A stretch of DNA of 64,000 nt from Aurantiacibacter poecillastricola (GTDB taxonomy: Bacteria; Pseudomonadota; Alphaproteobacteria; Sphingomonadales; Sphingomonadaceae). Positions 1 to 64,000 of this stretch are shown piece by piece. Position numbers and translations under genes: made by a program. The stretch is from contig NZ_JAVAMS010000003.1 of the NCBI RefSeq assembly GCF_030730945.1, forward strand, positions 248,001 to 312,000, read 5' to 3'. Within the stretch, counting starts at the first letter, position 1. Every line of letters starts with the position of its first letter. Under the pieces are notes generated by a model, which worked only from the letters and a program-made list of their open reading frames with translations, ran no database searches and was not told where the DNA came from.

Positions 1-77
1 GTGCGAACCCTAGTTGCTTTTTCCCTAAACATTCGAGCTACTTGCGCGACTCGATAAGGCGGGTGTCGCGGGCGAAA

Positions 78-135
78 TCCTACTTGTCTAGGAAAAATAC
101 TTCGTGTAGGACTGCTGATGGTTAACCGTGTAGGA
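78..135 (+). promoter_or_regulatory. Putative operator region upstream of the S24 repressor gene
   Basis: Three copies of a TAGGA motif lie just before the start codon: GTCTAGGA (86-93), GTGTAGGA (104-111) and GTGTAGGA (128-135). The first also forms an inverted repeat, TCCTA (78-82) with TAGGA (89-93). The last copy overlaps the probable Shine-Dalgarno, so part of it may be ribosome binding rather than an operator. S24 repressors commonly regulate themselves, so autoregulation is a reasonable inference. The rest of the first 143 bases shows no gene. Confidence 0.4.
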
Positions 136-143
136 AGAATTGT

Positions 144-779
144 ATGAATTCGCGCGACAGACTGGCGGAACTGGCCAAGGCGCGAGGCATCAGCCTTGCA
201 GCCCTTTCACGGATGCTTTCGCGGAATCCTACATATCTCCAGCAGTATATAACAAAGGGTAGCCCGAAGAAGCTGGAAGAAGAGGACCGTCGTGTCCTTG
301 CCCAGTTCCTCGGGGTGGATGAGGAAGAACTGGGCGGACCCAAGGAAAAATCCTACAAAACGCTGCACAGGTCGAAGGAGTGGGTTGATGTTCCGCGCCT
401 TGCCGTCGATGCCTCGGCAGGTCCGGGCGCCGCCAATGGCGAGGAGCAGGTATTCGACGCCTTCCGCTTTTCACGCCGCTGGCTTGCCGAACAGGGCCTC
501 GACGGAGCCGAGCTCTCCGCCATCCGCGTGGTAGGCGATTCGATGGAACCGCTACTGCGAGAGGGCGACGAGGTCCTGGTTGACTGCCGCGAGCAGCCCT
601 TTCGCGACGGAGTGCATGTCGTGCGGCTGGATGAAGTGCTGCTGGTCAAACGTGTCGCTTCCAAGGGGGGCGGGCGCTTCGCCTTGCTCAGCCAGAACCA
701 GGCCTATCCTCCGATCGACGTGGACGGCGGGGATTTCGATATCATCGGCCGCGTAGTGTGGAAGAGCGGGCGGGTTTGA
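144..779 (+). CDS. XRE/S24 family (LexA/CI-like) transcriptional regulator
   Basis: 211-residue cytosolic repressor. Residues about 1-60 form a helix-turn-helix DNA-binding domain (LAELAKARGISLAALSRML). After a linker, residues about 85-205 form an S24 peptidase fold. The likely catalytic pair is Ser133 in VVGDSMEPL and Lys169 in VLLVKR, as in LexA and phage CI. The linker holds an Ala-Gly step in ASAGPG near residues 91-95, where self-cleavage would occur in this family, but cleavage itself is not demonstrated. The ATG is preceded by AGGAAG at suitable spacing. This is the stand-alone S24 regulator type rather than LexA proper. It could control a stress or prophage-derived regulon; the target genes are unknown. 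Confidence 0.85.
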   Translation: MNSRDRLAELAKARGISLAALSRMLSRNPTYLQQYITKGSPKKLEEEDRRVLAQFLGVDEEELGGPKEKSYKTLHRSKEWVDVPRLAVDASAGPGAANGEEQVFDAFRFSRRWLAEQGLDGAELSAIRVVGDSMEPLLREGDEVLVDCREQPFRDGVHVVRLDEVLLVKRVASKGGGRFALLSQNQAYPPIDVDGGDFDIIGRVVWKSGRV

Positions 780-951
780 CGACCTGGTCGCGCTTGGCGA
801 AATGGCGTTGGCTCTTGCCCACGAGATCGCCCAGCCGCTGGCCAACTACTTGCTCGGCAGCCGTATGCTTCTGGAGCGTGGGGACGCTCCGCTGGACCGG
901 GTTTCGGATGCGTTTGGAGAGGCTTCGCAACAGGCCCTTCGTGCAGGTGAG
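778..951 (+). pseudogene. Relic of a FixL-type sensor histidine kinase (phosphoacceptor region)
   Basis: Read in the frame beginning at 778, 58 codons give a clear dimerisation/phosphoacceptor segment: LGEMALALAHEIAQPL, then ANYLLGSRMLLERG, ending in QQALRAGE. This matches the FixL pattern ALAHELNQPL-AIANYL-GSRRLL...ALRAGE, with the phosphoacceptor His at 820-822. Two to three residues between QPL and ANYL are missing. No PAS domain lies upstream (the preceding gene ends here) and no HATPase domain follows; after codon 58 the similarity stops. The fragment is therefore a decayed remnant. The rest of the 780-1051 gap shows nothing recognisable. Confidence 0.7.
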
Positions 952-1051
952 CGGGCGCGTCTCCCGTGTCAGGCTTCATCCGCGAAGATCTGTTACCTTC
1001 ATCCCCTCGTCGCGCTTGCAACGCGCAGCTGCGGCCGCCACTTAGCAGGTC

Positions 1052-1717
1052 ATGCCACAAGAAGCCCCGATCCGCGCCGCCATCATTCCCGTCACCCCCT
1101 TCCAGCAGAATTGCTCACTTGTGTGGTGTTCGAAGACCATGCGCGGCGTGCTGGTCGACCCTGGTGGAGAGCTGGACAAGCTGAAGGACGCGGTTGCCCG
1201 CGCGGGTGTCACGCTGGAGAAGATCCTGCTCACCCACGGCCATGCCGATCATTGCGGACAGGCGGGCATGCTGGCGAAGGAACTCGATATCCCCATCGAG
1301 GGTCCGCATGAGGACGACCGGTTCTGGATCAGCCGTCTTGAGGACGACGCGCCGCGTTTCCAGATGACCTGCGAGGTGTTCGAACCCACCCGCTGGCTCA
1401 AGGACGGCGACACGGTCAGCTTCGGCGAAGTGACGATGGACGTGATCCATTGCCCCGGTCACACGCCGGGGCACGTGGTATTCATTCATCGTCCGACTAA
1501 ATTCGCCTTCGTAGGCGACGTGCTGTTCCAGGGCAGCATCGGGCGGACCGATTTCCCCATGGGCAACCACCAGGACTTGCTTGACGCGATCACGCAGAAG
1601 CTATGGCCGCTGGGGAACGATATCACCTTCGTGCCGGGGCATGGCCCCACCAGCACCTTCGGGCAGGAGCGGCAGAGCAACCCTTATGTATCCGACGCGG
1701 CGATGGCCCGCGGCTAG
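1052..1717 (+). CDS. MBL-fold metallohydrolase (glyoxalase II-like, YcbL type)
   Basis: 221-residue soluble metallo-beta-lactamase-fold enzyme. The metal-binding THGHADH signature is at residues 61-67. Further ligands follow in HCPGHTPGH, FVGDVLFQGSIGRTDFP and near the C-terminus in FVPGHGPTS, in the usual family order. The short length without the long C-terminal glutathione-binding domain of GloB suggests the YcbL-like group, whose members hydrolyse thioesters such as S-lactoylglutathione. The actual substrate cannot be told from sequence. The gene ends one base before the convergent MAPEG gene. Confidence 0.88.
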   Translation: MPQEAPIRAAIIPVTPFQQNCSLVWCSKTMRGVLVDPGGELDKLKDAVARAGVTLEKILLTHGHADHCGQAGMLAKELDIPIEGPHEDDRFWISRLEDDAPRFQMTCEVFEPTRWLKDGDTVSFGEVTMDVIHCPGHTPGHVVFIHRPTKFAFVGDVLFQGSIGRTDFPMGNHQDLLDAITQKLWPLGNDITFVPGHGPTSTFGQERQSNPYVSDAAMARG

Positions 1718-1718
1718 G

Positions 1719-2114
1719 TCAGACCGCTCGGAACACCACGAGCAGCAGCCATACGATCCAGATGGCATAAGGTAGCAAGGTCGCCAGCATGCCGAACATG
1801 CGAGCAGGGCCAGGCGTGTCGGCATCCATCCCGAATGCATGGGAGGCGCGTCCGACGAGGAAGATGAGGGCCGTGAGGCCCAGCAGCCAGGGGCTTTGTT
1901 CGCTGTAATCGAGTGCGAGAATCATCAGCAGCGCGATCGGCGTGTATTCGGTGAAATTGGCCTGCGCGCGCATGCGGCGTTGCAGCACGATGTCTCCGCC
2001 ATCACCGTGAGGGACACTGACCGCCCGACGCGCCATCCCGCAGCGATAGGACAGCCACAGGTTTATGATCCCGGCGAGGGCCACGCTCAGCAGGCCGACA
2101 TGGTGTTCCAGCAT
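1719..2114 (-). CDS. MAPEG family integral membrane protein
   Basis: 131 residues with about four hydrophobic segments: an N-terminal helix (LLSVALAGIINLWLSY), helices around residues 58-85 and 100, and a C-terminal helix (LPYAIWIVWLLLVVF). The motif RRMRAQANFTEYTPIALL between helices 1 and 2 is typical of MAPEG proteins (membrane-associated proteins in eicosanoid and glutathione metabolism). Bacterial members are thought to have glutathione transferase or peroxidase activity, but function here is unproven. I chose the Met of MLEHHVGLL; an upstream Met would add 16 residues that do not look like this family. Confidence 0.8.
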   Translation of the reverse strand: MLEHHVGLLSVALAGIINLWLSYRCGMARRAVSVPHGDGGDIVLQRRMRAQANFTEYTPIALLMILALDYSEQSPWLLGLTALIFLVGRASHAFGMDADTPGPARMFGMLATLLPYAIWIVWLLLVVFRAV

Positions 2115-2166
2115 TGCAAACCCCTCCCCGTGATCCCATCTCCTGGCTATCGCGGACGGCACGTGC

Positions 2167-2196
2167 TTGCAACTGCGCGAGAAAGCGCTATAGCGC
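2167..2196 (+). promoter_or_regulatory. Probable promoter for rpmF-plsX-fabH
   Basis: TTGCAA (2167-2172) and TATAGC (2189-2194) are separated by 16 bases, the arrangement typical of sphingomonad housekeeping promoters. The -10 element sits in a perfect 12-base palindrome, GCGCTATAGCGC (2185-2196). The position suits rpmF at 2311. A promoter in the opposite direction for the MAPEG gene cannot be excluded because the palindrome is symmetric. Confidence 0.45.
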
Positions 2197-2310
2197 GCGC
2201 CTTCGCCGCATCCTCGACAGGGTCGTTCCGGCGCGCTTGCGCAGCGGACTGGCTTGGCCTAGGGCGGCTCCGATAAAGATTTTGAACGATTTCAAGGAAC
2301 AGGTGCCACC

Positions 2311-2493
2311 ATGGCTGTCCCTAAGAGAAAAGTATCGCCGCATCGCCGGGGCAATCGCCGGTCGCATGATTCGCTGAAGGTGGAAGCTTTCCACGAATGC
2401 TCCAACTGCGGCGAACTCAAGCGCCCGCACATGCTGTGCAATGCCTGCGGCCATTATAACGGTCGCCAGGTGATCGAGCCCAAGGGCCTTTAA
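2311..2493 (+). CDS. rpmF: 50S ribosomal protein L32
   Basis: 60 residues starting [19 protein letters not shown], the conserved basic N-terminus of bacterial L32. It is followed by a zinc-ribbon-like pair, [18 protein letters not shown]. It is a structural protein of the large ribosomal subunit near the peptidyl-transferase region. The length is normal for the family. It sits 30 bases before plsX, the widely conserved rpmF-plsX-fabH arrangement that couples ribosome and lipid synthesis genes. Confidence 0.97.
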
Positions 2494-2523
2494 AAGTCCT
2501 CACCCGGACAAAGGAGTACACGC

Positions 2524-3606
2524 ATGAGCCTGCCCCGTATCGCGGTTGATGCGATGGGCGGGGATCATGGCGTGCGCGTCATGGTGTCCGGCGCAGCCCT
2601 TGCGCGACGTCGTCACGACAAGTTCAAGTTCCTGCTCGTGGGCGACGAGGCGCGTATCAAGAGCGCGCTCGACGATCATCCGGGCATGCGCGAAGCTTCG
2701 GAAATCCTCCATTGCGAGGACGTGGTGAAGGGCGACGAAAAGCCAAGCCGCGCCATTCGCCGTGCCAAGACCACGAGCATGGGCCTTGCTATCCAGGCCG
2801 TGAAGAACGGCGATTGCGGGGCCGCTGTCAGTGCCGGCAATACCGGCGCGCTGATGGCGATGAGCAAGCTGGCCTTGCGCACCATGCCTGGCATCGATCG
2901 CCCGGCGCTCGCCGCGCTGCTCCCGACGCTGGAAGAGCACGACGTGATCATGCTCGACCTCGGCGCCAATACGGAGTGCGATGCCCGCAACCTCGTGCAG
3001 TTCGCAATCATGGGCGCTGCCTATTCGCGCATCGTCACTCAGAAGCCAGCGCCCCGGGTGCGCCTCCTCAATATCGGCACCGAGAGCAACAAGGGCACCG
3101 ACGACCTCCAGCGCGCCGCTCGGCTGCTGAAGGAAGCCGAAGGCCTCGAGATGCAGTTCGACGGCTATGTCGAGGCCGACAAGATCAATCGCGGCGAAGT
3201 GGATGTCGTGGTCACGGATGGTTTTTCCGGCAACATCGCGCTGAAGGCCATCGAGGGCTCTGCCCGCTTCGTTACCGACCTCCTGAAGTCGGCCTTCACC
3301 AGTTCGCTGCGCTCTAAGATCGGCTTCCTCGTCTCACGTCCTGCGACCGAGCTGCTGAAGCACCATCTCGACCCGAACAACCATAATGGCGGGGTCTTCC
3401 TCGGCTTGAACGGGGTGATCGTGAAGTCGCATGGCAGCGCGAATGCCGACGGGGTGGCTAACGCCGTGGCCGTCGCGGCGCGCCTGCTGGAAGACGACCT
3501 CACGCACCGCATTTCCGCCGACATCGGCAAGGTGGCTCTCCGTGACAGCGGAAACGGCAGCGCCGTCGAACCCGAGGACGACGAAGAGAGCGTGGCGGGG
3601 AAGTGA
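2524..3606 (+). CDS. plsX: Phosphate acyltransferase PlsX
   Basis: 360-residue peripheral membrane enzyme that converts acyl-ACP to acyl-phosphate, the first step of the PlsX/PlsY route to phosphatidic acid. It begins with the family hallmark [11 protein letters not shown]. Further conserved blocks are [22 protein letters not shown] and [11 protein letters not shown], and [13 protein letters not shown]. The acidic tail after about residue 340 ([12 protein letters not shown]) is variable in this family. An AAAGGAG-like ribosome site precedes the ATG. The stop overlaps the GTG start of fabH, so the two are translationally coupled. Confidence 0.97.
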
Positions 3607-4580
3607 TCCGCTCCGTACTCCTGGGAACCGGCTCGGCCCTGCCGCAGGCCTGCGTCAGCAATGACGAACTCGCCAAACGTGTGGATACCAGCGACGAATG
3701 GATCCGCGAGCGTACGGGCATCACCCAGCGCTATATCGCGGGTGAAGGCGAGACCACCGGTTCGCTCGCGACCGAGGCCGCGCAGGCGGCGTTGGACGAT
3801 GCCGGGCTGACTATCGGCGACATCGACCTGATCGTGCTGGCCACCGCCACTCCGGACAACACCTTCCCCGCCACCGCCACGCAGGTTCAGCACAAACTGG
3901 GCGGCAAGGGCTTTCCCGCCTTCGATGTGGCCGCGGTCTGCTCGGGCTTCCTTTATGCCCTGTCCACGGCGGACGCGATGATACGAGCCGGCATGGCGAA
4001 ACGTGCGATCGTCATCGGTGCCGAGACGTTCAGCCGCATCCTCGACTGGGAAGACCGCGCCACCTGTGTCCTGTTCGGCGACGGAGCCGGCGCCTTCGTG
4101 ATCGAGGCGCGCAACGTGGCAAGGGACGAGGCTGAAAAGGCTCCGGGGATCATATCCTCCCGCCTCCACGCCGAAGGCGAGCATGGAGACATGCTATACG
4201 TGGACGGCGGTCCGTCCACCACTGGCCAGGTCGGCAAGCTGCGCATGAAGGGGCGGGAGGTGTTCCGCCACGCGGTCGCCAATCTCTCCAGCGTGCTGGC
4301 CGAGGTGCTTGGGGATGCTGGCTACCAGCCCTCCGATATCGACTGGATCGTGCCGCATCAGGCAAACCTGCGTATCCTAGACGCCACCGCGCGCAAGCTG
4401 GGCCTGCCGATGGAAAGGGTCGTCGTGACGGTGGATCGCCACGCCAACACTTCGGCCGCCTCCGTTCCGCTCGCCTTCGACGTCGCGCGCAAGGACGGCC
4501 GTATCAAGCAAGGCGACCTGGTGATGCTGGAAGCGATGGGCGGAGGCTTCACCTGGGGCGCCGCCCTGATGAGGACCTAG
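3603..4580 (+). CDS. fabH: Beta-ketoacyl-ACP synthase III
   Basis: 325-residue enzyme that starts fatty-acid synthesis by condensing acetyl-CoA with malonyl-ACP. The thiolase-fold catalytic triad is visible: Cys113 in [11 protein letters not shown], His in VPHQANLRI, and Asn in [12 protein letters not shown]. The N-terminus has the family motif [11 protein letters not shown]. The C-terminus ends [11 protein letters not shown], as expected. The start is GTG and overlaps the plsX stop by four bases. The length is typical. Confidence 0.97.
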
Positions 4581-4663
4581 TAGTTTTACGACATTCAATC
4601 GTTGCGCTTTACTATGATTTCCTGCATAAAAGTTTCGGGTCGAAGCTATAGGAGGAGGAGCGC

Positions 4664-4972
4664 ATGAATGTAATGCGATCCGTGGGCACATTGACCCGCG
4701 CGGACCTTGCAGAGACCATCAATCACCGCATGGGCTTTTCGCGTGCCGAAAGCCTGGATCTGGTGGAAGCCATTCTGGCCAAGATGTGCGATGCGATGGC
4801 GGATGGGGAGAACGTAAAGATCTCCGGTTTCGGCAGCTTCGTGCTGCGCGACAAGAAGGAACGCATCGGCCGCAATCCGAAAACGGGTGTCGAAGTGCCG
4901 ATCACGCCGCGCAGGGTGATGACCTTTCGCGCCAGCCAGAAACTGAAAGAGCGGATCGCGCAAGGCTCATGA
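4664..4972 (+). CDS. ihfA: Integration host factor subunit alpha
   Basis: 102-residue HU/IHF-fold DNA-bending protein. The start region [21 protein letters not shown] and the beta-arm sequence [22 protein letters not shown] with the minor-groove wedge region identify the family. [19 protein letters not shown] is the IHF-alpha type C-terminal signature. It pairs with IhfB, which is not in this window. A very strong AGGAGGAGG ribosome site precedes the ATG. The stop overlaps the ATG of the following MerR gene (ATGA), so the two regulators are co-translated, a common alphaproteobacterial arrangement. Confidence 0.95.
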
Positions 4973-5358
4973 CCGCTGCGCGTTTCGATGATGGCAAGGC
5001 GCAAGGCGCCATGCGCACCATCGGCGAAGTGTCCAGTGCTTTCGGGATCAAGCCGCACGTGCTGCGCTATTGGGAGCAGCAATTTCCGATGCTCCGCCCG
5101 CTGAAGCGCAGCGGCGGGCGTCGCCTGTACCGTGCTGCGGATATTGCCCTTGTCGAACGCATCGACATCCTCGTGAACAAGCGCGGCTACACGCTGAAGG
5201 GCGCGAAGAAAGCACTGATCGAAAATCCCGAGAAAACCGGCGCAGGCGATACATCCGCCCCGGAGATTCCGGGTCAGGAACACGCCAATCGGGACGCCGA
5301 TGCCCTGGCGCGGCTGTATTCGATCCGCAACCGCCTGTCCGACGCTGTTTCGCGGTAA
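4969..5358 (+). CDS. MerR family transcriptional regulator
   Basis: 129 residues. Residues about 14-80 are a MerR-type winged helix: [21 protein letters not shown], then the [11 protein letters not shown] wing and [19 protein letters not shown]. The effector-binding part is short, without the cysteines used by metal-sensing MerR proteins, so no ligand can be assigned. It overlaps ihfA by four bases; ihfA-merR pairing is frequent in alphaproteobacteria. I chose the overlapping ATG; longer upstream frames only run back through ihfA. Confidence 0.88.
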
Positions 5359-5385
5359 CGCGATACAAGGCAGCGCCCCAAGGCG

Positions 5386-5919
5386 TCAGCCGACACGCTC
5401 CGGCCCCAGCTCGGGATCGAGATCGCGGGGGCGGGCGAAATACACCAGCTTGCCGCAACCGCTTTCGATATCGGCCCAATCGTCAATGGCGAGTTCGAGC
5501 ACCGCATAGGCGGCGGTCGGATACTTCGTCAGCACTTCACCGAACAGGTCGCCTTCGGCTTCGGGTGCGACGAGATCCAGCGCCAGTTCCTGCAAGCCCG
5601 GATTGTGTCCCAGCATCAGCACGGCGTCAGCGTCCCCGGCTTTCTCTGACAGAATCTGCATAAGGGTCGTGCTATCGGCGAGATAGGCGCGTTCGTCGAA
5701 CTCGACAGGAAACGGCAGCTCACTCGCCGCCAGCGTCCGCTTCACCCGTTCGGCGGGGCTGGCGATGATCATGTCCCATGAGCCGCCTTGCTGGCGAATG
5801 TGCTTGCCCATCAGGCGCGCGCCTTTGCGCCCGCGCTCGTTCAGTCCGCGGTCGAAATCGCGCAGGCTCAGGTCGTCCCAGTCGGACTTGGCATGACGCA
5901 TCAGGCCCAGGCGTTTCAC
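5386..5919 (-). CDS. Histidine phosphatase family protein (SixA-like)
   Basis: 177 residues. The N-terminal LMRHAKSDW carries the RHG-type catalytic His (His9) that is transiently phosphorylated. The second active-site block is LMLGHNPGLQEL. This architecture fits the SixA-like branch of the phosphoglycerate mutase superfamily, which in E. coli removes phosphate from HPt or PTS histidines. The substrate here is unknown. Its start overlaps the stop of the upstream helicase gene by four bases, so the two are co-transcribed. Confidence 0.85.
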   Translation of the reverse strand: MKRLGLMRHAKSDWDDLSLRDFDRGLNERGRKGARLMGKHIRQQGGSWDMIIASPAERVKRTLAASELPFPVEFDERAYLADSTTLMQILSEKAGDADAVLMLGHNPGLQELALDLVAPEAEGDLFGEVLTKYPTAAYAVLELAIDDWADIESGCGKLVYFARPRDLDPELGPERVG

Positions 5920-8675
5920 TTGGCGACGTCCTCTTCGTGTAAGGCGGGCTTGCAGGAAACACCGGCGGCGACGCGTTGTAAAGCCTCATCCAGCGTCAAC
6001 CTGATAACAGGGACGCCCGGCGGGAAGGCGGTGAGCAAGCGGGAAGGGAAGGCGGGCGAGAGGCAGATGAAATGGCCCGAATCGTCCTTGCTGCGGATCA
6101 GCCGTCCGAAAGCCTGCGCCAGCCGCCCGCGAATGATCTGGTCGTCATAGGCCCCGCCGCCCCCGGCAGCGCGCCTTGCGCGGTGGAGGATGCTGGGTTT
6201 GGGCCACGGCACCTGCTCCATCACAACGCAGCGCAGCGAATGGCCGGGCACGTCCACCCCATCGCGCAGGGCATCGGTGCCGAGCAGGCTGGCGCGCGGA
6301 TCGTCACGGAAGATGTCCACCAGCGTGCCGGTATCGATCGGGTCGACATGCTGGGCGTAGAGCGGCAGCCCTTCGCGGGCGAGGCGGTCGGCGATGCGGC
6401 CATGCACAGCGCGCAGGCGGCGGATCGCGGTGAAGAGGCCGAGCACGCCGCCCTGGCTTGCCTCGATAATGCGTGCAAAGGCCCCGGCAAGGCCTGCAAG
6501 GTCGCCCTTTTTCACGTCAGTGACGATCAGAACCTCAGCGCGGGCGGCATAGTCGAACGGGCTGAGCGCATCGGCAAGGCGCGGCTGCACCTCGATATGC
6601 GAAGCGCCCGACTTGGCGATGGCGCCGGGCCAGTCCGGCCCTTCCTCGCCGCGATCGGTGAGGGTGGCGCTGGTCAGCATGACACCGTGCGAGGGCTCCA
6701 GCACCACGTTCGCGAAGGGCTTCATCGGATCGAGGAAGCGGCGGTGCAGGCCGATATCGAATTCGCGGGTGTCGTTGCGCTCCACGCTCAGCCAGTCGAC
6801 GAATTGGGGATCGGCAGGGCCGCCGAGCCGTCCCAGCAGCGCTTCCCACGCAGCGAGGGTATCGATCCGCCAGCTGAGCGAGAACCGCGCCCCCTCGATT
6901 CGCGCTCGGCCTTGCGCGTCGAGCCAGTCGGGCGGGTCTTCCAGCATCGCTTCCAGCCGCACGCCCAGTTTGATGAGCGGGCCGCGGATTTGCGCGAGCG
7001 CCTGCGCCGCGGCCTGCGCGCGTTCGACGAAATCGCCTTCCAGCCCCGCGGCCTCGGTCTCGATGCCGTAGCCTGCATCGAGCGCGCCGCTTTCGTCGCG
7101 CGCGTAAGTGAGAGCGCGCACGGCGGCGAGCAGCGTCTCTATCTCGCCCGAGGGTGCGTTTTCCGCCAGCCGCCCGAGCCAGCCTTCGCCAGGTAGCGCC
7201 TGCGCTGCCTCGCATGCCGCATCGATGGCTTCGCTGCCCGCCTCGTCATAGCTGGCGACATCGGCGAGCCGTGCGGCAAGGCCTCGGCGGCGACCTTTCG
7301 AGCCGCGCTCCGGTCCGAGGATCCAGCGCTTCAATTCGATCGCCTCCTGCCCGGTGAGCGCGGCGGCGAAGGTGGAATCGGCCGCGTCGAAAACGTGGTG
7401 CCCCTCGTCGAACACGATGCGGGTAGGGCGCTGAGCATGGTCGCGCCCGCGCGCGGCGTTCACCATCACGAGCGCGTGGTTGGCGATCACGAGATCGGCC
7501 TGCGCGCTGGCCCGCGCGGCGCGTTCGATGAAGCATTTGCGGTAATGCGGGCAGCCGGCATAGATGCACTCGCCGCGCTGGTCGGTCAGCGACTTTATGG
7601 CGCGGGCGCGGAACAGCGTGCCGAGCCAACCGGGCAAGTCGCCGCCGATCATGTCACCGTCCTGCGAATAGGCCGCCCAGCGCGCCACCAGCTGCGCCAG
7701 TACCGCTGCGCGTCCGCCGAAGCCGCCTTGCAGCGCGTCCTCGAGATTGAGCAGGCACAGGTAATTCTCCCGCCCCTTGCGCACCACGACCGGACGCGAT
7801 CCGTCGGCGCGCCTGTCGGGCCACGCACGGGCAGCCTCGCTGCGCAGCTGGCGCTGGAGGTTCTTGGTATAGGTGGAGACCCAGACGGTACCGCCCGACT
7901 GCTCCGACCAGAGCGAGGCGGGGGCGAGATAGCCCAGCGTCTTGCCGATGCCGGTGCCCGCCTGCGCCAGCAGCACATGCGGCCGCGCGCGGCGTTCGCG
8001 CGGAGCGAAGATTGCGCCCACATCGCGGGCATAGGCGCGCTGGCCCTCGCGCTTTTCGGAGCCTTCGCCAGTGAGGCGTTCGAGCTGCCCCTGAATCGCG
8101 ACTTCGCCCAGGGCGACTTGCGCAGGTTGGGCACGCTCGGGGCTCTCCTCCCATTCGGGCAGGCGGGAAAACAGCCACTTCTCGGCGCGCTCGGGCTTGG
8201 CGACATGCGGGCTGAGCACCTGCGCCCAAGGCCAGCGCAGGCGCTTCATCGTTTGCAGGATGCTCCATGCGCCTTCGCGGGCGGCCCAGTCCTTGCTCTC
8301 GCAGGTCGTCAGCAGCACGGCGGCGGCCTGCCGCAAAAGATGGGGCACCCCGGCGCCGTCCTCGGGCTCCTCCAGCCCCAAAGCATGGGCAAGACCTTTC
8401 GGGGTGGGCACGCAGAAGACCGCCGGATGGACGAAGGCGAACAACTCCAGCAAATCGAGTCCGGAGAGGTCGGGATAGCCAAGTCGTGTCGACACCAGCG
8501 GCGCGTTGAGGATGAGGTGCGGCGTATCGGCTGCGGCCATTACCGCTTCGCCCTTCGACACCCCGCGCACCGAACCTTCCGGCCCGCACAGCCAGCTGCC
8601 CGCATGGCTGGCATGCAGGGCGGGAAGTGTCAGCTCGGTTGCTGCACTCCCCGGGGAAGGGGCGGAGGTAGCCAT
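5916..8675 (-). CDS. ATP-dependent DNA helicase, XPD/DinG family
   Basis: 919-residue superfamily 2 helicase. The Walker A motif AGTGIGKT lies near residue 237 and the Walker B variant FDEGHH near 423. Motif III-like MLTSATLT and a C-terminal PSILHRARR/AFGRLIRS block (motif VI region) follow. Four cysteines are placed as in the iron-sulfur domain of XPD and DinG: one in NYLCLL (about residue 306), then CIYAGCPHYRKC (about 366-377). DinG-type helicases unwind R-loops and damaged or G-quadruplex DNA. The N-terminal 200 residues (LLNAPLVSTRLGYPDLSGLD) are a clade-specific extension. I chose ATG 8675, preceded by GAGAAGAG; a start at 8831 would read through the terminator region. Confidence 0.88.
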   Translation of the reverse strand: MATSAPSPGSAATELTLPALHASHAGSWLCGPEGSVRGVSKGEAVMAAADTPHLILNAPLVSTRLGYPDLSGLDLLELFAFVHPAVFCVPTPKGLAHALGLEEPEDGAGVPHLLRQAAAVLLTTCESKDWAAREGAWSILQTMKRLRWPWAQVLSPHVAKPERAEKWLFSRLPEWEESPERAQPAQVALGEVAIQGQLERLTGEGSEKREGQRAYARDVGAIFAPRERRARPHVLLAQAGTGIGKTLGYLAPASLWSEQSGGTVWVSTYTKNLQRQLRSEAARAWPDRRADGSRPVVVRKGRENYLCLLNLEDALQGGFGGRAAVLAQLVARWAAYSQDGDMIGGDLPGWLGTLFRARAIKSLTDQRGECIYAGCPHYRKCFIERAARASAQADLVIANHALVMVNAARGRDHAQRPTRIVFDEGHHVFDAADSTFAAALTGQEAIELKRWILGPERGSKGRRRGLAARLADVASYDEAGSEAIDAACEAAQALPGEGWLGRLAENAPSGEIETLLAAVRALTYARDESGALDAGYGIETEAAGLEGDFVERAQAAAQALAQIRGPLIKLGVRLEAMLEDPPDWLDAQGRARIEGARFSLSWRIDTLAAWEALLGRLGGPADPQFVDWLSVERNDTREFDIGLHRRFLDPMKPFANVVLEPSHGVMLTSATLTDRGEEGPDWPGAIAKSGASHIEVQPRLADALSPFDYAARAEVLIVTDVKKGDLAGLAGAFARIIEASQGGVLGLFTAIRRLRAVHGRIADRLAREGLPLYAQHVDPIDTGTLVDIFRDDPRASLLGTDALRDGVDVPGHSLRCVVMEQVPWPKPSILHRARRAAGGGGAYDDQIIRGRLAQAFGRLIRSKDDSGHFICLSPAFPSRLLTAFPPGVPVIRLTLDEALQRVAAGVSCKPALHEEDVAK

Positions 8676-8714
8676 CTCTTCTCGGAATATCGTGCGCGAG
8701 AACGAAATGTAAAC

Positions 8715-8739
8715 GCTCCGGCATGTGCAATGCCGGAGC
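8715..8739 (-). terminator. Rho-independent-type terminator hairpin
   Basis: GCTCCGGCAT (8715-8724) and ATGCCGGAGC (8730-8739) form a perfect 10-bp stem with a 5-base loop. On the minus strand it lies just after the tannase-family gene and is followed by GTTTACATTT, a weak T-rich tract. It probably ends that transcript before the helicase gene. Confidence 0.65.
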
Positions 8740-8760
8740 CTTCCACATTTCCCGAGAGGG

Positions 8761-10266
8761 TCAGCTGCGCGGCACGCAGCTCCAGCTGGACGGATCATTG
8801 GCGTCGCCGCTGCCATCGTAGCGCGCCACATCGGGCCAGGCGCAGTGCGGGCGCACGAGATCGCTATCGGCCTTGCGACCGATCAGGCGATCAGGCGCAT
8901 TGCCGGTTTCCAGCCAGTCTTCCATCGCGGCGAGATAGTCGATCTGGTCGGCACCGGGGCCGCCCGCGCAATGGCCCATGCCGGGAACGAGGTAGTATCC
9001 GAACTGCTCGCTCGCTTCGGGATTGTCGGACAGCACCGCTCGGGCATAGTCGTTGGAGAGGACGGGGCTTGGGCCTGCATCGTTCTCGCCATGCCAGAGC
9101 ATCAGCTTGCCGCCCCGCTCGAAAAAGGCGGAGAGGTCGGTATCGTCCGCCTCGTACATCTCGGCGAAGTCGGAATTGCGCACGGTGAGGTAGTTGGCGT
9201 CGGAGAAATTGTCCCAGTCGACCTGGCGGGCGCCGAAGATCACCGGTTGCAGCCCCATCAGCCCGCCGCCGCGCGTGGGATCGGCGCTCTGGCCCGAGCC
9301 ATCGGCGCGGTTGAAGAAGCCCCACGATGCCTCGCCGCCGCGGCTCATCGGATGCATCAGCCAGCTCCCGTCGGACGCGCGACGACCGTTATAGAGTGTG
9401 TTCAGGGCATCGACCTGCTGCGGGCTAAGGCAATCTTCGGTTTCGCCCGGCTCGCATTGCAGGGCGCGCGGTTGCCACGAACAGGAGCGGGGACTGTTGA
9501 TGAGGCCATCCTCCAGCCCGTCATCCGCATCGCAGGCGGCGACGGCGGCATCCTGCACCATCTGCAGTTCCGCGTTGGTGAAGGAAGCCTGGGGCTGGGC
9601 GAAGGTCTGGTTGCGGAACACAGCGCTCGTCTGCACTTGCAGTGTATAGACAGGCGCGCCCACGATCACTGCGTCGTAATCCGCCGGAAAACGCTGCGCT
9701 TCCATCAGCCCCATGCGCCCGCCGGTGGAACAGCCGGAATAGACCGCGGTATCGTGCTCCTGTCCGTAGAAGCGCGCCGCCACGCGCTTGCCGGCCTGCG
9801 TCATTTCATGGATGGCGCGGTAGCTGAAGTCGGCGGCCTGCACCGGGTTCACCACCCACTCATTGCCCCACGGATTGGTGCTGGTGTGCCCGGCATTGGT
9901 CTGCATGACGGCGTAACCCTTCACCAGTCCGTCACGCGCTGCATCGAGCGACGTGTTGCCCAGCCACGCTCCGCCGCCGATGCCCAGCACGTTGCCGTTC
10001 CATTCCTCGGGCAGACGGTAGACGACACCGATATTGGAGCCCTCCACTGGACTGAGTGTCGCAGTCACCTCACAGAAGGATGGTAGGCCATCGGCTCCCG
10101 GCACCCAGATCGTCTCGAGAGGGAGCTCGCTGGCTTCCTGGGTGGCGAGGAACTCGCACTGGTTTGCGGAAAGGGCCGCGCCGCGCGTACCGTCAGGTTC
10201 ATTCGTATCCGCAGTGGTGCACGCGGTGAGGAGAGCGAGGGTACTTGCAGTCGCGAACAGGCGCAT
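8761..10266 (-). CDS. Tannase/feruloyl esterase family lipoprotein
   Basis: 501-residue alpha/beta-hydrolase. The N-terminus MRLFATASTLALLTACTT is a lipoprotein signal peptide with the lipobox LTAC, so the protein is probably anchored in the cell envelope. The nucleophile Ser is in SGCSTGGRMG (near residue 179). A later acidic block (GENDAGPSP) and the catalytic His in GMGHCAGGPG complete the triad. The cysteines around these motifs fit the tannase-family disulfide next to the active site. Members cleave gallate, ferulate or related aromatic esters; the substrate here is not known. I chose ATG 10266, with GGAGG nine bases upstream. Confidence 0.88.
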   Translation of the reverse strand: MRLFATASTLALLTACTTADTNEPDGTRGAALSANQCEFLATQEASELPLETIWVPGADGLPSFCEVTATLSPVEGSNIGVVYRLPEEWNGNVLGIGGGAWLGNTSLDAARDGLVKGYAVMQTNAGHTSTNPWGNEWVVNPVQAADFSYRAIHEMTQAGKRVAARFYGQEHDTAVYSGCSTGGRMGLMEAQRFPADYDAVIVGAPVYTLQVQTSAVFRNQTFAQPQASFTNAELQMVQDAAVAACDADDGLEDGLINSPRSCSWQPRALQCEPGETEDCLSPQQVDALNTLYNGRRASDGSWLMHPMSRGGEASWGFFNRADGSGQSADPTRGGGLMGLQPVIFGARQVDWDNFSDANYLTVRNSDFAEMYEADDTDLSAFFERGGKLMLWHGENDAGPSPVLSNDYARAVLSDNPEASEQFGYYLVPGMGHCAGGPGADQIDYLAAMEDWLETGNAPDRLIGRKADSDLVRPHCAWPDVARYDGSGDANDPSSWSCVPRS

Positions 10267-10324
10267 AGGTGGTGTCCTCCGGTTGTCGGGGAAGGGCCCG
10301 GCGTGTCGCCATATGTTTCTCTCC

Positions 10325-10341
10325 CCCTCGATTATCGAGGG
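10325..10341. other. Short palindrome between mscS and the tannase gene
   Basis: CCCTCGAT and ATCGAGGG flank a single T, giving a 17-base near-perfect palindrome. It lies 44 bases beyond the mscS stop and 59 bases before the tannase start (both genes are on the minus strand). There is no T-tract on either side, so an operator for the tannase gene is at least as likely as a terminator. No regulator can be assigned. Confidence 0.4.
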
Positions 10342-10385
10342 AAGGATGCCACAGTGCCGAACTGCTGCCAAACGCTTTCGTTGAC

Positions 10386-11264
10386 TTAGTCCGCAGCCTT
10401 GTCCTTCGCCTCACTATGCTCGATCCGCAGGGGCTCCGCGAAGTAATTCGTCTGGATCGGGAAGGGGATGCCGATGCCCGCTGCATCGAGGCCCTTCTTG
10501 ATCGCCTTGATGGCCTCGCTCTTGGTCTGGCGCAGGTCACGCTGGGCGGACTGAGCGTACCATTGCACGAGGAAATCTATCGAACTGCCGCCGAATTCCT
10601 GTGCGTAGACGATGATGGGCCTGTCCTCGACAATGGCGTCCACGGTCTTCATCGCTTCCTCGATCACGCGCTGCGCCTCTTCGAGATCGGCGTCGTAGCT
10701 CACGCCCACGATAACCTCGTTCCGGCGCACTGTATCGTCGGTCAGGATCTGCACCGCGTTCTTGAACAGCATGGAATTGGGCATGATCGTCAGCTCGTTG
10801 GAGAGCTGCCGCACGTAGGTTTCGCGCAAGGTGATCTTCTCCACCTTGCCCAGAACGCCTTCCACCTCGATCAAGTCGCCGATGCGCATTTTCTCGCGCA
10901 GCATGATCAGGACGCCGGCGAGGAAGTTCTCGAATATGTCCTGGAAGGCGAAACCGATCGCGAGCGCGCCGATACCAAGGCCTGCGATCAGGCCTGTGGG
11001 AGTGAAGCCGGGGATCGCGATGATGAGCGCGAGCATGATGCCGAGGATCCAGATGCCGAGCCTTACGATGGTCTCGACCAGCTGACGAAGGTCTTCGCGC
11101 ATTCTCGACTTGCTAGTCAGCTTGTTGGCGATCCGCACCGCGAACCTGGCAACCAGCCAGGTCAGGAAAAGGACGATCAGCGCGATGGCGAGATTGGGCA
11201 GGATGGCGATGAAGCCCGTCCACATGGACTGGACCTGTTCCTGGAGAATGGCGACGTAATCCAC
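10386..11264 (-). CDS. Small-conductance mechanosensitive channel (MscS family)
   Basis: About 292 residues. Three hydrophobic helices at the N-terminus include FIAILPNLAIALIVLFLTWL and LGIWILGIMLALIIAIPGF. The pore-lining TM3 follows: PTGLIAGLGIGALAIGFAFQ, the Gly/Ala-packed helix typical of MscS. The beta domain has GDLIEVEGVLGKVEKITLRET, and the C-terminal mixed domain ends acidic. It opens under membrane tension to release solutes in osmotic downshock. I favour GTG 11264 because AAGGGGG lies five bases before it; ATG 11282 in the same frame would add six residues. Confidence 0.92.
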   Translation of the reverse strand: MDYVAILQEQVQSMWTGFIAILPNLAIALIVLFLTWLVARFAVRIANKLTSKSRMREDLRQLVETIVRLGIWILGIMLALIIAIPGFTPTGLIAGLGIGALAIGFAFQDIFENFLAGVLIMLREKMRIGDLIEVEGVLGKVEKITLRETYVRQLSNELTIMPNSMLFKNAVQILTDDTVRRNEVIVGVSYDADLEEAQRVIEEAMKTVDAIVEDRPIIVYAQEFGGSSIDFLVQWYAQSAQRDLRQTKSEAIKAIKKGLDAAGIGIPFPIQTNYFAEPLRIEHSEAKDKAAD

Positions 11265-11373
11265 GCGGACCCCCTTGATCATTGATATTTTATAGCAACA
11301 GTATCGGTCTCGGCGGGTTCCATAGCGTGACTTGGCCCTTGCGCAACCGGGCCTCTTGGGCAATGCGCAGCCC

Positions 11374-13002
11374 ATGTTCAGCAAGGATCTTATCGAAGCC
11401 GCCCGCAACTCCAAGGCCTGGCCTTTCCAGGAGGCCCAGCGACTTGCCAAGCGGTATCCCGGCGGCAAACCCGGCGATGAGCCCGTGCTGTTCGAGACTG
11501 GCTATGGCCCATCCGGCCTGCCGCATATAGGCACATTCCAGGAAGTGCTACGCACCACGCTGGTGCGCAAAGCTTACGAGATCGTCGCGGCCAGCGAAGA
11601 CGGCACGCCCGCGCCCACGCGCCTCGTCGCCTTCTCGGATGACATGGACGGCCTGCGCAAGGTGCCCGACAACGTGCCGAACAAGGCGGTGCTGGAAGAG
11701 AACCTGCACAAGCCGTTGAGCCGCATCCCCGATCCGTTCGGAAAGTATGAGAGCTTTGCCGCGCACAACAACGCGATGTTGCGCGAATTCCTCGACCGGT
11801 TCGGCTTCGAGTACGAATTCATCGCCGCCTCGGAGAAGTACAATTCCGGCGCGTTTGACGATGCGCTGCGCGGCGTGCTGCGCAACAACCAGGCGATCCT
11901 CGACATCATGCTTCCCACGCTGCGCGCCGAACGCGCGGCGACCTACTCACCGATCATGCCGATCTCGCCCAAGACGGGACATGTGCTGCAGGTGCCGGTG
12001 GAGGTGGTCGATGTTGACGAGGGCATAGTGCGCTTCACAGACAGCGATGGCGAGGTGATCGAGCAGAGCGCGCTCGGCGGCAAGGCCAAGCTGCAATGGA
12101 AGGTCGATTTCGCCATGCGCTGGGTCGCGTTGGGTGTCGACTACGAGATGTATGGCAAGGATCTGACCGACACCGGCGTGCAGTCGGGCAAGATCGCCAA
12201 GGTGCTGGGCGGCCGCAAGCCGGAGGGGCTCATCTACGAGCTGTTCCTTGATGCCAATGGCGAGAAGATTTCCAAGTCCAAGGGCAATGGCCTCACGATC
12301 GAGGAATGGCTGACCTATGGCAGCGAGGAGAGCCTGGGCTTCTACATCTTCCCCAATCCCAAGAGCGCCAAGCAATTGCATGTCGGCGTGATCCCGCGCG
12401 CCGTGGACGATTACTGGCAGTTCCGCGAGCGTATTCCCGAGCAGGATCTCGACAAGCAGCTTGGCAATCCCGTCTGGAACCTGCTGCGGGTGAGGGACTC
12501 CAGCGGCTCGCAGCCCCCGATCGGCGCGGGCGACAGCCTTCCCGTGACCTACGGCCTGCTGCTCAATCTCGTCTCCGTATTGGGCGCCACGGCGACGCAC
12601 GAGCAGGTGTGGTCCTATCTCGGCAACTACATGCACGACATGGACCCGGACGATCATCCCGACCTGTTCCGGCTGGTGGAGAAGGCGCTCGCCTACAACC
12701 GCGATTTCGTCGCTCCGACGCTGGTGAAGCGCGCGCCCGAGCCGAATGAGGCGGCGGCGCTGAAGGACCTCGACACGCAGCTGGCGAACGTGCCTGCCGA
12801 CATGGCGGCAGAAGACCTGCAAACCATCGTCTACGAGATCGGCAAGAAGGACGAGTACGGCTTCGACAATCTGCGCGACTGGTTCCGTGCCCTGTACGAG
12901 ACTCTTCTGGGCTCTTCGCAGGGGCCCCGGATGGGCAGCTTCATCGCGCTTTATGGTGTTGAGAATACCCGCACACTGATTGCCGAGGCGCTGGCGCGCT
13001 AA
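11374..13002 (+). CDS. lysK: Lysyl-tRNA synthetase, class I
   Basis: 542-residue class I aminoacyl-tRNA synthetase that charges tRNA-Lys. The HIGH-type signature is GPSGLPHIGTFQEV (about residues 45-58) and the KMSKS-type signature is GEKISKSKGN (about residue 298). These Rossmann-fold motifs identify the archaeal-type class I enzyme and exclude the usual bacterial class II LysS. Class I LysRS is known in many alphaproteobacteria. I chose ATG 11374 (MFSKDLIEAARNSKAWPF); an upstream Met would add 14 non-conserved residues. Confidence 0.95.
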   Translation: MFSKDLIEAARNSKAWPFQEAQRLAKRYPGGKPGDEPVLFETGYGPSGLPHIGTFQEVLRTTLVRKAYEIVAASEDGTPAPTRLVAFSDDMDGLRKVPDNVPNKAVLEENLHKPLSRIPDPFGKYESFAAHNNAMLREFLDRFGFEYEFIAASEKYNSGAFDDALRGVLRNNQAILDIMLPTLRAERAATYSPIMPISPKTGHVLQVPVEVVDVDEGIVRFTDSDGEVIEQSALGGKAKLQWKVDFAMRWVALGVDYEMYGKDLTDTGVQSGKIAKVLGGRKPEGLIYELFLDANGEKISKSKGNGLTIEEWLTYGSEESLGFYIFPNPKSAKQLHVGVIPRAVDDYWQFRERIPEQDLDKQLGNPVWNLLRVRDSSGSQPPIGAGDSLPVTYGLLLNLVSVLGATATHEQVWSYLGNYMHDMDPDDHPDLFRLVEKALAYNRDFVAPTLVKRAPEPNEAAALKDLDTQLANVPADMAAEDLQTIVYEIGKKDEYGFDNLRDWFRALYETLLGSSQGPRMGSFIALYGVENTRTLIAEALAR

Positions 13003-13009
13003 TCTCCGG

Positions 13010-13693
13010 TCACAGCCATTCGCGCGTGCGATACCACTTCGTGATGATGTATTTGGCCCCCGCCTGAACGGGGCGCCCTGCATGCATCGTCTTCGGGTTG
13101 GTCAGCCCGTCGGGCGAAGCGTTGTTCCAGATCAGCAACACGCCGGGCTTCGGCTCCAGCGAGATGCCAAGTTCCGTGAAATCGGTGGTGCCGCCTGCCT
13201 CGACCTCGTTCAGGAACACCATTGTCGTGAAGCTGCGCTGGCCGCCGCGGCCCATCTCGAAGTCCCAGTAGCTGGTATTGGGATGGAACCAATCATGGTG
13301 CGGCTGGAATTCCTGCCCGGGCATATAGCGCTGGCCCTGGATCGTCTCGCCGAACAGCGGGTCCATGCCGAGCAGGTCGTCGATGCGCCGACTGATCTTC
13401 TTGACGAACGGGTCGCAGGGATCGACGTCGCCCGAATAGCTGGTGCGATAGCCCGATTCATAATCGAGATCGAAGACCTTGCTGGGCTTGGCCACCGCAT
13501 CGATGAGATCCACCATCTTCGCGCACTCCGCGCCCGACATGAACTCCCCCACCGCGAACAGCTCCGCATCATCGGTGGGGACCTTGTAGACGGACGGATT
13601 GCTCGCCAGCCGCTCACGCACCTGGGCGCCCAGAGTTTTCAGCATGGCCTGATCGGCGTTGGCCGGAATCCTGCTCTTGGTTTCGCTTGTCAT
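13010..13693 (-). CDS. 2-oxoglutarate/Fe(II)-dependent dioxygenase, prolyl 4-hydroxylase-like
   Basis: 227-residue soluble oxygenase. The iron facial triad is visible as His-x-Asp in EFQPHHDWFHP and the distal His in PKTMHAGRPV. The nearby Arg/Lys (GRPVQAGAKYIITKWYR) would bind 2-oxoglutarate. The arrangement matches bacterial prolyl 4-hydroxylase-like P4Hc domains. The substrate is unknown; bacterial homologues hydroxylate proline in proteins such as EF-Tu. The gene converges on lysK with only seven bases between stops. I chose ATG 13693. Confidence 0.87.
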   Translation of the reverse strand: MTSETKSRIPANADQAMLKTLGAQVRERLASNPSVYKVPTDDAELFAVGEFMSGAECAKMVDLIDAVAKPSKVFDLDYESGYRTSYSGDVDPCDPFVKKISRRIDDLLGMDPLFGETIQGQRYMPGQEFQPHHDWFHPNTSYWDFEMGRGGQRSFTTMVFLNEVEAGGTTDFTELGISLEPKPGVLLIWNNASPDGLTNPKTMHAGRPVQAGAKYIITKWYRTREWL

Positions 13694-13767
13694 GACGCTG
13701 CCAGCTTTTCCATTGCAACACGGTGCAGGCAAGAGCAGTCTCGATCAAGCTGCAAAGGGAGAAAGTC

Positions 13768-14322
13768 ATGTCCCAAGCCCGTGGTTATTCCGCAGTAGCG
13801 ATGATCTTTCACTGGACCATCGCCGTCCTTGTAATCCTGAACTGGCGGCTGGCCGAGAATGCCGAGCACGCCAGCCGCGAACAGGCGATGGCGATCTTCG
13901 CCGATCACAAGGCCATCGGGATCACCATCCTGGTCCTCACCCTTGGTCGCCTCGCCTGGCGCCTGACGCACAAGTGGCCGCCTCTGCCGTCGAACTATGC
14001 CGGTTGGGAGAAAATGCTGGCACGCACGACGCATGTCATTTTCTACATCCTGCTTGTCGGATTGCCGCTTGGCGGCTGGCTCGCCAATTCGTTCAACGGT
14101 CGCGAGGTCGAGTATTTCGGCCTCTTCACGATCCCGGCGCTACCGGTGGGGGAGAACGAGGGCCTGGCGGACAGTATCTACGACGTCCATTCCCTGGGCG
14201 GGCAGATCATCATCTACCTGGTCGCGCTGCATATCCTGGGGGCTCTCAAGCATACCTTCATCGACAAGGATGGCGGGATCGCCCGCATGCTGCCTTTCGG
14301 ACGAGTAGGGAAGGCACAATAA
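13768..14322 (+). CDS. Cytochrome b561 family protein
   Basis: 184-residue inner-membrane cytochrome with four predicted helices. Candidate haem-ligand histidines are in MIFHWTIAV, FADHKAIGIT, RTTHVIFYI and VALHILGALKH, one per helix as in the b561 fold. Homologues move electrons from quinol to periplasmic or cytoplasmic acceptors. The first helix begins with the family pattern YSAVAMIFHW. It shares this fold with the N-terminal half of the fusion gene at 38581. The ATG is preceded by GGGAGAAAG. Confidence 0.9.
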   Translation: MSQARGYSAVAMIFHWTIAVLVILNWRLAENAEHASREQAMAIFADHKAIGITILVLTLGRLAWRLTHKWPPLPSNYAGWEKMLARTTHVIFYILLVGLPLGGWLANSFNGREVEYFGLFTIPALPVGENEGLADSIYDVHSLGGQIIIYLVALHILGALKHTFIDKDGGIARMLPFGRVGKAQ

Positions 14323-14335
14323 GCCGCAATGCGAA

Positions 14336-14388
14336 ACCCCCCGCCCATGAAGGACGGGGGGTCATTGCCGGCCACTCGCTCCGGCAAT
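14336..14388. terminator. Tandem hairpins between convergent genes
   Basis: Two hairpins lie between the cytochrome b561 and RcnB-like genes. The first pairs ACCCCCCG (14336-14343) with CGGGGGGT (14355-14362). The second pairs ATTGCCGG (14364-14371) with CCGGCAAT (14381-14388). Their position between converging 3' ends suggests a bidirectional terminator. Confidence 0.6.
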
Positions 14389-14401
14389 CGCCACGACTCC
14401 C

Positions 14402-15388
14402 TTACCAGAAGAAGTCGTAGATCACGTCGACCACTTCGCCGGAGTAGATGTCCACGAGCAGGACATCGTCATAGTAGCGAACCCAGCGATAGGGGCCGTA
14501 GACTTCGGGCAGGCGATACTGCCAGGGGTCCGAAATCCAGTAGCGGCTGCCGAAGAACAGGCTGTCGAGATTGAAGCCGATGCTCAGGCGACGGTAGCTG
14601 TAGTTCCGATACGGCGCGTAATAACGACCCAGGCTGTAGAGCCGACGATTGTTCGCGCGATAGCGGCTCCAGTTGTAGCGGTTGTCGCGGCGCCACTGGT
14701 TGCGGTTCCACCGGCGATAGTCGCGTCGCGCCTCGCGGCGGTCGTAGCGCCGCTCCTCGCGGTAGTCGCGGCGATCGCGATAATCGCGCCGGTCGCGGTC
14801 GCGACGCTGGTCACGATAATCGCGGCGCTGTTCGCGGTCCCGGTACGTGCGGTTGCGATCCCAATCGCGATAGCTGGCGTTGCGATCCCCATCGCGGTAG
14901 CTGCGGTTGCGCGTTTCCACGCGGCGATCGCCATTGCGGATGGCGTCGGCCCGGCGGTCACCGCGACGGTCTATACGATCGGCACGGCGTTCGGAGCGGC
15001 GATCGACCTGGCGCGCCTGGCGATAATCGCCTTCGCGGCGTGCCTGGCGCGCCTCCCGGTCGCCGCGACGTTCGACGCGCTCTGCCCGGCGTTCGCTGCG
15101 GCGGTCGACCTGGCGAGCGCGCTGGGCATCTTCGCGATTGGCGCGGGCACGCGCCATGTCGGAGTTGCGGTACTGGCTATTGTTGTCCCGCCGTGCGGTG
15201 CGAGCTTCACCGCGCTCTCCGCGACGCTGCTGGTAATCGGCGTTGCGGTCTCCGCGGCGTTGCTGGTCGGCGCGTATTTCGGCAGAAGCGCCCGTAGCGG
15301 CCTCGGCCGTATCGGGCAGGGCCGGAACCGCCATCGCTAGAGCGAGGGCAGTGAAGCCGACGGATTTGAGCAGGTCTGCGAGTTGCAT
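14402..15388 (-). CDS. RcnB-like protein with long Arg-rich low-complexity region
   Basis: 328 residues. A signal peptide (about residues 1-30, ending TAEAATGA) predicts export. The middle, about residues 40-245, is extremely rich in Arg, Asp and Tyr. It contains a near-exact internal duplication, ARQVDRRSERRA at about 91 and again at 125, 34 residues apart. The C-terminus (about 255-328) with YGPYRWVRYYDDVLLVDIYSG is the RcnB-type domain, whose E. coli member is a periplasmic protein for nickel/cobalt homeostasis. The role of the Arg-rich tract is unknown. I chose ATG 15388, with AAGGGA upstream. Confidence 0.75.
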   Translation of the reverse strand: MQLADLLKSVGFTALALAMAVPALPDTAEAATGASAEIRADQQRRGDRNADYQQRRGERGEARTARRDNNSQYRNSDMARARANREDAQRARQVDRRSERRAERVERRGDREARQARREGDYRQARQVDRRSERRADRIDRRGDRRADAIRNGDRRVETRNRSYRDGDRNASYRDWDRNRTYRDREQRRDYRDQRRDRDRRDYRDRRDYREERRYDRREARRDYRRWNRNQWRRDNRYNWSRYRANNRRLYSLGRYYAPYRNYSYRRLSIGFNLDSLFFGSRYWISDPWQYRLPEVYGPYRWVRYYDDVLLVDIYSGEVVDVIYDFFW

Positions 15389-15472
15389 TGCAACATTTCC
15401 CTTCGTGTTGATCAATGCCGCTCGAGTGCCGCGGCGAGTATTGTCGTAAGGTGTCATTCGATATGTCACTTT

Positions 15473-15518
15473 TTAACGAGTCGGCATGAGCGTTAACTGA
15501 ACCGGCATGTTTGCTTAA
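15473..15518. promoter_or_regulatory. Tandem TTAAC/CGGCATG direct repeats in a divergent promoter region
   Basis: In the region between the divergent RcnB-like and flavin-type genes, TTAAC occurs at 15473, 15493 and 15515. CGGCATG occurs at 15482-15488 and 15503-15509, exactly 21 bases apart. The units are therefore spaced by about two helical turns and could bind an oligomeric regulator. The intervals do not match the TTAA-N7-TTAA CtrA pattern. No regulator can be named. Confidence 0.4.
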
Positions 15519-15566
15519 CGTTCATGTTCGTCACTACTTATATGAACAATACCCAGAGGGGGCAAA

Positions 15567-16142
15567 GTGCTGGAAAGCCTGGCTGAAATCCGCGACGACA
15601 TGGCGCAAAGATTGCAGGAGGGGGCGACCAACCGCAAGTCGGCGCTGCATTCGCCGGTGGTGGCCACGACCGATGCGGACGCGCGGGTCATGGTGCTGCG
15701 CGCCTTCGACAGGGTGGGCTGGCGACTGCGCTTCCACACCGACGCGCGCTCTCCCAAATGCGCCATGATCGGGGACGGCGCCCCGGTCGGCGTGCTGTTC
15801 TACGATCGCGAGGCGAAGCTGCAGATCCGCTGCCGTGGGCGCGGCTGGATCGAGCGGGACACCCCGCTGGCGGACGCCGCGTGGCAGGAGAGCACCAACT
15901 TCGCGCGCCGCTGCTACCTTGGCGAGGGGCCGGGAGCGGTGTCCGATAGCCCCACATCCGGCTTGCCGCCGCAGTTCGAGGGGGTGGAGCCGACCGACGC
16001 GGAGCTTGAACCCGCCCGTGAAAATTTCGCCGCGTTGCTGGTGGAGCTTGAGACCGCCGACTGGTTCAGCCTCGCCCATACCGGCCATCGCCGCGCGCAG
16101 ATCGACCTTGCCAGCGGGGAAGGGCAGTGGCTGGCGCCCTAA
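15567..16142 (+). CDS. Pyridoxamine 5'-phosphate oxidase-related flavin protein
   Basis: 191 residues with the split-barrel flavin fold. RVMVLRAFDRVGWRLRFHTDARSPK is the strand/loop block that binds FMN phosphate in PNPOx-like proteins, and GVLFYDREAKLQIRCRG follows as in the family. The C-terminus WFSLAHTGHRRAQIDL resembles the WRL(x)RI-type end. It is probably an FMN-binding oxidoreductase rather than authentic PdxH, which has extra pyridoxal-binding residues. The start is GTG, preceded by AGAGGGGG. Confidence 0.8.
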   Translation: MLESLAEIRDDMAQRLQEGATNRKSALHSPVVATTDADARVMVLRAFDRVGWRLRFHTDARSPKCAMIGDGAPVGVLFYDREAKLQIRCRGRGWIERDTPLADAAWQESTNFARRCYLGEGPGAVSDSPTSGLPPQFEGVEPTDAELEPARENFAALLVELETADWFSLAHTGHRRAQIDLASGEGQWLAP

Positions 16143-16185
16143 CCTGGAACACATGGAACACTGTCCAGGGGCAAAAACCGTCTTT

Positions 16186-16318
16186 GTGTCACTCTCGGGC
16201 CGGAAAAGTGTCATCATGGCGCGCAAAGTGTCACCCTGCGGGCTGCGAGTGTCACCCTGCGGAGCGCAAGTGTCACCCTGGACCGGGTGGAGTGTCACCC
16301 CCTTGCGAAAAGTGTCAC
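16186..16318. repeat. Seven-copy GTGTCAC array with about 21-bp phasing
   Basis: GTGTCA(C/T) begins at 16186, 16208, 16228, 16249, 16270, 16292 and 16312, so steps are 22, 20, 21, 21, 22 and 20. The extended consensus is AAGTGTCACCCTGCGG. The mean step of 21 bases is two turns of B-DNA, so all copies face one side of the helix. Steps of 20 and 22 would break a protein reading frame, which favours a DNA-level function. The array lies between two converging genes, not in a promoter. The rest of 16143-16406 holds a CCTGGA/TCCAGG inverted repeat (16143-16179) and one TGTAGGAAA motif. Confidence 0.85.
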
Positions 16319-16386
16319 GCCGGCGGCAGAGTTCGGAGGGTATTGTGGCGAGCGACATGGCTCGTGACCTGTGCGCTCTGACGCCC

Positions 16387-16395
16387 TGTAGGAAA
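16387..16395 (+). promoter_or_regulatory. TGTAGGAAA motif copy
   Basis: The sequence CCTGTAGGAAAGAG includes TGTAGGAAA, the same core seen at 38538 and, inverted, at 52088. Here it lies between convergent genes just beyond the GTGTCAC array, so a promoter role is not supported at this site. It is listed as a sequence match only. Confidence 0.25.
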
Positions 16396-16406
16396 GAGCG
16401 CGACGC

Positions 16407-16916
16407 CTAGACGTCGTCGCCCGGCGTGATGCTGGCGAGCACGCGGCGCAGCGTGCGATAGAGCACGGCCACGGTCGCGGCGATCAGGCCCACCATCGCA
16501 ACGCATGCGGCGTAAAGCCAGTTGTAGAGGTTGTCGAACCAGGCGGAGGGCAGTTCCTCGAATTCGCCCACGGGCAGGGTAAAGGCGAGCAACACGATCA
16601 GGCCGAACATCAATGTGACGGTGGCGAGCCGGGCGATCAGTTCGATCCCGTGATAGGTATCGTCGTCGAAGCGGTTCTCCATCCGGCGCATCATGCCGAT
16701 CAGAGTGAGCATCAGCGCGAGCGTCGTGGATGCCGCCGTCACGATAGCACTGCCGAGGTAGAGCCCCGCGCGGCTCAATGCCTCGATCAGCGAGGTGGCC
16801 TCGGCGGTCGAGTAGATCGTCCCGATGGCCTGCCGCGCGCCATAACCGATGGCGCATACTGCAAGGAACGTCCCGATGGCCCAGAGGTGGTGTCGATGGG
16901 TAATTCTGCTGGACAT
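16407..16916 (-). CDS. Integral membrane protein of unknown function
   Basis: 169 residues with four hydrophobic segments: LWAIGTFLAVCAIGYG, AIVTAASTTLALMLTLIGM, LATVTLMFGLIVLLAFTLP and AACVAMVGLIAATVAVLY. I do not recognise a named family. The loop after helix 2 is charged (RRMENRFDDDTYHG) and contains one His and several acidic residues. It ends next to the repeat array and shares no obvious operon with its neighbours. I chose ATG 16916 (MSSRITHRHH); the upstream frame adds a basic stretch with no family support. Confidence 0.7.
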   Translation of the reverse strand: MSSRITHRHHLWAIGTFLAVCAIGYGARQAIGTIYSTAEATSLIEALSRAGLYLGSAIVTAASTTLALMLTLIGMMRRMENRFDDDTYHGIELIARLATVTLMFGLIVLLAFTLPVGEFEELPSAWFDNLYNWLYAACVAMVGLIAATVAVLYRTLRRVLASITPGDDV

Positions 16917-16979
16917 GCGTTTGCAACGAGACCGCCCGGCACGGTTTCCGGGGCCAGCAATTATCAATGTCCGCGCGCT

Positions 16980-17249
16980 CTAGCGCCGCTCGAAAGTCTC
17001 GAACCCCTGCGCCTCGGCCTCGCTCCGCTCGATGCGTTCCACGTTCGCCGCCGGTGGGCCGTCATGCATTTTTTCGATCATAGTCTCGACGACGTCGGCA
17101 GCGCCCTCCAGATGCGCCTCCACCGTGCCATCGGAGAGGTTGCGCACCCATCCCGCGAGGCCGAGCTTGCGAGCGGTCTCGACCGTCCAGTCGCGGTAGA
17201 ACACGCCCTGGACGCGGCCGTGGATGATGAGGTGGTTGGCGAGCGGCAT
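16980..17249 (-). CDS. acyP: Acylphosphatase
   Basis: 89-residue small enzyme that hydrolyses acyl phosphates. The loop GRVQGVFYRDW supplies the phosphate-binding backbone and catalytic Arg19. Asn37 in GWVRNLSDGTVEAH positions the water. Length and motif spacing are normal. It follows terC on the same strand after only 12 bases, so the two may be co-transcribed. Confidence 0.93.
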   Translation of the reverse strand: MPLANHLIIHGRVQGVFYRDWTVETARKLGLAGWVRNLSDGTVEAHLEGAADVVETMIEKMHDGPPAANVERIERSEAEAQGFETFERR

Positions 17250-17261
17250 CAGCCTTAATTC

Positions 17262-18068
17262 TCAGTTGGAGGCCGCAACCGCCTTCGTCTTTCGCCGGTT
17301 ACGCTGCACCATGTTGAGCAGTTCCACCGCGATGGAGAAGCCCATTGCCGCGTAGATATAGCCCTTGGGGACATGGAAGCCGAAGCCGTCGGCGATAAGC
17401 ACAAGCCCGATCATCACGAGAAACGCGAGGGCCAGCATCACCAGCGTGGGATTGTGCTCGATGAACCGGGCAAGCGGATCGGCTGCTATCATCATGATAC
17501 CGACCGTGATAACGACTGCCGCGACCATGATCGGTATCTCGTCGGTCATGCCTACCGCGGTAAGGATCGAATCGATCGAGAACACGAGGTCGATGGCGAT
17601 GATCTGTGCGATCACCATACCGAAGCTTGCCTTCGCCACTTCCGCCGCGCCGGGCGTCTTGTCGAGCAGGTCGCCGGAATTGTCTTCCGGCTCCATCGAG
17701 TGGTGAATCTCCTTTGTCGCCTTCCACAGCAGGAACAGGCCGCCCGCCAGCAGGATGAGGTCACGGCCCGAAAAGGCGGTCTCGAAATTCACCTGCCCGT
17801 ATTCATTCGGCGCGCCCTCGATCCCGAGATCGAACAGCGGGGTCTGCAAGGTGACGATCCAGCCGATCAGCATGAGAAGGCCAATGCGCATGATCAGCGC
17901 CAGCGAAAGGCCGATCCGCCGTGCCCTCGCTTGCTGGGATTCAGGCAGCTTGTTCGAGAGGATGGCGATGAAGATGAGGTTGTCGACGCCCAGCACGACC
18001 TCGAGGCCGATGAGCGTAAGGAGCGCCAGCCAGGCGGCCGGATCGGAGAGCAAGGCCATGATGTCCAT
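17262..18068 (-). CDS. TerC family integral membrane protein
   Basis: 268 residues with about seven membrane helices. The first helix includes [17 protein letters not shown] and the fifth includes [16 protein letters not shown]; these paired NxD/SxDS acidic motifs are the TerC signature. E. coli relatives (Alx, MntP-like and YgdQ groups) take part in metal-ion export or homeostasis, notably manganese, and co-translational metallation. The substrate cannot be set from sequence. It is followed closely by acyP. Confidence 0.9.
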
Positions 18069-18124
18069 GCGCCTCCCATGCCCAAGCGCGCAGCCTGCTG
18101 CAAGTGGGTGTGTTGGCTATCGTA

Positions 18125-18156
18125 ATCGGCCCGCAACCCGGTGGGTGCGGGCCGAT
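18125..18156. terminator. Strong hairpin after ettA
   Basis: ATCGGCCCGCA (18125-18135) pairs perfectly with TGCGGGCCGAT (18146-18156), with an inner CCC/GGG extension. It lies just downstream of ettA on the minus strand and upstream of terC. It lacks a long T-tract on the minus strand, so it may act as a factor-assisted terminator or protect the mRNA 3' end. Confidence 0.6.
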
Positions 18157-18178
18157 ATTTATTCGCGAATGGTAAGGA

Positions 18179-19852
18179 TTACCGCGTCAGCTTCTTGTAG
18201 GCCACCCGCGTAGGCCGATCCGCCGCGTCGCCCAGGCGGCGGCGCTTGTCTTCCTCGTAGGCCTCGAAATTGCCCTCAAACCACTCCACGTGGCTGTCGC
18301 CTTCAAATGCCAGAATATGCGTGGCGAGGCGATCGAGGAAGAAGCGGTCGTGCGAGATGACCACGGCGCAGCCGGCGAAGTTCTCGATGGCTTCTTCCAG
18401 CGCGCCCAGCGTCTCCACGTCGAGGTCGTTGGTCGGCTCGTCCAGCAGCAGCACGTTGCCGCCTTGCTTCAGCATCTTGGCCATGTGCACGCGGTTGCGC
18501 TCACCGCCCGAGAGCTTGCCGACATTCTTCTGCTGGTCCTGCCCCTTGAAGTTGAAGGCACCGACATAGGCGCGGGTGGAGACGTCGTGGCCGTTCACCT
18601 TCATGTAGTCGAGCCCGTCGGAAATCTCCTCCCACACATTGTGCTTGGGATCGAGGTCGCCGCGGCTCTGGTCGACATAGCCCAGGTGCACCGTCTCGCC
18701 GATCTCGATGGTGCCGCTGTCGGGCTCTTCCTGGCCGGTAATGATCTTGAACAGGGTGGACTTGCCCGCGCCGTTCGGCCCGATCACGCCCACGATACCG
18801 CCGGGCGGCAGCATGAAGGACAGGTCCTCGAACAGCAGCTTGTCGCCATAGGCCTTGGAGATGTTCTTGGCCTCGATCACCTTGCCCCCAAGGCGCTCGG
18901 GCACCTGGATGACGATCTGCGCCTTGCCGGGCTTGCGGCTGCTCATGTCGTCCTGCAACTGCTCGAACTTGCGGATACGCGCCTTCGACTTGGTCTGGCG
19001 CGCGGCGGGGGTCTGGCGGATCCATTCCAGCTCGCGGGCGAGCGCCTTGGACTTGCCCGATTCCTCGCGGCTTTCCTGCTCGAGACGCTTGGCCTTCTTC
19101 TCGAGATAGGTCGAGTAGTTGCCTTCGTAAGGATAGTAGGAACCCCGGTCGAGCTCGAGAATCCAGCCCACCACGTTGTCGAGGAAGTAGCGGTCGTGGG
19201 TGATCATCAGCACCGCGCCGGCGTATTCTTTCAGGTGATTTTCGAGCCACTGCACGCTTTCGGCGTCGAGGTGGTTGGTCGGCTCGTCAAGCAGCAGGAT
19301 GTCGGGCTTCTGGATCAGCAGGCGGGTGAGCGCGACGCGGCGCTTCTCACCGCCCGACAGGGTCGTGACCTCGGCATCGGAGGGCGGGCAGCGCAGGGCT
19401 TCCATCGCGATCTCGAGCTGGTTGTCGAGCGTCCAGCCATCGACGGCGTCGATCTCGGCCTGGAGAGCGGCCATCTTGTCACCCAGCACTTCGAAATCGG
19501 CATCGGGCTCGGCCATCTGGGCGGCGATGGCATTGTATTCGTCCACCTTGTCCGCCGTGGCACGGGCGCCGTCCTTGACGTTTTCGAGCACGGTCTTGTC
19601 CGGATCGAGCTCCGGCTCCTGCGCGAGATAGCCCACGGTGATGTTCTCGCCCGGCCATGCCTCGCCGGTAATGTCGCTGTCGATCCCCGCCATGATCTTC
19701 ATCAGCGTGGACTTGCCCGCGCCGTTGGGGCCGACGATGCCGATCTTCGCGCCGCGATAGAATTGCAGGTTGATGTTGGAGAGCACCGGCTTCTGCGCGC
19801 CGGGGAAGGTCTTGGTCATGTTCTTCATGACATATGCGTATTGGGCAGCCAT
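18179..19852 (-). CDS. ettA: Energy-dependent translational throttle protein EttA (ABC-F)
   Basis: 557-residue cytosolic ABC-F ATPase with two nucleotide-binding domains. Both Walker A motifs read GPNGAGKST. The signature motifs are LSGGEKRRVAL and LSGGERNRVHM, and both Walker B segments end LLLDEPTN. The interdomain region around QTPAARQTKSKARIRKFEQL is the P-site tRNA interaction motif linker typical of EttA. There are no membrane helices. EttA gates the first peptide-bond step according to ATP/ADP level. I chose ATG 19852 (MAAQYAYVMKNMTKTFPG). Confidence 0.95.
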   Translation of the reverse strand: MAAQYAYVMKNMTKTFPGAQKPVLSNINLQFYRGAKIGIVGPNGAGKSTLMKIMAGIDSDITGEAWPGENITVGYLAQEPELDPDKTVLENVKDGARATADKVDEYNAIAAQMAEPDADFEVLGDKMAALQAEIDAVDGWTLDNQLEIAMEALRCPPSDAEVTTLSGGEKRRVALTRLLIQKPDILLLDEPTNHLDAESVQWLENHLKEYAGAVLMITHDRYFLDNVVGWILELDRGSYYPYEGNYSTYLEKKAKRLEQESREESGKSKALARELEWIRQTPAARQTKSKARIRKFEQLQDDMSSRKPGKAQIVIQVPERLGGKVIEAKNISKAYGDKLLFEDLSFMLPPGGIVGVIGPNGAGKSTLFKIITGQEEPDSGTIEIGETVHLGYVDQSRGDLDPKHNVWEEISDGLDYMKVNGHDVSTRAYVGAFNFKGQDQQKNVGKLSGGERNRVHMAKMLKQGGNVLLLDEPTNDLDVETLGALEEAIENFAGCAVVISHDRFFLDRLATHILAFEGDSHVEWFEGNFEAYEEDKRRRLGDAADRPTRVAYKKLTR

Positions 19853-19977
19853 CGAGCGTCCTTGGCGTTGATCGGTTTTACAGGATTGTTTGTAAGGTTG
19901 GGGGCGCAAATAGGGCGGCATGGCGGGAAGGGCAAGCGGGCAGAGGAACCCGCTGAATGACCGGCGGTTCTATCTGC

Positions 19978-20949
19978 ATGAACAAACACCCTTTACTCGC
20001 CGCTCTCCTGTCCCTTCCGCTACTGGCGGTTGTTCCCCCTGCCATGGCGCAGAACGGACCGGGCCTTTCCGTTACCTTGCCGGATGGCGTTACCGCGGCT
20101 GACCTTGGCGAACGCGATGCGCAGATGATCGCAATCCAGGTAATGCTGGATCGCTCCAACCATTCGCCCGGCGTGATCGACGGCTATGGCGGCGGCAATA
20201 CCCGCCGCGCCATTGCCGCCTATCGCCGTAACAACGGTCTGCCGGAAGGGGGCGGAGTGGATACCGCGCTGCTCCGTTCGCTTCTGGACACGCAGACAGG
20301 CGACATTTTCCGCACCTATACCATCAGGCAGGATGACGTGGACGGACCGTTCTACGACGTTCCTTCGGACTTTGCCGAACAGGCGGAGCTCGACAGGGTG
20401 GGATACGAAGACCCGCGCGAGATGCTGGCAGAGCGTTTCCACATGGATCAGGAGTTCCTGTCGGCGCTCAATCCGAATGTCGATTTCTCCCGCGCGGGGC
20501 AGGAGATCGTGATCGTCGCGCATGGACCGGCGAAGCTTGATGCGCAGGTCGCTCGCATCGAAATTCGCAAGGATCGCAACGAAGTCGCCGTGCTGGACGG
20601 GGAGGGCAACGAGATCGCCACCTATCCCGCAACCATCGGCAGCGACGATTTTCCCAGCCCCAGCGGCCGGATGGAAGTGAGCGCTGTAGCTCCCGAGGCG
20701 AACTACACCTTCGATCCCGATTCCCAGGAATGGGGACCGGACAAGACCTTCATCATCCCGCCCGGGCCGAACAATCCCATCGGCGGCACATGGATCGACC
20801 TTGGCGAGAACGGCTACGGCATCCACGGCTCCCCCGATCCCCAGCTGATCGGCAAGACCGCCAGCCACGGCTGCGTGCGGCTGACCAACTGGGACGCGCG
20901 CGAACTGGCCGGCGCAGTGACGCAGGGTGTCGATGTCGAGTTCGTCTGA
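19978..20949 (+). CDS. L,D-transpeptidase with peptidoglycan-binding-like domain
   Basis: 323-residue exported cell-wall enzyme. A signal peptide covers about residues 1-25 (LLAALLSLPLLAVVPPAMAQ). Residues about 38-85 (IAIQVMLDRSNHSPGVIDG, then YRRNNGLP) resemble a peptidoglycan-binding repeat. The C-terminal YkuD domain has the catalytic Cys in ASHGCVRLTNWDA, with the upstream His in GIHGSPD. Such enzymes make 3-3 crosslinks or attach proteins to peptidoglycan. I chose ATG 19978 because the signal peptide begins there. Confidence 0.92.
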   Translation: MNKHPLLAALLSLPLLAVVPPAMAQNGPGLSVTLPDGVTAADLGERDAQMIAIQVMLDRSNHSPGVIDGYGGGNTRRAIAAYRRNNGLPEGGGVDTALLRSLLDTQTGDIFRTYTIRQDDVDGPFYDVPSDFAEQAELDRVGYEDPREMLAERFHMDQEFLSALNPNVDFSRAGQEIVIVAHGPAKLDAQVARIEIRKDRNEVAVLDGEGNEIATYPATIGSDDFPSPSGRMEVSAVAPEANYTFDPDSQEWGPDKTFIIPPGPNNPIGGTWIDLGENGYGIHGSPDPQLIGKTASHGCVRLTNWDARELAGAVTQGVDVEFV

Positions 20950-21003
20950 AGGCAGACGTTTGGCCGTATCGCGTGAGGCCCGCAGGTAAGCAAGACGACG
21001 CGC

Positions 21004-21939
21004 ATGGACATCGCGATAATCGGCGCCGGAATGGCGGGTCTCACCTGCGCGCGGCGGCTGTCCGGAATGGGCCACACGGTGCGCGTCTTCGACAAGGGTC
21101 GCGGACCCGGCGGGCGCATGTCTTCGCGCCGCGTCGAACTTGATGGCAAGACACTCCGCTTCGATCACGGCGCGCAGTATTTCACGGTTCACGACGAACG
21201 CTTCCGGCGCCAGGTGGAGGAATGGGAAGCTGACGAGATCGTCGCCCCCTGGCCCGCGGCGAAGGAAGGGCCCTGGGTCGGGATCCCGGCGATGAATGCT
21301 CCGATCCGGGCGATGGCTGCCGAGGCCGAAGTGCGGTTCGGCGCGCGGATCGATTCCATTCGCAAGGTGGGAACGGTCTGGCGCCTGTCGGGTGAAGGTG
21401 CACCCGACACGGGGTTCGACGCGGTGATCTCCGCCGTTCCCGCAGAACAGGTCGCGCCGCTGCTGTCGCCCAACGCGCCCGACATCGCGCAGCTTGCCGA
21501 GGCAACCACGTCCGAGCCGTGCTGGACAGTGATGGTGGCGTTCGAGGACCGTCCGGATCTTGCCGATACCATCCGCCATGCCGGCCCAATCGGCTGGGCG
21601 GCGCGCAACTCCTCGAAGCCGGGGAGAGGCGAGGGGGAGTGCTGGGTGGTACAGGGCTCGCCCGAATGGTCGCGGGAAAACCTCGAAGCGGAGAAGGAAG
21701 CGATCGAGACCCTCCTGCTCGAACAGCTGCGCAACCTGGCGGGCGGAACGCTTCCCGCCATTCGCCATGCAAGCGCGCACCGCTGGCGCTATGCCATGTG
21801 CGGCGATGCGGGAGTGGGCGCGATCTGGAACGGCAACGAGCATATCGGCGCGTGCGGTGATTGGCTGCACGGCCCGCGCGCGGAGAATGCCTTCCTGTCA
21901 GGCTGGGAGCTGGCGCAGAAAGTGATCGACGAGGGCTAG
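21004..21939 (+). CDS. FAD-dependent oxidoreductase, renalase-like amine oxidase family
   Basis: 311 residues. The N-terminal dinucleotide-binding motif is AIIGAGMAGLTCARRL, followed by VFDKGRGPGGRMSSRR, the second FAD-contacting block. FDHGAQYFTV matches bacterial renalase-like proteins. The C-terminal CGDWLHGPRAENAFLSG closes the FAD site. The substrate is unknown; bacterial renalase oxidises unusual isomers of NAD(P)H. It ends nine bases before the DUF427 gene, suggesting an operon. Confidence 0.85.
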   Translation: MDIAIIGAGMAGLTCARRLSGMGHTVRVFDKGRGPGGRMSSRRVELDGKTLRFDHGAQYFTVHDERFRRQVEEWEADEIVAPWPAAKEGPWVGIPAMNAPIRAMAAEAEVRFGARIDSIRKVGTVWRLSGEGAPDTGFDAVISAVPAEQVAPLLSPNAPDIAQLAEATTSEPCWTVMVAFEDRPDLADTIRHAGPIGWAARNSSKPGRGEGECWVVQGSPEWSRENLEAEKEAIETLLLEQLRNLAGGTLPAIRHASAHRWRYAMCGDAGVGAIWNGNEHIGACGDWLHGPRAENAFLSGWELAQKVIDEG

Positions 21940-21948
21940 GGTGCTGGC

Positions 21949-22446
21949 ATGAGTCATCCCGAGCCCGATCCCCCCGCACCCGGTCAGGAAAGTGTATGGG
22001 ACTATCCGCGCCCCGCCATCGCGGAGCGGACCGACGCGCATATCGTGATCGAACACCGCGGCCAGCGTATCGCCGAAACCCGAAATGCCGTGCGGGTGCT
22101 GGAGACCAGCCACCCGCCCAATTACTACATTCCGCCGCAGGACATTGCCGAAGGCGTCCTGCGCCGCGCCGCCGGCTCCTCCATGTGCGAATGGAAAGGG
22201 GCTGCGAGATACTGGGACGTGGTGGTGGACGGGGCAGTGTTGCCGAAGGTCGGCTGGTCCTACCCGAACCCCACGCCCAGCTTCGCCATGCTTGCCGATT
22301 ACGTCGCCTTCTATGCCGCCCCGTTCGATCGTTGCCTGGTCGATGGCGAAGTCGTGACGCCGCAGCCGGGCGAGTTCTACGGCGGCTGGATCACCAGCAA
22401 GGTGGCAGGGCCGTTCAAGGGGGTTCCCGGCAGCCGCTTCTGGTAA
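21949..22446 (+). CDS. DUF427 domain-containing protein
   Basis: 165 residues. The family core is visible: RVLETSHPPNYYIPPQDI, then CEWKGAARYWDVVVDG and YPNPTPSF, ending in GEVVTPQPGEFYGGWIT. DUF427 proteins are small beta-barrel-like cytosolic proteins of unknown function. It follows the FAD oxidoreductase closely and probably shares its transcript. Confidence 0.9.
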   Translation: MSHPEPDPPAPGQESVWDYPRPAIAERTDAHIVIEHRGQRIAETRNAVRVLETSHPPNYYIPPQDIAEGVLRRAAGSSMCEWKGAARYWDVVVDGAVLPKVGWSYPNPTPSFAMLADYVAFYAAPFDRCLVDGEVVTPQPGEFYGGWITSKVAGPFKGVPGSRFW

Positions 22447-22485
22447 CACTTGGCAGGGCGGAAAAGGGCAGCTAGCTCTTCGCGA

Positions 22486-23865
22486 ATGCACAAACACCTT
22501 CTTGCGGCGGTCGCCGCCACCTCGCTCGCCATTCCCGCGCTTGCCCATGCCGATCACCATGAGGATCCGGTGTCCGGCATGGCCGACCGCGCGCTCGACG
22601 GCGACACCATCGCCTGGGACTTCGTGGAAGGGATCACCACGGAGGTGGGCCCGCGCCAGCCCGGTACGCCTGCCGAGGCTCGCGGCCGCGCCTGGGCGAT
22701 GGATTGGCTGAACGCACGTGGCTTCGCCAACGTGGCCGACGAGCCGTTCCCCATGCAGACCTGGGTGCGTGGGGAGGAAGAGGCCCGCGTCACCGCGCCC
22801 TTCGCGCAAGGCATGCACATCACCGCCCTTGGCAATACGGCCTCCACCGGGCCGGAGGGGATCGAGGCGGAAGTCGTCTATTTCCCAAGCTATGCCGATC
22901 TCGTCGCCGCGCCTGAAGGCAGCCTTGCAGGCAAGATCGCCTTCATCAGCCACGACATGCGCCCGACGCAGGATGGCTCGGGATACGGCTTCGCGGGCCC
23001 CGCGCGCTGGACCGGGCCGGGCGTGGCCGCCAGCAAGGGCGCGGTGGCGACGGTCATCCGCTCCATCGGCACGGAAAACCACCGCACGCCGCATACCGGG
23101 GGCACCAGCTTTCCCGATGGCGTGGAGCCGACACCCGCCGGCGCTCTCTCCAATCCCGATGCCGATAACCTCGAACGCATGTTCGCGCGTGCGCAGGGTC
23201 GCCCTGTCACCATGCACCTGACGCTCACGCCGCAGTTCCTGGGCGAGACGATGAGCGGCAACGTCGTGGGCGAGATTACGGGCACCGATCCCTCGCTGCC
23301 GCCAGTGCTGGTCGCCTGCCACCTCGATAGCTGGGATCTTGGTACCGGCGCCATCGACGATGCAGCGGGTTGCGGCATCGTTTCCGCCGCGGCGCTCAAT
23401 GTCGCGGAGGCGGGACAGCCGCTGCGCACCATCCGGGTGCTGATGGCTGGCGCCGAGGAAACCGGCCTGTGGGGCAGCGAAGCCTACAGCGCCGCCCATA
23501 TCGACGAGCCGATTGCCGTCGGCCTGGAAAGCGATTTCGGCGCGGACCGCATCTGGCGCTTCGAAAGCAATTTCCGCGAGAGCAATCCGGATCTCCACGC
23601 GCGGTTGGCGCAGGCCATTGCGCGGTTCGGGGTCGCCAACTCCACCAATGTCGCCACCGGCGGCGCGGACATAAACATCTCGCGCGACCAGGGCGGGGCG
23701 ATCATCGACCTGCAGCAGGACGGCACCCGCTATTTCGAACTGCACCACACGCCCGACGACACGCTGGACAAGATCGATCCCGCGCAGCTGCGGCAGAACG
23801 TGGCCGTGTGGACGCAGGTGGTCGGCCTTCTGGCGAACGAACCGGGCGATATCCTGGGCGAATGA
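22486..23865 (+). CDS. M28 family zinc metallopeptidase, exported
   Basis: 459 residues. A signal peptide spans about residues 1-21 (LLAAVAATSLAIPALAHA). The M28 co-catalytic zinc ligands are visible: His and Asp in ACHLDSWDLGTGAIDDAAG, the Glu pair in GAEETGLWGSEAY, and the late His in ELHHTPDDTLDK. A protease-associated-type insert lies in the middle. The exported enzyme probably acts as an aminopeptidase or carboxypeptidase in the periplasm. I chose ATG 22486 because the signal peptide starts there. Confidence 0.92.
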   Translation: MHKHLLAAVAATSLAIPALAHADHHEDPVSGMADRALDGDTIAWDFVEGITTEVGPRQPGTPAEARGRAWAMDWLNARGFANVADEPFPMQTWVRGEEEARVTAPFAQGMHITALGNTASTGPEGIEAEVVYFPSYADLVAAPEGSLAGKIAFISHDMRPTQDGSGYGFAGPARWTGPGVAASKGAVATVIRSIGTENHRTPHTGGTSFPDGVEPTPAGALSNPDADNLERMFARAQGRPVTMHLTLTPQFLGETMSGNVVGEITGTDPSLPPVLVACHLDSWDLGTGAIDDAAGCGIVSAAALNVAEAGQPLRTIRVLMAGAEETGLWGSEAYSAAHIDEPIAVGLESDFGADRIWRFESNFRESNPDLHARLAQAIARFGVANSTNVATGGADINISRDQGGAIIDLQQDGTRYFELHHTPDDTLDKIDPAQLRQNVAVWTQVVGLLANEPGDILGE

Positions 23866-23935
23866 TCCGCTCTTTGGCTTGCCGGGCTCGCTGGTTGAAG
23901 CTAGGGGCAGGCGGTCGCACGCAAGGCGGGCACAG

Positions 23936-24011
23936 GGGCCTGTAGCTCAGTGGTTAGAGCTGGCCGCTCATAACGGCTAGGTCGCGGGTTCGAATCCTGC
24001 CGGGCCCACCA
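23936..24011 (+). tRNA. tRNA-Ile2 (CAT anticodon, lysidine type)
   Basis: 76-base tRNA. Acceptor GGGCCTG pairs with CGGGCCC, and CCA is encoded. The anticodon loop CTCATAA gives CAT. The anticodon arm, variable region and T-arm (GGTCGCGGGTTCGAATCC) match the tRNA-Ile2 pattern known from ileX rather than elongator Met, which usually starts GGCGGG in this group. CAT must be modified to lysidine by TilS to read AUA. Confidence 0.85.
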
Positions 24012-24036
24012 CCTTGCCGTGCCGAGAAGCCAGTGT

Positions 24037-24179
<143 letters not shown>

Positions 24180-24325
24180 CTAATCCCGGAAAGCGGCACG
24201 GGCCGGCTGAGCTTTTCCCGCTGAGGATGCGGGTGTAGGGCCGTGTCCAGAGTATGGGCAGCCATCGTCGGTAACGCTGGCGGGCGACAAGGGCTCGGAT
24301 TACTCAGCGCAAGCGGTATCGAGCA

Positions 24326-25243
24326 TCACGCACTGCTGTAAGGCGCGGCGGAATCCAGTGGCGGGATAGCGCCTGCGCGCATGATGACCCAGGCAGCGAG
24401 CGCGTTACCCCGGCGCGCTGCGTCTCGTGGTTCGGCACCCTTGAGGCGCGCCGAAAGATAACCGGCGTTGAAGGCGTCGCCCGCGCCGCTCGTGTCCACG
24501 GGGCTTAGGACCGCTTCAGGGGCAAGCACTTCGCCATCCGGAAGCAGGCATCCCCTGGAGCCCAGCTTCACGACAACCTCGGCGCACCCGAGACCCTGCC
24601 AGTGCCTGGCGACGCTTGGCGCGTCGATCGGACCGCCGATCAATTCTTCGTCTTCAAGCGTCGGCAGGCCATGCGTGGCCATAGCGATCGCCTTGTCTCT
24701 CCAGTACGCAGCCGTCTGAGCGTTCTCCCACAAGTTGGGCCGGTAATTGGCATCGAAGGCCACCTTCCCCCCGCCGCCTTTCATACGTGCTGCTAGCGAG
24801 ATCAAGGCTTCCCTGCCGGCGTCAGGAAGGATGGCGAGGGAGATCAGCGAGAAAGCCAGCATGTCGGCACGCTCTACCCTCTCGAGCAGGTCGGCGGTGC
24901 CTGGCAGGGCGAAAAGCTGGCGCGCTGCGCTGTCGCTTCTCCAGTAGGTGAAGCTGCGTTCGCCCGCTGCATCGAGCGAGATCGCGTAGAGTCCGGCGCC
25001 GCGCACAGGATCGGTAAGAATTGTGGAGCAATCGAGCCCTTCCTGCTCCCATGCGGACCGAAGGCGCTCGCTGAAACTGTCGCGTCCCAGTGCAGAGGCG
25101 AAGGCCACATCATGACCGGAGCGGGCCATGTGGATCGCCGTATTCAGCGTGTCTCCACCGTAGCCGAGCCGGTATTGATCGGCTTCGGCCTGTCGCAGTT
25201 CGACCATGCCTTCGCCGACGAAGATGATGCGGCCGCTTGTCAC
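24326..25243 (-). CDS. kdgK: PfkB family sugar kinase, probable 2-keto-3-deoxygluconate kinase
   Basis: 305-residue ribokinase-fold kinase. The N-terminus IIFVGEGMVELRQ and LGYGGDTLNTAIHMARSG are typical of KDG kinases. FDANYRPNLW and the catalytic VDTSGAGDAFNAGYL (Asp as base) follow. It probably phosphorylates 2-keto-3-deoxygluconate to KDPG, the last step before aldolase cleavage. The GTG start at 25243 lies one base after the manD stop, so translation is coupled; the frame extends upstream to an ATG inside manD. Eda, the aldolase, is not in the window. Confidence 0.88.
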   Translation of the reverse strand: MTSGRIIFVGEGMVELRQAEADQYRLGYGGDTLNTAIHMARSGHDVAFASALGRDSFSERLRSAWEQEGLDCSTILTDPVRGAGLYAISLDAAGERSFTYWRSDSAARQLFALPGTADLLERVERADMLAFSLISLAILPDAGREALISLAARMKGGGGKVAFDANYRPNLWENAQTAAYWRDKAIAMATHGLPTLEDEELIGGPIDAPSVARHWQGLGCAEVVVKLGSRGCLLPDGEVLAPEAVLSPVDTSGAGDAFNAGYLSARLKGAEPRDAARRGNALAAWVIMRAGAIPPLDSAAPYSSA

Positions 25244-25244
25244 G

Positions 25245-26453
25245 TCACCAGTTCCACATGCTGCCATCTTCGAGCCGGGCGACCGGTAGATAGGCTGGCT
25301 TGTAGGGATACCTGGCAGCCAGATCTTCGTCTATGTCGACCCCGTGGCCCGGCGTCTCGCCGCAGTGCAGGTATCCATCGGCGAAGCTGTAATCATGCGG
25401 GAAGACCTCGTCCGTCTCCTCGGTGTGGCGCATATATTCCTGGATGCCGAAATTTGGCACCCAGGTATCGAAATGCAGCGCGCAGCCCATCGTCACCGGC
25501 GACAGATCGGTGGCACCGTGGGAGCCGGTGCGGACCTGGTATAGACTGGCAAGGTCCGCGATGCGGCGCAGGTGCGTCAGGCCGCCAGCGCTCACCACGG
25601 TGCAGCGGATGTAATCGATAAGCTGGTTCTCGATCAGGTCCTTGCAGTCCCAGATCGTGTTGAAGATTTCTCCGACCGCCAGCGGTGTAGTCGTGTGCTG
25701 CCGCACCAGCTTGAACGCTTCCTGGTTTTCCGCAGGCGTGCAATCCTCGAACCAGAACAGCTGGAACGGCTCCAGCATCTTGCCGAGGTTCGCTGCTTCC
25801 TGGGGCGTGTAGCGATGGTGGCCGTCGTGCAGCAGGTGATGATCGTAGCCGTATGTATCGCGCAGCTTTTCGAAGAGCTTGGGAACGTAGTTCAGCGCCT
25901 TGCGCGTGTCCCATCCGGTGACGGAGGGCAGCTCGGCGTCCGCCGGTTCGTAGTGCAGGGTGCCGCGGCCAACGCCATAGGCATCCTTGATGCCCGGCAC
26001 GCCGCTCTGCGCGCGGATCGCCTTGTAACCCATGTCGATATACTTGCCGACCGCATCCACCGTCGCCTCGATATCGGCGCCGTTTGCGTGTCCGTAAACC
26101 ATGACACGGTCCCGGCTGCGTCCGCCAAGCAACTGGTAAAGCGGCATTCCCGCCATCTTCGCCTTTATGTCCCACAAGGCCATGTCGACCGCCGCGATGG
26201 CCCGCATGGTCACCGGCCCGCGCCGCCAGTAGGCGCCGCGGTAAAGGTACTGCCAGATATCCTCGATACGTCGAGGATCGAGACCGATCAGGCACGGGAT
26301 CACGTGATCTTCGAGGTAGGAGACGACGGAAAGCTCGCGGCCGTTCATCGTCGCATCGCCAATGCCGTGAACGCCCTGATCGGTCTCGATCTTGAGGGTG
26401 ACGAAATTGCGTCCCGGGCAAGTGACAATGACCTTTGCCGCGACAATTTTCAT
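25245..26453 (-). CDS. manD: D-mannonate dehydratase (ManD, enolase superfamily)
   Basis: 402 residues, the same length as characterised sphingomonad ManD. It removes water from D-mannonate to give 2-keto-3-deoxy-D-gluconate. Enolase-superfamily features include the capping-domain [20 protein letters not shown] and the [16 protein letters not shown] helix. [15 protein letters not shown], the [13 protein letters not shown] block and [14 protein letters not shown] supply metal ligands. [12 protein letters not shown] closes the site. It is not the unrelated UxuA type. It leads kdgK and is divergent from the regulator. Confidence 0.94.
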
Positions 26454-26501
26454 GCAAGACCCCGGAAGTTCACGAAAGCCAATATGCGGTCCTTGACGTT
26501 G

Positions 26502-26532
26502 CCAATTTGGTCTGTCAAGTTTCCAAAATTGG
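26502..26532. promoter_or_regulatory. Putative operator for the FadR-type uronate regulator
   Basis: CCAATTTGG (26502-26510) and CCAAAATTGG (26523-26532) form an imperfect inverted repeat around a 12-base centre. It lies in the divergent region between manD and the GntR gene. FadR-subfamily proteins bind such short palindromes, and hexuronate or KDG-pathway sugars are usual inducers. Control of both flanking transcripts is inferred from position. Confidence 0.5.
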
Positions 26533-26557
26533 TAAGTCCAAAAAGGCAAAGCTGGAT

Positions 26558-27307
26558 ATGAAGGCGCAAGCAAGTCCCCGTCTCTACAAGGAAGTGGCCG
26601 GGAAGCTGCTCCACGAGATCCAGTCCGGCAATTACGCTGTCGGCGCGCGCCTGCCCGCGGAAAGGGATCTTGCCGTCAAGTACGACGTGAGCCGGCCGGT
26701 CATTCGGGAAGCCATCATCTCGCTTGAAGTTCAGGGCATTGTCGAAGTGCGCGTCGGTTCGGGCGTCTATGTCCATTCCGCTTCGGGGCAGAAATCCGTT
26801 CCGGCGGGCGACGTTTCGGCGATCGAGCTTACCGAGGCGCGTCTCCTCGTCGAGGCCGAGGTGGCCGCGCTGGCGGCTTCGCAGATTACAGACGAGGAAC
26901 TGGAGGAACTGGAAGCCCTCGTTCGCCTGATCGAGCAGGAGAACGAGACAGCAGGCGGCAAGGAAGAGGCGGATGCGGAGTTCCACCTTGCCATTGCCAG
27001 GGCCACGAAGAACAGTGCCCTGGTCGAAACCGTCGAGCGTCTTTGGGAACTGCGTAACACCTCGCGCGAGGCGGCGCTGCTTCACGAAAAGGCGCGCCAC
27101 GCGAACATCAAGCCGGTCGTGGACGAGCACACCGCTATCCTGAACGCCTTGCAGGAAAGGGATCCCGCAGCCGCCCGCGCCGCGATGCGCGCCCACCTGT
27201 TGCAGGTCCTCGACAGCCTGCTCTTCGCGACCGAGCAGCGCGCGGTCGACGAGGCTCGCCGCAACATGCAGGCCAAGCGCGAACGCTACTCCCAGCTAAC
27301 GGCCTGA
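26558..27307 (+). CDS. GntR family regulator, FadR subfamily (UxuR/ExuR-like)
   Basis: 249-residue DNA-binding protein. Residues about 5-75 are the GntR winged helix: [39 protein letters not shown] and [11 protein letters not shown]. The C-terminal all-helical FCD domain has [15 protein letters not shown], then [18 protein letters not shown] and the later HTAILNAL, with the Asp and His ligands that bind metal. Position between manD-kdgK and uxaC-uxuB points to local control of uronate use. I chose ATG 26558; the longer frame overlaps the operator and manD. Confidence 0.9.
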
Positions 27308-27334
27308 ATCCGGCCAAGAGAAATTACCTCAATC

Positions 27335-28744
27335 ATGCACAAGCTCAGCCTTCATCCCGACCGGCTCTTTCCGGCGCACGACGCAACTCGTGCTATCGCC
27401 CGTGAACTTTACGACACCGTTCGGGGCCTGCCGATCATCAGCCCGCACGGGCACACCGATCCATCCTGGTTCGCCGACAACAAAAACTTCGGCAATGCGA
27501 CCGATCTCCTGCTCGTCCCCGACCATTACCTGCTGCGCATGCTCTATTCGCAGGGCATTCCGCTTGAGGCGGTTGGTGTGGCGGACGTATCGGGCGTGCG
27601 GGGTGCCGACCCGCGCGAGGCCTGGCGACTGTTTGCCAGCAACTACCACCTGTTTCGCGGAACGCCGTCGCGCATATGGCTGGACTGGGTGTTCAGCGAG
27701 GTGTTCGATCTCGACGTGTTGCTGAGCGCAAAGACGGCGGATAGCTATTTCGACACGATTTCCGATGCTCTCCAGCGCGATGAATTCAGGCCACGCGCCC
27801 TGTTCGACCGCTTCGGAATCGAGGTAATCGCGACGACGGAAAACCCGCTCGATACCCTCGAGAGCCACGCAAGGATAAGGGCCAGCGATTGGAACGGGCG
27901 GGTCATTACCGCCTACCGTCCCGATCCGGTCGTCGATCCCGAATTCGAGGGTTTCCGGACCAATCTCGATGCGCTCAGCGATCTCACGGGAGAAGACTGC
28001 ACCTCCTGGCAGGGCTACTTGGCCGCGCATCGCAAGCGCCGCGAGTTTTTCCGCGAGATGGGCGCGACATCGACCGACCACGGGCATCCCACCCCGGCAA
28101 CGGCAGACCTGTCGCAAGCAGAATGCGAAGCGCTGTTCCGCAAGGTGCAAGCGGCCGAAGTCAACCCCGCCGACGCCGAACTCTTCCGCGCGCAAATGCT
28201 GACGGAAATGGCGGCGATGAGTCTCGACGACGGACTAGTCATGCAGATCCATCCCGGCTCTTTCCGCAACCACAATCCGGCCCTGTTCAATCGCTTCGGC
28301 AGGGACAAGGGGGCCGATATTCCAGTCCGCACCGAATACGTCCGCGCATTGCAGCCGCTACTGGCGAAGCACGGCAACGATCCGCGCCTGTCGCTGATCG
28401 TGTTTACCTTGGACGAATCCACCTACGCCCGTGAACTGGCGCCGCTGGCAGGGCACTATCCTTCGCTCAAGCTTGGCCCGGCATGGTGGTTCCACGACAG
28501 TCCCGAGGGGATGCGCCGCTATCGCCGCATGGTTACGGAAACGGCGGGCTTCTATAACACCGTCGGCTTCAACGACGATACGCGGGCGTTCCTGTCCATT
28601 CCTGCACGGCACGATCTGGCACGCCGGATCGATTGCGGTTTCCTTGCCGAACTGGTGGTGGAACACCGGCTGGAGGAATGGGAAGCTGCCGAACTGGCGC
28701 AGGACCTCGCGTACAATTTCGCCAAGTCGGCCTACAAGCTGTGA
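27335..28744 (+). CDS. uxaC: Glucuronate (uronate) isomerase
   Basis: 469-residue amidohydrolase-fold enzyme that converts D-glucuronate to D-fructuronate, and D-galacturonate to D-tagaturonate. Conserved blocks are ISPHGHTDPSWFADN near residue 35, WLDWVFSEVFDL, EVIATTENPLDT and MQIHPGSFRNHNP, ending with GFLAELVVEHRLEEWEA. It starts 27 bases after the regulator stop and its TGA overlaps the GTG of uxuB, so the three form one transcript. Confidence 0.95.
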   Translation: MHKLSLHPDRLFPAHDATRAIARELYDTVRGLPIISPHGHTDPSWFADNKNFGNATDLLLVPDHYLLRMLYSQGIPLEAVGVADVSGVRGADPREAWRLFASNYHLFRGTPSRIWLDWVFSEVFDLDVLLSAKTADSYFDTISDALQRDEFRPRALFDRFGIEVIATTENPLDTLESHARIRASDWNGRVITAYRPDPVVDPEFEGFRTNLDALSDLTGEDCTSWQGYLAAHRKRREFFREMGATSTDHGHPTPATADLSQAECEALFRKVQAAEVNPADAELFRAQMLTEMAAMSLDDGLVMQIHPGSFRNHNPALFNRFGRDKGADIPVRTEYVRALQPLLAKHGNDPRLSLIVFTLDESTYARELAPLAGHYPSLKLGPAWWFHDSPEGMRRYRRMVTETAGFYNTVGFNDDTRAFLSIPARHDLARRIDCGFLAELVVEHRLEEWEAAELAQDLAYNFAKSAYKL

Positions 28745-30114
28745 GGCTCTCTGCCGAGAGCGCCGGGCACCTGCCCGATGCCGTTTCGCGCCCGCGATAC
28801 GACCGCGCGCAGCCTGTCGGCATCGTCCATTTTGGCATCGGTGCGTTTCATCGCGCGCACCAGGCGGCCTATACCGATGCATGTCTGGAGGCGGGGGAAA
28901 CCGGGTGGATGATCGCCGGGGTGTCGATGCGCTCGGCAAGTGTTGCGGAACAGCTCAACCCCCAGGATGGGCTCTATACCCTGACGGTGCGATCCGCGGC
29001 GGAAAACAAGACGCGCCTTGTCGGTTCGGTCGCCCAAGTTCTTGTTGCTGAGGCTGATCGGGAAGAAATCGTTGCACGACTTGCCTCCCCCGATTGCCAT
29101 GTGGCGAGCTTCACCGTTACCGAAAAGGGCTATTGCCGGAAGCCGGATGGTTCGCTCGACCTCGCGAAAGCAAGGGAGGGATTCTACCCCATCCTGTGCG
29201 ACGCGCTGAGCCGGCGGCGCGATGCGGGCCTTTCCGGCCTGTCGCTACTGAGCTGCGACAATCTGTCGGGCAACGGCAAGCAGTTACGGCGCTTGATGCT
29301 GGAGTGGATCGATGCCCAGGCGACCGACCTGCGCGACTGGTTCCTCGCCAACTGCACGACGCCGGACAGCATGGTCGACCGGATCGTGCCCGCGTCTTCC
29401 TCTGCCGATCTCGACGATCTGGAGCAGCGCATCGGCATGCGCGATGAAGGTGCCGTCTTCACGGAAGGGTTCACGCAGTGGGTGATCGAGGACGATTTCG
29501 CGGGTCCACGACCATCGTGGGAGGATCACGGTGTCCAGATCGTATCCGATGTCGCTCCGTTCGAGACCGCCAAGCTGCGGATGCTGAATGGCGCCCATTC
29601 GCTGCTGGCCTATGCCGGACAGGATTACGGGCATACTTTCGTTCACGAGGCGATTGCCGACGACCGCCTCCGCGCCCTCGTTCAGCGGCTGATGATCGAA
29701 GAGGCAGCGCCCACAATCGCGGCAGGCGATGGGCAGGACTTGGACGCCTACGCAAGCGAGTTGATCACGAGATTCGAAAATCCCGCGCTCAATCACAGGC
29801 TGGCGCAGATCGCGATGGATGGCAGCCAGAAGATCGGCCAGCGCTGGCTCGAAACGCTGGCGATCCAGCAACAACGCGGCAATTCCTGTGAAGCCATCCT
29901 GACTGCGATTGCGCACTGGTTGAATCATGTCACCGGCGATGCGCGCGAGGTCGAAGATCCGCAGGCGGATGCCTTGCGCGACGTGTGGCAGAGCACGGGG
30001 CAGGATGGCATCGTGAAAGCGATGTTCGGCAAGGGTGGTCCCTTGCAGTCCGACTGGACGCCGGGCGAAGCCGACATCGCAACGATCGAGGCGAAGCTGC
30101 GCCAATTGCGATGA
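28741..30114 (+). CDS. uxuB: Mannitol dehydrogenase family protein, probable fructuronate reductase
   Basis: 457-residue NAD-dependent long-chain polyol dehydrogenase fold. The N-terminal GIVHFGIGAFHRAHQAAYTD is the family cofactor motif. TEKGYCRKPDGSL and SCDNLSGNGKQLRR follow, and the catalytic Lys region is KLRMLNGAHSLLAYAG. In context with uxaC and manD it should reduce D-fructuronate to D-mannonate. The GTG start overlaps the uxaC stop by four bases. A tagaturonate or mannitol role is less likely given the manD partner. Confidence 0.9.
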   Translation: MRLSAESAGHLPDAVSRPRYDRAQPVGIVHFGIGAFHRAHQAAYTDACLEAGETGWMIAGVSMRSASVAEQLNPQDGLYTLTVRSAAENKTRLVGSVAQVLVAEADREEIVARLASPDCHVASFTVTEKGYCRKPDGSLDLAKAREGFYPILCDALSRRRDAGLSGLSLLSCDNLSGNGKQLRRLMLEWIDAQATDLRDWFLANCTTPDSMVDRIVPASSSADLDDLEQRIGMRDEGAVFTEGFTQWVIEDDFAGPRPSWEDHGVQIVSDVAPFETAKLRMLNGAHSLLAYAGQDYGHTFVHEAIADDRLRALVQRLMIEEAAPTIAAGDGQDLDAYASELITRFENPALNHRLAQIAMDGSQKIGQRWLETLAIQQQRGNSCEAILTAIAHWLNHVTGDAREVEDPQADALRDVWQSTGQDGIVKAMFGKGGPLQSDWTPGEADIATIEAKLRQLR

Positions 30115-30151
30115 CCATCATCAGGCGGCAATCTTCGACGGGCGCGCCATC

Positions 30152-30652
30152 ATGCTGCGCCTGAACCGGCGCACGGCATTGCTTGCTGGCGGGGCTTTCG
30201 GCCTGTCCGCTGCGCTGGGCGGGTGCGAGCAGGCGGGCCGCGCGCTGCTGGCGGCGGACAGCCAGCCGGAGAACTACCCGACCGTTGCCGCGCTGCGCTT
30301 CTTCGCGGCCGAACTAGCCAGACTCACGGAAGGCCGGCTCGATGTCGAGGTCTACCCTTCCGAACAGCTGGGCAGTCAGAACGATACGCTGGAACTCGCC
30401 CAGCTTGGCGGCAGCGACTTCGTGCGCATCAATTCTGCGCATCTCAACGCGCTGGTGCCCGAAACCCTCGTTCCCTCGCTGCCCTTCCTGTTCCGCTCCA
30501 TCGCCCACATGCGCGAGGCGATGGATGGCGAACCTGTCCAAATGGGAAGCAGGCATAACGCGGATTATTCCTCGCCCGAGGAGGAGACCTGGCTCGCATG
30601 TTTTTCCGTCGAAACTCCGAACGCCAGCAAAAGTGAATTCCGGGCGAGCTAG
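30152..30652 (+). pseudogene. Truncated TRAP transporter solute-binding protein (DctP-like)
   Basis: 166 codons. It begins as a lipid-anchored or exported DctP: RRTALLAGGAFGLSAALGGC, then FFAAELARLTEGRLDVEVYP, LGSQNDTLELAQLGG, and LPFLFRSIAHMREAMDG at about residues 107-125. After residue about 127 the similarity stops and a short unrelated tail runs to a stop codon. Intact DctP proteins are usually over 300 residues. The small (DctQ) and large (DctM) membrane subunits are absent. The break probably reflects a deletion that removed the locus's importer. It ends one base before the convergent deacetylase gene. Confidence 0.75.
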
Positions 30653-30653
30653 T

Positions 30654-31652
30654 TTACCGCACCACCGTCTCCATCACATCGCGCACGCTGCTCGGCTTCA
30701 CACCGCGCTGGTGAAGGTAGGCGAAGATCCGTCGCCACCAGTCGTAAAGCTCTTCGAGATCGGCTGCGCTGCGGACATAGGGCGTGGAGCCGGGCAGTAG
30801 CGAGGGGCTGTGAAAGGACAGCACCAGCAGGGGCAGGCCATCGTCCAGCGCGATGTCGATGCCCCTGATCGCTTCCTCGACGCTCACCCCTTCCGGCGTC
30901 AGGGGCACGCGTTCCAGCAGCGCCAGGCGCGCCAGGACGCCCCGCATCGAAGGCATGCGCCACAGCCGTGGATAGATCATCCCGCCCTGCCGCCGAAGCA
31001 GGCCCCAGAACGTCGTTGTCAGGGGCAGTTCCAGCAGGGTCTTCTCGTCGTCCAGCCAGTATGGATGCAAGGGGTGATCGCGGTAATCCGGCCCCCCGTC
31101 GCTCGAATAGTCGAAAAGCGGACGCGCCGAGGTGTCGATGGCAATACCCTGGTCTCGCAGGATGTCGGCCGTATGGGGCCCGGCGCCGTAACGACCGGCG
31201 CGGTAGATCAGCGGCGGCTTGCCAAAGCTGCCGACGATCGCCTCATGCAAGGTCGCAAGCTTTTCGCTCTCCAGCGCGCGCGGCAGGTTGCCGGGGTAGG
31301 AGTTGGGCTGGTTCACCTCTTCGGAGAAAGGCGGGTTGACCCAGGGATGGAGTTGCACGCCGATCTCGGCGCGGCCTTGTGCGATGGGGGCGCGCAGGGC
31401 ATCGGCGGCTGCATCGGACGTGGCGATGGGCCAGTCGACGAGGTAGACCGGAACCACGTCCTCGCTCTCGCAGAATTGCTGGAATTCAGTAAGGCGCGGA
31501 ACATGCTGCGTGCCATGGCTCTCGCGGGAGAGCGGCTTGGTCCAGTCGAAATCCTCTTCGGTATCGACGGTCAGCAGGAACCGGGGAGTATCGTCGCTGA
31601 AACGAGCCTTGCGGCGCGGGGGCGGCGGGTCCAGCAAACTGCCCATCGCCAC
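30654..31652 (-). CDS. Polysaccharide deacetylase family protein (WalW-like)
   Basis: 332 residues. The NodB-like barrel begins with FLLTVDTEEDFDW, where the paired acidic residues supply the base and metal ligand. EIGVQLHPWVNPPFSE gives the His ligand region, and LIYRAGRYGAGPHT the Arg block. LLVLSFHSPSLLPGS carries the late catalytic His. It may remove acetyl groups from a surface polysaccharide. I chose GTG 31652 because GGGGAG lies seven bases upstream. It follows the kinase-like gene by 16 bases and is probably in its operon. Confidence 0.85.
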   Translation of the reverse strand: MAMGSLLDPPPPRRKARFSDDTPRFLLTVDTEEDFDWTKPLSRESHGTQHVPRLTEFQQFCESEDVVPVYLVDWPIATSDAAADALRAPIAQGRAEIGVQLHPWVNPPFSEEVNQPNSYPGNLPRALESEKLATLHEAIVGSFGKPPLIYRAGRYGAGPHTADILRDQGIAIDTSARPLFDYSSDGGPDYRDHPLHPYWLDDEKTLLELPLTTTFWGLLRRQGGMIYPRLWRMPSMRGVLARLALLERVPLTPEGVSVEEAIRGIDIALDDGLPLLVLSFHSPSLLPGSTPYVRSAADLEELYDWWRRIFAYLHQRGVKPSSVRDVMETVVR

Positions 31653-31668
31653 GACGTTTCTCCCCGCT

Positions 31669-33477
31669 TCAGGGCACAGCGGCCCGTCCGTCTTCGCTGC
31701 TAGGAGTCGCGCTGCCGGAGGTCAAGACGGGCAGGCGCAGCGTTACCCGGTCGCCTTCGCAGGTGAGCGAACCGCCCGCGGCACGTGCCTCGGCCTCGGC
31801 CAGGCGAAAGGTGAAGCGCGGGCCGAACATGCCGGCGCTGATCGCACGGCGTCGCTGCCCGTCGCGGCTGGTATCGGGCGCGGCATTGCGCAAGGTCTCG
31901 GGCACGTCGAGCGAGAGCGTCAGCGTCTCCCTGTCAGCGACCAGATCAAGCCGAGCCTCTTCTCCCGGACCGAGCGCGCCGGCGGCGGTCGCCAAGAGAC
32001 GCCAGCACAGTGCCATGGCTTCAGAGCGGTCGATTGCGACCATGAAATCCGAACCCGAGACGGCAAGGGCAAAGCCGGCGTTACGGCCGCTCAGCACCGT
32101 GGCCAGACGCTCCGTCGTATCCAGCACGGCCTCGCGGAAGTCGCATTCGCCCGCCTCGGTTTCGGCAGTGCCCGCTTCCAGCGTTACCAGCCGCTCGACT
32201 TCGGCAAAACCCGCGAGCAGCTTGGCCGAATCGACGGCGATGGCTGCAGCGTGGGCCCGGTATTCATGCGGCACCGCGCCGAAGATCTGCTGCTGGATGA
32301 TCTCGGCAAAGCCCTGGATCGCATTCACCGGCGTGCGCAGTTCGTGAAGCACCTGGCGCATGGCTTCGCCCGGCGTATCGGTCTCGTCCCCGGCCGGCGC
32401 GCGGTTCGGGCGATAGAGGCGGACCGTGTAACCCTCGAACGCGCCCGTCCCCGTTTCGAACAGTGGGCTTGCATCCATCCGCCACTCCCCGCTGACATCG
32501 GGAGCGGCGTCGATGACGATGGCGGCATCGCGCAAGGGAAAACGGCGGCGAACGGCCTGCGCAACGTCGCTTCCGAACGTCACCAGCGATCCGGGCTGCG
32601 CGGAGGTAAGGCGCAGGCCCACCAGCACCGGCGCGTATGGGCCCTCCGCCTCGATCACGATACCGAGCGCATCGGTCCGGCAATCGAGCGGCTTCGTCGT
32701 CGAGCCGCCATCTGCAACGGGCGCATCCTCCAGCGGCAGGCGCGGCGAGCCGACCGGTGTCTGACGGCTTTCCCGGAATGCCTCGATACGGCGACGCAGG
32801 GCGCCGATACCGCTTTCTTCCGGTAGGGGAGGCGGCGGGGCGACAGCCAACCGGGGCTCCGGTCGTGGGTCACTCGGCGGAGGGGGCGGGGCGGTTACCG
32901 TCACGGCTTCGGTCGTCAGGTCCTCGTCTCGGGCGATCCACGCTGCCGGCAGGACGAGGTCTCCAACACCCAGGCGAGCCAACAATTCCTTCACCGATGG
33001 CGGAAGGTCGCGGCGATGACGCAGGAACCCGCGAGCCGTCACCGGAAGGCGAGGAATGAGATCCAGCCACTGGTCCTCCCGCAGGCGCGCGGTGGCGACA
33101 GCCGCTGCCGAGGGCTTGGGCGCGCCTTCCGCCAGGAAGGAGACGAACTCGGGATCGCGCAGGCGAATTCCCGGCTCGCGCAGGATCTGCGACTGGACTT
33201 CCTGCGAGAGGGCCTGCTGCAATTCATCCAGGCGGACGAAGGCGGCAATGGTGGAAAGCCGCGAATCGCCCGACGTGAGCGCCGGTAGTGTGAGCATGCG
33301 CTGGACCTCGAAAGCCGGCAAGCTGCGGGCATTGCGAGCGATGCGGGCCAGTGTGGGGCCGGGAAGCGGACTCGTGCGGGTGCCAAGGAGATCGAGCAAC
33401 TGGCGGAATTGCGTGCGCAGACCTGCCTCGCTGCCGGCGCGCATGCGCAGCACGGTGGCTAGGCGATCATCGAACAC
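31669..33477 (-). CDS. Sensor histidine kinase-like protein with degenerate ATPase domain
   Basis: 602 residues. Residues about 1-170 are helical, HEAT- or DUF2336-like (ARIARNARSLPAFEVQRMLT). A Pro-rich linker (APPPPPSDPRPEP) follows near residue 195. A central sensor-like part leads to a HisKA motif, VLHELRTPVNAIQGFAE, with the phosphoacceptor His. The expected N-box Asn is replaced (CWRLLATAAGAL) and no DxG G1 box is visible, though FTFRLAEAEARAAGG resembles the G2 helix. Kinase activity may be lost or altered. There are no transmembrane segments. The next gene is the deacetylase, so it may control polysaccharide modification. Confidence 0.75.
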   Translation of the reverse strand: MFDDRLATVLRMRAGSEAGLRTQFRQLLDLLGTRTSPLPGPTLARIARNARSLPAFEVQRMLTLPALTSGDSRLSTIAAFVRLDELQQALSQEVQSQILREPGIRLRDPEFVSFLAEGAPKPSAAAVATARLREDQWLDLIPRLPVTARGFLRHRRDLPPSVKELLARLGVGDLVLPAAWIARDEDLTTEAVTVTAPPPPPSDPRPEPRLAVAPPPPLPEESGIGALRRRIEAFRESRQTPVGSPRLPLEDAPVADGGSTTKPLDCRTDALGIVIEAEGPYAPVLVGLRLTSAQPGSLVTFGSDVAQAVRRRFPLRDAAIVIDAAPDVSGEWRMDASPLFETGTGAFEGYTVRLYRPNRAPAGDETDTPGEAMRQVLHELRTPVNAIQGFAEIIQQQIFGAVPHEYRAHAAAIAVDSAKLLAGFAEVERLVTLEAGTAETEAGECDFREAVLDTTERLATVLSGRNAGFALAVSGSDFMVAIDRSEAMALCWRLLATAAGALGPGEEARLDLVADRETLTLSLDVPETLRNAAPDTSRDGQRRRAISAGMFGPRFTFRLAEAEARAAGGSLTCEGDRVTLRLPVLTSGSATPSSEDGRAAVP

Positions 33478-33682
33478 TCTTAACGCTCCGGCAAATATTA
33501 CGGTTAAAAATCACCGAATTGGGCAATAGCCGGAGCCGCCGGAGCAAACATGGTTAAGGAACGATGCGTTGCAAAAAGGGACAATTGCCCTAGGAGGGAA
33601 CTTTGTTATGCAGATATGTGTTTTTGGGTGACAGATGTTGCGCGCGAGCGCATCATGCAGCGGAAGAGACTTTGGGGGACGA

Positions 33683-34153
33683 ATGATGTCCACACTCGAC
33701 AAGATCGACCGGCGCCTGTTGGCGGAGCTCCAATCAGAGGGGCGCGTCACGAATGTCGACCTTGCCCGCCGCGTAGGACTGACAGCACCCCCGTGCCTGC
33801 GCCGTGTCCGCGCACTGGAGGAGGAGGGCGTAATCCGTGGTTACCACGCGGATCTCGACGCCTCGAAGCTGGGCTTCGCGATCACCGTCTTCGCCATGGT
33901 CTCGTTGCGCAGCCAGGCGGAGGAAGACCTCAAGGCTTTCGAGGATCACATCAAGGCGCTGCCTGAAGTGCGCGAGTGCCACATGCTCAATGGCGAGATC
34001 GACTTCATCCTCAAGATCGTCAGCCGCGACCTGCAGAGCTTCCAGGAATTCCTCACCAGCAAGCTGACGCCTGCGCCCAATGTCGCGAGCGTAAAGACCT
34101 CGCTCACCATCCGCACCTCGAAGCACACGCCGGGCGTGCCGCTCGAACAGTAG
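33683..34153 (+). CDS. Lrp/AsnC family transcriptional regulator
   Basis: 156 residues. The N-terminal HTH is LDKIDRRLLAELQSEGRVTN, then LARRVGLTAPPCLRRVRALEEEGVI. The C-terminal RAM ligand-binding domain includes LPEVRECHMLNGEIDFILKIV. Family members sense amino acids and act as octamers. GGGGGAC lies just before a double ATG; I use 33683. The 205-base region upstream (33478-33682) is AT-rich for this genome and divides this gene from the divergent kinase-like gene; it probably holds both promoters, but no clear consensus stands out. Confidence 0.92.
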   Translation: MMSTLDKIDRRLLAELQSEGRVTNVDLARRVGLTAPPCLRRVRALEEEGVIRGYHADLDASKLGFAITVFAMVSLRSQAEEDLKAFEDHIKALPEVRECHMLNGEIDFILKIVSRDLQSFQEFLTSKLTPAPNVASVKTSLTIRTSKHTPGVPLEQ

Positions 34154-34154
34154 C

Positions 34155-34589
34155 GTGGCGGACGCGGCCACCATCGAGGGCCATTGCCTTTGCCGGGCGG
34201 TGCGGATCACCATTTCGCATCCCAAGCACCATGTCGAGATCTGTCACTGTGACATGTGCCGCCGATGGGGCGGTGCCTTCTATCCTGCCCTGACGGGTGA
34301 GAGTTTCGCCATCGCCGGCGAGGACGCGGTCACGACCTTCCAATCCAGCAGCTGGGCCGAGCGAGCCTTTTGCGGAACATGCGGATCGAACCTCTGGTAC
34401 AAGTTCCTTCCTACGGGCAATCGCAGTTTCGTGGCCGGGCTGTTCGATGGCGCAGAAACGCTCGGGATCGAGAAGGAGATCTTCGTCGACGAGAAGGCGA
34501 GGTGGACGGACCTGGCTGGCGACCACCCGCGGCAGACCGGCGCCGAAGTCATCGCCGAGGCGAGGGAAGCCGGTTTCGAGTTCGACTAG
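34155..34589 (+). CDS. GFA family (glutathione-dependent formaldehyde-activating-like) protein
   Basis: 144 residues. The zinc-binding cysteines are arranged as in the CENP-V/GFA fold: GHCLCRAVRI, then ICHCDMCRRWGGAF, and later FCGTCGSNLWY. The founding member binds glutathione and S-hydroxymethylglutathione, but most relatives have no assigned role. It starts with GTG one base after the Lrp stop, so the two are co-transcribed. Its stop codon overlaps the stop of the convergent antiporter. Confidence 0.9.
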   Translation: MADAATIEGHCLCRAVRITISHPKHHVEICHCDMCRRWGGAFYPALTGESFAIAGEDAVTTFQSSSWAERAFCGTCGSNLWYKFLPTGNRSFVAGLFDGAETLGIEKEIFVDEKARWTDLAGDHPRQTGAEVIAEAREAGFEFD

Positions 34590-35590
34590 ATCAGGCCGGA
34601 GGTAAAGCCGGTATAGGCGAGATAGGCCACCACCAGAATGCCTCCCTCGCGGCGCGAAAGCCGTCCGCCGGTATAGGCAAAGATCATCACCACGAATGCG
34701 GCCAGCGTTGCCAGCGGCAGGTCGAACATGGCGATCTTCTCGGGCACGCCGCCGGGGGCGACTAGGCCGGTCACGCCGCCGATGAAAAGAAGGTTGTAGA
34801 TATTGGAACCGAGCACGTTGCCCAGCGCAATCTCGCTCTGTCCGCGGATCGCGGCGATCACCGACGTGACCAGTTCCGGAGCGGACGTGCCGACGGCAAC
34901 GATGGTGAGCCCAATCACCGCTTCGCTCACGCCAAGGGTGGAGGCGATCGTCACGGCGCCGTTTACCAGCAGGGTACCTCCGCCAACGATCACGGCAAGG
35001 CCGACGACGAACAGCAAGACGGCTACCGCGAGGCTGCCCTCCGGCTTGTCGTGAGGAACCAGCGCCGGGTCGAAACCTTCAGAAGCAGCGGCGCGATCAT
35101 ACGCCGCTGAGTGATCGACCTGCGCGCCTTCCGGCGTGACCTTCTCCTGCCGGTAGGCGCTGTAGATGTAGGCGGCGAGCCCGATCATGAAGATCGTCGC
35201 CACGATCCGGTCCAGCCCCAGCGTGAAGGATGCGGCCATGAAGGCCAGCGACGCAGCAAGACCGACACCGCCATCGCGCCACAGGACGTTGCGCTCCACC
35301 AGCATCGGTGCGATCAGCGCGGAGGCGCCCAGCACCAGCAGCAGGTTGGCAAGGTTGGAGCCCACGATATTGCCGATGGCGAGTCCGGGAGAACCCGCGA
35401 TTGCAGCTTGCACGCTGGCAGCAAGTTCGGGGCTCGAAGTGCCCAGACCCACCACGACGAGACCGATCAGCATGGCCGACAGTCCAAGCCGCTCCGCCAG
35501 CCGGACGGCGCCGCGCACCATCACGTCTCCGCCGACCATCAGAAGGACGAGGCCGGCCAGCAGGATCGCTATGTCGGTGATGGAGGGCAT
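34586..35590 (-). CDS. Calcium/sodium antiporter (CaCA family, YrbG-like)
   Basis: 334-residue inner-membrane exchanger with about ten helices in two inverted repeats. The alpha repeats are GLGTSSPELAASVQAAIAGS and AVGTSAPELVTSVIAAIRGQ, each with the ion-binding Glu. A charged cytoplasmic loop (QEKVTPEGAQVDHSA) separates the halves. Members exchange Ca2+ for Na+ or H+. It ends on the same CTAG as the GFA gene. Confidence 0.94.
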   Translation of the reverse strand: MPSITDIAILLAGLVLLMVGGDVMVRGAVRLAERLGLSAMLIGLVVVGLGTSSPELAASVQAAIAGSPGLAIGNIVGSNLANLLLVLGASALIAPMLVERNVLWRDGGVGLAASLAFMAASFTLGLDRIVATIFMIGLAAYIYSAYRQEKVTPEGAQVDHSAAYDRAAASEGFDPALVPHDKPEGSLAVAVLLFVVGLAVIVGGGTLLVNGAVTIASTLGVSEAVIGLTIVAVGTSAPELVTSVIAAIRGQSEIALGNVLGSNIYNLLFIGGVTGLVAPGGVPEKIAMFDLPLATLAAFVVMIFAYTGGRLSRREGGILVVAYLAYTGFTSGLI

Positions 35591-35607
35591 GGCGAGTGTC
35601 GTGCCCG

Positions 35608-36966
35608 TCAGGCCTCGGCGTCAGCGCGCTTGGCCAGCCATTCCTCCAGCCACTTGATCGTGTAGTCGCCGCTGATGATGTCGGGCTGTTTCACCAGTTC
35701 CTGGTGCAGCGGGATCGAGGTTTTCACGCCATTGATCACCATCTCTTCCAGCGCGCGGCGAAGGCGCATCAGGCACCCCTCGCGCGTGCGACCGTAAACG
35801 ATCAGCTTGGCGATCATGGAGTCGTAATAGGGCGGGATCGTGTATCCGGCATAAAGCCCGCTATCGACGCGGACATGCATGCCGCCTGCCGCGTGGTAAT
35901 AGTCGATCTTGCCCGGGCTGGGAGCGAAGGTGAAGGGATCCTCGGCATTGATGCGGCACTCGATCGCGTGGCCGTTGAAGACGAGTTCGTCCTGCGTCAC
36001 CGAGAGGTCCTTGCCGTCGGCGATGCGGATCTGTTCGCGTACGAGGTCCATACCGGTAATCATCTCGGTAACCGGATGCTCCACCTGCAGGCGGGTATTC
36101 ATTTCGATGAAATAGAACTCGCCATCTTCCCACAGGAATTCGATCGTGCCCGCGCCGCGATAGCCCATTTCGGCCATCGCCTTGGCGACGATGCCGCCCA
36201 TCCGCTCGCGCTCTTCCTGCGTGATGACGGGGGAGGGGGCTTCCTCGAACACCTTCTGGTGGCGGCGTTGCAGCGAGCAGTCGCGCTCGCCCAGGTGGAT
36301 CGCGTTGCCGCGGCCATCGCCGAACACCTGAAACTCGATGTGCCGCGGGTTGCCAAGATACTTCTCGAGATACATCGTGTCGTCGCCGAACGCGGCCTTG
36401 GCCTCGTTCATGGCCTGCTTGACGAGCCTCTCGAGCTGGTCCTCGCTTGGCACGACCTTCATGCCCCGTCCGCCACCGCCGGCAGCCGCCTTCGCGAGCA
36501 CGGGATAGCCGATCTCCTTCGCCACCACGCGCATCTCGTCGAAATCGGAGACCGCGCCGTCGCTGCCGGGTACCAATGGCAAGCCCAGCGCACCGGCGGT
36601 CTTCTTGGCCTGCACCTTGTCGCCCATGGTGCGGATATGCTCGGGCTTGGGCCCGATCCAGGCGATGTCGTGCGCCTCCACAATGTCGGCGAACTTGGCG
36701 TTTTCGGAAAGGAAGCCGTAGCCCGGATGGATGGCGTCCGCCCCGGTGATCTCAGCAGCAGAGATGATGGCAGCGTGGTTCAAATAGCTGTCCGCAGCCG
36801 CGGGCGGACCGATGCACACGGCATGGTCAGCCAGGCGAACATGCATCGCATCGGCGTCGGCGGTGGAGTGCACCGCGACCGTCTCGATGCCCATTTCGTG
36901 TGCAGCGCGGTGGATGCGCAGCGCGATTTCGCCGCGATTGGCGATCAGGATGCGCGAGATGCCCAT
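35608..36966 (-). CDS. accC: Acetyl-CoA carboxylase, biotin carboxylase subunit
   Basis: 452-residue ATP-grasp enzyme that carboxylates biotin on AccB, the first step of malonyl-CoA synthesis. It starts [20 protein letters not shown]. The Gly-rich ATP-binding loop [11 protein letters not shown], the EEAPSPVIT segment, the [13 protein letters not shown] catalytic region and [12 protein letters not shown] are all present. Size is normal for AccC, without a fused biotin domain. It follows accB by 12 bases, the usual accBC operon. Confidence 0.97.
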
Positions 36967-36978
36967 GGAAAGCCTCTC

Positions 36979-37482
36979 CTATTCGACGATGACGAGCGGC
37001 TGGTCGAACTCGACCGGCTCGCCATTGCCGATCATCATGTCCTTCACCGTTCCGTCACGCGGAGCGGTGATCGGGTTCATGACCTTCATCGCCTCGACGA
37101 TCAGCAGCGTATCGCCCGCCTTCACGCTGTCACCGACGGAGACGAAGTTCGGCGAACCGGGCTCCGGAGCGAGGTAGGCCGTGCCTACCATCGGCGATTT
37201 CACGGCATTGGCATTGTCCGCAGGGGCAGGTTGGGCCGGAGCGGCGCCGGCCTGCTGCCCTGCCTCGGGTGCCGGGGCGGCAGGAGCTGCCATGTGGACC
37301 GGTGCCGGCGCAGGGGCGGCAGCTGCGACCGCGCCGCGCGAAACGCGGATCTTGCAGTCGTCATCCTCCACCTCGATCTCCGTAAGGCCGGTTTCGGCCA
37401 GGATATCGGCGAGTTCGCGCACCAGCGCGGTGTCGATGTTCAAACCACCCTTGCGGGCAGCTTTGCCCTTTGTCTCAGGCAT
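36979..37482 (-). CDS. accB: Acetyl-CoA carboxylase, biotin carboxyl carrier protein
   Basis: 167 residues. The N-terminal part (LVRELADILAETGLTEIEVE) is the AccB start. A Pro/Ala-rich mobile linker follows at about residues 55-95. The C-terminal biotinyl domain carries the biotin Lys in VEAMKVMNPI (near residue 129), surrounded by GDTLLI and FDQPLVIVE. It delivers carboxybiotin to the carboxyltransferase and lies directly upstream of accC. Confidence 0.96.
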   Translation of the reverse strand: MPETKGKAARKGGLNIDTALVRELADILAETGLTEIEVEDDDCKIRVSRGAVAAAAPAPAPVHMAAPAAPAPEAGQQAGAAPAQPAPADNANAVKSPMVGTAYLAPEPGSPNFVSVGDSVKAGDTLLIVEAMKVMNPITAPRDGTVKDMMIGNGEPVEFDQPLVIVE

Positions 37483-37562
37483 GCAATCCCCATTCTACGA
37501 CCGTTGCGGAGTTGCAAGCGAGCTAGAGCCTGCCGCGCCGCAACGCAAGTGTCACAAGCTTT

Positions 37563-37997
37563 CTAGAGCTTTGCAGCGGCGTCCAGCGCCAGTTCGTAGC
37601 CATAGGCCCCGAAACCCGCGATGGAGCCGAGGGCCGCCATCGCCACGTAGCTCTTGTGGCGATAGGCCTCGCGCGCGGCGGGGTTGGAGATGTGGACCTC
37701 TATCACCGGCGTCTTGATCGAGCGGATCGCGTCGTAAAGCGCCAGCGAGGTGTGGGTGAGGGCTCCGGCATTCACGATCACGGCCTTCGCTCCCTCGGCC
37801 TGGGCCTCGTGCAGCCAGTCGACCAGATGCCCCTCGTGGTTGGACTGGCGCATCTCGATTTCGATGCCCATCGGTCTTGCCCGGTCCTCAAGGCGGGAGG
37901 CGATTTCGTCGAGCGTGTCCGCGCCATAGATATCCGGTTCGCGCACGCCCAGCAGGTTCAGATTGGGTCCGTTGAGGACAAAAACAGTATCGGTCAT
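37563..37997 (-). CDS. aroQ: 3-dehydroquinate dehydratase, type II
   Basis: 144-residue shikimate-pathway enzyme that dehydrates 3-dehydroquinate. The N-terminal VLNGPNLNLLGVREPDIYG is the type II hallmark with the active-site Tyr and Arg loop. QSNHEGHLVDWLHEA, VNAGALTHTSLAL and VEVHISNPAAREAYRHKS follow, giving the catalytic Asn and His. aroQ-accB-accC in this order is common in alphaproteobacteria. The 80-base gap before accB contains one isolated AAGTGTCAC (37547-37555). Confidence 0.96.
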   Translation of the reverse strand: MTDTVFVLNGPNLNLLGVREPDIYGADTLDEIASRLEDRARPMGIEIEMRQSNHEGHLVDWLHEAQAEGAKAVIVNAGALTHTSLALYDAIRSIKTPVIEVHISNPAAREAYRHKSYVAMAALGSIAGFGAYGYELALDAAAKL

Positions 37998-38066
37998 GGC
38001 ATGGCCCTTAGCCGTCCGGACCCGGCGCGGCCAAGGGCTGATTGCATTTTTCGGCAGGATCGGCGG

Positions 38067-38480
38067 CTACTTCTCCACGCCCTTCACCTTGCCCCACTGG
38101 CGAGCTGCCGTGTAGCCGAGATAACCGGTGCCGAACAGTGCGTAGAGCGGCTCCGGCAGCCCGGCGAGATACGCGTTCATGCCGCGCGCGATCTCTTGCG
38201 CAGTGGCAGGCTCGAAGGCCGAAAGCACACCCATCGGCAGCGCGGTGAGCAGCAGGATATACATGACATAGAGGAAACTTGGCCGGGCGCGGCTGGTCCA
38301 TGGATCCTGCGAGCTGGCTTCGGCGACGATGGCCGAAAGACGCGCCTCGATCTGCTGCATGTCCTGCGTTCCCTGCAGCTTGATAAGCTCCAGCTTGGCG
38401 CGTTCGCGCGCTTCCTTGTCGGGAATGACCTTGTCGATGATCGAGGCGATAGGGCCGATGAGGGATTCGAGAATGGGCAT
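38067..38480 (-). CDS. Holin-like small membrane protein
   Basis: 137 residues. An amphipathic N-terminal region (MPILESLIGPIASIIDKVIP) is followed by a charged coiled-coil (EARERAKLELIKLQGTQDMQ). Two hydrophobic helices come next: FLYVMYILLLTALPMGVLS and LPEPLYALFGTGYLGYTAAR. This matches the 3TM-type holin family seen in alphaproteobacterial phages and gene transfer agents. No endolysin or phage structural genes are nearby, so it is an orphan. Its function could be pore formation or something domesticated. Confidence 0.65.
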   Translation of the reverse strand: MPILESLIGPIASIIDKVIPDKEARERAKLELIKLQGTQDMQQIEARLSAIVAEASSQDPWTSRARPSFLYVMYILLLTALPMGVLSAFEPATAQEIARGMNAYLAGLPEPLYALFGTGYLGYTAARQWGKVKGVEK

Positions 38481-38537
38481 GGGCAGCTGTTCCGGTTGCG
38501 GTTGGAGTCGCGCGGGGGTTTGCGTTTGCGCGCAGCC

Positions 38538-38546
38538 TGTAGGAAA
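38538..38546 (+). promoter_or_regulatory. TGTAGGAAA motif upstream of the cytochrome-YceI gene
   Basis: GCCTGTAGGAAAGA contains TGTAGGAAA, 35-43 bases before the GTG start at 38581, in the region between the divergent holin-like and cytochrome-YceI genes. The same core sits 42-50 bases before the XRE gene (inverse strand). It is a candidate operator; the binding protein is unknown. Confidence 0.35.
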
Positions 38547-38580
38547 GACAGCACTGACCGATCGGCGCGGAACGAGGGGA

Positions 38581-39873
38581 GTGACGGTTTTGCAGGCGAC
38601 GCAGCGATATTCGACCGGCGCAATCGTGCTCCACTGGCTCATCGCTCTGGCGCTGGCAGGCGAGATTGCACTGGGCTTTGCCATGCCCAAGGATGCCAGC
38701 GGTTTCGCCGAATACCAGCTGCACAAATCCATCGGCATAACCATCCTCGTCCTCACCCTCTTGCGGCTGGGCTGGCGCGTCATCCATTCGCGCCCGGCAC
38801 CGATAGAGGGTGGTCTCACCGGCTTCCTTGCGCGTGCCGTGCATTTCGGTTTCTACGTCCTCCTGATCGCCATGCCGCTCACGGGCTGGGCTCTGGTGTC
38901 GAGCGACGAGATCGACGTGCCGACTCTCCTCTACGGCACGGTTCCCCTGCCGCACTTGCCCTTGGGGGAGGAATGGAACGGGCTCGCGAACGAGACGCAC
39001 GAATGGCTTGCCTGGGGCGCGCTGGCGCTTTTCGCGCTGCACGTGGCAGGGGCGCTGCGGCACCATTACCTCATCAAGGACGGGCTGCTCGCCCGCATGA
39101 GCCCGCGCGGAGGCGGCCATTTCGCGATTGCGATGACAGGACTGGTGCTGGCGACAGGCCTGCTGGTCTTTCTTGGCGTGGGGCAGGAGCGGGAACTGGC
39201 CATCGCGCCTCCCGATGTGGAGGGATCGGAAACCGCGACGATGGACGACGAGCTTCTCACGGCTTCACCGACGCCCGAGGCGACCGAGACCGCTGAAAGC
39301 GAGGAAGAGGAGCTGGCAGAGGACGAAACAGCGAATCCCGAAGATGCCGAGGATGCTCTCGCTACCGCGCCCGAACCGTCCGGCCCGCCGCCATCGTGGA
39401 CGATCCGTCCGGGCGGCAGCCTGCGTTTCACCGTCGACAATGCAGGAAGCGCGTTGAACGGCAGCTTTGCGAACTGGTCGGGCGATATCGTGATGGATCC
39501 CGACGAGCCCGAGACCGCCGAGATCACGATCCGCGTCGACCTCGCCAGCGCCAGTCTTGGCGATGCGACACAGGACAACATGCTGCGTGGTAGCAACTTC
39601 CTCGATACATCCGCCTTCCCGCAGGCCGTGTGGCGCAGCACGGCGGTCCGGCGTGTCTCTGGCAATTCCTACGAGGCGGATGGCACGCTGTCGCTGAAGG
39701 GTGCCAGCAGGCCGCAGCGGATCAGGTTTACTCTCTCGGGCAGCGGCAACAGACGCTCGGTGGAGGGTAGTGCCAGCGTGGATCGCAACGCATTTTCGGT
39801 AGGCACAGGGTCGAATGCGGAAAACCTGTCGAGCTCGGTGCGGGTGAATTTCGCCTTCGATGCAACCTCCTGA
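38581..39873 (+). CDS. Cytochrome b561-YceI fusion protein
   Basis: 430 residues. Residues about 1-200 are a four-helix cytochrome b561 domain with His in AIVLHWLIALA, YQLHKSIGIT, RAVHFGFYVL and LFALHVAGALRHH. A further helix (GLVLATGLLVFLGV) is followed by an acidic linker (about residues 225-265, rich in Glu and Asp). The C-terminal 165 residues are a YceI-like lipocalin domain: SWTIRPGGSLRFTV, then ETAEITIRVDLASASLGDA and the DTSAFPQAVW block. YceI domains bind polyisoprenoids. The fusion suggests quinone- or isoprenoid-linked electron transfer at the membrane. GTG 38581 or TTG 38590 could be the start. Confidence 0.85.
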   Translation: MTVLQATQRYSTGAIVLHWLIALALAGEIALGFAMPKDASGFAEYQLHKSIGITILVLTLLRLGWRVIHSRPAPIEGGLTGFLARAVHFGFYVLLIAMPLTGWALVSSDEIDVPTLLYGTVPLPHLPLGEEWNGLANETHEWLAWGALALFALHVAGALRHHYLIKDGLLARMSPRGGGHFAIAMTGLVLATGLLVFLGVGQERELAIAPPDVEGSETATMDDELLTASPTPEATETAESEEEELAEDETANPEDAEDALATAPEPSGPPPSWTIRPGGSLRFTVDNAGSALNGSFANWSGDIVMDPDEPETAEITIRVDLASASLGDATQDNMLRGSNFLDTSAFPQAVWRSTAVRRVSGNSYEADGTLSLKGASRPQRIRFTLSGSGNRRSVEGSASVDRNAFSVGTGSNAENLSSSVRVNFAFDATS

Positions 39874-39922
39874 CGTTCGGCCGCGTTGAAACCCTGCAGC
39901 GCGTCTGTATGAGGATGGTTTC

Positions 39923-42076
39923 ATGAGTGACCAAAAACCCACCAAGTCCGATTGGCAGTCCAAGGCCGAAAAGGAAGTGAAAGGCCGCGACCTGACCTGG
40001 CACACGCCGGAGGGGATCGCCGTCCAGCCGCTCTACAGCGCCGAGGATGTCGAGGGGCTCGACCCCGGCTTTCCGGGTTTCGCGCCGTTCACGCGCGGCC
40101 CCTACGCCTCGATGTATACAGGCCGCCCGTGGACGATCCGCCAATATGCGGGCTTTTCCACGGCCGAGGAATCGAATGCCTTCTACCGCCGCAACCTGGC
40201 CGCCGGTCAGAAGGGACTGTCGGTTGCCTTCGACCTTGCCACGCATCGCGGTTACGATTCGGACCATCCGCGTGTCGTGGGCGACGTGGGCAAGGCGGGT
40301 GTCGCCATCGACACCGTGCGCGACATGGAGATCCTGTTCAACCAGATCCCGCTCGACGAGATGAGCGTCTCGATGACGATGAACGGCGCGGTGATCCCGG
40401 TGATGGCGTTCTATATCGTCGCGGCGGAGCGTTCGGGGGTAAGCCAGGAGAAGCTTAGCGGCACCATCCAGAACGACATCCTGAAGGAGTTCATGGTCCG
40501 CAACACCTATATCTATCCGCCCGAACCATCGATGCGGATCGTGTCGGACATCATCGCCTACACGGCAGCGCACATGCCGCGCTTCAACTCGATCTCGATC
40601 AGCGGTTACCACATGCACGAGGCCGGGGCGACGGCAGTGCAGGAACTTGCATTCACCATCGCCGACGGCAAGGAATACGTGCAGCGCGCGATGGCAACCG
40701 GGCTCGACATCGACGCCTTCGCACCGCGCCTGTCCTTCTTCTGGGGCATCGGCATGAACTTCTTCATGGAGATCGCCAAGATGCGCGCAGGCCGCGTGCT
40801 GTGGCACGATGTCATGGACGAACTGGGCGCGCAGAACCCCAAGTCGAAGATGCTGCGCACGCACTGCCAGACGAGCGGTGTCTCGCTGCAGGAACAGGAT
40901 CCCTACAACAACGTCATCCGTACCACGCTGGAAGCGCTGGCTGCCGTGCTGGGCGGCACGCAGTCGCTTCACACCAATGCGCTGGACGAGGCGCTGGCGC
41001 TGCCGACCGACTTCTCCGCCCGCATCGCGCGAAACACGCAGCTGATGATCGAGGAGGAGAGCGGGGTGACGAACGTCGCCGATCCGCTCGGCGGTTCCTA
41101 CTATATCGAGAGCCTGACGAACGAGCTGGTCGAAAAGGCCCGCGCGCTGATGGCAGAGGTGGATGAACTCGGCGGCATGACGAAGGCGGTGGCCAGCGGC
41201 ATGCCCAAAGCGCGGATCGAGGAAGCGGCGGCGGCGAAGCAGGCCAGGGTCGACAAGGGCGAGACGGTGATCGTCGGCGTCAACAAGTACCGCCTCGATG
41301 AAGAGGCGCATATCGACACGCTCGACATCGACAATCACAAGGTGCGCCAAAGCCAGATCGCGCGGATCGAGAAGGTTCGCGAAGCCCGGGATGAAGCAGC
41401 CTGCCAGGCGGCGCTGCGGGCCATCACCAAGGGCGCCAGAGGTGGCGGCAACATGCTCGAACTCGCTGTCGAAGCGGCGCGCCATGACGCGACGCTGGGC
41501 GAGATAAGCCAGGCGATGGAAGACGCCTTCGGCCGCTACGACACCGTGCCATCGCCCGTGAAAGGCATCTATGCCAGCGCCTATGAAGGCGACTCGCGAT
41601 ATGCCCAGGTGGTGGAGGGCGTGGAAGCCGTGGCCCGCCGCCTCGACCACAAGCCGCGCGTGCTGGTCGCCAAGATGGGCCAGGACGGTCACGACCGGGG
41701 TGCCAACGTGATTGCATCCGCCTTTGCCGACATGGGCTTCGAGGTCATCAGCGGACCGCTGTTCCAGACGCCCGAGGAAACCGCACGCATGGCGCTGGAG
41801 CACGAGGTGGATGCGGTAGGTGCAAGCTCGCTTGCCGCCGGTCACAAGACCCTGATCCCCGAATTGATCGAGCACCTGAAGGACGCAGGTCGCGCGGATA
41901 TAAAGGTGGTGGCTGGCGGCGTGATTCCGCCGCAGGACTACGATTTCCTGAAGAAAGCGGGCGTACAAGGTATATACGGTCCGGGCACGAATGTGATCGA
42001 AGCGGCGGCAGACCTGCTGCGTTTGCTGGGGCACAACATGCCGCCGGCAGACGAGGCTCTCGACGCAGCCGAATAA
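39923..42076 (+). CDS. scpA: Methylmalonyl-CoA mutase, single-chain
   Basis: 717-residue adenosylcobalamin enzyme that converts (R)-methylmalonyl-CoA to succinyl-CoA. The N-terminal barrel begins [17 protein letters not shown]. Active-site blocks include [20 protein letters not shown] and [14 protein letters not shown]. The C-terminal B12 domain has the cobalt ligand His in [13 protein letters not shown] (near residue 590), with the following SLAAGH and [12 protein letters not shown]. It completes propionate use with PCC alpha downstream. An ATG after AGGATGG is used. Confidence 0.96.
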
Positions 42077-42093
42077 CCGGGAAGGGAATTGCC

Positions 42094-43383
42094 ATGAAAG
42101 ACCACAGGATCGAAACGCTCACCATCCATGCCGGACAGCAGCCCGATCCCACCACGAATGCGCGGATCACGCCGATCTATCAGACGGCGAGCTACGTCTT
42201 CAACGATGCCGAGCATGCGGCGAACCTCTTCGCGCTGAAGGAATTCGGCAACATCTACAGCCGCATCATGAACCCCACGAACGACGCGCTGGAACAGAAG
42301 ATCGCCGCGCTCGAAGGCGGGGTTGGCGCGCTGGGCGTTGCTTCCGGCCACGCGGCGCAGCTGATCGCATTCCACACGCTGATGGAGCCGGGCTGCAATA
42401 TCGTCGCGGCGAAGAAGCTCTATGGCGGCTCGCTCAACCAGATGGGCGAGAGCTTCCGCAAGTTCGGCTGGGAAACGCGCTTCGTCGACACCGACGATGT
42501 CGAGAACGTGCGCGCGGCAATGGACGACCAGACGCGCTGCGTTTTCATCGAAAGCCTCGCCAATCCCGGCGGCGTCGTCACCGATATCGCCGCGATTGCC
42601 GATATCGCGCACGAGGGTGGCGTGCCGCTGATCGTGGACAACACCATGGCCAGTCCCGCACTATGTCGCCCTATCGAGCACGGCGCGGACATCATCACGC
42701 ATTCCACCACCAAGTTCCTGAACGGCCACGGCAATGCCATCGGCGGCGTGATCGTGGACAGCGGCAAGTTCGACTGGAAGGCGCAAGGCGACAAGTTCCC
42801 CAGTCTGACCCAGCCGAACGGCAGCTACCACGGCGCGGTGCTGGTCGACGCGCTGGAGCCCATCGGCCCCATCGCCTTCATCGTCGCCTGCCGCGTGCTG
42901 GGCCTGCGCGACCTTGGTCCGGCGCTCTCGCCGCAGAACGCATGGCTGGCGCTGACGGGCATGGAAACACTCGCCCTGCGCATGGAGCGGCATTGCGACA
43001 ATGCGCTGGCGGTGGCGAAGTGGTTGCAGGATCACCCCAAGATCGAATGGGTCAGCTACGCCGGGCTGGACGGAAACAAGTACAAGCCGCTCGCCGACAA
43101 GTACCTCGGCGGCAAGGGCGGGGCGGTGTTCACCTTCGGAGTTAAGGGCGGATACGAAGCTGGCGTGAAGCTGGTGCAGGGCGTCGAACTGTTCAGCCAC
43201 CTCGCCAATATCGGTGACACGCGTTCGCTCATCATCCACCCGGCCTCGACCACGCACAGTCAGCTCGAAGGCGACGCGCTGCTGGCCGCAGGCGCCGGAC
43301 CGGACGTGGTGCGCATTTCCGTCGGCATCGAGCATGTCGACGATATCATTGCCGATCTCGAGAAAGGCCTCGCAAGCATCTGA
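42094..43383 (+). CDS. O-acetylhomoserine sulfhydrylase (MetY-type, PLP-dependent)
   Basis: 429-residue Cys/Met metabolism PLP enzyme. The start HRIETLTIHAGQQPDPTTNA and the GNIYSRIMNPTNDALEQK block are MetY-like. The cofactor Lys lies in HSTTKFLNGHG (near residue 207). The long insert (KFPSLTQPNGSYHG) favours O-acetylhomoserine aminocarboxypropyltransferase over MetB/MetC. It makes homocysteine or methionine precursors. It lies between the mutase (17-base gap) and pccA (overlapping start), an unexpected place for a sulfur enzyme. Confidence 0.92.
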   Translation: MKDHRIETLTIHAGQQPDPTTNARITPIYQTASYVFNDAEHAANLFALKEFGNIYSRIMNPTNDALEQKIAALEGGVGALGVASGHAAQLIAFHTLMEPGCNIVAAKKLYGGSLNQMGESFRKFGWETRFVDTDDVENVRAAMDDQTRCVFIESLANPGGVVTDIAAIADIAHEGGVPLIVDNTMASPALCRPIEHGADIITHSTTKFLNGHGNAIGGVIVDSGKFDWKAQGDKFPSLTQPNGSYHGAVLVDALEPIGPIAFIVACRVLGLRDLGPALSPQNAWLALTGMETLALRMERHCDNALAVAKWLQDHPKIEWVSYAGLDGNKYKPLADKYLGGKGGAVFTFGVKGGYEAGVKLVQGVELFSHLANIGDTRSLIIHPASTTHSQLEGDALLAAGAGPDVVRISVGIEHVDDIIADLEKGLASI

Positions 43384-45392
43384 TGTTCAAGAAAATCCTC
43401 ATCGCCAATCGTGGCGAGATCGCCTGCCGGGTCATCAAGACGGCGAAGGCCATGGGTATCGAGACCGTGGCGGTCTATTCCGATGCCGATGCGCGCGCGC
43501 CGTTTGTGCAGATGGCGGACGAGGCCGTGCATATCGGCCCGCCACCTGCGGGCGAGTCCTACCTGGTGGCGGAAAAGATCATTGCCGCGTGCAAGCAGAC
43601 CGGGGCCGAGGCAGTGCATCCGGGTTATGGCTTCCTGTCCGAACGCGCCAGCTTCGTCGAGGCGCTGGAGAAGGAGAACATCACCTTCATCGGCCCGCCC
43701 GCCAGCGCAATCGCGGCGATGGGCGACAAGATCGAGAGCAAGAAACTCGCCAAGGAAGCGGGCGTCAACACCGTGCCCGGTTCGGAGGACGCCATCGACA
43801 CTACCCAGGAGGCGCTGAAGGTCTCCAACGAAATCGGCTACCCGGTGATGATGAAGGCAAGCGCGGGCGGCGGCGGCAAGGGCATGCGCCTCGCCTGGAA
43901 CGACAAGGACGTGGAGGAAGGCTTCGAGGCAACGAAGCGCGAGGGCCTCAACTCCTTCGGCGATGATCGCGTCTTTATCGAGAAGTTCATCGAGGATCCG
44001 CGCCATATCGAGATCCAGGTGCTGGGCGACAAGCACGGCACGGTGCTCTACCTGAACGAGCGCGAATGTTCGATCCAGCGTCGCCACCAGAAGGTGGTCG
44101 AGGAAGCGCCGTCGCCCTTCGTCACGCCCGAAATGCGCCGCAAGATGGGCGAGCAGGCCGTCGCGCTTTCGAAGGCCGTGGGCTACCATTCGGCAGGCAC
44201 GGTGGAACTGATCGTCAGCGGGGCGGACCCGACCGGCGAGAGTTTCTACTTCCTCGAGATGAACACCCGCCTGCAGGTGGAGCATCCGGTCACGGAAGCG
44301 ATCACCGGCATCGATCTCGTCGAATACATGATCCGCGTAGCAGCCGGCGAAAAGCTCCCGATGAGCCAGGAGGATATCGGCATCGACGGCTGGTCGATCG
44401 AGACCCGGATCTATGCCGAGGACCCCTATCGAGGCTTCCTCCCCTCGACCGGGCGACTGGTGCGCTACGATACGCCGGTGGAGCCGTGGGCGGGCGACCT
44501 TCGCGGCGTGGACGGCGTGCGCTTCGACAGCGGAGTGCAGGAAGGCGGCGAGGTGTCGATCTTCTACGACCCCATGATCGCCAAGCTCATTACCTGGGGT
44601 GAGACCCGCGATGAGGCAGCGGACCTGCAGGTCAAGGCGCTCGACGGGGTGGAGTTGACGGGGTTAGGCCACAATGTCGACTTCCTCTCGGCCCTCATGC
44701 AGCACGAGCGCTTCCGCAGCGGCAACCTCACTACAGGTTTCATCGCCGAGGAATATCCCGAAGGCTTCGCAGGGGCCGCCACCAGCGAGGAGCGAATACG
44801 CACGGTCGCCGCCATCGCCGCGCGCATCGAGTTCACACACCAGCAGCGGCAGCGGCAAATAAGCGGGCAGCTCGACGGCCCGCAGCCGGTCACGCCTGCA
44901 TGGATCGTGCGGGTGGACGGGGTGGACCACACGGTGACCCTGGGCGAGGAAAGCGTTGTCATCGACGGGCATGAGATCGCCCTCAAATGCGACTGGACGC
45001 CGGGCGCACGCACCGCCACCGCCGTGCAGCCGGGCGGCCCGGTACTGGGCCTCAGGATCACGCGCTTGCGCCCGAACTGGGAGATTAACACCCACGGCCG
45101 CAGCTACACGGCTCGGTGCCTGCCCGCCCGTATCGCGCCGCTCGCCGATCACATGATCGAGAAGGAGCCGCCTGACACCTCAAAGATGCTGCTGTGTCCG
45201 ATGCCGGGCCTCCTAGTGAAGCTGCATGTGGGGGAAGGCGATGCGGTCGAGAGCGGGCAGCCTCTCGCCACGGTGGAAGCGATGAAGATGGAGAACATCC
45301 TTCGCGCGGAGAAATCCGGCACCGTTGCCAGCGTCAATTTCGACGAGGGCGAGACCTTGATGGTCGATGCGGTGATCCTCGAGCTGGAATGA
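43383..45392 (+). CDS. pccA: Propionyl-CoA (acyl-CoA) carboxylase alpha subunit
   Basis: 669-residue biotin-dependent subunit. The N-terminal biotin carboxylase domain has [20 protein letters not shown], the ATP loop KASAGGGGKGMRLAW, EEAPSPFVTPE and [16 protein letters not shown] linking BT domain follows. The C-terminal biotinyl domain carries VEAMKMENILRAE (Lys near 635). With the beta subunit (not here) it carboxylates propionyl-CoA to methylmalonyl-CoA, feeding ScpA. Its ATG overlaps the last base of the MetY stop. Confidence 0.94.
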   Translation: MFKKILIANRGEIACRVIKTAKAMGIETVAVYSDADARAPFVQMADEAVHIGPPPAGESYLVAEKIIAACKQTGAEAVHPGYGFLSERASFVEALEKENITFIGPPASAIAAMGDKIESKKLAKEAGVNTVPGSEDAIDTTQEALKVSNEIGYPVMMKASAGGGGKGMRLAWNDKDVEEGFEATKREGLNSFGDDRVFIEKFIEDPRHIEIQVLGDKHGTVLYLNERECSIQRRHQKVVEEAPSPFVTPEMRRKMGEQAVALSKAVGYHSAGTVELIVSGADPTGESFYFLEMNTRLQVEHPVTEAITGIDLVEYMIRVAAGEKLPMSQEDIGIDGWSIETRIYAEDPYRGFLPSTGRLVRYDTPVEPWAGDLRGVDGVRFDSGVQEGGEVSIFYDPMIAKLITWGETRDEAADLQVKALDGVELTGLGHNVDFLSALMQHERFRSGNLTTGFIAEEYPEGFAGAATSEERIRTVAAIAARIEFTHQQRQRQISGQLDGPQPVTPAWIVRVDGVDHTVTLGEESVVIDGHEIALKCDWTPGARTATAVQPGGPVLGLRITRLRPNWEINTHGRSYTARCLPARIAPLADHMIEKEPPDTSKMLLCPMPGLLVKLHVGEGDAVESGQPLATVEAMKMENILRAEKSGTVASVNFDEGETLMVDAVILELE

Positions 45393-45481
45393 CATGGGCC
45401 TTCGGGCACTCTTGCGAAGGTTTCGCCACGCGCTAATACTGTAACCGCGGATACCGGGCCCCTCTGGCGGGCGGCGCAAGC

Positions 45482-45573
45482 CTCCCGTGATGTCGGACCG
45501 CATCGGAAAGCCGATGCTGTTTCGACGGGAGATCGATCTCCTCCAATTGCATCGGCAGATGGATGAAGAGGAG
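45482..45573 (+). promoter_or_regulatory. Structured leader upstream of the carbonic anhydrase gene
   Basis: CTCCCGT (45482-45488) pairs with ACGGGAG (45525-45531), enclosing GCATCGG (45500-45506) with CCGATGC (45511-45517) around an AAAG loop. A second GCATCGG at 45549-45555 could pair with the same CCGATGC instead. CTCCTC (45538-45543) could pair with the GAGGAG ribosome site (45568-45573). These alternatives look like a translation-control switch. No known riboswitch class is recognised. The rest of 45393-45481 shows nothing further. Confidence 0.4.
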
Positions 45574-45576
45574 TAA
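45490..45576 (+). CDS. Candidate 28-residue small ORF before the carbonic anhydrase
   Basis: An ATG at 45490 (or GTG 45487) opens a 28-residue frame: MSDRIGKPMLFRREIDLLQL followed by HRQMDEEE. It ends six bases before the carbonic anhydrase ATG, and its last codons contain the GAGGAG ribosome site of that gene. It is charged and has no signal peptide. No clear Shine-Dalgarno precedes it. It may be a leader peptide, a small protein or chance. It overlaps the hairpins of the leader. Confidence 0.35.
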   Translation: MSDRIGKPMLFRREIDLLQLHRQMDEEE

Positions 45577-45581
45577 TCGCA

Positions 45582-46316
45582 ATGACCACACGCAGGAATT
45601 TCATCGGCGGCCTCGGTGCCGCGGGCGCGGCAACACTTGTCGGCACCCAAGCTGCCTCGGCACAGGACAGTCGGGGCGGCCTGACTCCCGCGCCGCCAGC
45701 CACCGAACTCACCCCACAACAGGCCCTCGATCTGTTGCGTGAAGGCAATGACGCCTTCCTTCGCGGCGAGCAGACCAGCGTTCTCACCAGCGCGCAGCGG
45801 CGGCTGGAACTCGCTCGCGGACAATCGCCCTTCGCGGCCTATGTCACCTGCTCCGACAGCCGAGTGCCGCCCGAGCTGCTCTTCGGCCGCGGCCTGGGCG
45901 AGCTGTTTATCATCCGCAATGCCGGTAACACGGTGGATACGGTAGCGCTTGGCTCGATCGAATATGCAGTTGCTCAGCTGCAGACGCCGCTTGTCGTGGT
46001 GATGGGCCACGAAAGCTGCGGCGCGGTGGATGCGGCGACCAAGGTCGTCACCGAGAACGCGACGTTCCCCGGCTCGATCGGCCGGATGGTGGAGCCAATC
46101 ATCCCCGCCGTGCTGAGCGTCCAGAACGAGGAAGGCGACCTTCTTGATAACTCGGTGCGTGCCAATGTGCGGCGCGTGGTGGGCGATTTGCGCAACCATA
46201 GCGATCCCCTCCTGCTCGAACCGCAGCGGGAAGGCAGGCTGTGGGTCGTGGGCGCGTATTACGACCTCGACACCGGAGCCGTGGACTTCTTCGACCTGCC
46301 CGAAGGCGCCCACTAA
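45582..46316 (+). CDS. Beta-carbonic anhydrase, Tat-exported
   Basis: 244 residues. The N-terminus TTRRNFIGGLGAAGAATLVG is a twin-arginine signal, so the enzyme is likely folded in the cytoplasm and exported to the periplasm. The zinc ligands are Cys90, His143 and Cys146 (YVTCSDSRVPPE and GHESCGAVDA), with the Asp92-Arg94 dyad. It interconverts CO2 and bicarbonate. A GAGGAG ribosome site lies nine bases upstream within a structured leader. Confidence 0.94.
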   Translation: MTTRRNFIGGLGAAGAATLVGTQAASAQDSRGGLTPAPPATELTPQQALDLLREGNDAFLRGEQTSVLTSAQRRLELARGQSPFAAYVTCSDSRVPPELLFGRGLGELFIIRNAGNTVDTVALGSIEYAVAQLQTPLVVVMGHESCGAVDAATKVVTENATFPGSIGRMVEPIIPAVLSVQNEEGDLLDNSVRANVRRVVGDLRNHSDPLLLEPQREGRLWVVGAYYDLDTGAVDFFDLPEGAH

Positions 46317-46326
46317 AGCCATGCAC

Positions 46327-46354
46327 GGAGCCGGACTCGCTGGAGTCCGGCTCC
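46327..46354 (+). terminator. Perfect 12-bp terminator hairpin after the carbonic anhydrase
   Basis: GGAGCCGGACTC (46327-46338) pairs perfectly with GAGTCCGGCTCC (46343-46354) around a 4-base loop. It lies ten bases past the carbonic anhydrase stop. The following CTATTTAGG is only weakly T-rich. It probably separates this gene from the DUF2490 gene. Confidence 0.7.
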
Positions 46355-46375
46355 GGCTATTTAGGAGCGATCATC

Positions 46376-47035
46376 ATGTTCTACCGCATTTCTGCGGGCG
46401 TGGCCGTGTGCTCGATGGTCCTGTTTGCCGCGCCATCTGCCCATGCAAGTGACGAGGATTTCGAGCTGTGGCTCAATCCCGCCATCGCCTTCGACCTCGA
46501 TGAGGACACCGCCTTCGAACTGGAGACCGCCCAGCGCCTTCGCGATTCGGAAAATGGGCGGGCCGACACCTACTTTGTCCGCGCATGGCTGGCGCAGGAG
46601 CTTGCCGACAACGTAGCCCTCGCCGGTGCGGTCGAGAGGCGGATCAACGATGGCGGCAGCGACGAATTGCGCACGATGCAGCAACTCTCGACGTCTCATG
46701 GCATCCTTCGTACCCGCTTGCGTCTGGAGCAGCGCTTCGTCGAGGACAGGGGAGGGCGGATGGGTTTGCGTCTGCGCCCGCGCCTGGGCGTGAACGTGCC
46801 GCTGGCGGAGCGCCTCTCAGTTAAGGCCGACGCCGAACTGTTCTGGAACCTGCGGGCGACCGGTTCCGGGGGCGATACCGGCATCACCGGCCTTCGTACG
46901 CAGGTCGGGCTCGGCTACGCGCTGTCGGACAATCTCGACCTCGGCCTGACCTATCTGAGGCAGCAGGACTTCGAAGACGACGGCCCGGACGAAGTCGGCC
47001 ACGCTCCGCTGATCGGGCTGACCTACACGTTCTGA
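46376..47035 (+). CDS. DUF2490 domain-containing protein, probable outer-membrane beta-barrel
   Basis: 219 residues. A signal peptide (about residues 1-24, ending SAHAS) precedes alternating strands. Signatures are FELWLNPAIAFDLDED, TYFVRAWLAQELADN, LRTRLRLEQRF and LRPRLGVNVPL, with a C-terminal aromatic end, LIGLTYTF, typical of outer-membrane proteins. DUF2490 proteins are predicted small barrels of unknown role. I chose ATG 46376 after TTAGGAG. Confidence 0.8.
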   Translation: MFYRISAGVAVCSMVLFAAPSAHASDEDFELWLNPAIAFDLDEDTAFELETAQRLRDSENGRADTYFVRAWLAQELADNVALAGAVERRINDGGSDELRTMQQLSTSHGILRTRLRLEQRFVEDRGGRMGLRLRPRLGVNVPLAERLSVKADAELFWNLRATGSGGDTGITGLRTQVGLGYALSDNLDLGLTYLRQQDFEDDGPDEVGHAPLIGLTYTF

Positions 47036-47058
47036 AATGATGGGGGGACAAGGTCCAC

Positions 47059-47135
47059 TGGTCGGGAAGACAGGATTCGAACCTGCGACCCCCACACCCC
47101 CAGTGTGATGCGCTACCAGGCTGCGCTACTTCCCG
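47059..47135 (-). tRNA. tRNA-Pro (GGG anticodon)
   Basis: 77-base tRNA on the minus strand. Acceptor CGGGAAG pairs with CTTCCCG, and CCA is encoded. The anticodon loop CTGGGGG gives GGG, with stem TCACA/TGTGG. D- and T-arms (GCGCAGCCTGGTAGCGC, GCAGGTTCGAATCCTGT) are as in the tRNA-Pro(TGG) gene above. The 47136-47310 gap beyond it holds no gene and probably the yajC promoter. Confidence 0.95.
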
Positions 47136-47310
47136 AGACCAGTGGAGAGCGGGCCTATAGTTGGGCATGACGGTGATGGCAACCACCTCGATTGCCTCAA
47201 TTTGCCAATGCTGCTAGGCGCGCCACCAACGTGCCTGGGAGGGTGCGACTTGAACCTCGCCATACGCTCTCCAATCTTCTGGTTTTCTTGTTCGGGATGG
47301 ACCTCGACTG

Positions 47311-47631
47311 ATGCTTGATATCCTTGCCGCCGCCGCTGCCGGTGATGCCCCTCCGGGCTGGCTGCAGTTTCTGCCGATTGTCGGCATGATCCTCATTTTC
47401 TGGTTCCTGCTGTTCCGCCCGCAGATGAAGCGCGCGAAGGAACACCAGGAAAAGGTCGCCAGCCTGAAGAAGAACGACCAGGTCGTGACGGCCGGCGGTG
47501 TGGTGGGCAAGGTCACCAAGGTCGACGATACCTATGCCGAGATCGAGATTGCGCAGGGCACCCGGATCAAGGTGGTGAAAAGCACCATCGGCGACATCCT
47601 GAAGCCGGGCGGCAAGCCCGCAAACGACTGA
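47311..47631 (+). CDS. yajC: Preprotein translocase subunit YajC
   Basis: 106 residues. One membrane helix (LPIVGMILIFWFLLF) is followed by the family motif RPQMKRAKEHQEKVASLKK. QVVTAGGVVGKVTKVDD completes the soluble part. YajC associates with SecDF. It is the first gene of yajC-secD-secF, 26 bases before secD. Confidence 0.95.
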   Translation: MLDILAAAAAGDAPPGWLQFLPIVGMILIFWFLLFRPQMKRAKEHQEKVASLKKNDQVVTAGGVVGKVTKVDDTYAEIEIAQGTRIKVVKSTIGDILKPGGKPAND

Positions 47632-47657
47632 CGAAGCGCTTCAGGTAGACACGCACG

Positions 47658-49268
47658 ATGCTGGATTTTCCCCTCTGGAAGCGGATTTCGCTGTGGGCCA
47701 TTACCTTGGCGCTGGCGCTGCTCGCGATTCCCTCCATAGCCTCGCTGACGGGCACCGATTTGCCCGACTGGGCGCAGGGCCCGGAGGTCAATCTCGGGCT
47801 GGACCTTGCCGGTGGCAGCCACATCCTGCTCGAGGCCGATCCCGCGCAGGTCGCGGCGCAGCGGCTCGAATCGATGGAAGAGTCTGTTCGGCAGGAACTG
47901 CGTGACGCCGATCCGCGAATCAGCATCGGCGATGTATCCACAGCCGACGGGCGTCTATCCTTCATGCTGGAAGACGCCAGCGAACTGGACCGTGCGCGGG
48001 AGATCCTGACGCCTCTCATCAATGGTACCGGACTGGTGCGCGAGTGGGACCTGTCGGTTGTCGACGGCAACCGCATGGTGCTCTCGCAGACGGAGCAGGG
48101 CCTCGACCAGGCGGTGTCAGACGCAATGGAATCGGCCACCGACGTGGTGCGTCGCCGGATCGACGATCTGGGCACGCGTGAGCCGACCATCCTTCGTCAA
48201 GGCGACAATCGCATCGTCGTGCAGGTACCCGGCCTTGAGGATCCCCAGCAGTTGAAAGATCTGCTCGGTCAGACTGCACGGCTCGAGTTCAAGCTGGTCG
48301 CGCCCAACTTCCAGTTCGAACTGACCGAGGAGGAAGCCCGCGAGCGAGCACCGCCCGGAACGGAATTCGTGCCTTATTCCGAGGAAGCGGCCCCTGCCCA
48401 GGGCGTCGGCATGGTGGTGGAGCGGCTTGGCGGTATCCGCGGTGACAGCCTGACGGGCGCTCAGCAGACTTTCGATTCGCAAACCAACGAACCGGTGGTC
48501 GGCATCCAGTTCGACGCGCAGGGCGGCGCGCGCTTCGCCCAGCTTTCCACCGAGAATACCGGGCGTCGCTTCGCCATTATCCTCGATGACGAGGTCATTT
48601 CCGCGCCGACATTCAACGAGCCGATCCTTTCGGGCAGTGCGCAGATTTCCGGCGGCTTCACGACCGAAACGGCAAATGCGCTGGCGATCACACTGCGCTC
48701 GGGTGCATTGCCGGTGGATCTCACCATCATCGAGGAACGCACCGTCGGACCGGACCTTGGCCGCGATTCCATCGTGGCGGGCGCCGTCGCGATGGGCATC
48801 GGCTCGATCCTGGTGGTGGCGCTGATGATCGGAACCTATGGGCGCTTCGGCGTCTATGCGACGATCGCGCTGGCGTTCAACGTGCTCATGGTGCTGGGCA
48901 TCATGGCCTTCATGAACACCACGCTCACTCTTCCCGGCATCGCCGGTTTCGTGTTGACCGTGGGTGCGGCTGTCGACGCCAACGTCCTCATCAACGAGCG
49001 CATCCGCGAGGAACGCCGACGTGGAAGGCGCGTGGTGGCAGCGGTCGAGAATGGATACAAGGAAGCCAGTCGCGCCATCTACGATGCCAATGTCACCAAC
49101 TTCATTGCCGGTGTGCTGCTGTTCCTGTTCGGCAGCGGCCCGATCCGCGGCTTCGCCGTAGTGTTGATCATCGGCCTGTTCACCTCGGTCTTCACCGCGG
49201 TTACGCTCACCCGGATGTGGGTCGCCGGATGGCTGCGCGACAAGCGCCCCTCCGAGATCCACGTGTAA
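47658..49268 (+). CDS. secD: Protein translocase subunit SecD
   Basis: 536-residue RND-type membrane protein that uses the proton gradient to pull proteins through SecYEG. The first helix (ISLWAITLALALLAIPSI) is followed by NLGLDLAGGSHILLE. The large periplasmic P1 domain has VVRRRIDDLGTREPTILRQG. The C-terminal helices include VDLTIIEERTVGPDLGRDSI and VGAAVDANVLINERIREE, the SecD-F family signature. It is adjacent to secF. Confidence 0.97.
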   Translation: MLDFPLWKRISLWAITLALALLAIPSIASLTGTDLPDWAQGPEVNLGLDLAGGSHILLEADPAQVAAQRLESMEESVRQELRDADPRISIGDVSTADGRLSFMLEDASELDRAREILTPLINGTGLVREWDLSVVDGNRMVLSQTEQGLDQAVSDAMESATDVVRRRIDDLGTREPTILRQGDNRIVVQVPGLEDPQQLKDLLGQTARLEFKLVAPNFQFELTEEEARERAPPGTEFVPYSEEAAPAQGVGMVVERLGGIRGDSLTGAQQTFDSQTNEPVVGIQFDAQGGARFAQLSTENTGRRFAIILDDEVISAPTFNEPILSGSAQISGGFTTETANALAITLRSGALPVDLTIIEERTVGPDLGRDSIVAGAVAMGIGSILVVALMIGTYGRFGVYATIALAFNVLMVLGIMAFMNTTLTLPGIAGFVLTVGAAVDANVLINERIREERRRGRRVVAAVENGYKEASRAIYDANVTNFIAGVLLFLFGSGPIRGFAVVLIIGLFTSVFTAVTLTRMWVAGWLRDKRPSEIHV

Positions 49269-49283
49269 GGGGAGGGATCCATC

Positions 49284-50261
49284 ATGAAACTGCTCAAGCT
49301 CGTCCCCGAAAATACCAATATTCGCTTCCTCAAATGGCGGGTGCCTTTCTACGTGGTCAGCCTGTTGCTGATCGCAGCCAGCTGGGCGCTGGTGATGACG
49401 AAGGGCCTCAATTACGGGGTGGACTTTGCGGGGGGACAGGAAATCACCGGTACTTTCGTGGAGGAACAGGATGCCCCCGTGGGTGAACTGCGGGATACTC
49501 TGAGTACTCTTGGCCTCGGCGAACCCGTGATCCAGCGCTTCGGTGAGGCGAACCAGGTTTCCATCCGTGTCCGCCTGCCGGAAAGCGCCGAGGGCGATCC
49601 TGCCGCGGCCAACCGTATCGCCAACCGCATCATCGACACGGTCACTGCCGAGCATGCGGATTTCCGCGTGGATTCGAACAACACCGTATCGGGGAAGGTC
49701 TCGGGCGAATTCCGCCAGACTGCGATCTACGCCCTGCTATTCGCCATGCTGGCGATTGCCGCTTACATCTGGATCCGCTTCGAGTGGCAGTTCGGCGTCG
49801 GCGCGCTGTTCGCGCTGTTCCACGACGTCTCGCTGACGCTGGGCATGTTCGCCCTGTTCCAGCTCGAATTCAGCCTGCAGATCATCGCGGCAATCTTGGC
49901 GATCATCGGCTACTCGCTGAACGATACCATCGTCGTCTACGACCGCATTCGCGAGAACCTGAAAAAATATCGCAAGATGCCGCTGCCCGAACTGCTCGAC
50001 CTTTCGGTGAACGAGACGCTTGCACGTACCGTCATGACCTCGCTCACCCTCTTGGTCGCTCTGCTGCCGCTGTTGTTCTTCGGCCCGGCGAGCCTGTTCG
50101 GCATGGTCGCCGCGATCGTGCTCGGCGTGTTCGTGGGTACCTATTCCTCGGTTTACATGGCTGCACCGATCCTGGTCTGGCTCGGTGTTACCAGCGACAG
50201 CTTCGTGCCCGAGGAAAGCGTGGCCGACCGTCAGGAAAAGAAGGCGCGGGGCGAAATCTGA
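49284..50261 (+). CDS. secF: Protein translocase subunit SecF
   Basis: 325-residue partner of SecD. The motif LNYGVDFAGGQEITG is in the first periplasmic loop. Helices in the second half contain RFEWQFGVGALFALFHDVSL and AIIGYSLNDTIVVYDRIREN, the family signature. It begins 15 bases after secD with AGGGGAGG upstream. Confidence 0.97.
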   Translation: MKLLKLVPENTNIRFLKWRVPFYVVSLLLIAASWALVMTKGLNYGVDFAGGQEITGTFVEEQDAPVGELRDTLSTLGLGEPVIQRFGEANQVSIRVRLPESAEGDPAAANRIANRIIDTVTAEHADFRVDSNNTVSGKVSGEFRQTAIYALLFAMLAIAAYIWIRFEWQFGVGALFALFHDVSLTLGMFALFQLEFSLQIIAAILAIIGYSLNDTIVVYDRIRENLKKYRKMPLPELLDLSVNETLARTVMTSLTLLVALLPLLFFGPASLFGMVAAIVLGVFVGTYSSVYMAAPILVWLGVTSDSFVPEESVADRQEKKARGEI

Positions 50262-50289
50262 GCGAAGCATTTTCGCACGGACGGCACCG

Positions 50290-51465
50290 TTAGATAAGTC
50301 CGGCGTAGTATTGTGCGAGGGCCGCGGCATTGGCTTCCCAGCTGAACCCGGTCGCGGCCCGCGCAACCTGTTCAGGCTCGTATCTTGCGGCAAATATCTC
50401 GCGCACGCCTTTTACGATCGCACCTACTTCGCGTGGCACGATGCGCCCGGCTTCGGGTGTCGTCACGAGTTCACGTGCTCCGCCTGCATCCGTGATCACC
50501 AGCGGCGTTCCGCAGGCGAGCGACTCGACCCAGGCATTGGCGAGGCCTTCGCTGGCAGATGGCAGCACCATCCCGTCGGCTGCCGAGAGCACGACCGGAA
50601 GAACGCCGTGATCGAGATTGCCCAGAAAGTGCACCCGGTGCGGGACGTCGAGTTCGAAGGCTAGCTCTTCCAGGGCTTCGCGATCACCGCCTGAACCTAC
50701 AAGCACGAGATGCGTGTTCTCGAGGCTCACCAGGGCGCGAATGGCGAAGTGCTGGCCCTTGCGTGGAATGAGTGCGCCGACGGTTGCAAGGAGGCGCTCG
50801 TCATCGCGCAGCCTGACGTTGAATTCCTCGGCCAGTTGCAACCTGCTTCTGTCGCGATCGCGAGGGTGGAACAGGTGACGATCAAGGCCGGTGTAATGCA
50901 CAGTGATCTTGCGGCCCGGCAGTCCGAGCGAGATCATCTCGCGCTTCAAGGCCTCGCTCACCGCCAGCAGCCCCGCGGCCTGCAGGGAAGCGGTTTTCAT
51001 TTTCCGCAGCGCATAAGCCTTGTGACCCCAATGCGAGATGTCCGCGCCGCGCGCCTTGATCGAGAGGGGCAGGCCGAGGTCCCGCGCGATTTCCGCCGCC
51101 GCGGGCCCATCCGGGTAGAAGAACTGCGCATCGACGAGATCGAAAGGCTCCCGCTCGTGCAATTGCCGCGCGAGGGGCAGAACGGCCCTTACGATCATGG
51201 CGGGATTGAACGGCCCGCCCACGGCCGGGATCAGTGTGAAGCGCGGTCGCCGGACGTCGACACCGCCTTCCTCGCCGGAAATCGCGGCATCGGCGAGCGC
51301 CTTGTACCGGCCCATCGGTACGGGCGGGACGCCGATGGGATTGACCACCGTCACATCCCAGTCTCCGCGAGCGGCCAGCGCCTCCATCTGCCGGGCGACG
51401 AAGGTTCCGAAACGCGGCGCATGAGCGTTGGGATAGAGCGTGGCGATGGACAGAACGCGGGGCAT
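50290..51465 (-). CDS. Glycosyltransferase family 4 protein
   Basis: 391-residue GT-B fold enzyme. The donor-site motif is visible: GALIPRKGQHFAIRAL (phosphate-contacting loop) and PSASEGLANAWVESLACGTP, the E(x7)E motif of retaining GT4 enzymes. The N-terminal acceptor domain has GTFVARQMEALAARG and ARGADISHWGHKAY. It probably adds a sugar to an extracellular polysaccharide or lipid-linked glycan; no polysaccharide operon is adjacent. It stops 28 bases from secF, convergent. Confidence 0.88.
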   Translation of the reverse strand: MPRVLSIATLYPNAHAPRFGTFVARQMEALAARGDWDVTVVNPIGVPPVPMGRYKALADAAISGEEGGVDVRRPRFTLIPAVGGPFNPAMIVRAVLPLARQLHEREPFDLVDAQFFYPDGPAAAEIARDLGLPLSIKARGADISHWGHKAYALRKMKTASLQAAGLLAVSEALKREMISLGLPGRKITVHYTGLDRHLFHPRDRDRSRLQLAEEFNVRLRDDERLLATVGALIPRKGQHFAIRALVSLENTHLVLVGSGGDREALEELAFELDVPHRVHFLGNLDHGVLPVVLSAADGMVLPSASEGLANAWVESLACGTPLVITDAGGARELVTTPEAGRIVPREVGAIVKGVREIFAARYEPEQVARAATGFSWEANAAALAQYYAGLI

Positions 51466-51473
51466 CGGCTCGC

Positions 51474-52046
51474 CTAGAGTTTTCTCACCAGCATTTCCGC
51501 GACGGCCAGCCAGGCCGGGTTGTCGATCACGATCTGGCGCTGCCCGATGCCCGGCGGCAGGAGACCCACCATGCTACCGCGCCGGTCGATCAGGCGACCG
51601 AATGCAAAGCGCCCGCCGGAACGCGGTGCGAGGACGTCCCGGTTGACGAGCTTGGCGGCATCGTCGGGTGGGACCTGTCGCATCCAGAGCTGGTCGCCGC
51701 TGCGATACTCGCCTTGCCCGGTTTCGATGGAGAGGCAGACCAATGCCGCCCCGTCCACCAACTCGGTCGGCAGGATCGCGTCGCGCGGGGTGGATAGGCT
51801 TTCGGCGCCCGCATCGGTCAATTTCGCGATTATGCGAGGTTGTTCGTGATCCTCGCGTTTAACCAGTGTTTCGGGTTCGACGGCAAGGGCTGCACCAATT
51901 CGGTTCATCCATGCGAGCGACAAGTTGCGCATCCCGGTTTCGAGACGGCCGATCGTTTGTGCAGTAGTTGGCGGATCGCATGCGGCGGCAACCTCGGCCA
52001 GGGTCATGCCCTTTTGCTTGCGAATGTCGCGAATGCGATTGATCAT
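51474..52046 (-). CDS. XRE family transcriptional regulator with S24-like C-terminal region
   Basis: 190 residues. The HTH at about residues 4-55 reads INRIRDIRKQKGMTLAEVAA and TAQTIGRLETGMRNLSLAWM. The C-terminal half (ALVCLSIETGQGEYRSGDQL, then GGRFAFGRLIDRRGSM) resembles the S24 repressor sensor fold, but the catalytic Ser and Lys of LexA are not obvious. It may be a non-cleaving repressor. It lies eight bases from the GT4 gene on the same strand. I chose ATG 52046; an in-frame GTG nearby is possible. Confidence 0.8.
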   Translation of the reverse strand: MINRIRDIRKQKGMTLAEVAAACDPPTTAQTIGRLETGMRNLSLAWMNRIGAALAVEPETLVKREDHEQPRIIAKLTDAGAESLSTPRDAILPTELVDGAALVCLSIETGQGEYRSGDQLWMRQVPPDDAAKLVNRDVLAPRSGGRFAFGRLIDRRGSMVGLLPPGIGQRQIVIDNPAWLAVAEMLVRKL

Positions 52047-52087
52047 GCGAACGGCAACTCCAACTAACCGATCTGGTTTTAAAAACA

Positions 52088-52096
52088 CTTTCCTAC
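52088..52096 (-). promoter_or_regulatory. TGTAGGAAA motif upstream of the XRE gene
   Basis: On the minus strand GCTGTAGGAAAGTG lies 42-50 bases before the XRE ATG. The core matches the copies at 38538 and 16387 and resembles the TGTAGGA repeats before the S24 repressor at 104 and 128. Autoregulation by this XRE protein is a plausible inference. Confidence 0.4.
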
Positions 52097-52160
52097 AGCC
52101 GATTCGATTTTGCAAGGCGCCGAGCCGCGAAAATGTGGACGCAGGCGCAAGGGAAAGAGC

Positions 52161-52637
52161 ATGAACAATCGCAAGCTGGCCGAACGCGAACTCACGAAGG
52201 AGGGCCCTCGTCGCAAGGGCGGGACGCCCAGGCGAGGGCGTAGCGTCACGGTCAATCTTGCCGAAAGCCCGCTTGGCTGGCTGCACGCTCATGGCCATCT
52301 CGAGGATCGCCTGTTCGATGCGGGCGAGCGCCTGCGCGCAGATTACGAGCGCGCGCAGCTGGCACCGAGCGTTACGATGCGGTGGGACCCGGTGCGGGTG
52401 AAGGGCAGTGGCGGCGAGGGACTTACGCCTGGCGAGAGACAGATCGCCGCGCGACAGCGATTCGATGGCGCCCTCCGGCAAGCCGGGCGCGGTCTCGAAG
52501 ACATCCTGTGGCGCGTCGTCTGCGCGGGCGAGACATTGCCCGTTGCGGAAAAGGCGCTGGCCTGGCCCGCGCGTAGCGGGAAGCTGGTTCTGAAACTGGC
52601 GCTCGACCGGGTGGCCGATTTCTACCGCATCACTTGA
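52161..52637 (+). CDS. DUF6456 domain-containing protein
   Basis: 158 residues. After a basic N-terminus (KEGPRRKGGTPRRGRSVTVN) comes the conserved core SPLGWLHAHGHLEDRLFDAG, then AGERLRADYERAQLAPSVTM. LTPGERQIAARQRFDGALRQ and ILWRVVCAGETLPVAEKALA follow, ending in LKLALDRVADFYRIT. The pattern suggests a helical DNA- or regulator-binding domain common in alphaproteobacteria; the function is unknown. I chose ATG 52161, preceded by GGGAAAG. Confidence 0.8.
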   Translation: MNNRKLAERELTKEGPRRKGGTPRRGRSVTVNLAESPLGWLHAHGHLEDRLFDAGERLRADYERAQLAPSVTMRWDPVRVKGSGGEGLTPGERQIAARQRFDGALRQAGRGLEDILWRVVCAGETLPVAEKALAWPARSGKLVLKLALDRVADFYRIT

Positions 52638-52649
52638 CCATGGCGGACC

Positions 52650-53891
52650 CTAGCCGAAGAGCCCGCGCAGCCAGCTCGTGAACCTTGCCCAGAGCGAGGT
52701 GTTGTGCGGGACCTCATCGGACGCCTCCTCGCGCTCCTTGATCAATTTAGCGCGAAGTGAATTGCTCTGTCCGTCGGCCAGCGCGTTGAGCGTGCGACCC
52801 CGGGTATTGCTGGCATACATGAAGGCGTAGCCGTCGACCGGCTCCTCATCGATCTCGGTATAATGCGAACCGTCCTCAGCTTCGGCGACAGGCGAAGTTT
52901 CCGGGTCCGGCTCCAGATCGGTGTCATGTTCAAAATCGTGAAAGCCCGTATCCGGTGCCTCGTCCTCGCGAGAATAGACATCGAACGAGTTTTCGTGTGG
53001 TTCGTCCTCCGCGAAAGCGTCGGTAGCCGGTTCGGTATCTGCGGCGACGAAGTTCTCGGGCTGCACGCTGTAACGGAGCGGCCCTTCCGGAAAATCGAGG
53101 AAAGGCGCGTCGCCGAAGGGGTTGCGTGCGGCCTTCGATAGTCCGTCGGAATGCTCTTCGAACTCCGCTACGGGGTCCGTCTCCGAAGTGATGTCCGAGG
53201 GCTCATCCGGCATGGCCAATTCAGCGGGCTCGGGGTCCGGCGCTTCCGGCTCGTCATCGATCGGGTGCGCATTGGTAATGCCGAGCGACTGATCGAACGG
53301 GCTGACATAGGGATTCGCCGGTTCTTCCTCGGTCTCGAACCGGATGGGCGGGGTGCCGAAATCGGTCTGGAAATCGGATGCAGCTTCGCCGGAGCGGGGG
53401 TCTTCGAGCGTGGCTTTGCCTTCCGCCGAGGCGCGTTCGGCTTCTTCCTCGCTGGAAAGCTCCTCTTCGGATTTCAGGGGCAGCCGTGGGAAGATGCGCT
53501 GTTCGATGTCCAGCCCTTCGAGCTGAGCGGCGATCGCCGCATCGTCGATGTCGTCGGCAGCCTGGCGGGCGGCGGAAACGCGCAGCATATCTCCGGCGGC
53601 GGCGATGACGTCCGTATCGTCGTCTGCTTCGTCGGTCTCGCCCTTGTCTTCCGGTTCGGCCGAGTCCCTGTTCATCGGGACGAGGCCGAGGACGGCAGCA
53701 GGCCTCGAGGGACGCTGGATCTCTTCGCCCAGCATTTCGGCTGAAGCTTCCTGGAACAGGGCGTGAGCCTTTTCCAGTTCCTCGGGCGCCAGCACCAGTA
53801 CCGGCTTTTTCTTGAATTTGCGCGGACCACCAAGGCCTTCGAGGCTGCCATAGGCGGGCCCCTCGGCATTCGCCGCCGACGAGGTTATCAT
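52650..53891 (-). CDS. Long acidic protein of unknown function
   Basis: 413 residues, not recognised. The N-terminal part has LGGPRKFKKKPVLVLAPEEL and a helical block EKAHALFQEASAEMLGEEIQ. The middle, about residues 70-340, is very acidic (Glu and Asp rich, e.g. DKGETDEADDDTDVI) and probably disordered. The C-terminal end is short, basic and amphipathic (LWARFTSWLRGLFG), like a membrane-binding helix. There is no signal peptide. I chose ATG 53891 because GGAGG lies five bases upstream; an ATG at 53933 in frame is possible. Confidence 0.65.
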   Translation of the reverse strand: MITSSAANAEGPAYGSLEGLGGPRKFKKKPVLVLAPEELEKAHALFQEASAEMLGEEIQRPSRPAAVLGLVPMNRDSAEPEDKGETDEADDDTDVIAAAGDMLRVSAARQAADDIDDAAIAAQLEGLDIEQRIFPRLPLKSEEELSSEEEAERASAEGKATLEDPRSGEAASDFQTDFGTPPIRFETEEEPANPYVSPFDQSLGITNAHPIDDEPEAPDPEPAELAMPDEPSDITSETDPVAEFEEHSDGLSKAARNPFGDAPFLDFPEGPLRYSVQPENFVAADTEPATDAFAEDEPHENSFDVYSREDEAPDTGFHDFEHDTDLEPDPETSPVAEAEDGSHYTEIDEEPVDGYAFMYASNTRGRTLNALADGQSNSLRAKLIKEREEASDEVPHNTSLWARFTSWLRGLFG

Positions 53892-54000
53892 GGCGTCCTC
53901 CGAGCGCAGAGCGGAACTGTAAGCATTGCCCATGAAGCGTCTTTTCACCGTGTTTGGTGCAAACGGTATGAGCAAAATTGGTTAACGCAAATTTACCGCC

Positions 54001-55815
54001 TCAGCCCTCGACAAGGGTAGCAAGGTCGAGCCAGCGTTCTTCGGCCTCGTCCTTTTCCCTTCGGGCGAGTTCGAGGGACTTGCTGATCCGCGCGAACTTG
54101 TCCGGATCCTTTGCGTAGAGGTCGGGATCGGCGAGCGCGGTTTCGCCCTTGGCGATCAGCGTCTCCAGCTCTGCGATGCGATCAGGCAACTGCTCGTAAT
54201 CGCGCTGGTCCTTGTAGGAGAGCTTGGCCGGGTCCTTCGGCGGCGAGGGAGGGGGCGGCGCGGATTTCGTGGCATCGCCGGAATTCTTCGATTCGCTCTT
54301 CTCGGGGCGCTTCTTTCGCTTCGCCCGCCAGTCCTCGTAGCCGCCCGCCACGATATCCACCGTGCCGCTGCCATCGAGGCCTAGCGTCACCGTAACGGTG
54401 CGGTCGAGGAAGTCGCGATCGTGGCTGACGATGAGCACCGTGCCGTCGTAATCGGCAATCACCTCCTGCAACAGGTCGAGCGTCTCGAGGTCGAGATCGT
54501 TGGTCGGCTCGTCCAGCACCAAAAGGTTGGAGGTGCGGGCAAACTCACGCGCCAGCAGCAGGCGCGAGCGTTCGCCGCCCGAGAAGGTACCGATCTTGGC
54601 ATCGACATGGCTGGGCTCGAACAAGAAGTCTTTCAGGTAGGCCTGGACGTGTTTGCGATGGCCACGCACGTCGATCCAGTCACCGCCTTCAGCCAGAACC
54701 TGGCGCACCGTCTTCTGCGGATCGAGGAGGGCGCGCTGCTGGTCGATCATCACGCCCGCCAGCGTTTTCGCATGTGTCACGCTGCCGGTGTCAGGCTCGA
54801 TCTCCTTGGTCAGCATCTTGAGCAGGGTCGTCTTGCCCGCGCCGTTCGCGCCGACGATGCCGATGCGGTCGCCGCGCTGGATGCGCAGGGAGAAGGGCTT
54901 GATGACCGTGCGGTCGTCATAAGTCTTGGAAATATCCTCCGCGACGATCACGGATTTCGACTTGAAATCCTCGTCGCTCGCCAGCTTCAGCTTCGCGGTT
55001 CCGCCGGGTGAGATCATCGCGGCGCGCGCCGCGCGCATTTCCCACAGCTTCTCCAGCCGGCCCATATTGCGCTTGCGCCGCGCGGTGACGCCGCGTTCCA
55101 GCCAGTGCGCCTCGATCTTCAGCTTCGCGTCCAGCTTTTCCGCCGCGCGTGCTTCCTCGGCATAGACCTGTTCTTCCCAAGCCTCGTAGCCGCCAAAGCC
55201 GACATCCTTGCGCCGCAATTGCCCGCGGTCGAGCCATAAGGTCGAGCGGGTGAGACGCTTCAGGAAGGTCCGGTCGTGGCTGATGACGATGAAGGCGCCC
55301 TTGTACCGCGTCAGCCAGGCTTCCAGCCAGTCGATGGCGGCGAGGTCGAGGTGGTTGGTCGGTTCGTCCAGCAGCAGCAGGTCGGGCTGCAGGGCGAGGG
55401 CGCGGGCGATGGCTGCGCGGCGCCGCTCCCCGCCGCTGGCGCCCGCTGCGCCCGTGCTCATGTCGATGCCGAGCTGTCCGGCGATCGCTTCGACTTCGTG
55501 TTCTGCCGGGGGGCGTTCGCCCGAAAGCGCATAATCCATCAGCGTGTCGAAGCCTTTAAAGTCCGGCTCCTGCTCCAGCCACACGATATTCATGTGCGGC
55601 TTTACCTTGCGCAGGCCCCGGTCTGCCTCGATGTCGCCGGTGATGAGCTTCAGCAGCGTGGTCTTGCCCGCGCCGTTGCGGCCGATTAGCGCAAAGCGGT
55701 CGCGCGGGCCGATATGCAGGTCGAGGCCCTCGCCATCCGCGGGATCGCCGAACAGCCAGCGCCCGCCCTGTTGCAGGCCAAGCCCTTCCCAGCTCAAGAT
55801 CGGTGGTTCCGCCAT
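54001..55815 (-). CDS. uup: ABC-F family ATPase, Uup-like
   Basis: 604 residues with two ABC domains. Walker A motifs are IGRNGAGKTT and VGANGAGKTT; signature motifs are ASGGERRRAAI and FSGGERSRLLL; Walker B segments read LLLDEPTN and LVLDEPTN. The C-terminal coiled-coil extension (KDQRDYEQLPDRIAELETLI, RKSLELARREKDEAE-type) is Uup-like and binds DNA or ribosomes in relatives. It is distinct from EttA at 18179. There are no membrane helices. Confidence 0.9.
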   Translation of the reverse strand: MAEPPILSWEGLGLQQGGRWLFGDPADGEGLDLHIGPRDRFALIGRNGAGKTTLLKLITGDIEADRGLRKVKPHMNIVWLEQEPDFKGFDTLMDYALSGERPPAEHEVEAIAGQLGIDMSTGAAGASGGERRRAAIARALALQPDLLLLDEPTNHLDLAAIDWLEAWLTRYKGAFIVISHDRTFLKRLTRSTLWLDRGQLRRKDVGFGGYEAWEEQVYAEEARAAEKLDAKLKIEAHWLERGVTARRKRNMGRLEKLWEMRAARAAMISPGGTAKLKLASDEDFKSKSVIVAEDISKTYDDRTVIKPFSLRIQRGDRIGIVGANGAGKTTLLKMLTKEIEPDTGSVTHAKTLAGVMIDQQRALLDPQKTVRQVLAEGGDWIDVRGHRKHVQAYLKDFLFEPSHVDAKIGTFSGGERSRLLLAREFARTSNLLVLDEPTNDLDLETLDLLQEVIADYDGTVLIVSHDRDFLDRTVTVTLGLDGSGTVDIVAGGYEDWRAKRKKRPEKSESKNSGDATKSAPPPPSPPKDPAKLSYKDQRDYEQLPDRIAELETLIAKGETALADPDLYAKDPDKFARISKSLELARREKDEAEERWLDLATLVEG

Positions 55816-55952
55816 AGCGAGGCGCAGTTAGGCGCGATGCGGTCGGCTGGCAAGCGGGTGGGCCGAGGGTAACTGCGCAAGGGAACGGCAGCGTTCAGCC
55901 CGGCGTTATCTGTCGCTCGCCATTCGAGGCGCATCCAACAAGGAGATTGCCC

Positions 55953-56663
55953 ATGAAACGCCTAGCCATTTCCACCCTTGCCGCTGCCATGATCGCCACC
56001 CCCGCCGCCGCCAACGTGGAAATAACCGCAAGCGGACCCGTGATCGCCCTGTCGGTGAACGAGAGTGTAGCCCTCGATCCCGATATCGCCAATCTGAGTG
56101 CCGGCGTCACCGTAATCGCGCCCACCGCGGTAGAAGCGATGCGCCGGAACGCCGTGGAAATGCGCGGTGTGATCGAGCGGATCGAAGCACTCGGCATCGA
56201 CGAGGACGATATCCAGACCACCGGCGTCAATCTCAATCCCGAATACGACTACAACCAGCAGACGCGCGAACAGGAATTTCGCGGATACCGCGTTTCGAAC
56301 CGGGTGAGCGTGAAGCTCCGCGATATCCAGCGAACTGGCGAGGTGCTCGATGCGCTGGTTGCTGCTGGCGCCACGGATATCGGCGGAATCGGGTGGGGCG
56401 TGGACGATACCGCTCCCGCGATAGAGCAGGCGCGCCAGGCGGCTTTTGCCACCGCCCACCAGCGGGCGCGCGATTATGCGCAGCTTTCGGGCTATGGTGA
56501 CATCCGTCTGCTGGAAATTAGCGAGAGCGTGAGCTCCAATATTCCCATGCCGATGATGCGGCAGGTCGCCACGGTCGATGTCGCCGAGGAATCGACGCCC
56601 GTGCGGCCCGGACAGGTGGAAGCGGGCCTGACCGTGAACTTCAGCTTCGAAATGGTGGAATAG
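55953..56663 (+). CDS. SIMPL domain-containing protein, exported
   Basis: 236 residues. A signal peptide covers about residues 1-20 (AISTLAAAMIATPAAA). The SIMPL (DUF541) core has LDPDIANLSAGVTVIAPTAV, IERIEALGIDEDDIQTTGVN and the YRVSNRVSVKLRDIQRTGEV block. Relatives are periplasmic and linked to oxidative stress, with function unsettled. AAGGAG precedes the ATG. It diverges from uup. Confidence 0.9.
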   Translation: MKRLAISTLAAAMIATPAAANVEITASGPVIALSVNESVALDPDIANLSAGVTVIAPTAVEAMRRNAVEMRGVIERIEALGIDEDDIQTTGVNLNPEYDYNQQTREQEFRGYRVSNRVSVKLRDIQRTGEVLDALVAAGATDIGGIGWGVDDTAPAIEQARQAAFATAHQRARDYAQLSGYGDIRLLEISESVSSNIPMPMMRQVATVDVAEESTPVRPGQVEAGLTVNFSFEMVE

Positions 56664-56746
56664 GGCGGGAAGGGGCGCGCCTGAACCGGCGGGCGCGCCC
56701 ATATTCACTCCTTGTTCAATGCTGCCGCTTTAGGCACAATTGCATC

Positions 56747-57055
56747 ATGAAAACCCTATCCGCCATTCTCGCCGCCGCCGCGCTGGCCGCCTCTCTCGCC
56801 GCCACTCCGGCGTATGCGCAGCAATCGCGCAGCAACCAGCAGAGCGCCCGGGCAGAGATGCAGGCGGGTCGCAACATGCCGATCCGCGAGATCGAGCGGC
56901 GCATCATCCCGCGCATGGAATCGAGCGACGAGTATATCGGTTTCGAGTATGACGAGACGGCGCAGGCCTATCGCCTCAAGTTCATTCGCAACGGGCGGAT
57001 GATCTGGGTCGATGTCGATGCGCAGACAGCGCGGATCCTGCGTATTTCCCAGTGA
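56747..57055 (+). CDS. PepSY domain-containing protein, exported
   Basis: 102 residues. A signal peptide spans about residues 1-24 (LAASLAATPAYAQ). The PepSY-like part is MPIREIERRIIPRMESSDEY followed by YRLKFIRNGRMIWVDVDAQT. Such small periplasmic proteins often lie beside PhoP/PhoQ-type two-component systems and may modulate the sensor. The two-component genes begin 91 bases downstream. Confidence 0.88.
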   Translation: MKTLSAILAAAALAASLAATPAYAQQSRSNQQSARAEMQAGRNMPIREIERRIIPRMESSDEYIGFEYDETAQAYRLKFIRNGRMIWVDVDAQTARILRISQ

Positions 57056-57085
57056 TCCTCTCCCCGTGGGAAACTTGCCCCTTGC

Positions 57086-57103
57086 TTGACGCGTTTACGT
57101 CAA
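57086..57103. promoter_or_regulatory. Inverted repeat in the response-regulator promoter
   Basis: TTGACGCGTTTACGTCAA is an inverted repeat of TTGACG and CGTCAA around a 6-base centre, 44 bases before the response-regulator start. Its left half could also act as a -35 element. OmpR-type regulators usually prefer direct repeats, so the binding protein may be different. Confidence 0.45.
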
Positions 57104-57146
57104 AAGCCCAAGTGTCGGGCGTGAACGCAGGGGAGAAATAACCGCA

Positions 57147-57824
57147 ATGCGCATCCTGATCGTCGAGGACGAACCAACCCTCGGCCAGCAACTCAAGAAC
57201 ACGCTCGAACAGAACGGTTACGCCGTCGACCTCTCTACCGACGGGGAGGATGGCCATTTCCTCGGCTCGACCGAAGATTACGATGCCGTCGTGCTCGATC
57301 TCGGACTCCCCGAGATCGACGGGCTTACCGTGCTCGGCATGTGGCGCAAGGAAGGTCGAAACTTCCCCGTTCTGGTGCTGACCGCGCGCGACAGCTGGAG
57401 CGACAAGGTCGCAGGCCTCGATGCAGGCGCCGACGACTATCTTGCCAAGCCCTTTCAGACCGAGGAACTGATTGCTCGCCTGCGTGCGCTGATCCGCCGC
57501 GCATCGGGCAATGCTTCCTCCGAACTCACGGCGGGCAAGGTGCGGCTGGACACGCGCTCTGGCCGGGTCACGCTTGATGGCGAACCGGTGAAGCTGACGG
57601 CGCAGGAATACAAGCTGCTATCCTACCTCATGCACCACAAGGGCAAGGTGGTCAGCCGCACGGAACTCATCGAGCATATCTACGACCAGGATTTCGATCG
57701 CGATTCCAACACGATCGAGGTTTTCGTCACCCGCATCCGCAAGAAACTCGGCGCAGAAGTAATCACGACGATCCGTGGCCTCGGTTACAGCCTCGACGAC
57801 CCCGACGACCCTGCCCGCGAGTAA
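57147..57824 (+). CDS. OmpR/PhoP-type response regulator
   Basis: 225 residues. The receiver domain has VEDEPTLGQQLKNTLEQNGY, the phosphoacceptor Asp51 in AVVLDLGLPEIDGL, the switch Thr in VLTARDSW and the Lys in YLAKPFQTEEL. The C-terminal winged helix is VKLTAQEYKLLSYLMHHKGK and DRDSNTIEVFVTRIRKKLG. It is paired with the kinase that overlaps its 3' end, and with the upstream PepSY gene. Confidence 0.95.
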   Translation: MRILIVEDEPTLGQQLKNTLEQNGYAVDLSTDGEDGHFLGSTEDYDAVVLDLGLPEIDGLTVLGMWRKEGRNFPVLVLTARDSWSDKVAGLDAGADDYLAKPFQTEELIARLRALIRRASGNASSELTAGKVRLDTRSGRVTLDGEPVKLTAQEYKLLSYLMHHKGKVVSRTELIEHIYDQDFDRDSNTIEVFVTRIRKKLGAEVITTIRGLGYSLDDPDDPARE

Positions 57825-59244
57825 GCCTCCCGCAGCGTCCGATCCGGCGACGTCCGCGCCCGACGGCGCCGTTCCATATGGGCCGAACCATACGGGCAGC
57901 CTTGCGCGGCGCATGATGCTGATCGCGGCAGGGTGGATCTTCGCCCTGCTGCTGCTTGGCGGCCTGGCGCTGGACCGGGCGCTGACCAATCTCGTCTCAC
58001 GCCAGTTCGATGAGCAGCTGGCGATCTCGCTCAATGCCATGGTGCTTTCCGCCGAGCTGGATCCGTTCGGCGAGGTGCGCTTCAATCGCATCCTTGGCGA
58101 CCAGCGTTTCCTCGAGCCCAACAGCGGCTTCTACTGGCAGATCAATGGCCAGGGGGTGGAGCCCTATCCCTCGCGCTCGCTGTGGGACGATCTCCTCGAA
58201 ATTCGCGAGGACGCGCAGGCTTACGAGACGATCTTCTACGATTCGGGACAGTTTACGGACGAACCGCTCCGCATCGCGCAGCGCACCGTCGCCCTGCCGG
58301 GATCGGATGTGGAGTGGCAATTCGTGGTCGCCGGAAGCCGCGTGACGCTGGACGAGCAGATTGCCGATATTCGCGCCATCGTCGCATGGTCCTTCGCGGT
58401 GCTGGGAATCGGCCTGTTCCTGATGGCGATGGCACAAATCTGGTACGGGCTGGGGCCGCTGCGACGCGTGCGAAAGGCGATTGCACGTATCCGGACCTCG
58501 GGTAGCAACCGTGTTACCGATCCGCTGCCGCTGGAAGTTCAGCCGATGGTGGACGAATTGAACGCCCTGCTCGAACATTCCGAGCTCCAGGCGGAAGAGG
58601 CGAGGCGCCACGCGGGTAACCTAGCCCACGCGCTGAAGACCCCGCTAACCGTGCTTACCAACGCCGCCAGCGCCGAGGCGCCCGATCTCGACACCACGGT
58701 GCTGCGCGAAGCCGCGACGATGCGGCGCCAGGTCGATCATCATCTTGCAAGGGCGCGCGCAGTTGGCAGACGTGCGGTCGGACTCAGCCGCGCCAATGTC
58801 ATGGATAGCGCGGTCGCAGTGGAGCGCGCCGTGGGCAGGCTATACCCGCAAGTCCGCTTCGACATCGACGGCAGCGAGCAGGCGCATGTCGCAGTAGAGC
58901 GGCAGGATCTCGACGAGATGCTCGGCAATCTGATCGAGAATGCCGCGAAATATGGCGGCGGAAGCGTGTTCGTCACCGTCGATGCCGAGCAGGACGCTGA
59001 ACAATGCGCCATCCTTGTAGAGGATGATGGGCGCGGCATCCCGGAGGCAAGACGGGCGGACATTTTCGGTCGCGGCGCGCGGCTGGACACCGAGAAACCC
59101 GGCACCGGCCTAGGCCTTGCGATCGTGCGCGATGTGGCGGAGATCTACGGCGGCAGCGTTTCGTTGGGCGAAAGCGAGGATCTGGGCGGGTTGCTCATAA
59201 CCCTGAGCCTGCCGCGCGCCAGCGATGGCGACGCCGTCGATTAA
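57775..59244 (+). CDS. Sensor histidine kinase (PhoQ-like)
   Basis: 489 residues. Two membrane helices (about residues 47-67 and 203-225) flank a periplasmic sensor of about 140 residues. A HAMP-like region follows. The HisKA motif is AGNLAHALKTPLTVLTN with the phosphoacceptor His. The ATPase boxes are NLIENAAKYGG (N), VEDDGRGIP (G1) and GTGLGLAIV (G2). The GTG start overlaps the response-regulator gene by 50 bases; a later start is possible. Its stop overlaps the stop of the convergent receiver gene. Confidence 0.9.
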   Translation: MASVTASTTPTTLPASKPPAASDPATSAPDGAVPYGPNHTGSLARRMMLIAAGWIFALLLLGGLALDRALTNLVSRQFDEQLAISLNAMVLSAELDPFGEVRFNRILGDQRFLEPNSGFYWQINGQGVEPYPSRSLWDDLLEIREDAQAYETIFYDSGQFTDEPLRIAQRTVALPGSDVEWQFVVAGSRVTLDEQIADIRAIVAWSFAVLGIGLFLMAMAQIWYGLGPLRRVRKAIARIRTSGSNRVTDPLPLEVQPMVDELNALLEHSELQAEEARRHAGNLAHALKTPLTVLTNAASAEAPDLDTTVLREAATMRRQVDHHLARARAVGRRAVGLSRANVMDSAVAVERAVGRLYPQVRFDIDGSEQAHVAVERQDLDEMLGNLIENAAKYGGGSVFVTVDAEQDAEQCAILVEDDGRGIPEARRADIFGRGARLDTEKPGTGLGLAIVRDVAEIYGGSVSLGESEDLGGLLITLSLPRASDGDAVD

Positions 59245-59615
59245 GCCACGCTGGCGGTGCTTTTCTCGAGCAGGTCCATGGCCGCGCCGATCACCACGTC
59301 GGAATCGGCAGGCTTGGGCAGATGCTGCGCACCCAGGTTCCGCACGGTCTCATCGGCCCGGTTCAGATCGCCCGAATGCAGGATGTAGGGAATGCCCCGC
59401 TTGTCGAGCTCCTGCGCGACCGGCACACAGGTTTCCTTGCCTTTGAGGGTCACGTCGAGGATTGCGACATCGACCCGTTCGCCTTCGATATGCTTCATCG
59501 CAGTGGCAACATCTGCGGCGCACAGGGCCGAGCATTCACGGTCTTCAGCTGCGAATTCCAGATCCATCAGGATCAACGGTTCGTCCTCCAGCAGCAGGAT
59601 GGAGCATTGCGACAT
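59241..59615 (-). CDS. Single-domain response regulator (CheY-like receiver)
   Basis: 124 residues with only a receiver fold. The acidic pocket is LLEDEP, the phosphoacceptor Asp54 lies in VAILDVTLKG, and LPKPAD holds the conserved Lys. There is no output domain. It lies 14 bases after the LOV kinase gene on the same strand and is probably its partner (LovR-like), acting as a phosphate relay or sink. It ends on a TTAA shared with the convergent kinase gene. Confidence 0.88.
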   Translation of the reverse strand: MSQCSILLLEDEPLILMDLEFAAEDRECSALCAADVATAMKHIEGERVDVAILDVTLKGKETCVPVAQELDKRGIPYILHSGDLNRADETVRNLGAQHLPKPADSDVVIGAAMDLLEKSTASVA

Positions 59616-59629
59616 CGTATTTCTTATCC

Positions 59630-60730
59630 TTACTTCGCTGGAAATTCGATTCTGACTTCGAGACCCTCAGGCGTCCAGTCGCGCTGAATGTTCCCTCCCG
59701 CATGGCGTACCAGTCGGTCTATGATGGCATTGCCCGAGCCCCCGTCACCTTCCGGCGCGACAACATCGGGGCCGCCGCGTTCGCGCCAGGTGACGACCAG
59801 GTTCTCATCGTCGTCGCCTTGCGCTTTCCAGTCGACCCAGACCTTGCCGCCCTTGTTCACCCAGGCGCCGTGCTTTTCGGCATTGGCGGCAAGTTCGTGC
59901 AAAGTCAGGCCAACGCCCGAGACGACATTGAAAGGCACTTTCAAGCCGTTGCCCAGCAGTTCGAGGCGCCCCGTACCAAGATCGTACGGTTCGAGGATCG
60001 CATGGATCGCCTCGCCGATCTGGATATTGCCGGAGGATGCCTCGTCCAGCGTGGTCTCGTAGGCGCGGCCCAGAGCCTGCACCCGGTTGTTGATTTCGCG
60101 GGCCTGGCTTTCCACGCCGCGCATGCGCCCGGTGATGTTCACGATGCCCGATATCACCGCGAACATGTTCTTCATGCGGTGTGACAGCTCTCGCGCCATC
60201 TCCTTGGCGTAGAGTTCCTCCGCCCGCGCGGCGCGCACGTCCGAAACGTCCCACTGGCTGCCGAAAAAATAAATGAGCTCGCCAGCCTCGTTGTAGATCG
60301 GACCGATGTGAAGCGCGTTCCAGAAGGTCTCGCCGTTCTTGCGGTAGTTCAGCAATTCGACGACCGTGACGTTGTGCGTTTCGAGCGCGGTGCGGATTTT
60401 GCCGACCTGCTCCATGTCCGTATCCGGACCCTGGAGGAAGCGGCAGTTGCGACCGACGATCTCTTCCTGCGCGTAGCCGGTCAGTTCCCGGAATGCACGA
60501 TTGGCAAAGACGATCGGCATGTCTTCGGCATGCGGATCGGTAAGGCAGATGGCCATCCGAGTCTGCGCCATCGCCTGCTCGAACAGCACGCCCGACGCAC
60601 CGACGAATTCGTTATCAGGGTTGTTCTTGCGGAATTCTTCCGGGCTCGAATCAAAATCGGGGCCGGCGTCGTAAGCCTGCCCCGTCCCTTGCGGATGCTT
60701 CCCGGGCTTGAACTTGGTGGGTTTGTCCAT
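59630..60730 (-). CDS. LOV domain blue-light histidine kinase, HWE family
   Basis: 366 residues, close in size to the characterised Erythrobacter LOV kinases EL346 and EL368. The N-terminal LOV/PAS domain (about residues 48-165) has the photoactive Cys96 in GRNCRFLQGP, the FMN-binding flavin site. The kinase region has MARELSHRMKNMFAVIS with the phosphoacceptor His184 of the HWE/HisKA_2 group. The N-box is HELAANAEKHGAW. There are no transmembrane segments, so it is cytosolic. Blue light should form a flavin-Cys adduct and raise kinase activity. The receiver at 59241 is its likely partner. Confidence 0.93.
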   Translation of the reverse strand: MDKPTKFKPGKHPQGTGQAYDAGPDFDSSPEEFRKNNPDNEFVGASGVLFEQAMAQTRMAICLTDPHAEDMPIVFANRAFRELTGYAQEEIVGRNCRFLQGPDTDMEQVGKIRTALETHNVTVVELLNYRKNGETFWNALHIGPIYNEAGELIYFFGSQWDVSDVRAARAEELYAKEMARELSHRMKNMFAVISGIVNITGRMRGVESQAREINNRVQALGRAYETTLDEASSGNIQIGEAIHAILEPYDLGTGRLELLGNGLKVPFNVVSGVGLTLHELAANAEKHGAWVNKGGKVWVDWKAQGDDDENLVVTWRERGGPDVVAPEGDGGSGNAIIDRLVRHAGGNIQRDWTPEGLEVRIEFPAK

Positions 60731-60777
60731 TTCGCCTATAACGCAGGTTAAGTTGGCAGGTTCCGCCCACCTGGACG

Positions 60778-61131
60778 CTAATCGTCACCGCGCGCGATGC
60801 GGTGATGGCGGATCACTTCCTGGATCACGAAGCGAATGAATTTCTCGCTGAATTCCGGGTCGAGATCGGCCTCCGTCGCCAGCTTCCGCAGGCGTTCGAT
60901 CTGGCGCGCCTCGCGATCCGGATCGGCAGGGGGCAACTGCGTCTTCGCCTTGTATTCGCCCACGGCTTGCGTGATGCGAAAGCGCTCGGCCAGCATGTGG
61001 ATGAGGGCAGCATCGATATTGTCGATGCTCTTGCGATAGGCGGCCAGCACCTTGTCGGGCCGTGCTTCACCCCCGGTTCCGGTTTGCTGGTGATCCATCC
61101 TCGGACTCGGCTCGGGCGACGTATTCGACAT
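60778..61131 (-). CDS. Chorismate mutase (AroQ class)
   Basis: 117 residues. The helical AroQ fold is visible: RKSIDNIDAALIHMLAERFR, then AVGEYKAKTQLPPADPDREA with the catalytic Arg and Lys, and EVIRHHRIARGD at the end. It converts chorismate to prephenate in Phe/Tyr synthesis. There is no fused PheA/TyrA domain and no signal peptide, so it is the cytosolic monofunctional form. I chose ATG 61131. Confidence 0.92.
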   Translation of the reverse strand: MSNTSPEPSPRMDHQQTGTGGEARPDKVLAAYRKSIDNIDAALIHMLAERFRITQAVGEYKAKTQLPPADPDREARQIERLRKLATEADLDPEFSEKFIRFVIQEVIRHHRIARGDD

Positions 61132-61197
61132 GGCGCGCACCAATGCGGCAGAAAAGCCCGCTTGCCAACACTTCACACGATCCCCATTGAGGCTGGC

Positions 61198-62220
61198 ATG
61201 AGCGACAACGTCGTCCCTATCAAGCGCGGTCCCGAGGCCGGCCCTCCCACGCTGAGCCCGATCCTTTCATTGACGGCGACGCCAATGAACGCGGTCAATT
61301 CCATCATCCTCGACCGGATGCAGAGCGAAATTCCGCTGATACCCGCACTCGCTGGCCACCTGATTGCAGGCGGCGGCAAGCGCATGCGGCCGATGCTGAC
61401 GCTCGCCGGGGCGGAGGTCGTCGGCTACCAGGGTACGCGCCACCACAAGCTGGCTGCGGCGGTGGAATTCATCCACACCGCCACGCTTCTGCATGATGAC
61501 GTGGTGGATGGCAGCGAGATGCGACGCGGCAAGTCTGCCGCCAACATCGTCTATGGCAATCCCGCCACCGTGCTGGTGGGCGATTTCCTGTTCAGCCGCG
61601 CGTTCGAACTGATGGTGGAGGACGGCAGCCTCAAGGTGCTCAAGATCCTCTCCGGCGCCAGCGCGATCATCGCGCAGGGCGAGGTCGACCAGCTCACTGC
61701 CCAGCGCAAGATCGAGACGAGTGAGGAGCGCTATCTCGACATCATCGGCGCGAAGACCGCCGCCCTGTTTGCCGCCGCCAGCCGGATTTCCGCCGTCGTC
61801 GCCGAGAAAAGCGACGAAGAGGAACGAGCGCTCGATTCCTATGGCCGCAACCTGGGTATCGCATTCCAGCTGGTGGACGATGCGATCGACTACGATTCCG
61901 AAGCTGCCGAGATGGGCAAGGACCGGGGCGATGACTTCCGCGAGGGCAAAATGACGCTGCCGGTCATCCTCGCCTATGCGCGCGGCAACGAAGAAGAACG
62001 CCGCTTTTGGCAGGACGCCATCGCAGGCTTCGCGGTGGAGGACGAGGACCTCGCCCACGCCGTCGAACTGATCCGCAAGCACGATTGCGTCTCTGCTACC
62101 CGCGAACGCGCCCGACATTACGCCCAACGCGCCTGCGACGCCCTTTCGATCTTCCCCGACACCGCCGCCCGCCGCGCAATGGTGGAAGCCGCGCAATTCG
62201 CGGTGGCGCGGGGTTATTGA
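61198..62220 (+). CDS. Polyprenyl diphosphate synthase (octaprenyl/decaprenyl type)
   Basis: 340-residue trans-prenyltransferase that makes the ubiquinone side chain. The first Asp-rich motif is LLHDDVVDGSEMRRG, and the second is FQLVDDAIDYDSE. Other conserved blocks are GGGKRMRPMLTLAGAE and GDFLFSRAFELMV. Chain length cannot be read from sequence alone; C40 or C50 is usual in this group. It diverges from chorismate mutase across 66 bases. Confidence 0.92.
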   Translation: MSDNVVPIKRGPEAGPPTLSPILSLTATPMNAVNSIILDRMQSEIPLIPALAGHLIAGGGKRMRPMLTLAGAEVVGYQGTRHHKLAAAVEFIHTATLLHDDVVDGSEMRRGKSAANIVYGNPATVLVGDFLFSRAFELMVEDGSLKVLKILSGASAIIAQGEVDQLTAQRKIETSEERYLDIIGAKTAALFAAASRISAVVAEKSDEEERALDSYGRNLGIAFQLVDDAIDYDSEAAEMGKDRGDDFREGKMTLPVILAYARGNEEERRFWQDAIAGFAVEDEDLAHAVELIRKHDCVSATRERARHYAQRACDALSIFPDTAARRAMVEAAQFAVARGY

Positions 62221-62243
62221 GGACTGACCTCAGGAACCCGCAT

Positions 62244-62265
62244 ACCCTGACCTTGTCGAAGGGGC
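62244..62265 (+). repeat. Sphingomonad-type intergenic repeat copy
   Basis: ACCCTGACCTTGTCGAAGGG-like sequence at 62244-62265 resembles the short repeat ACCCTGAGCTTGTCGAAGGGC that is scattered between genes in many sphingomonads. It lies between the prenyl synthase and hrpB. The other 100 bases of this gap show no gene. Confidence 0.45.
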
Positions 62266-62339
62266 GTCCTTTCTTCTAGCGCCGGTTCCGAAAGGAATTG
62301 CAGTGCTTCTCGCAACTCACCGCCAGCGGATTGCATAGG

Positions 62340-64000
62340 GTGTCACAAGACCTCCCCATCCATGCCGTCCTGCCCGACCTTCTCAGGGCGTTGCGCGAAA
62401 GCAATAGTGCGGTGCTGGTCGCGCCTCCGGGAGCGGGCAAGACCACTGCCGTCGCGCCCGCGCTGCTGGACGAGGCGTGGTGCACCGGTCAGATCATCCT
62501 TACCAGCCCGCGTCGGGTCGCCGCCAGAGCCGCTGCGGAGCGCATTGCCGACCTGCTGGGCGAGAAGCCGGGAGAGCGCGTCGGCTACCTCACCCGGCTC
62601 GACAGTAAACAGTCGAAGGCCACCCGTATCCTCGTCGTGACCGAGGCGATCCTCGTGAACCGGCTGCTGGAGGATCAGGAGCTTGTTGGCATCTCCGCCA
62701 TCCTGTTCGACGAAGCGCACGAGCGGCATCTCGATTCCGACCTCGGCCTCGCCCTCGCGCTGGAGAGCCAGCAGGTGCTGCGCGAGGACCTGCGTATCGC
62801 GGTGATGTCTGCCACCATCGACGGCGCGCGCTTTGCCCGGCTGATGGGGGAGGGGACGCGGGTGATCGAAAGCGAGGGCAGGGCCTTTCCGCTGCGAATC
62901 GAATGGCTTGGCGCGCGTCCCGAAGAGCGGATCGAGGCGGGAATGACCTCCGCCATCCTACAGGCATGGCGCGAGGAGGAAGGCGATATCCTCGCTTTCC
63001 TGCCGGGCGTGGGCGAGATCGAGCGCACGCGCGAACGACTTTGCGATAAGATACCCGATACGCCGATCCTGCCTTTGCACGGGCAAGTCCAGCCGCAGGA
63101 CCAGCGTCTTGCCATCCGCCGCGATGCGCAGGGCCGCCGCCGCATCGTGCTCGCCACCAGCATTGCCGAGACTTCGCTCACTCTGGAAGGGGTGTCGGTC
63201 GTCGTCGACAGCGGGCTGGCGCGCAAGGCGGAATTCGACAGGTCGGCGGGCACTACGCATCTTGTCACCCAGCGCGCCAGCAGGGCGGCATCGGCGCAGA
63301 GATCGGGGCGGGCAGCGCGGCAGGGGCCGGGCGTCGCCTATCGCCTTTGGGAAGAAGCAGGCCATGCGGGGCGCCCGGAATTCGACGCGCCGGAAATGCT
63401 TACCTCCGATCTCGCGCCGCTGGTGCTGAGCCTGGCGCGATGGGGCGTTGCCGATCCCGGTAGCCTGCAATGGCTCGACCCGCCGCCGGAGCCTTCGGTT
63501 GCTGCGGCGAGGGATCGGCTGCGCAAACTCGGCGCACTGGATGGCGCGGGTACGATTACTCCTTGGGGGGAGCAGGTCGCCGCCCTTCCGCTCGACCCCG
63601 AGGGCGCGGCTGCCATCCTGTTCGGCGCGCGGGCGGGAAAGGCCGAGAGCGCCGCACGGCTTGTGCTGCTATCGCAGGAGCGCGGCCTGGGCGGTCGCGG
63701 CGAGGACCTTCTCGCGCGGCTGCAACGCTGGAACGGTGAGAGGAGCAAGCGCGCCGATGCCTCGCGAAAACTTGCGAGGCGCTGGGCGCAAATGGCCGAT
63801 GGCTTGATTGCTTCAAAGCCCGACGCGAAGGATATCGAAGCTCCGCTCTTCCTTGCCTTGGCGCGCCCCGATTTTGTGGTGCGCAAGCGCGACACTTCGG
63901 GAGAGAACTGGTTGTCTGCTGGTGGACGCGGGTTCACACTGGACACCGCTTCTCCCCTCGCGCGCGCCGAGTGGCTGGTGGTCACCGATGCCCAAGGCTC
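62340..64000 (+). CDS. hrpB: ATP-dependent helicase HrpB, truncated by the window end
   Basis: 554 codons visible; the gene continues past 64000. It is a DEAH-box superfamily 2 helicase. Walker A is APPGAGKTT (about residues 28-36) and Walker B is FDEAHERHLD. MSATIDGARF (motif III), LPLHGQVQPQDQ, VLATSIAETSLTLEGV and RSGRAARQGPGVAYRLW (motif VI) follow, all typical of HrpB. HrpB is a conserved cytosolic helicase with an RNA-processing-like fold and unclear role in most bacteria. The start is probably GTG 62340 with only a weak ribosome site. Confidence 0.93.
   Translation, partial: MSQDLPIHAVLPDLLRALRESNSAVLVAPPGAGKTTAVAPALLDEAWCTGQIILTSPRRVAARAAAERIADLLGEKPGERVGYLTRLDSKQSKATRILVVTEAILVNRLLEDQELVGISAILFDEAHERHLDSDLGLALALESQQVLREDLRIAVMSATIDGARFARLMGEGTRVIESEGRAFPLRIEWLGARPEERIEAGMTSAILQAWREEEGDILAFLPGVGEIERTRERLCDKIPDTPILPLHGQVQPQDQRLAIRRDAQGRRRIVLATSIAETSLTLEGVSVVVDSGLARKAEFDRSAGTTHLVTQRASRAASAQRSGRAARQGPGVAYRLWEEAGHAGRPEFDAPEMLTSDLAPLVLSLARWGVADPGSLQWLDPPPEPSVAAARDRLRKLGALDGAGTITPWGEQVAALPLDPEGAAAILFGARAGKAESAARLVLLSQERGLGGRGEDLLARLQRWNGERSKRADASRKLARRWAQMADGLIASKPDAKDIEAPLFLALARPDFVVRKRDTSGENWLSAGGRGFTLDTASPLARAEWLVVTDAQG

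Follow-up and report, generated by a model that had tools for sequence, protein, structure and literature searches.

We asked what a row of seven short boxes is doing between the 3' ends of two convergent genes in Aurantiacibacter poecillastricola. The boxes lie in what we call the window, that is, the whole stretch of 64,000 nucleotides that was analysed, and the positions given below are those of the window unless a contig is named.

The seven boxes and the element that holds them

Each box matches GTGTCAY on the forward strand (16186 to 16192, 16208 to 16214, 16228 to 16234, 16249 to 16255, 16270 to 16276, 16292 to 16298 and 16312 to 16318), and successive boxes are 22, 20, 21, 21, 22 and 20 bp apart. 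The second box reads GTGTCAT and the other six GTGTCAC; four of the seven carry GTGTCACC and the remaining three are GTGTCACT, GTGTCATC and GTGTCACG. These coordinates and steps confirm those of the initial annotation, and so does the location of the array between two 3' ends. The left neighbour (15567 to 16142, forward strand) encodes a PNPOx-like protein with a match to Pyridox_oxase_2 (PF12766, 2e-6). The right neighbour (reverse strand, 16407 to 16910, ending at 16407) encodes a product that looked membrane-like by eye; it had no Pfam match and has relatives in 10 of the 39 other genomes of the genus.

The initial annotation overlooked what lies on either side of the array. The boxes are an optional insert within a larger element (16139 to 16396) that begins with a 31-bp leader, CTAACCTGGAACACATGGAACACTGTCCAGG, and closes after the boxes with a right end, GTAGGAAAG. 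The leader with its flanks (16139 to 16177, forward strand) consists of CTAACCT, then GGAACACAT GGAACACTGTCCAGG, and an AAAAA stretch. Its sequence GGAACACATGGAACACTGTCCAG at 16146 is the sole leader match in the window, and none was found in 100 shuffles. The first box starts 40 bp from the GGAAC of the leader, and the right end (16388 to 16396, forward strand) lies 242 bp from the same point. As the stop codon TAA of the left gene (16140 to 16142) falls inside the leader, little of the gap between the convergent genes lies outside the element.

Across the whole window GTGTCAY matched 16 times, compared to 9.6 expected, a count that was reached in 5 of 100 shuffles. Nine of the 16 matches lie outside the array, and this number is at background level. 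The lone copies that the initial annotation lists at 37547 and 62339 (they are found at 37549 and 62340) belong to this background. Elsewhere in the window we noted a terC RNA (45445 to 45505, forward strand; Rfam match RF03067), tRNA matches at 23936, 24037 and 47062, and a long open reading frame (14402 to 15469, reverse strand) whose translation is arginine-rich with several short tandem repeats.

We then compared this site in related genomes. In at least three of them (G033, G013 and G014) the leader and the right end are present and the array is not; the distance from leader to right end is 123 bp in G014 (L112) and 122 bp in G033 (L114), compared to 242 bp in the window, and L114 contains one isolated box-like match. 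The right-hand gene is present in 11 genomes of the genus, including the own genome (G000). The own genome, G033, G013 and G030 have a leader close to the 3' end of this gene, and in G002 a leader of another dialect lies 418 bp from it. In the six other carriers of the gene (G011, G010, G036, G026, G017 and G035) the 420 bp next to its end showed no leader. Among the genomes compared, only the own genome has a box array at this site. As the relatives have the leader without boxes, the array was either gained here or lost elsewhere, within an older element.

A dispersed family with genome-wide dialects

The own genome (3.88 Mb in 34 contigs) contains 21 leaders at up to three mismatches, that is, 20 in addition to the one in the window, while a reversed control gave none. 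Eight of the 21 are followed by arrays of 7–8 boxes on the same strand and 13 have no array. For a wider comparison we assembled 81 copies from five genomes: 21 from the own genome (all 21 leader matches), 17 from G018 (of 18), 20 from G014 (of 22, the three-mismatch ones being left out), 20 from G033 (of 21) and 3 from G010 (of 9). A right end of the GTAGG type was found 60–300 bp from the leader in 72 of these copies, and in 51 of the 81 the distance was 99–146 bp. At the level of locus groups, 30 of 35 have the right end and 5 lack it. At shared sites the distance between the two ends is nearly constant (121, 120, 120 and 120 bp at one, 123, 123 and 123 bp at another, 179–182 bp at a third), and the interior of the elements has diverged. 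The seven boxes are thus the variable part of a dispersed element that occupies about 20 places per chromosome in the most-studied carriers, which are Erythrobacter-like bacteria.

A two-ended pattern that disregards the dialect of the leader was present in 56 of 396 Sphingomonadales genomes and in 11 of 84 genera, all from the family to which the own genome belongs, with at most 21 copies per genome and none in the reversed control; this pattern recovers the copies only in part (in the own genome, 5 of the 21). The TGGAACAC leader was found in at least 116 stretches of named genome contigs, and among the matches listed the records come from Erythrobacter, Qipengyuania, Aurantiacibacter, Pontixanthobacter, Altererythrobacter and relatives, some being labelled just Alphaproteobacteria or Sphingomonadales. 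In four further genomes (G035, G231, G298 and G150), 11 of the 19 distinct sites read, out of 40 copies there, have the same gene on either side as an element site in the first five genomes. Upstream of a gene read as ispG, one locus of G298 (L302, contig C34, 121136 to 121186) has two complete leaders in tandem at a distance of 29 bp. Viral sequences gave two stretches with the leader, and the layout was absent from the 250 bp read in each; plasmids gave no match to the element. In the open-licence literature, as far as its text was accessible to searches by leader and box sequence and by topic, we found no description of this layout as a family.

The core of the leader is a tandem 9-mer that exists in variants (TGGAACACn, TGTGACAGG, TGAGACACn and others), and different species carry different dialects, for example TGGAACAC and TGTGACAG. 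At 26 loci, one per genome, the leaders read TG-GA-ACAC, TG-GA-GCAC, TG-TG-ACAG, TG-TT-ACAC, TG-AC-ACAC or TG-AG-ACAC, and the variable dinucleotide was identical in both 9-mers at all 26. Unequal repeats were seen in 2 of 13 listed leaders of G231 and 1 of 13 listed leaders of G035, and the register of the 9-mers is a poorer match for the array-side leaders of G182 and G473. An exact search for TGTKACA leaders found them in 4 of 296 genomes, with 18, 14, 7 and 1 copies. The site read as lepB-pgi illustrates the pattern: in other species the right end is the same but the leader is another one, for example GGTGTGACAGGTGTGACAGTGTCC, and several species have none (30 loci read, 40 genomes searched).

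Leaders at different loci of one genome are 0.85–0.92 identical. Within a dialect, identity at shared sites (0.88, 60 pairs) was close to that at unrelated sites (0.85, 660 pairs), and at shared sites across dialects it was 0.61 (25 pairs). The leader sequence therefore tracks the genome and not the locus, which indicates a partner that acts in trans.

Helical phasing of the boxes and placement of the elements

The boxes were proposed earlier to be a DNA-level signal on one face of the helix, and the eight arrays of the own genome bear this out. A path finder traced 58 boxes in them with 50 steps (28 of 21 bp, 14 of 22 bp and 8 of 20 bp), and the first box lies at +40 in five arrays and at +41 in three. 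The best period over the eight arrays is 21.05 bp, and box positions hold to within 1–2 bp across 130 bp. The errors of the steps compensate one another, with steps of 22 bp offset by steps of 20 bp: the cumulative variance was 2.47, compared to 8.00 when the steps were shuffled (p 0.0043). Linkers of the same index were no more alike than linkers of different index (0.350 and 0.337, p 0.17), so that no common ancestry was detectable. Since the linkers show no common descent, the boxes appear to be kept by selection and not by recent copying; a shared ancestral array could still be a partial source of the step patterns.

The expectation that close relatives carry such arrays was mostly not borne out for the exact box. 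Runs of three exact GTGTCAC boxes are present in 3 of 40 genomes of the genus, two of these runs being apparently unrelated by sequence, and GTGTSAC runs are rare in the family as a whole (6 of 298 genomes); degenerate arrays are present in other relatives. At the locus read as ruvA-aroC, boxes are found in G000, G014 and G033, partly degenerate, and there are none in G018. We collected 14 further arrays from other genomes and dialects, 12 of them with at least three boxes and two that are two-box chains, which are as long as those found in 3 of 50 box-less elements. Among the 12 longer ones the first box lies at +40/41 in eight, at +39 in one and at +31/32 in three, all three from one dialect, where the offsets in dialect leaders are counted from an anchor on TCC that was chosen by hand. 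The right end of box-less elements showed no phase signal at 10.5 bp (R 0.09). All eight arrays of the own genome are among the nine sites of contigs C1, C23 and C34, and none is among the 12 sites of C12 and C29 (p 4.4e-5, for a grouping of unordered contigs that was picked after seeing the data); the best ParB match of the own genome is on C1.

Next, we determined how the elements are placed with respect to genes, which were called with a script trained on codon use that errs at some loci, for example in the HTH group described below. With the gene on the leader side named before that on the right-end side, the 35 locus groups are -/- in 15 cases, -/+ in 11, +/- in 6 (convergent, the type of the window) and +/+ in 3, by majority vote with four ties. 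The convergent setting, to which the initial annotation tied the meaning of the site, is therefore that of 6 of 35 groups by our own gene calls, ties included, and such a meaning is not supported. In tandem gaps the orientation of the leader is biased (15 versus 3 groups, p 0.0038). Neighbouring genes, read by eye from their translations, include recA, ctrA, folP, ccrM, ruvA, aroC, lepB, pgi, rpsA and sdhB.

Along the chromosome, spacing tests from which single-site contigs were omitted found the sites of G018 (p 0.0016) and those of G033 (p 0.008) to be spread more evenly than expected by chance, and those of G014 marginally so (p 0.054); as these three genomes share sites, their results are not independent. 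No even spacing was seen in the own genome (p 0.64). In G018 the 17 sites go all round the chromosome without a large empty zone, and 11 of the 17 are co-oriented along the replichores, with the origin inferred from parB. We rejected replication-polar sites of the KOPS or Ter kind, as 11 of 17 in G018 is short of a uniform orientation.

In two locus groups the leader lies inside a coding sequence. One is a phage-lysozyme-like gene (PF00959), in which the leader lies 125 nt past the start and its DNA encodes QDSVPCVPH or similar, so that here the reading QDxVPxVP comes directly from leader DNA. The other is an HTH-type gene with no Pfam match, where the leader encodes GQCSMCS or GLCSTCS in the DNA of four genomes. 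This gene gave 957 homologues, and in the best 120 of them the linker contains GxCSxCS in 27, DxV[PS]xV[PS] in 37 (at least one of which, P0085, is chance-like) and neither in 56. As the 37 were read as protein alone, we infer that they carry the leader in a second reading frame; the DNA of this gene was not found in loci L133–L248. The leader is a signal at the level of DNA, and not a peptide or a promoter. Two side observations concern these genes. In L019, L073, L094 and L121 the leader gives the HTH-type gene a CxxC pair beside an upstream CxxC, where homologues elsewhere have VPxVP. The lysozyme-like gene is found in L035, L085, L103 and L126, and in the last three it is adjoined by a small gene, XRE-like by eye, with a TGTAAAGAGCTCTTGACTGACAAGAG inverted repeat.

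A putative docking site and its nearest known relatives

We consider it about evenly balanced whether the element is the docking site of a putative DNA-binding protein that co-evolves with it, aligns along the in-phase boxes and probably has an architectural function. Such a protein would dock sequence-specifically, as a tandem or a dimer, on the leader with its two 9-bp repeats and TGTCC, and would also touch the GTAGGA[AC]AG right end. Where boxes are present it would line up cooperatively on a single face of the helix with one contact per two turns, and it may serve to anchor, bridge or insulate the chromosome where transcription units border. That the partner is a protein, that it assembles in this manner and that its role is architectural are each likely; the many fixed sites, which are found with every orientation of the neighbouring genes and also within two genes, make an architectural role the likeliest. 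The preferred orientation of the leader in tandem gaps is a feature that a purely architectural site does not need. Other points that speak against this reading are the lack of even spacing in the own genome, the five groups with no right end, the leaders with unequal repeats, the low folding energy on both strands and the six carriers of the right-hand gene that showed no leader near it.

The main rival, which we regard as a serious though doubtful alternative, is a regulon: the leader would be the operator of a transcription factor for about 20 genes, to which the boxes would add cooperative sites, and the dialects would reflect ordinary drift of both factor and operators. The leader-side gene has its called start facing the leader in 66 of 81 copies and 26 of 35 groups, a change of motif by clade with stable membership is known, for instance, for LexA, and box arrays could strengthen control. 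Nevertheless, a site upstream of each controlled gene was not what we found: 9 of the 35 groups (one of them a tie), including that of the window, lack a gene start on the side of the leader, the leader lies within coding sequence in two groups, no common promoter element was seen around it, and the neighbours, named by eye, read as unrelated housekeeping genes. The orientation bias in tandem gaps and the way in which the element of the window fills its convergent gap would also suit an insulator or a roadblock to transcription where units border, in which case the array would block more strongly. We think this unlikely, since the divergent gaps of 11 of the 35 groups need no roadblock and the two genes with internal leaders must be transcribed through.

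An RNA element would account for the strand of the reversed leader, which runs in the sense direction in both coding cases and in 15 of the 18 tandem groups, and the mean folding z over 51 elements is slightly but significantly below zero (-0.82 and -0.66 by strand, SE 0.17 each). Yet this excess is small and present on both strands without preference, no Rfam match fell on the element (window and 8 loci), and the boxes follow a 21-bp helical phase with compensation; we hold this explanation to be very unlikely. Highly improbable, too, is a selfish or mobile repeat, be it of the REP, MITE or Rickettsia-palindrome kind or a set of transposon ends, even if the copies are dispersed, lie partly within genes, differ in dialect by genome and have repeated end-like motifs. 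A Y1 transposase is encoded once in the own genome and likewise in the carrier G034, but in the genus it is limited to 3 of 40 genomes (these two and G009) and was not found in the carriers G014, G018, G030 and G033. Moreover, the sites are common to different species and dialects, the adjacent genes listed include no transposase recognisable by eye, and, among the matches listed, the ends are homogenised and the interior is not.

Several specific candidates were rejected. The array does not read as IS21 or other transposon ends, as no transposase was seen by eye in adjacent genes and the sites are common to species, and it does not form a REP/RAYT system, as the Y1 transposase does not accompany the element despite the one in the own genome. 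An iteron origin was dismissed because no initiator gene was recognised by eye beside the arrays of the own genome and no plasmid matched. The search for the binder yielded none; a ParB-type (Noc-like) partner was the candidate tested, and such a paralogue is not needed, with a single ParB_N match in each of G033, G010, G008 and G001.

Returning to the docking protein, we tentatively suggest a wider possibility: the elements may form a chromosome-marking system of a kind not described before, in which a DNA-binding factor evolves fast and the sequence that it recognises at some 20 fixed loci changes in concert within each lineage, the 21-bp arrays being optional assembly tracks that lengthen or shorten at certain loci. 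If so, two bases of the 9-mer changed at every locus would amount to a bacterial dialect code with one reader. The family exposes a set of DNA sites in sequenced isolates, so that the binder is directly accessible to pull-down, and the dialects of the lineages offer a natural experiment on the joint change of a DNA-binding protein and some twenty sites. Were the binder architectural, this would be a new way of marking places on a bacterial chromosome.

Finally, we compared the element with known systems. Arrays of short repeats serve as an assembly track in ParB-parS and in ribbon-helix-helix partition systems; the present arrays differ from these in their 21-bp period and long linkers and need no extra ParB. 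Plasmid and phage iterons are similar, with GTGTCAC repeats at 19–23 bp in at least 120 phage-contig stretches (read up to 45 bp before and up to 95 bp after each start), whereas here the repeats are scattered over a chromosome. In the IMG/VR contigs (L325–L404), GTGTCAC triples often have a reversed TGACAC between them, and by eye these look like coding repeats or replication iterons. Dispersal between genes, dialects that differ by species and a GTAG motif are features that REP elements with RAYT transposases have in common with the present family, but our elements have no consistent hairpin at the right end, the Y1 transposase was not found in several carriers, and the sites are conserved between species. 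In LexA-type regulons the operators drift by clade while loci and members stay, a likeness that extends to the conserved loci and clade-specific motif of the present family; unlike such operators, the element is not tied to promoters and occurs inside coding sequence and between convergent genes. The nearest kind are the sites of MatP (matS), SlmA (SBS), Noc (NBS) and RefZ (RBM), where one protein reads several to tens of short sites per chromosome, between or inside genes. The element shares with them its many copies over one chromosome at conserved loci; what sets it apart is a right end that lies at a distance, phased arrays that are optional and a tandem 9-mer whose dialect differs between clades.
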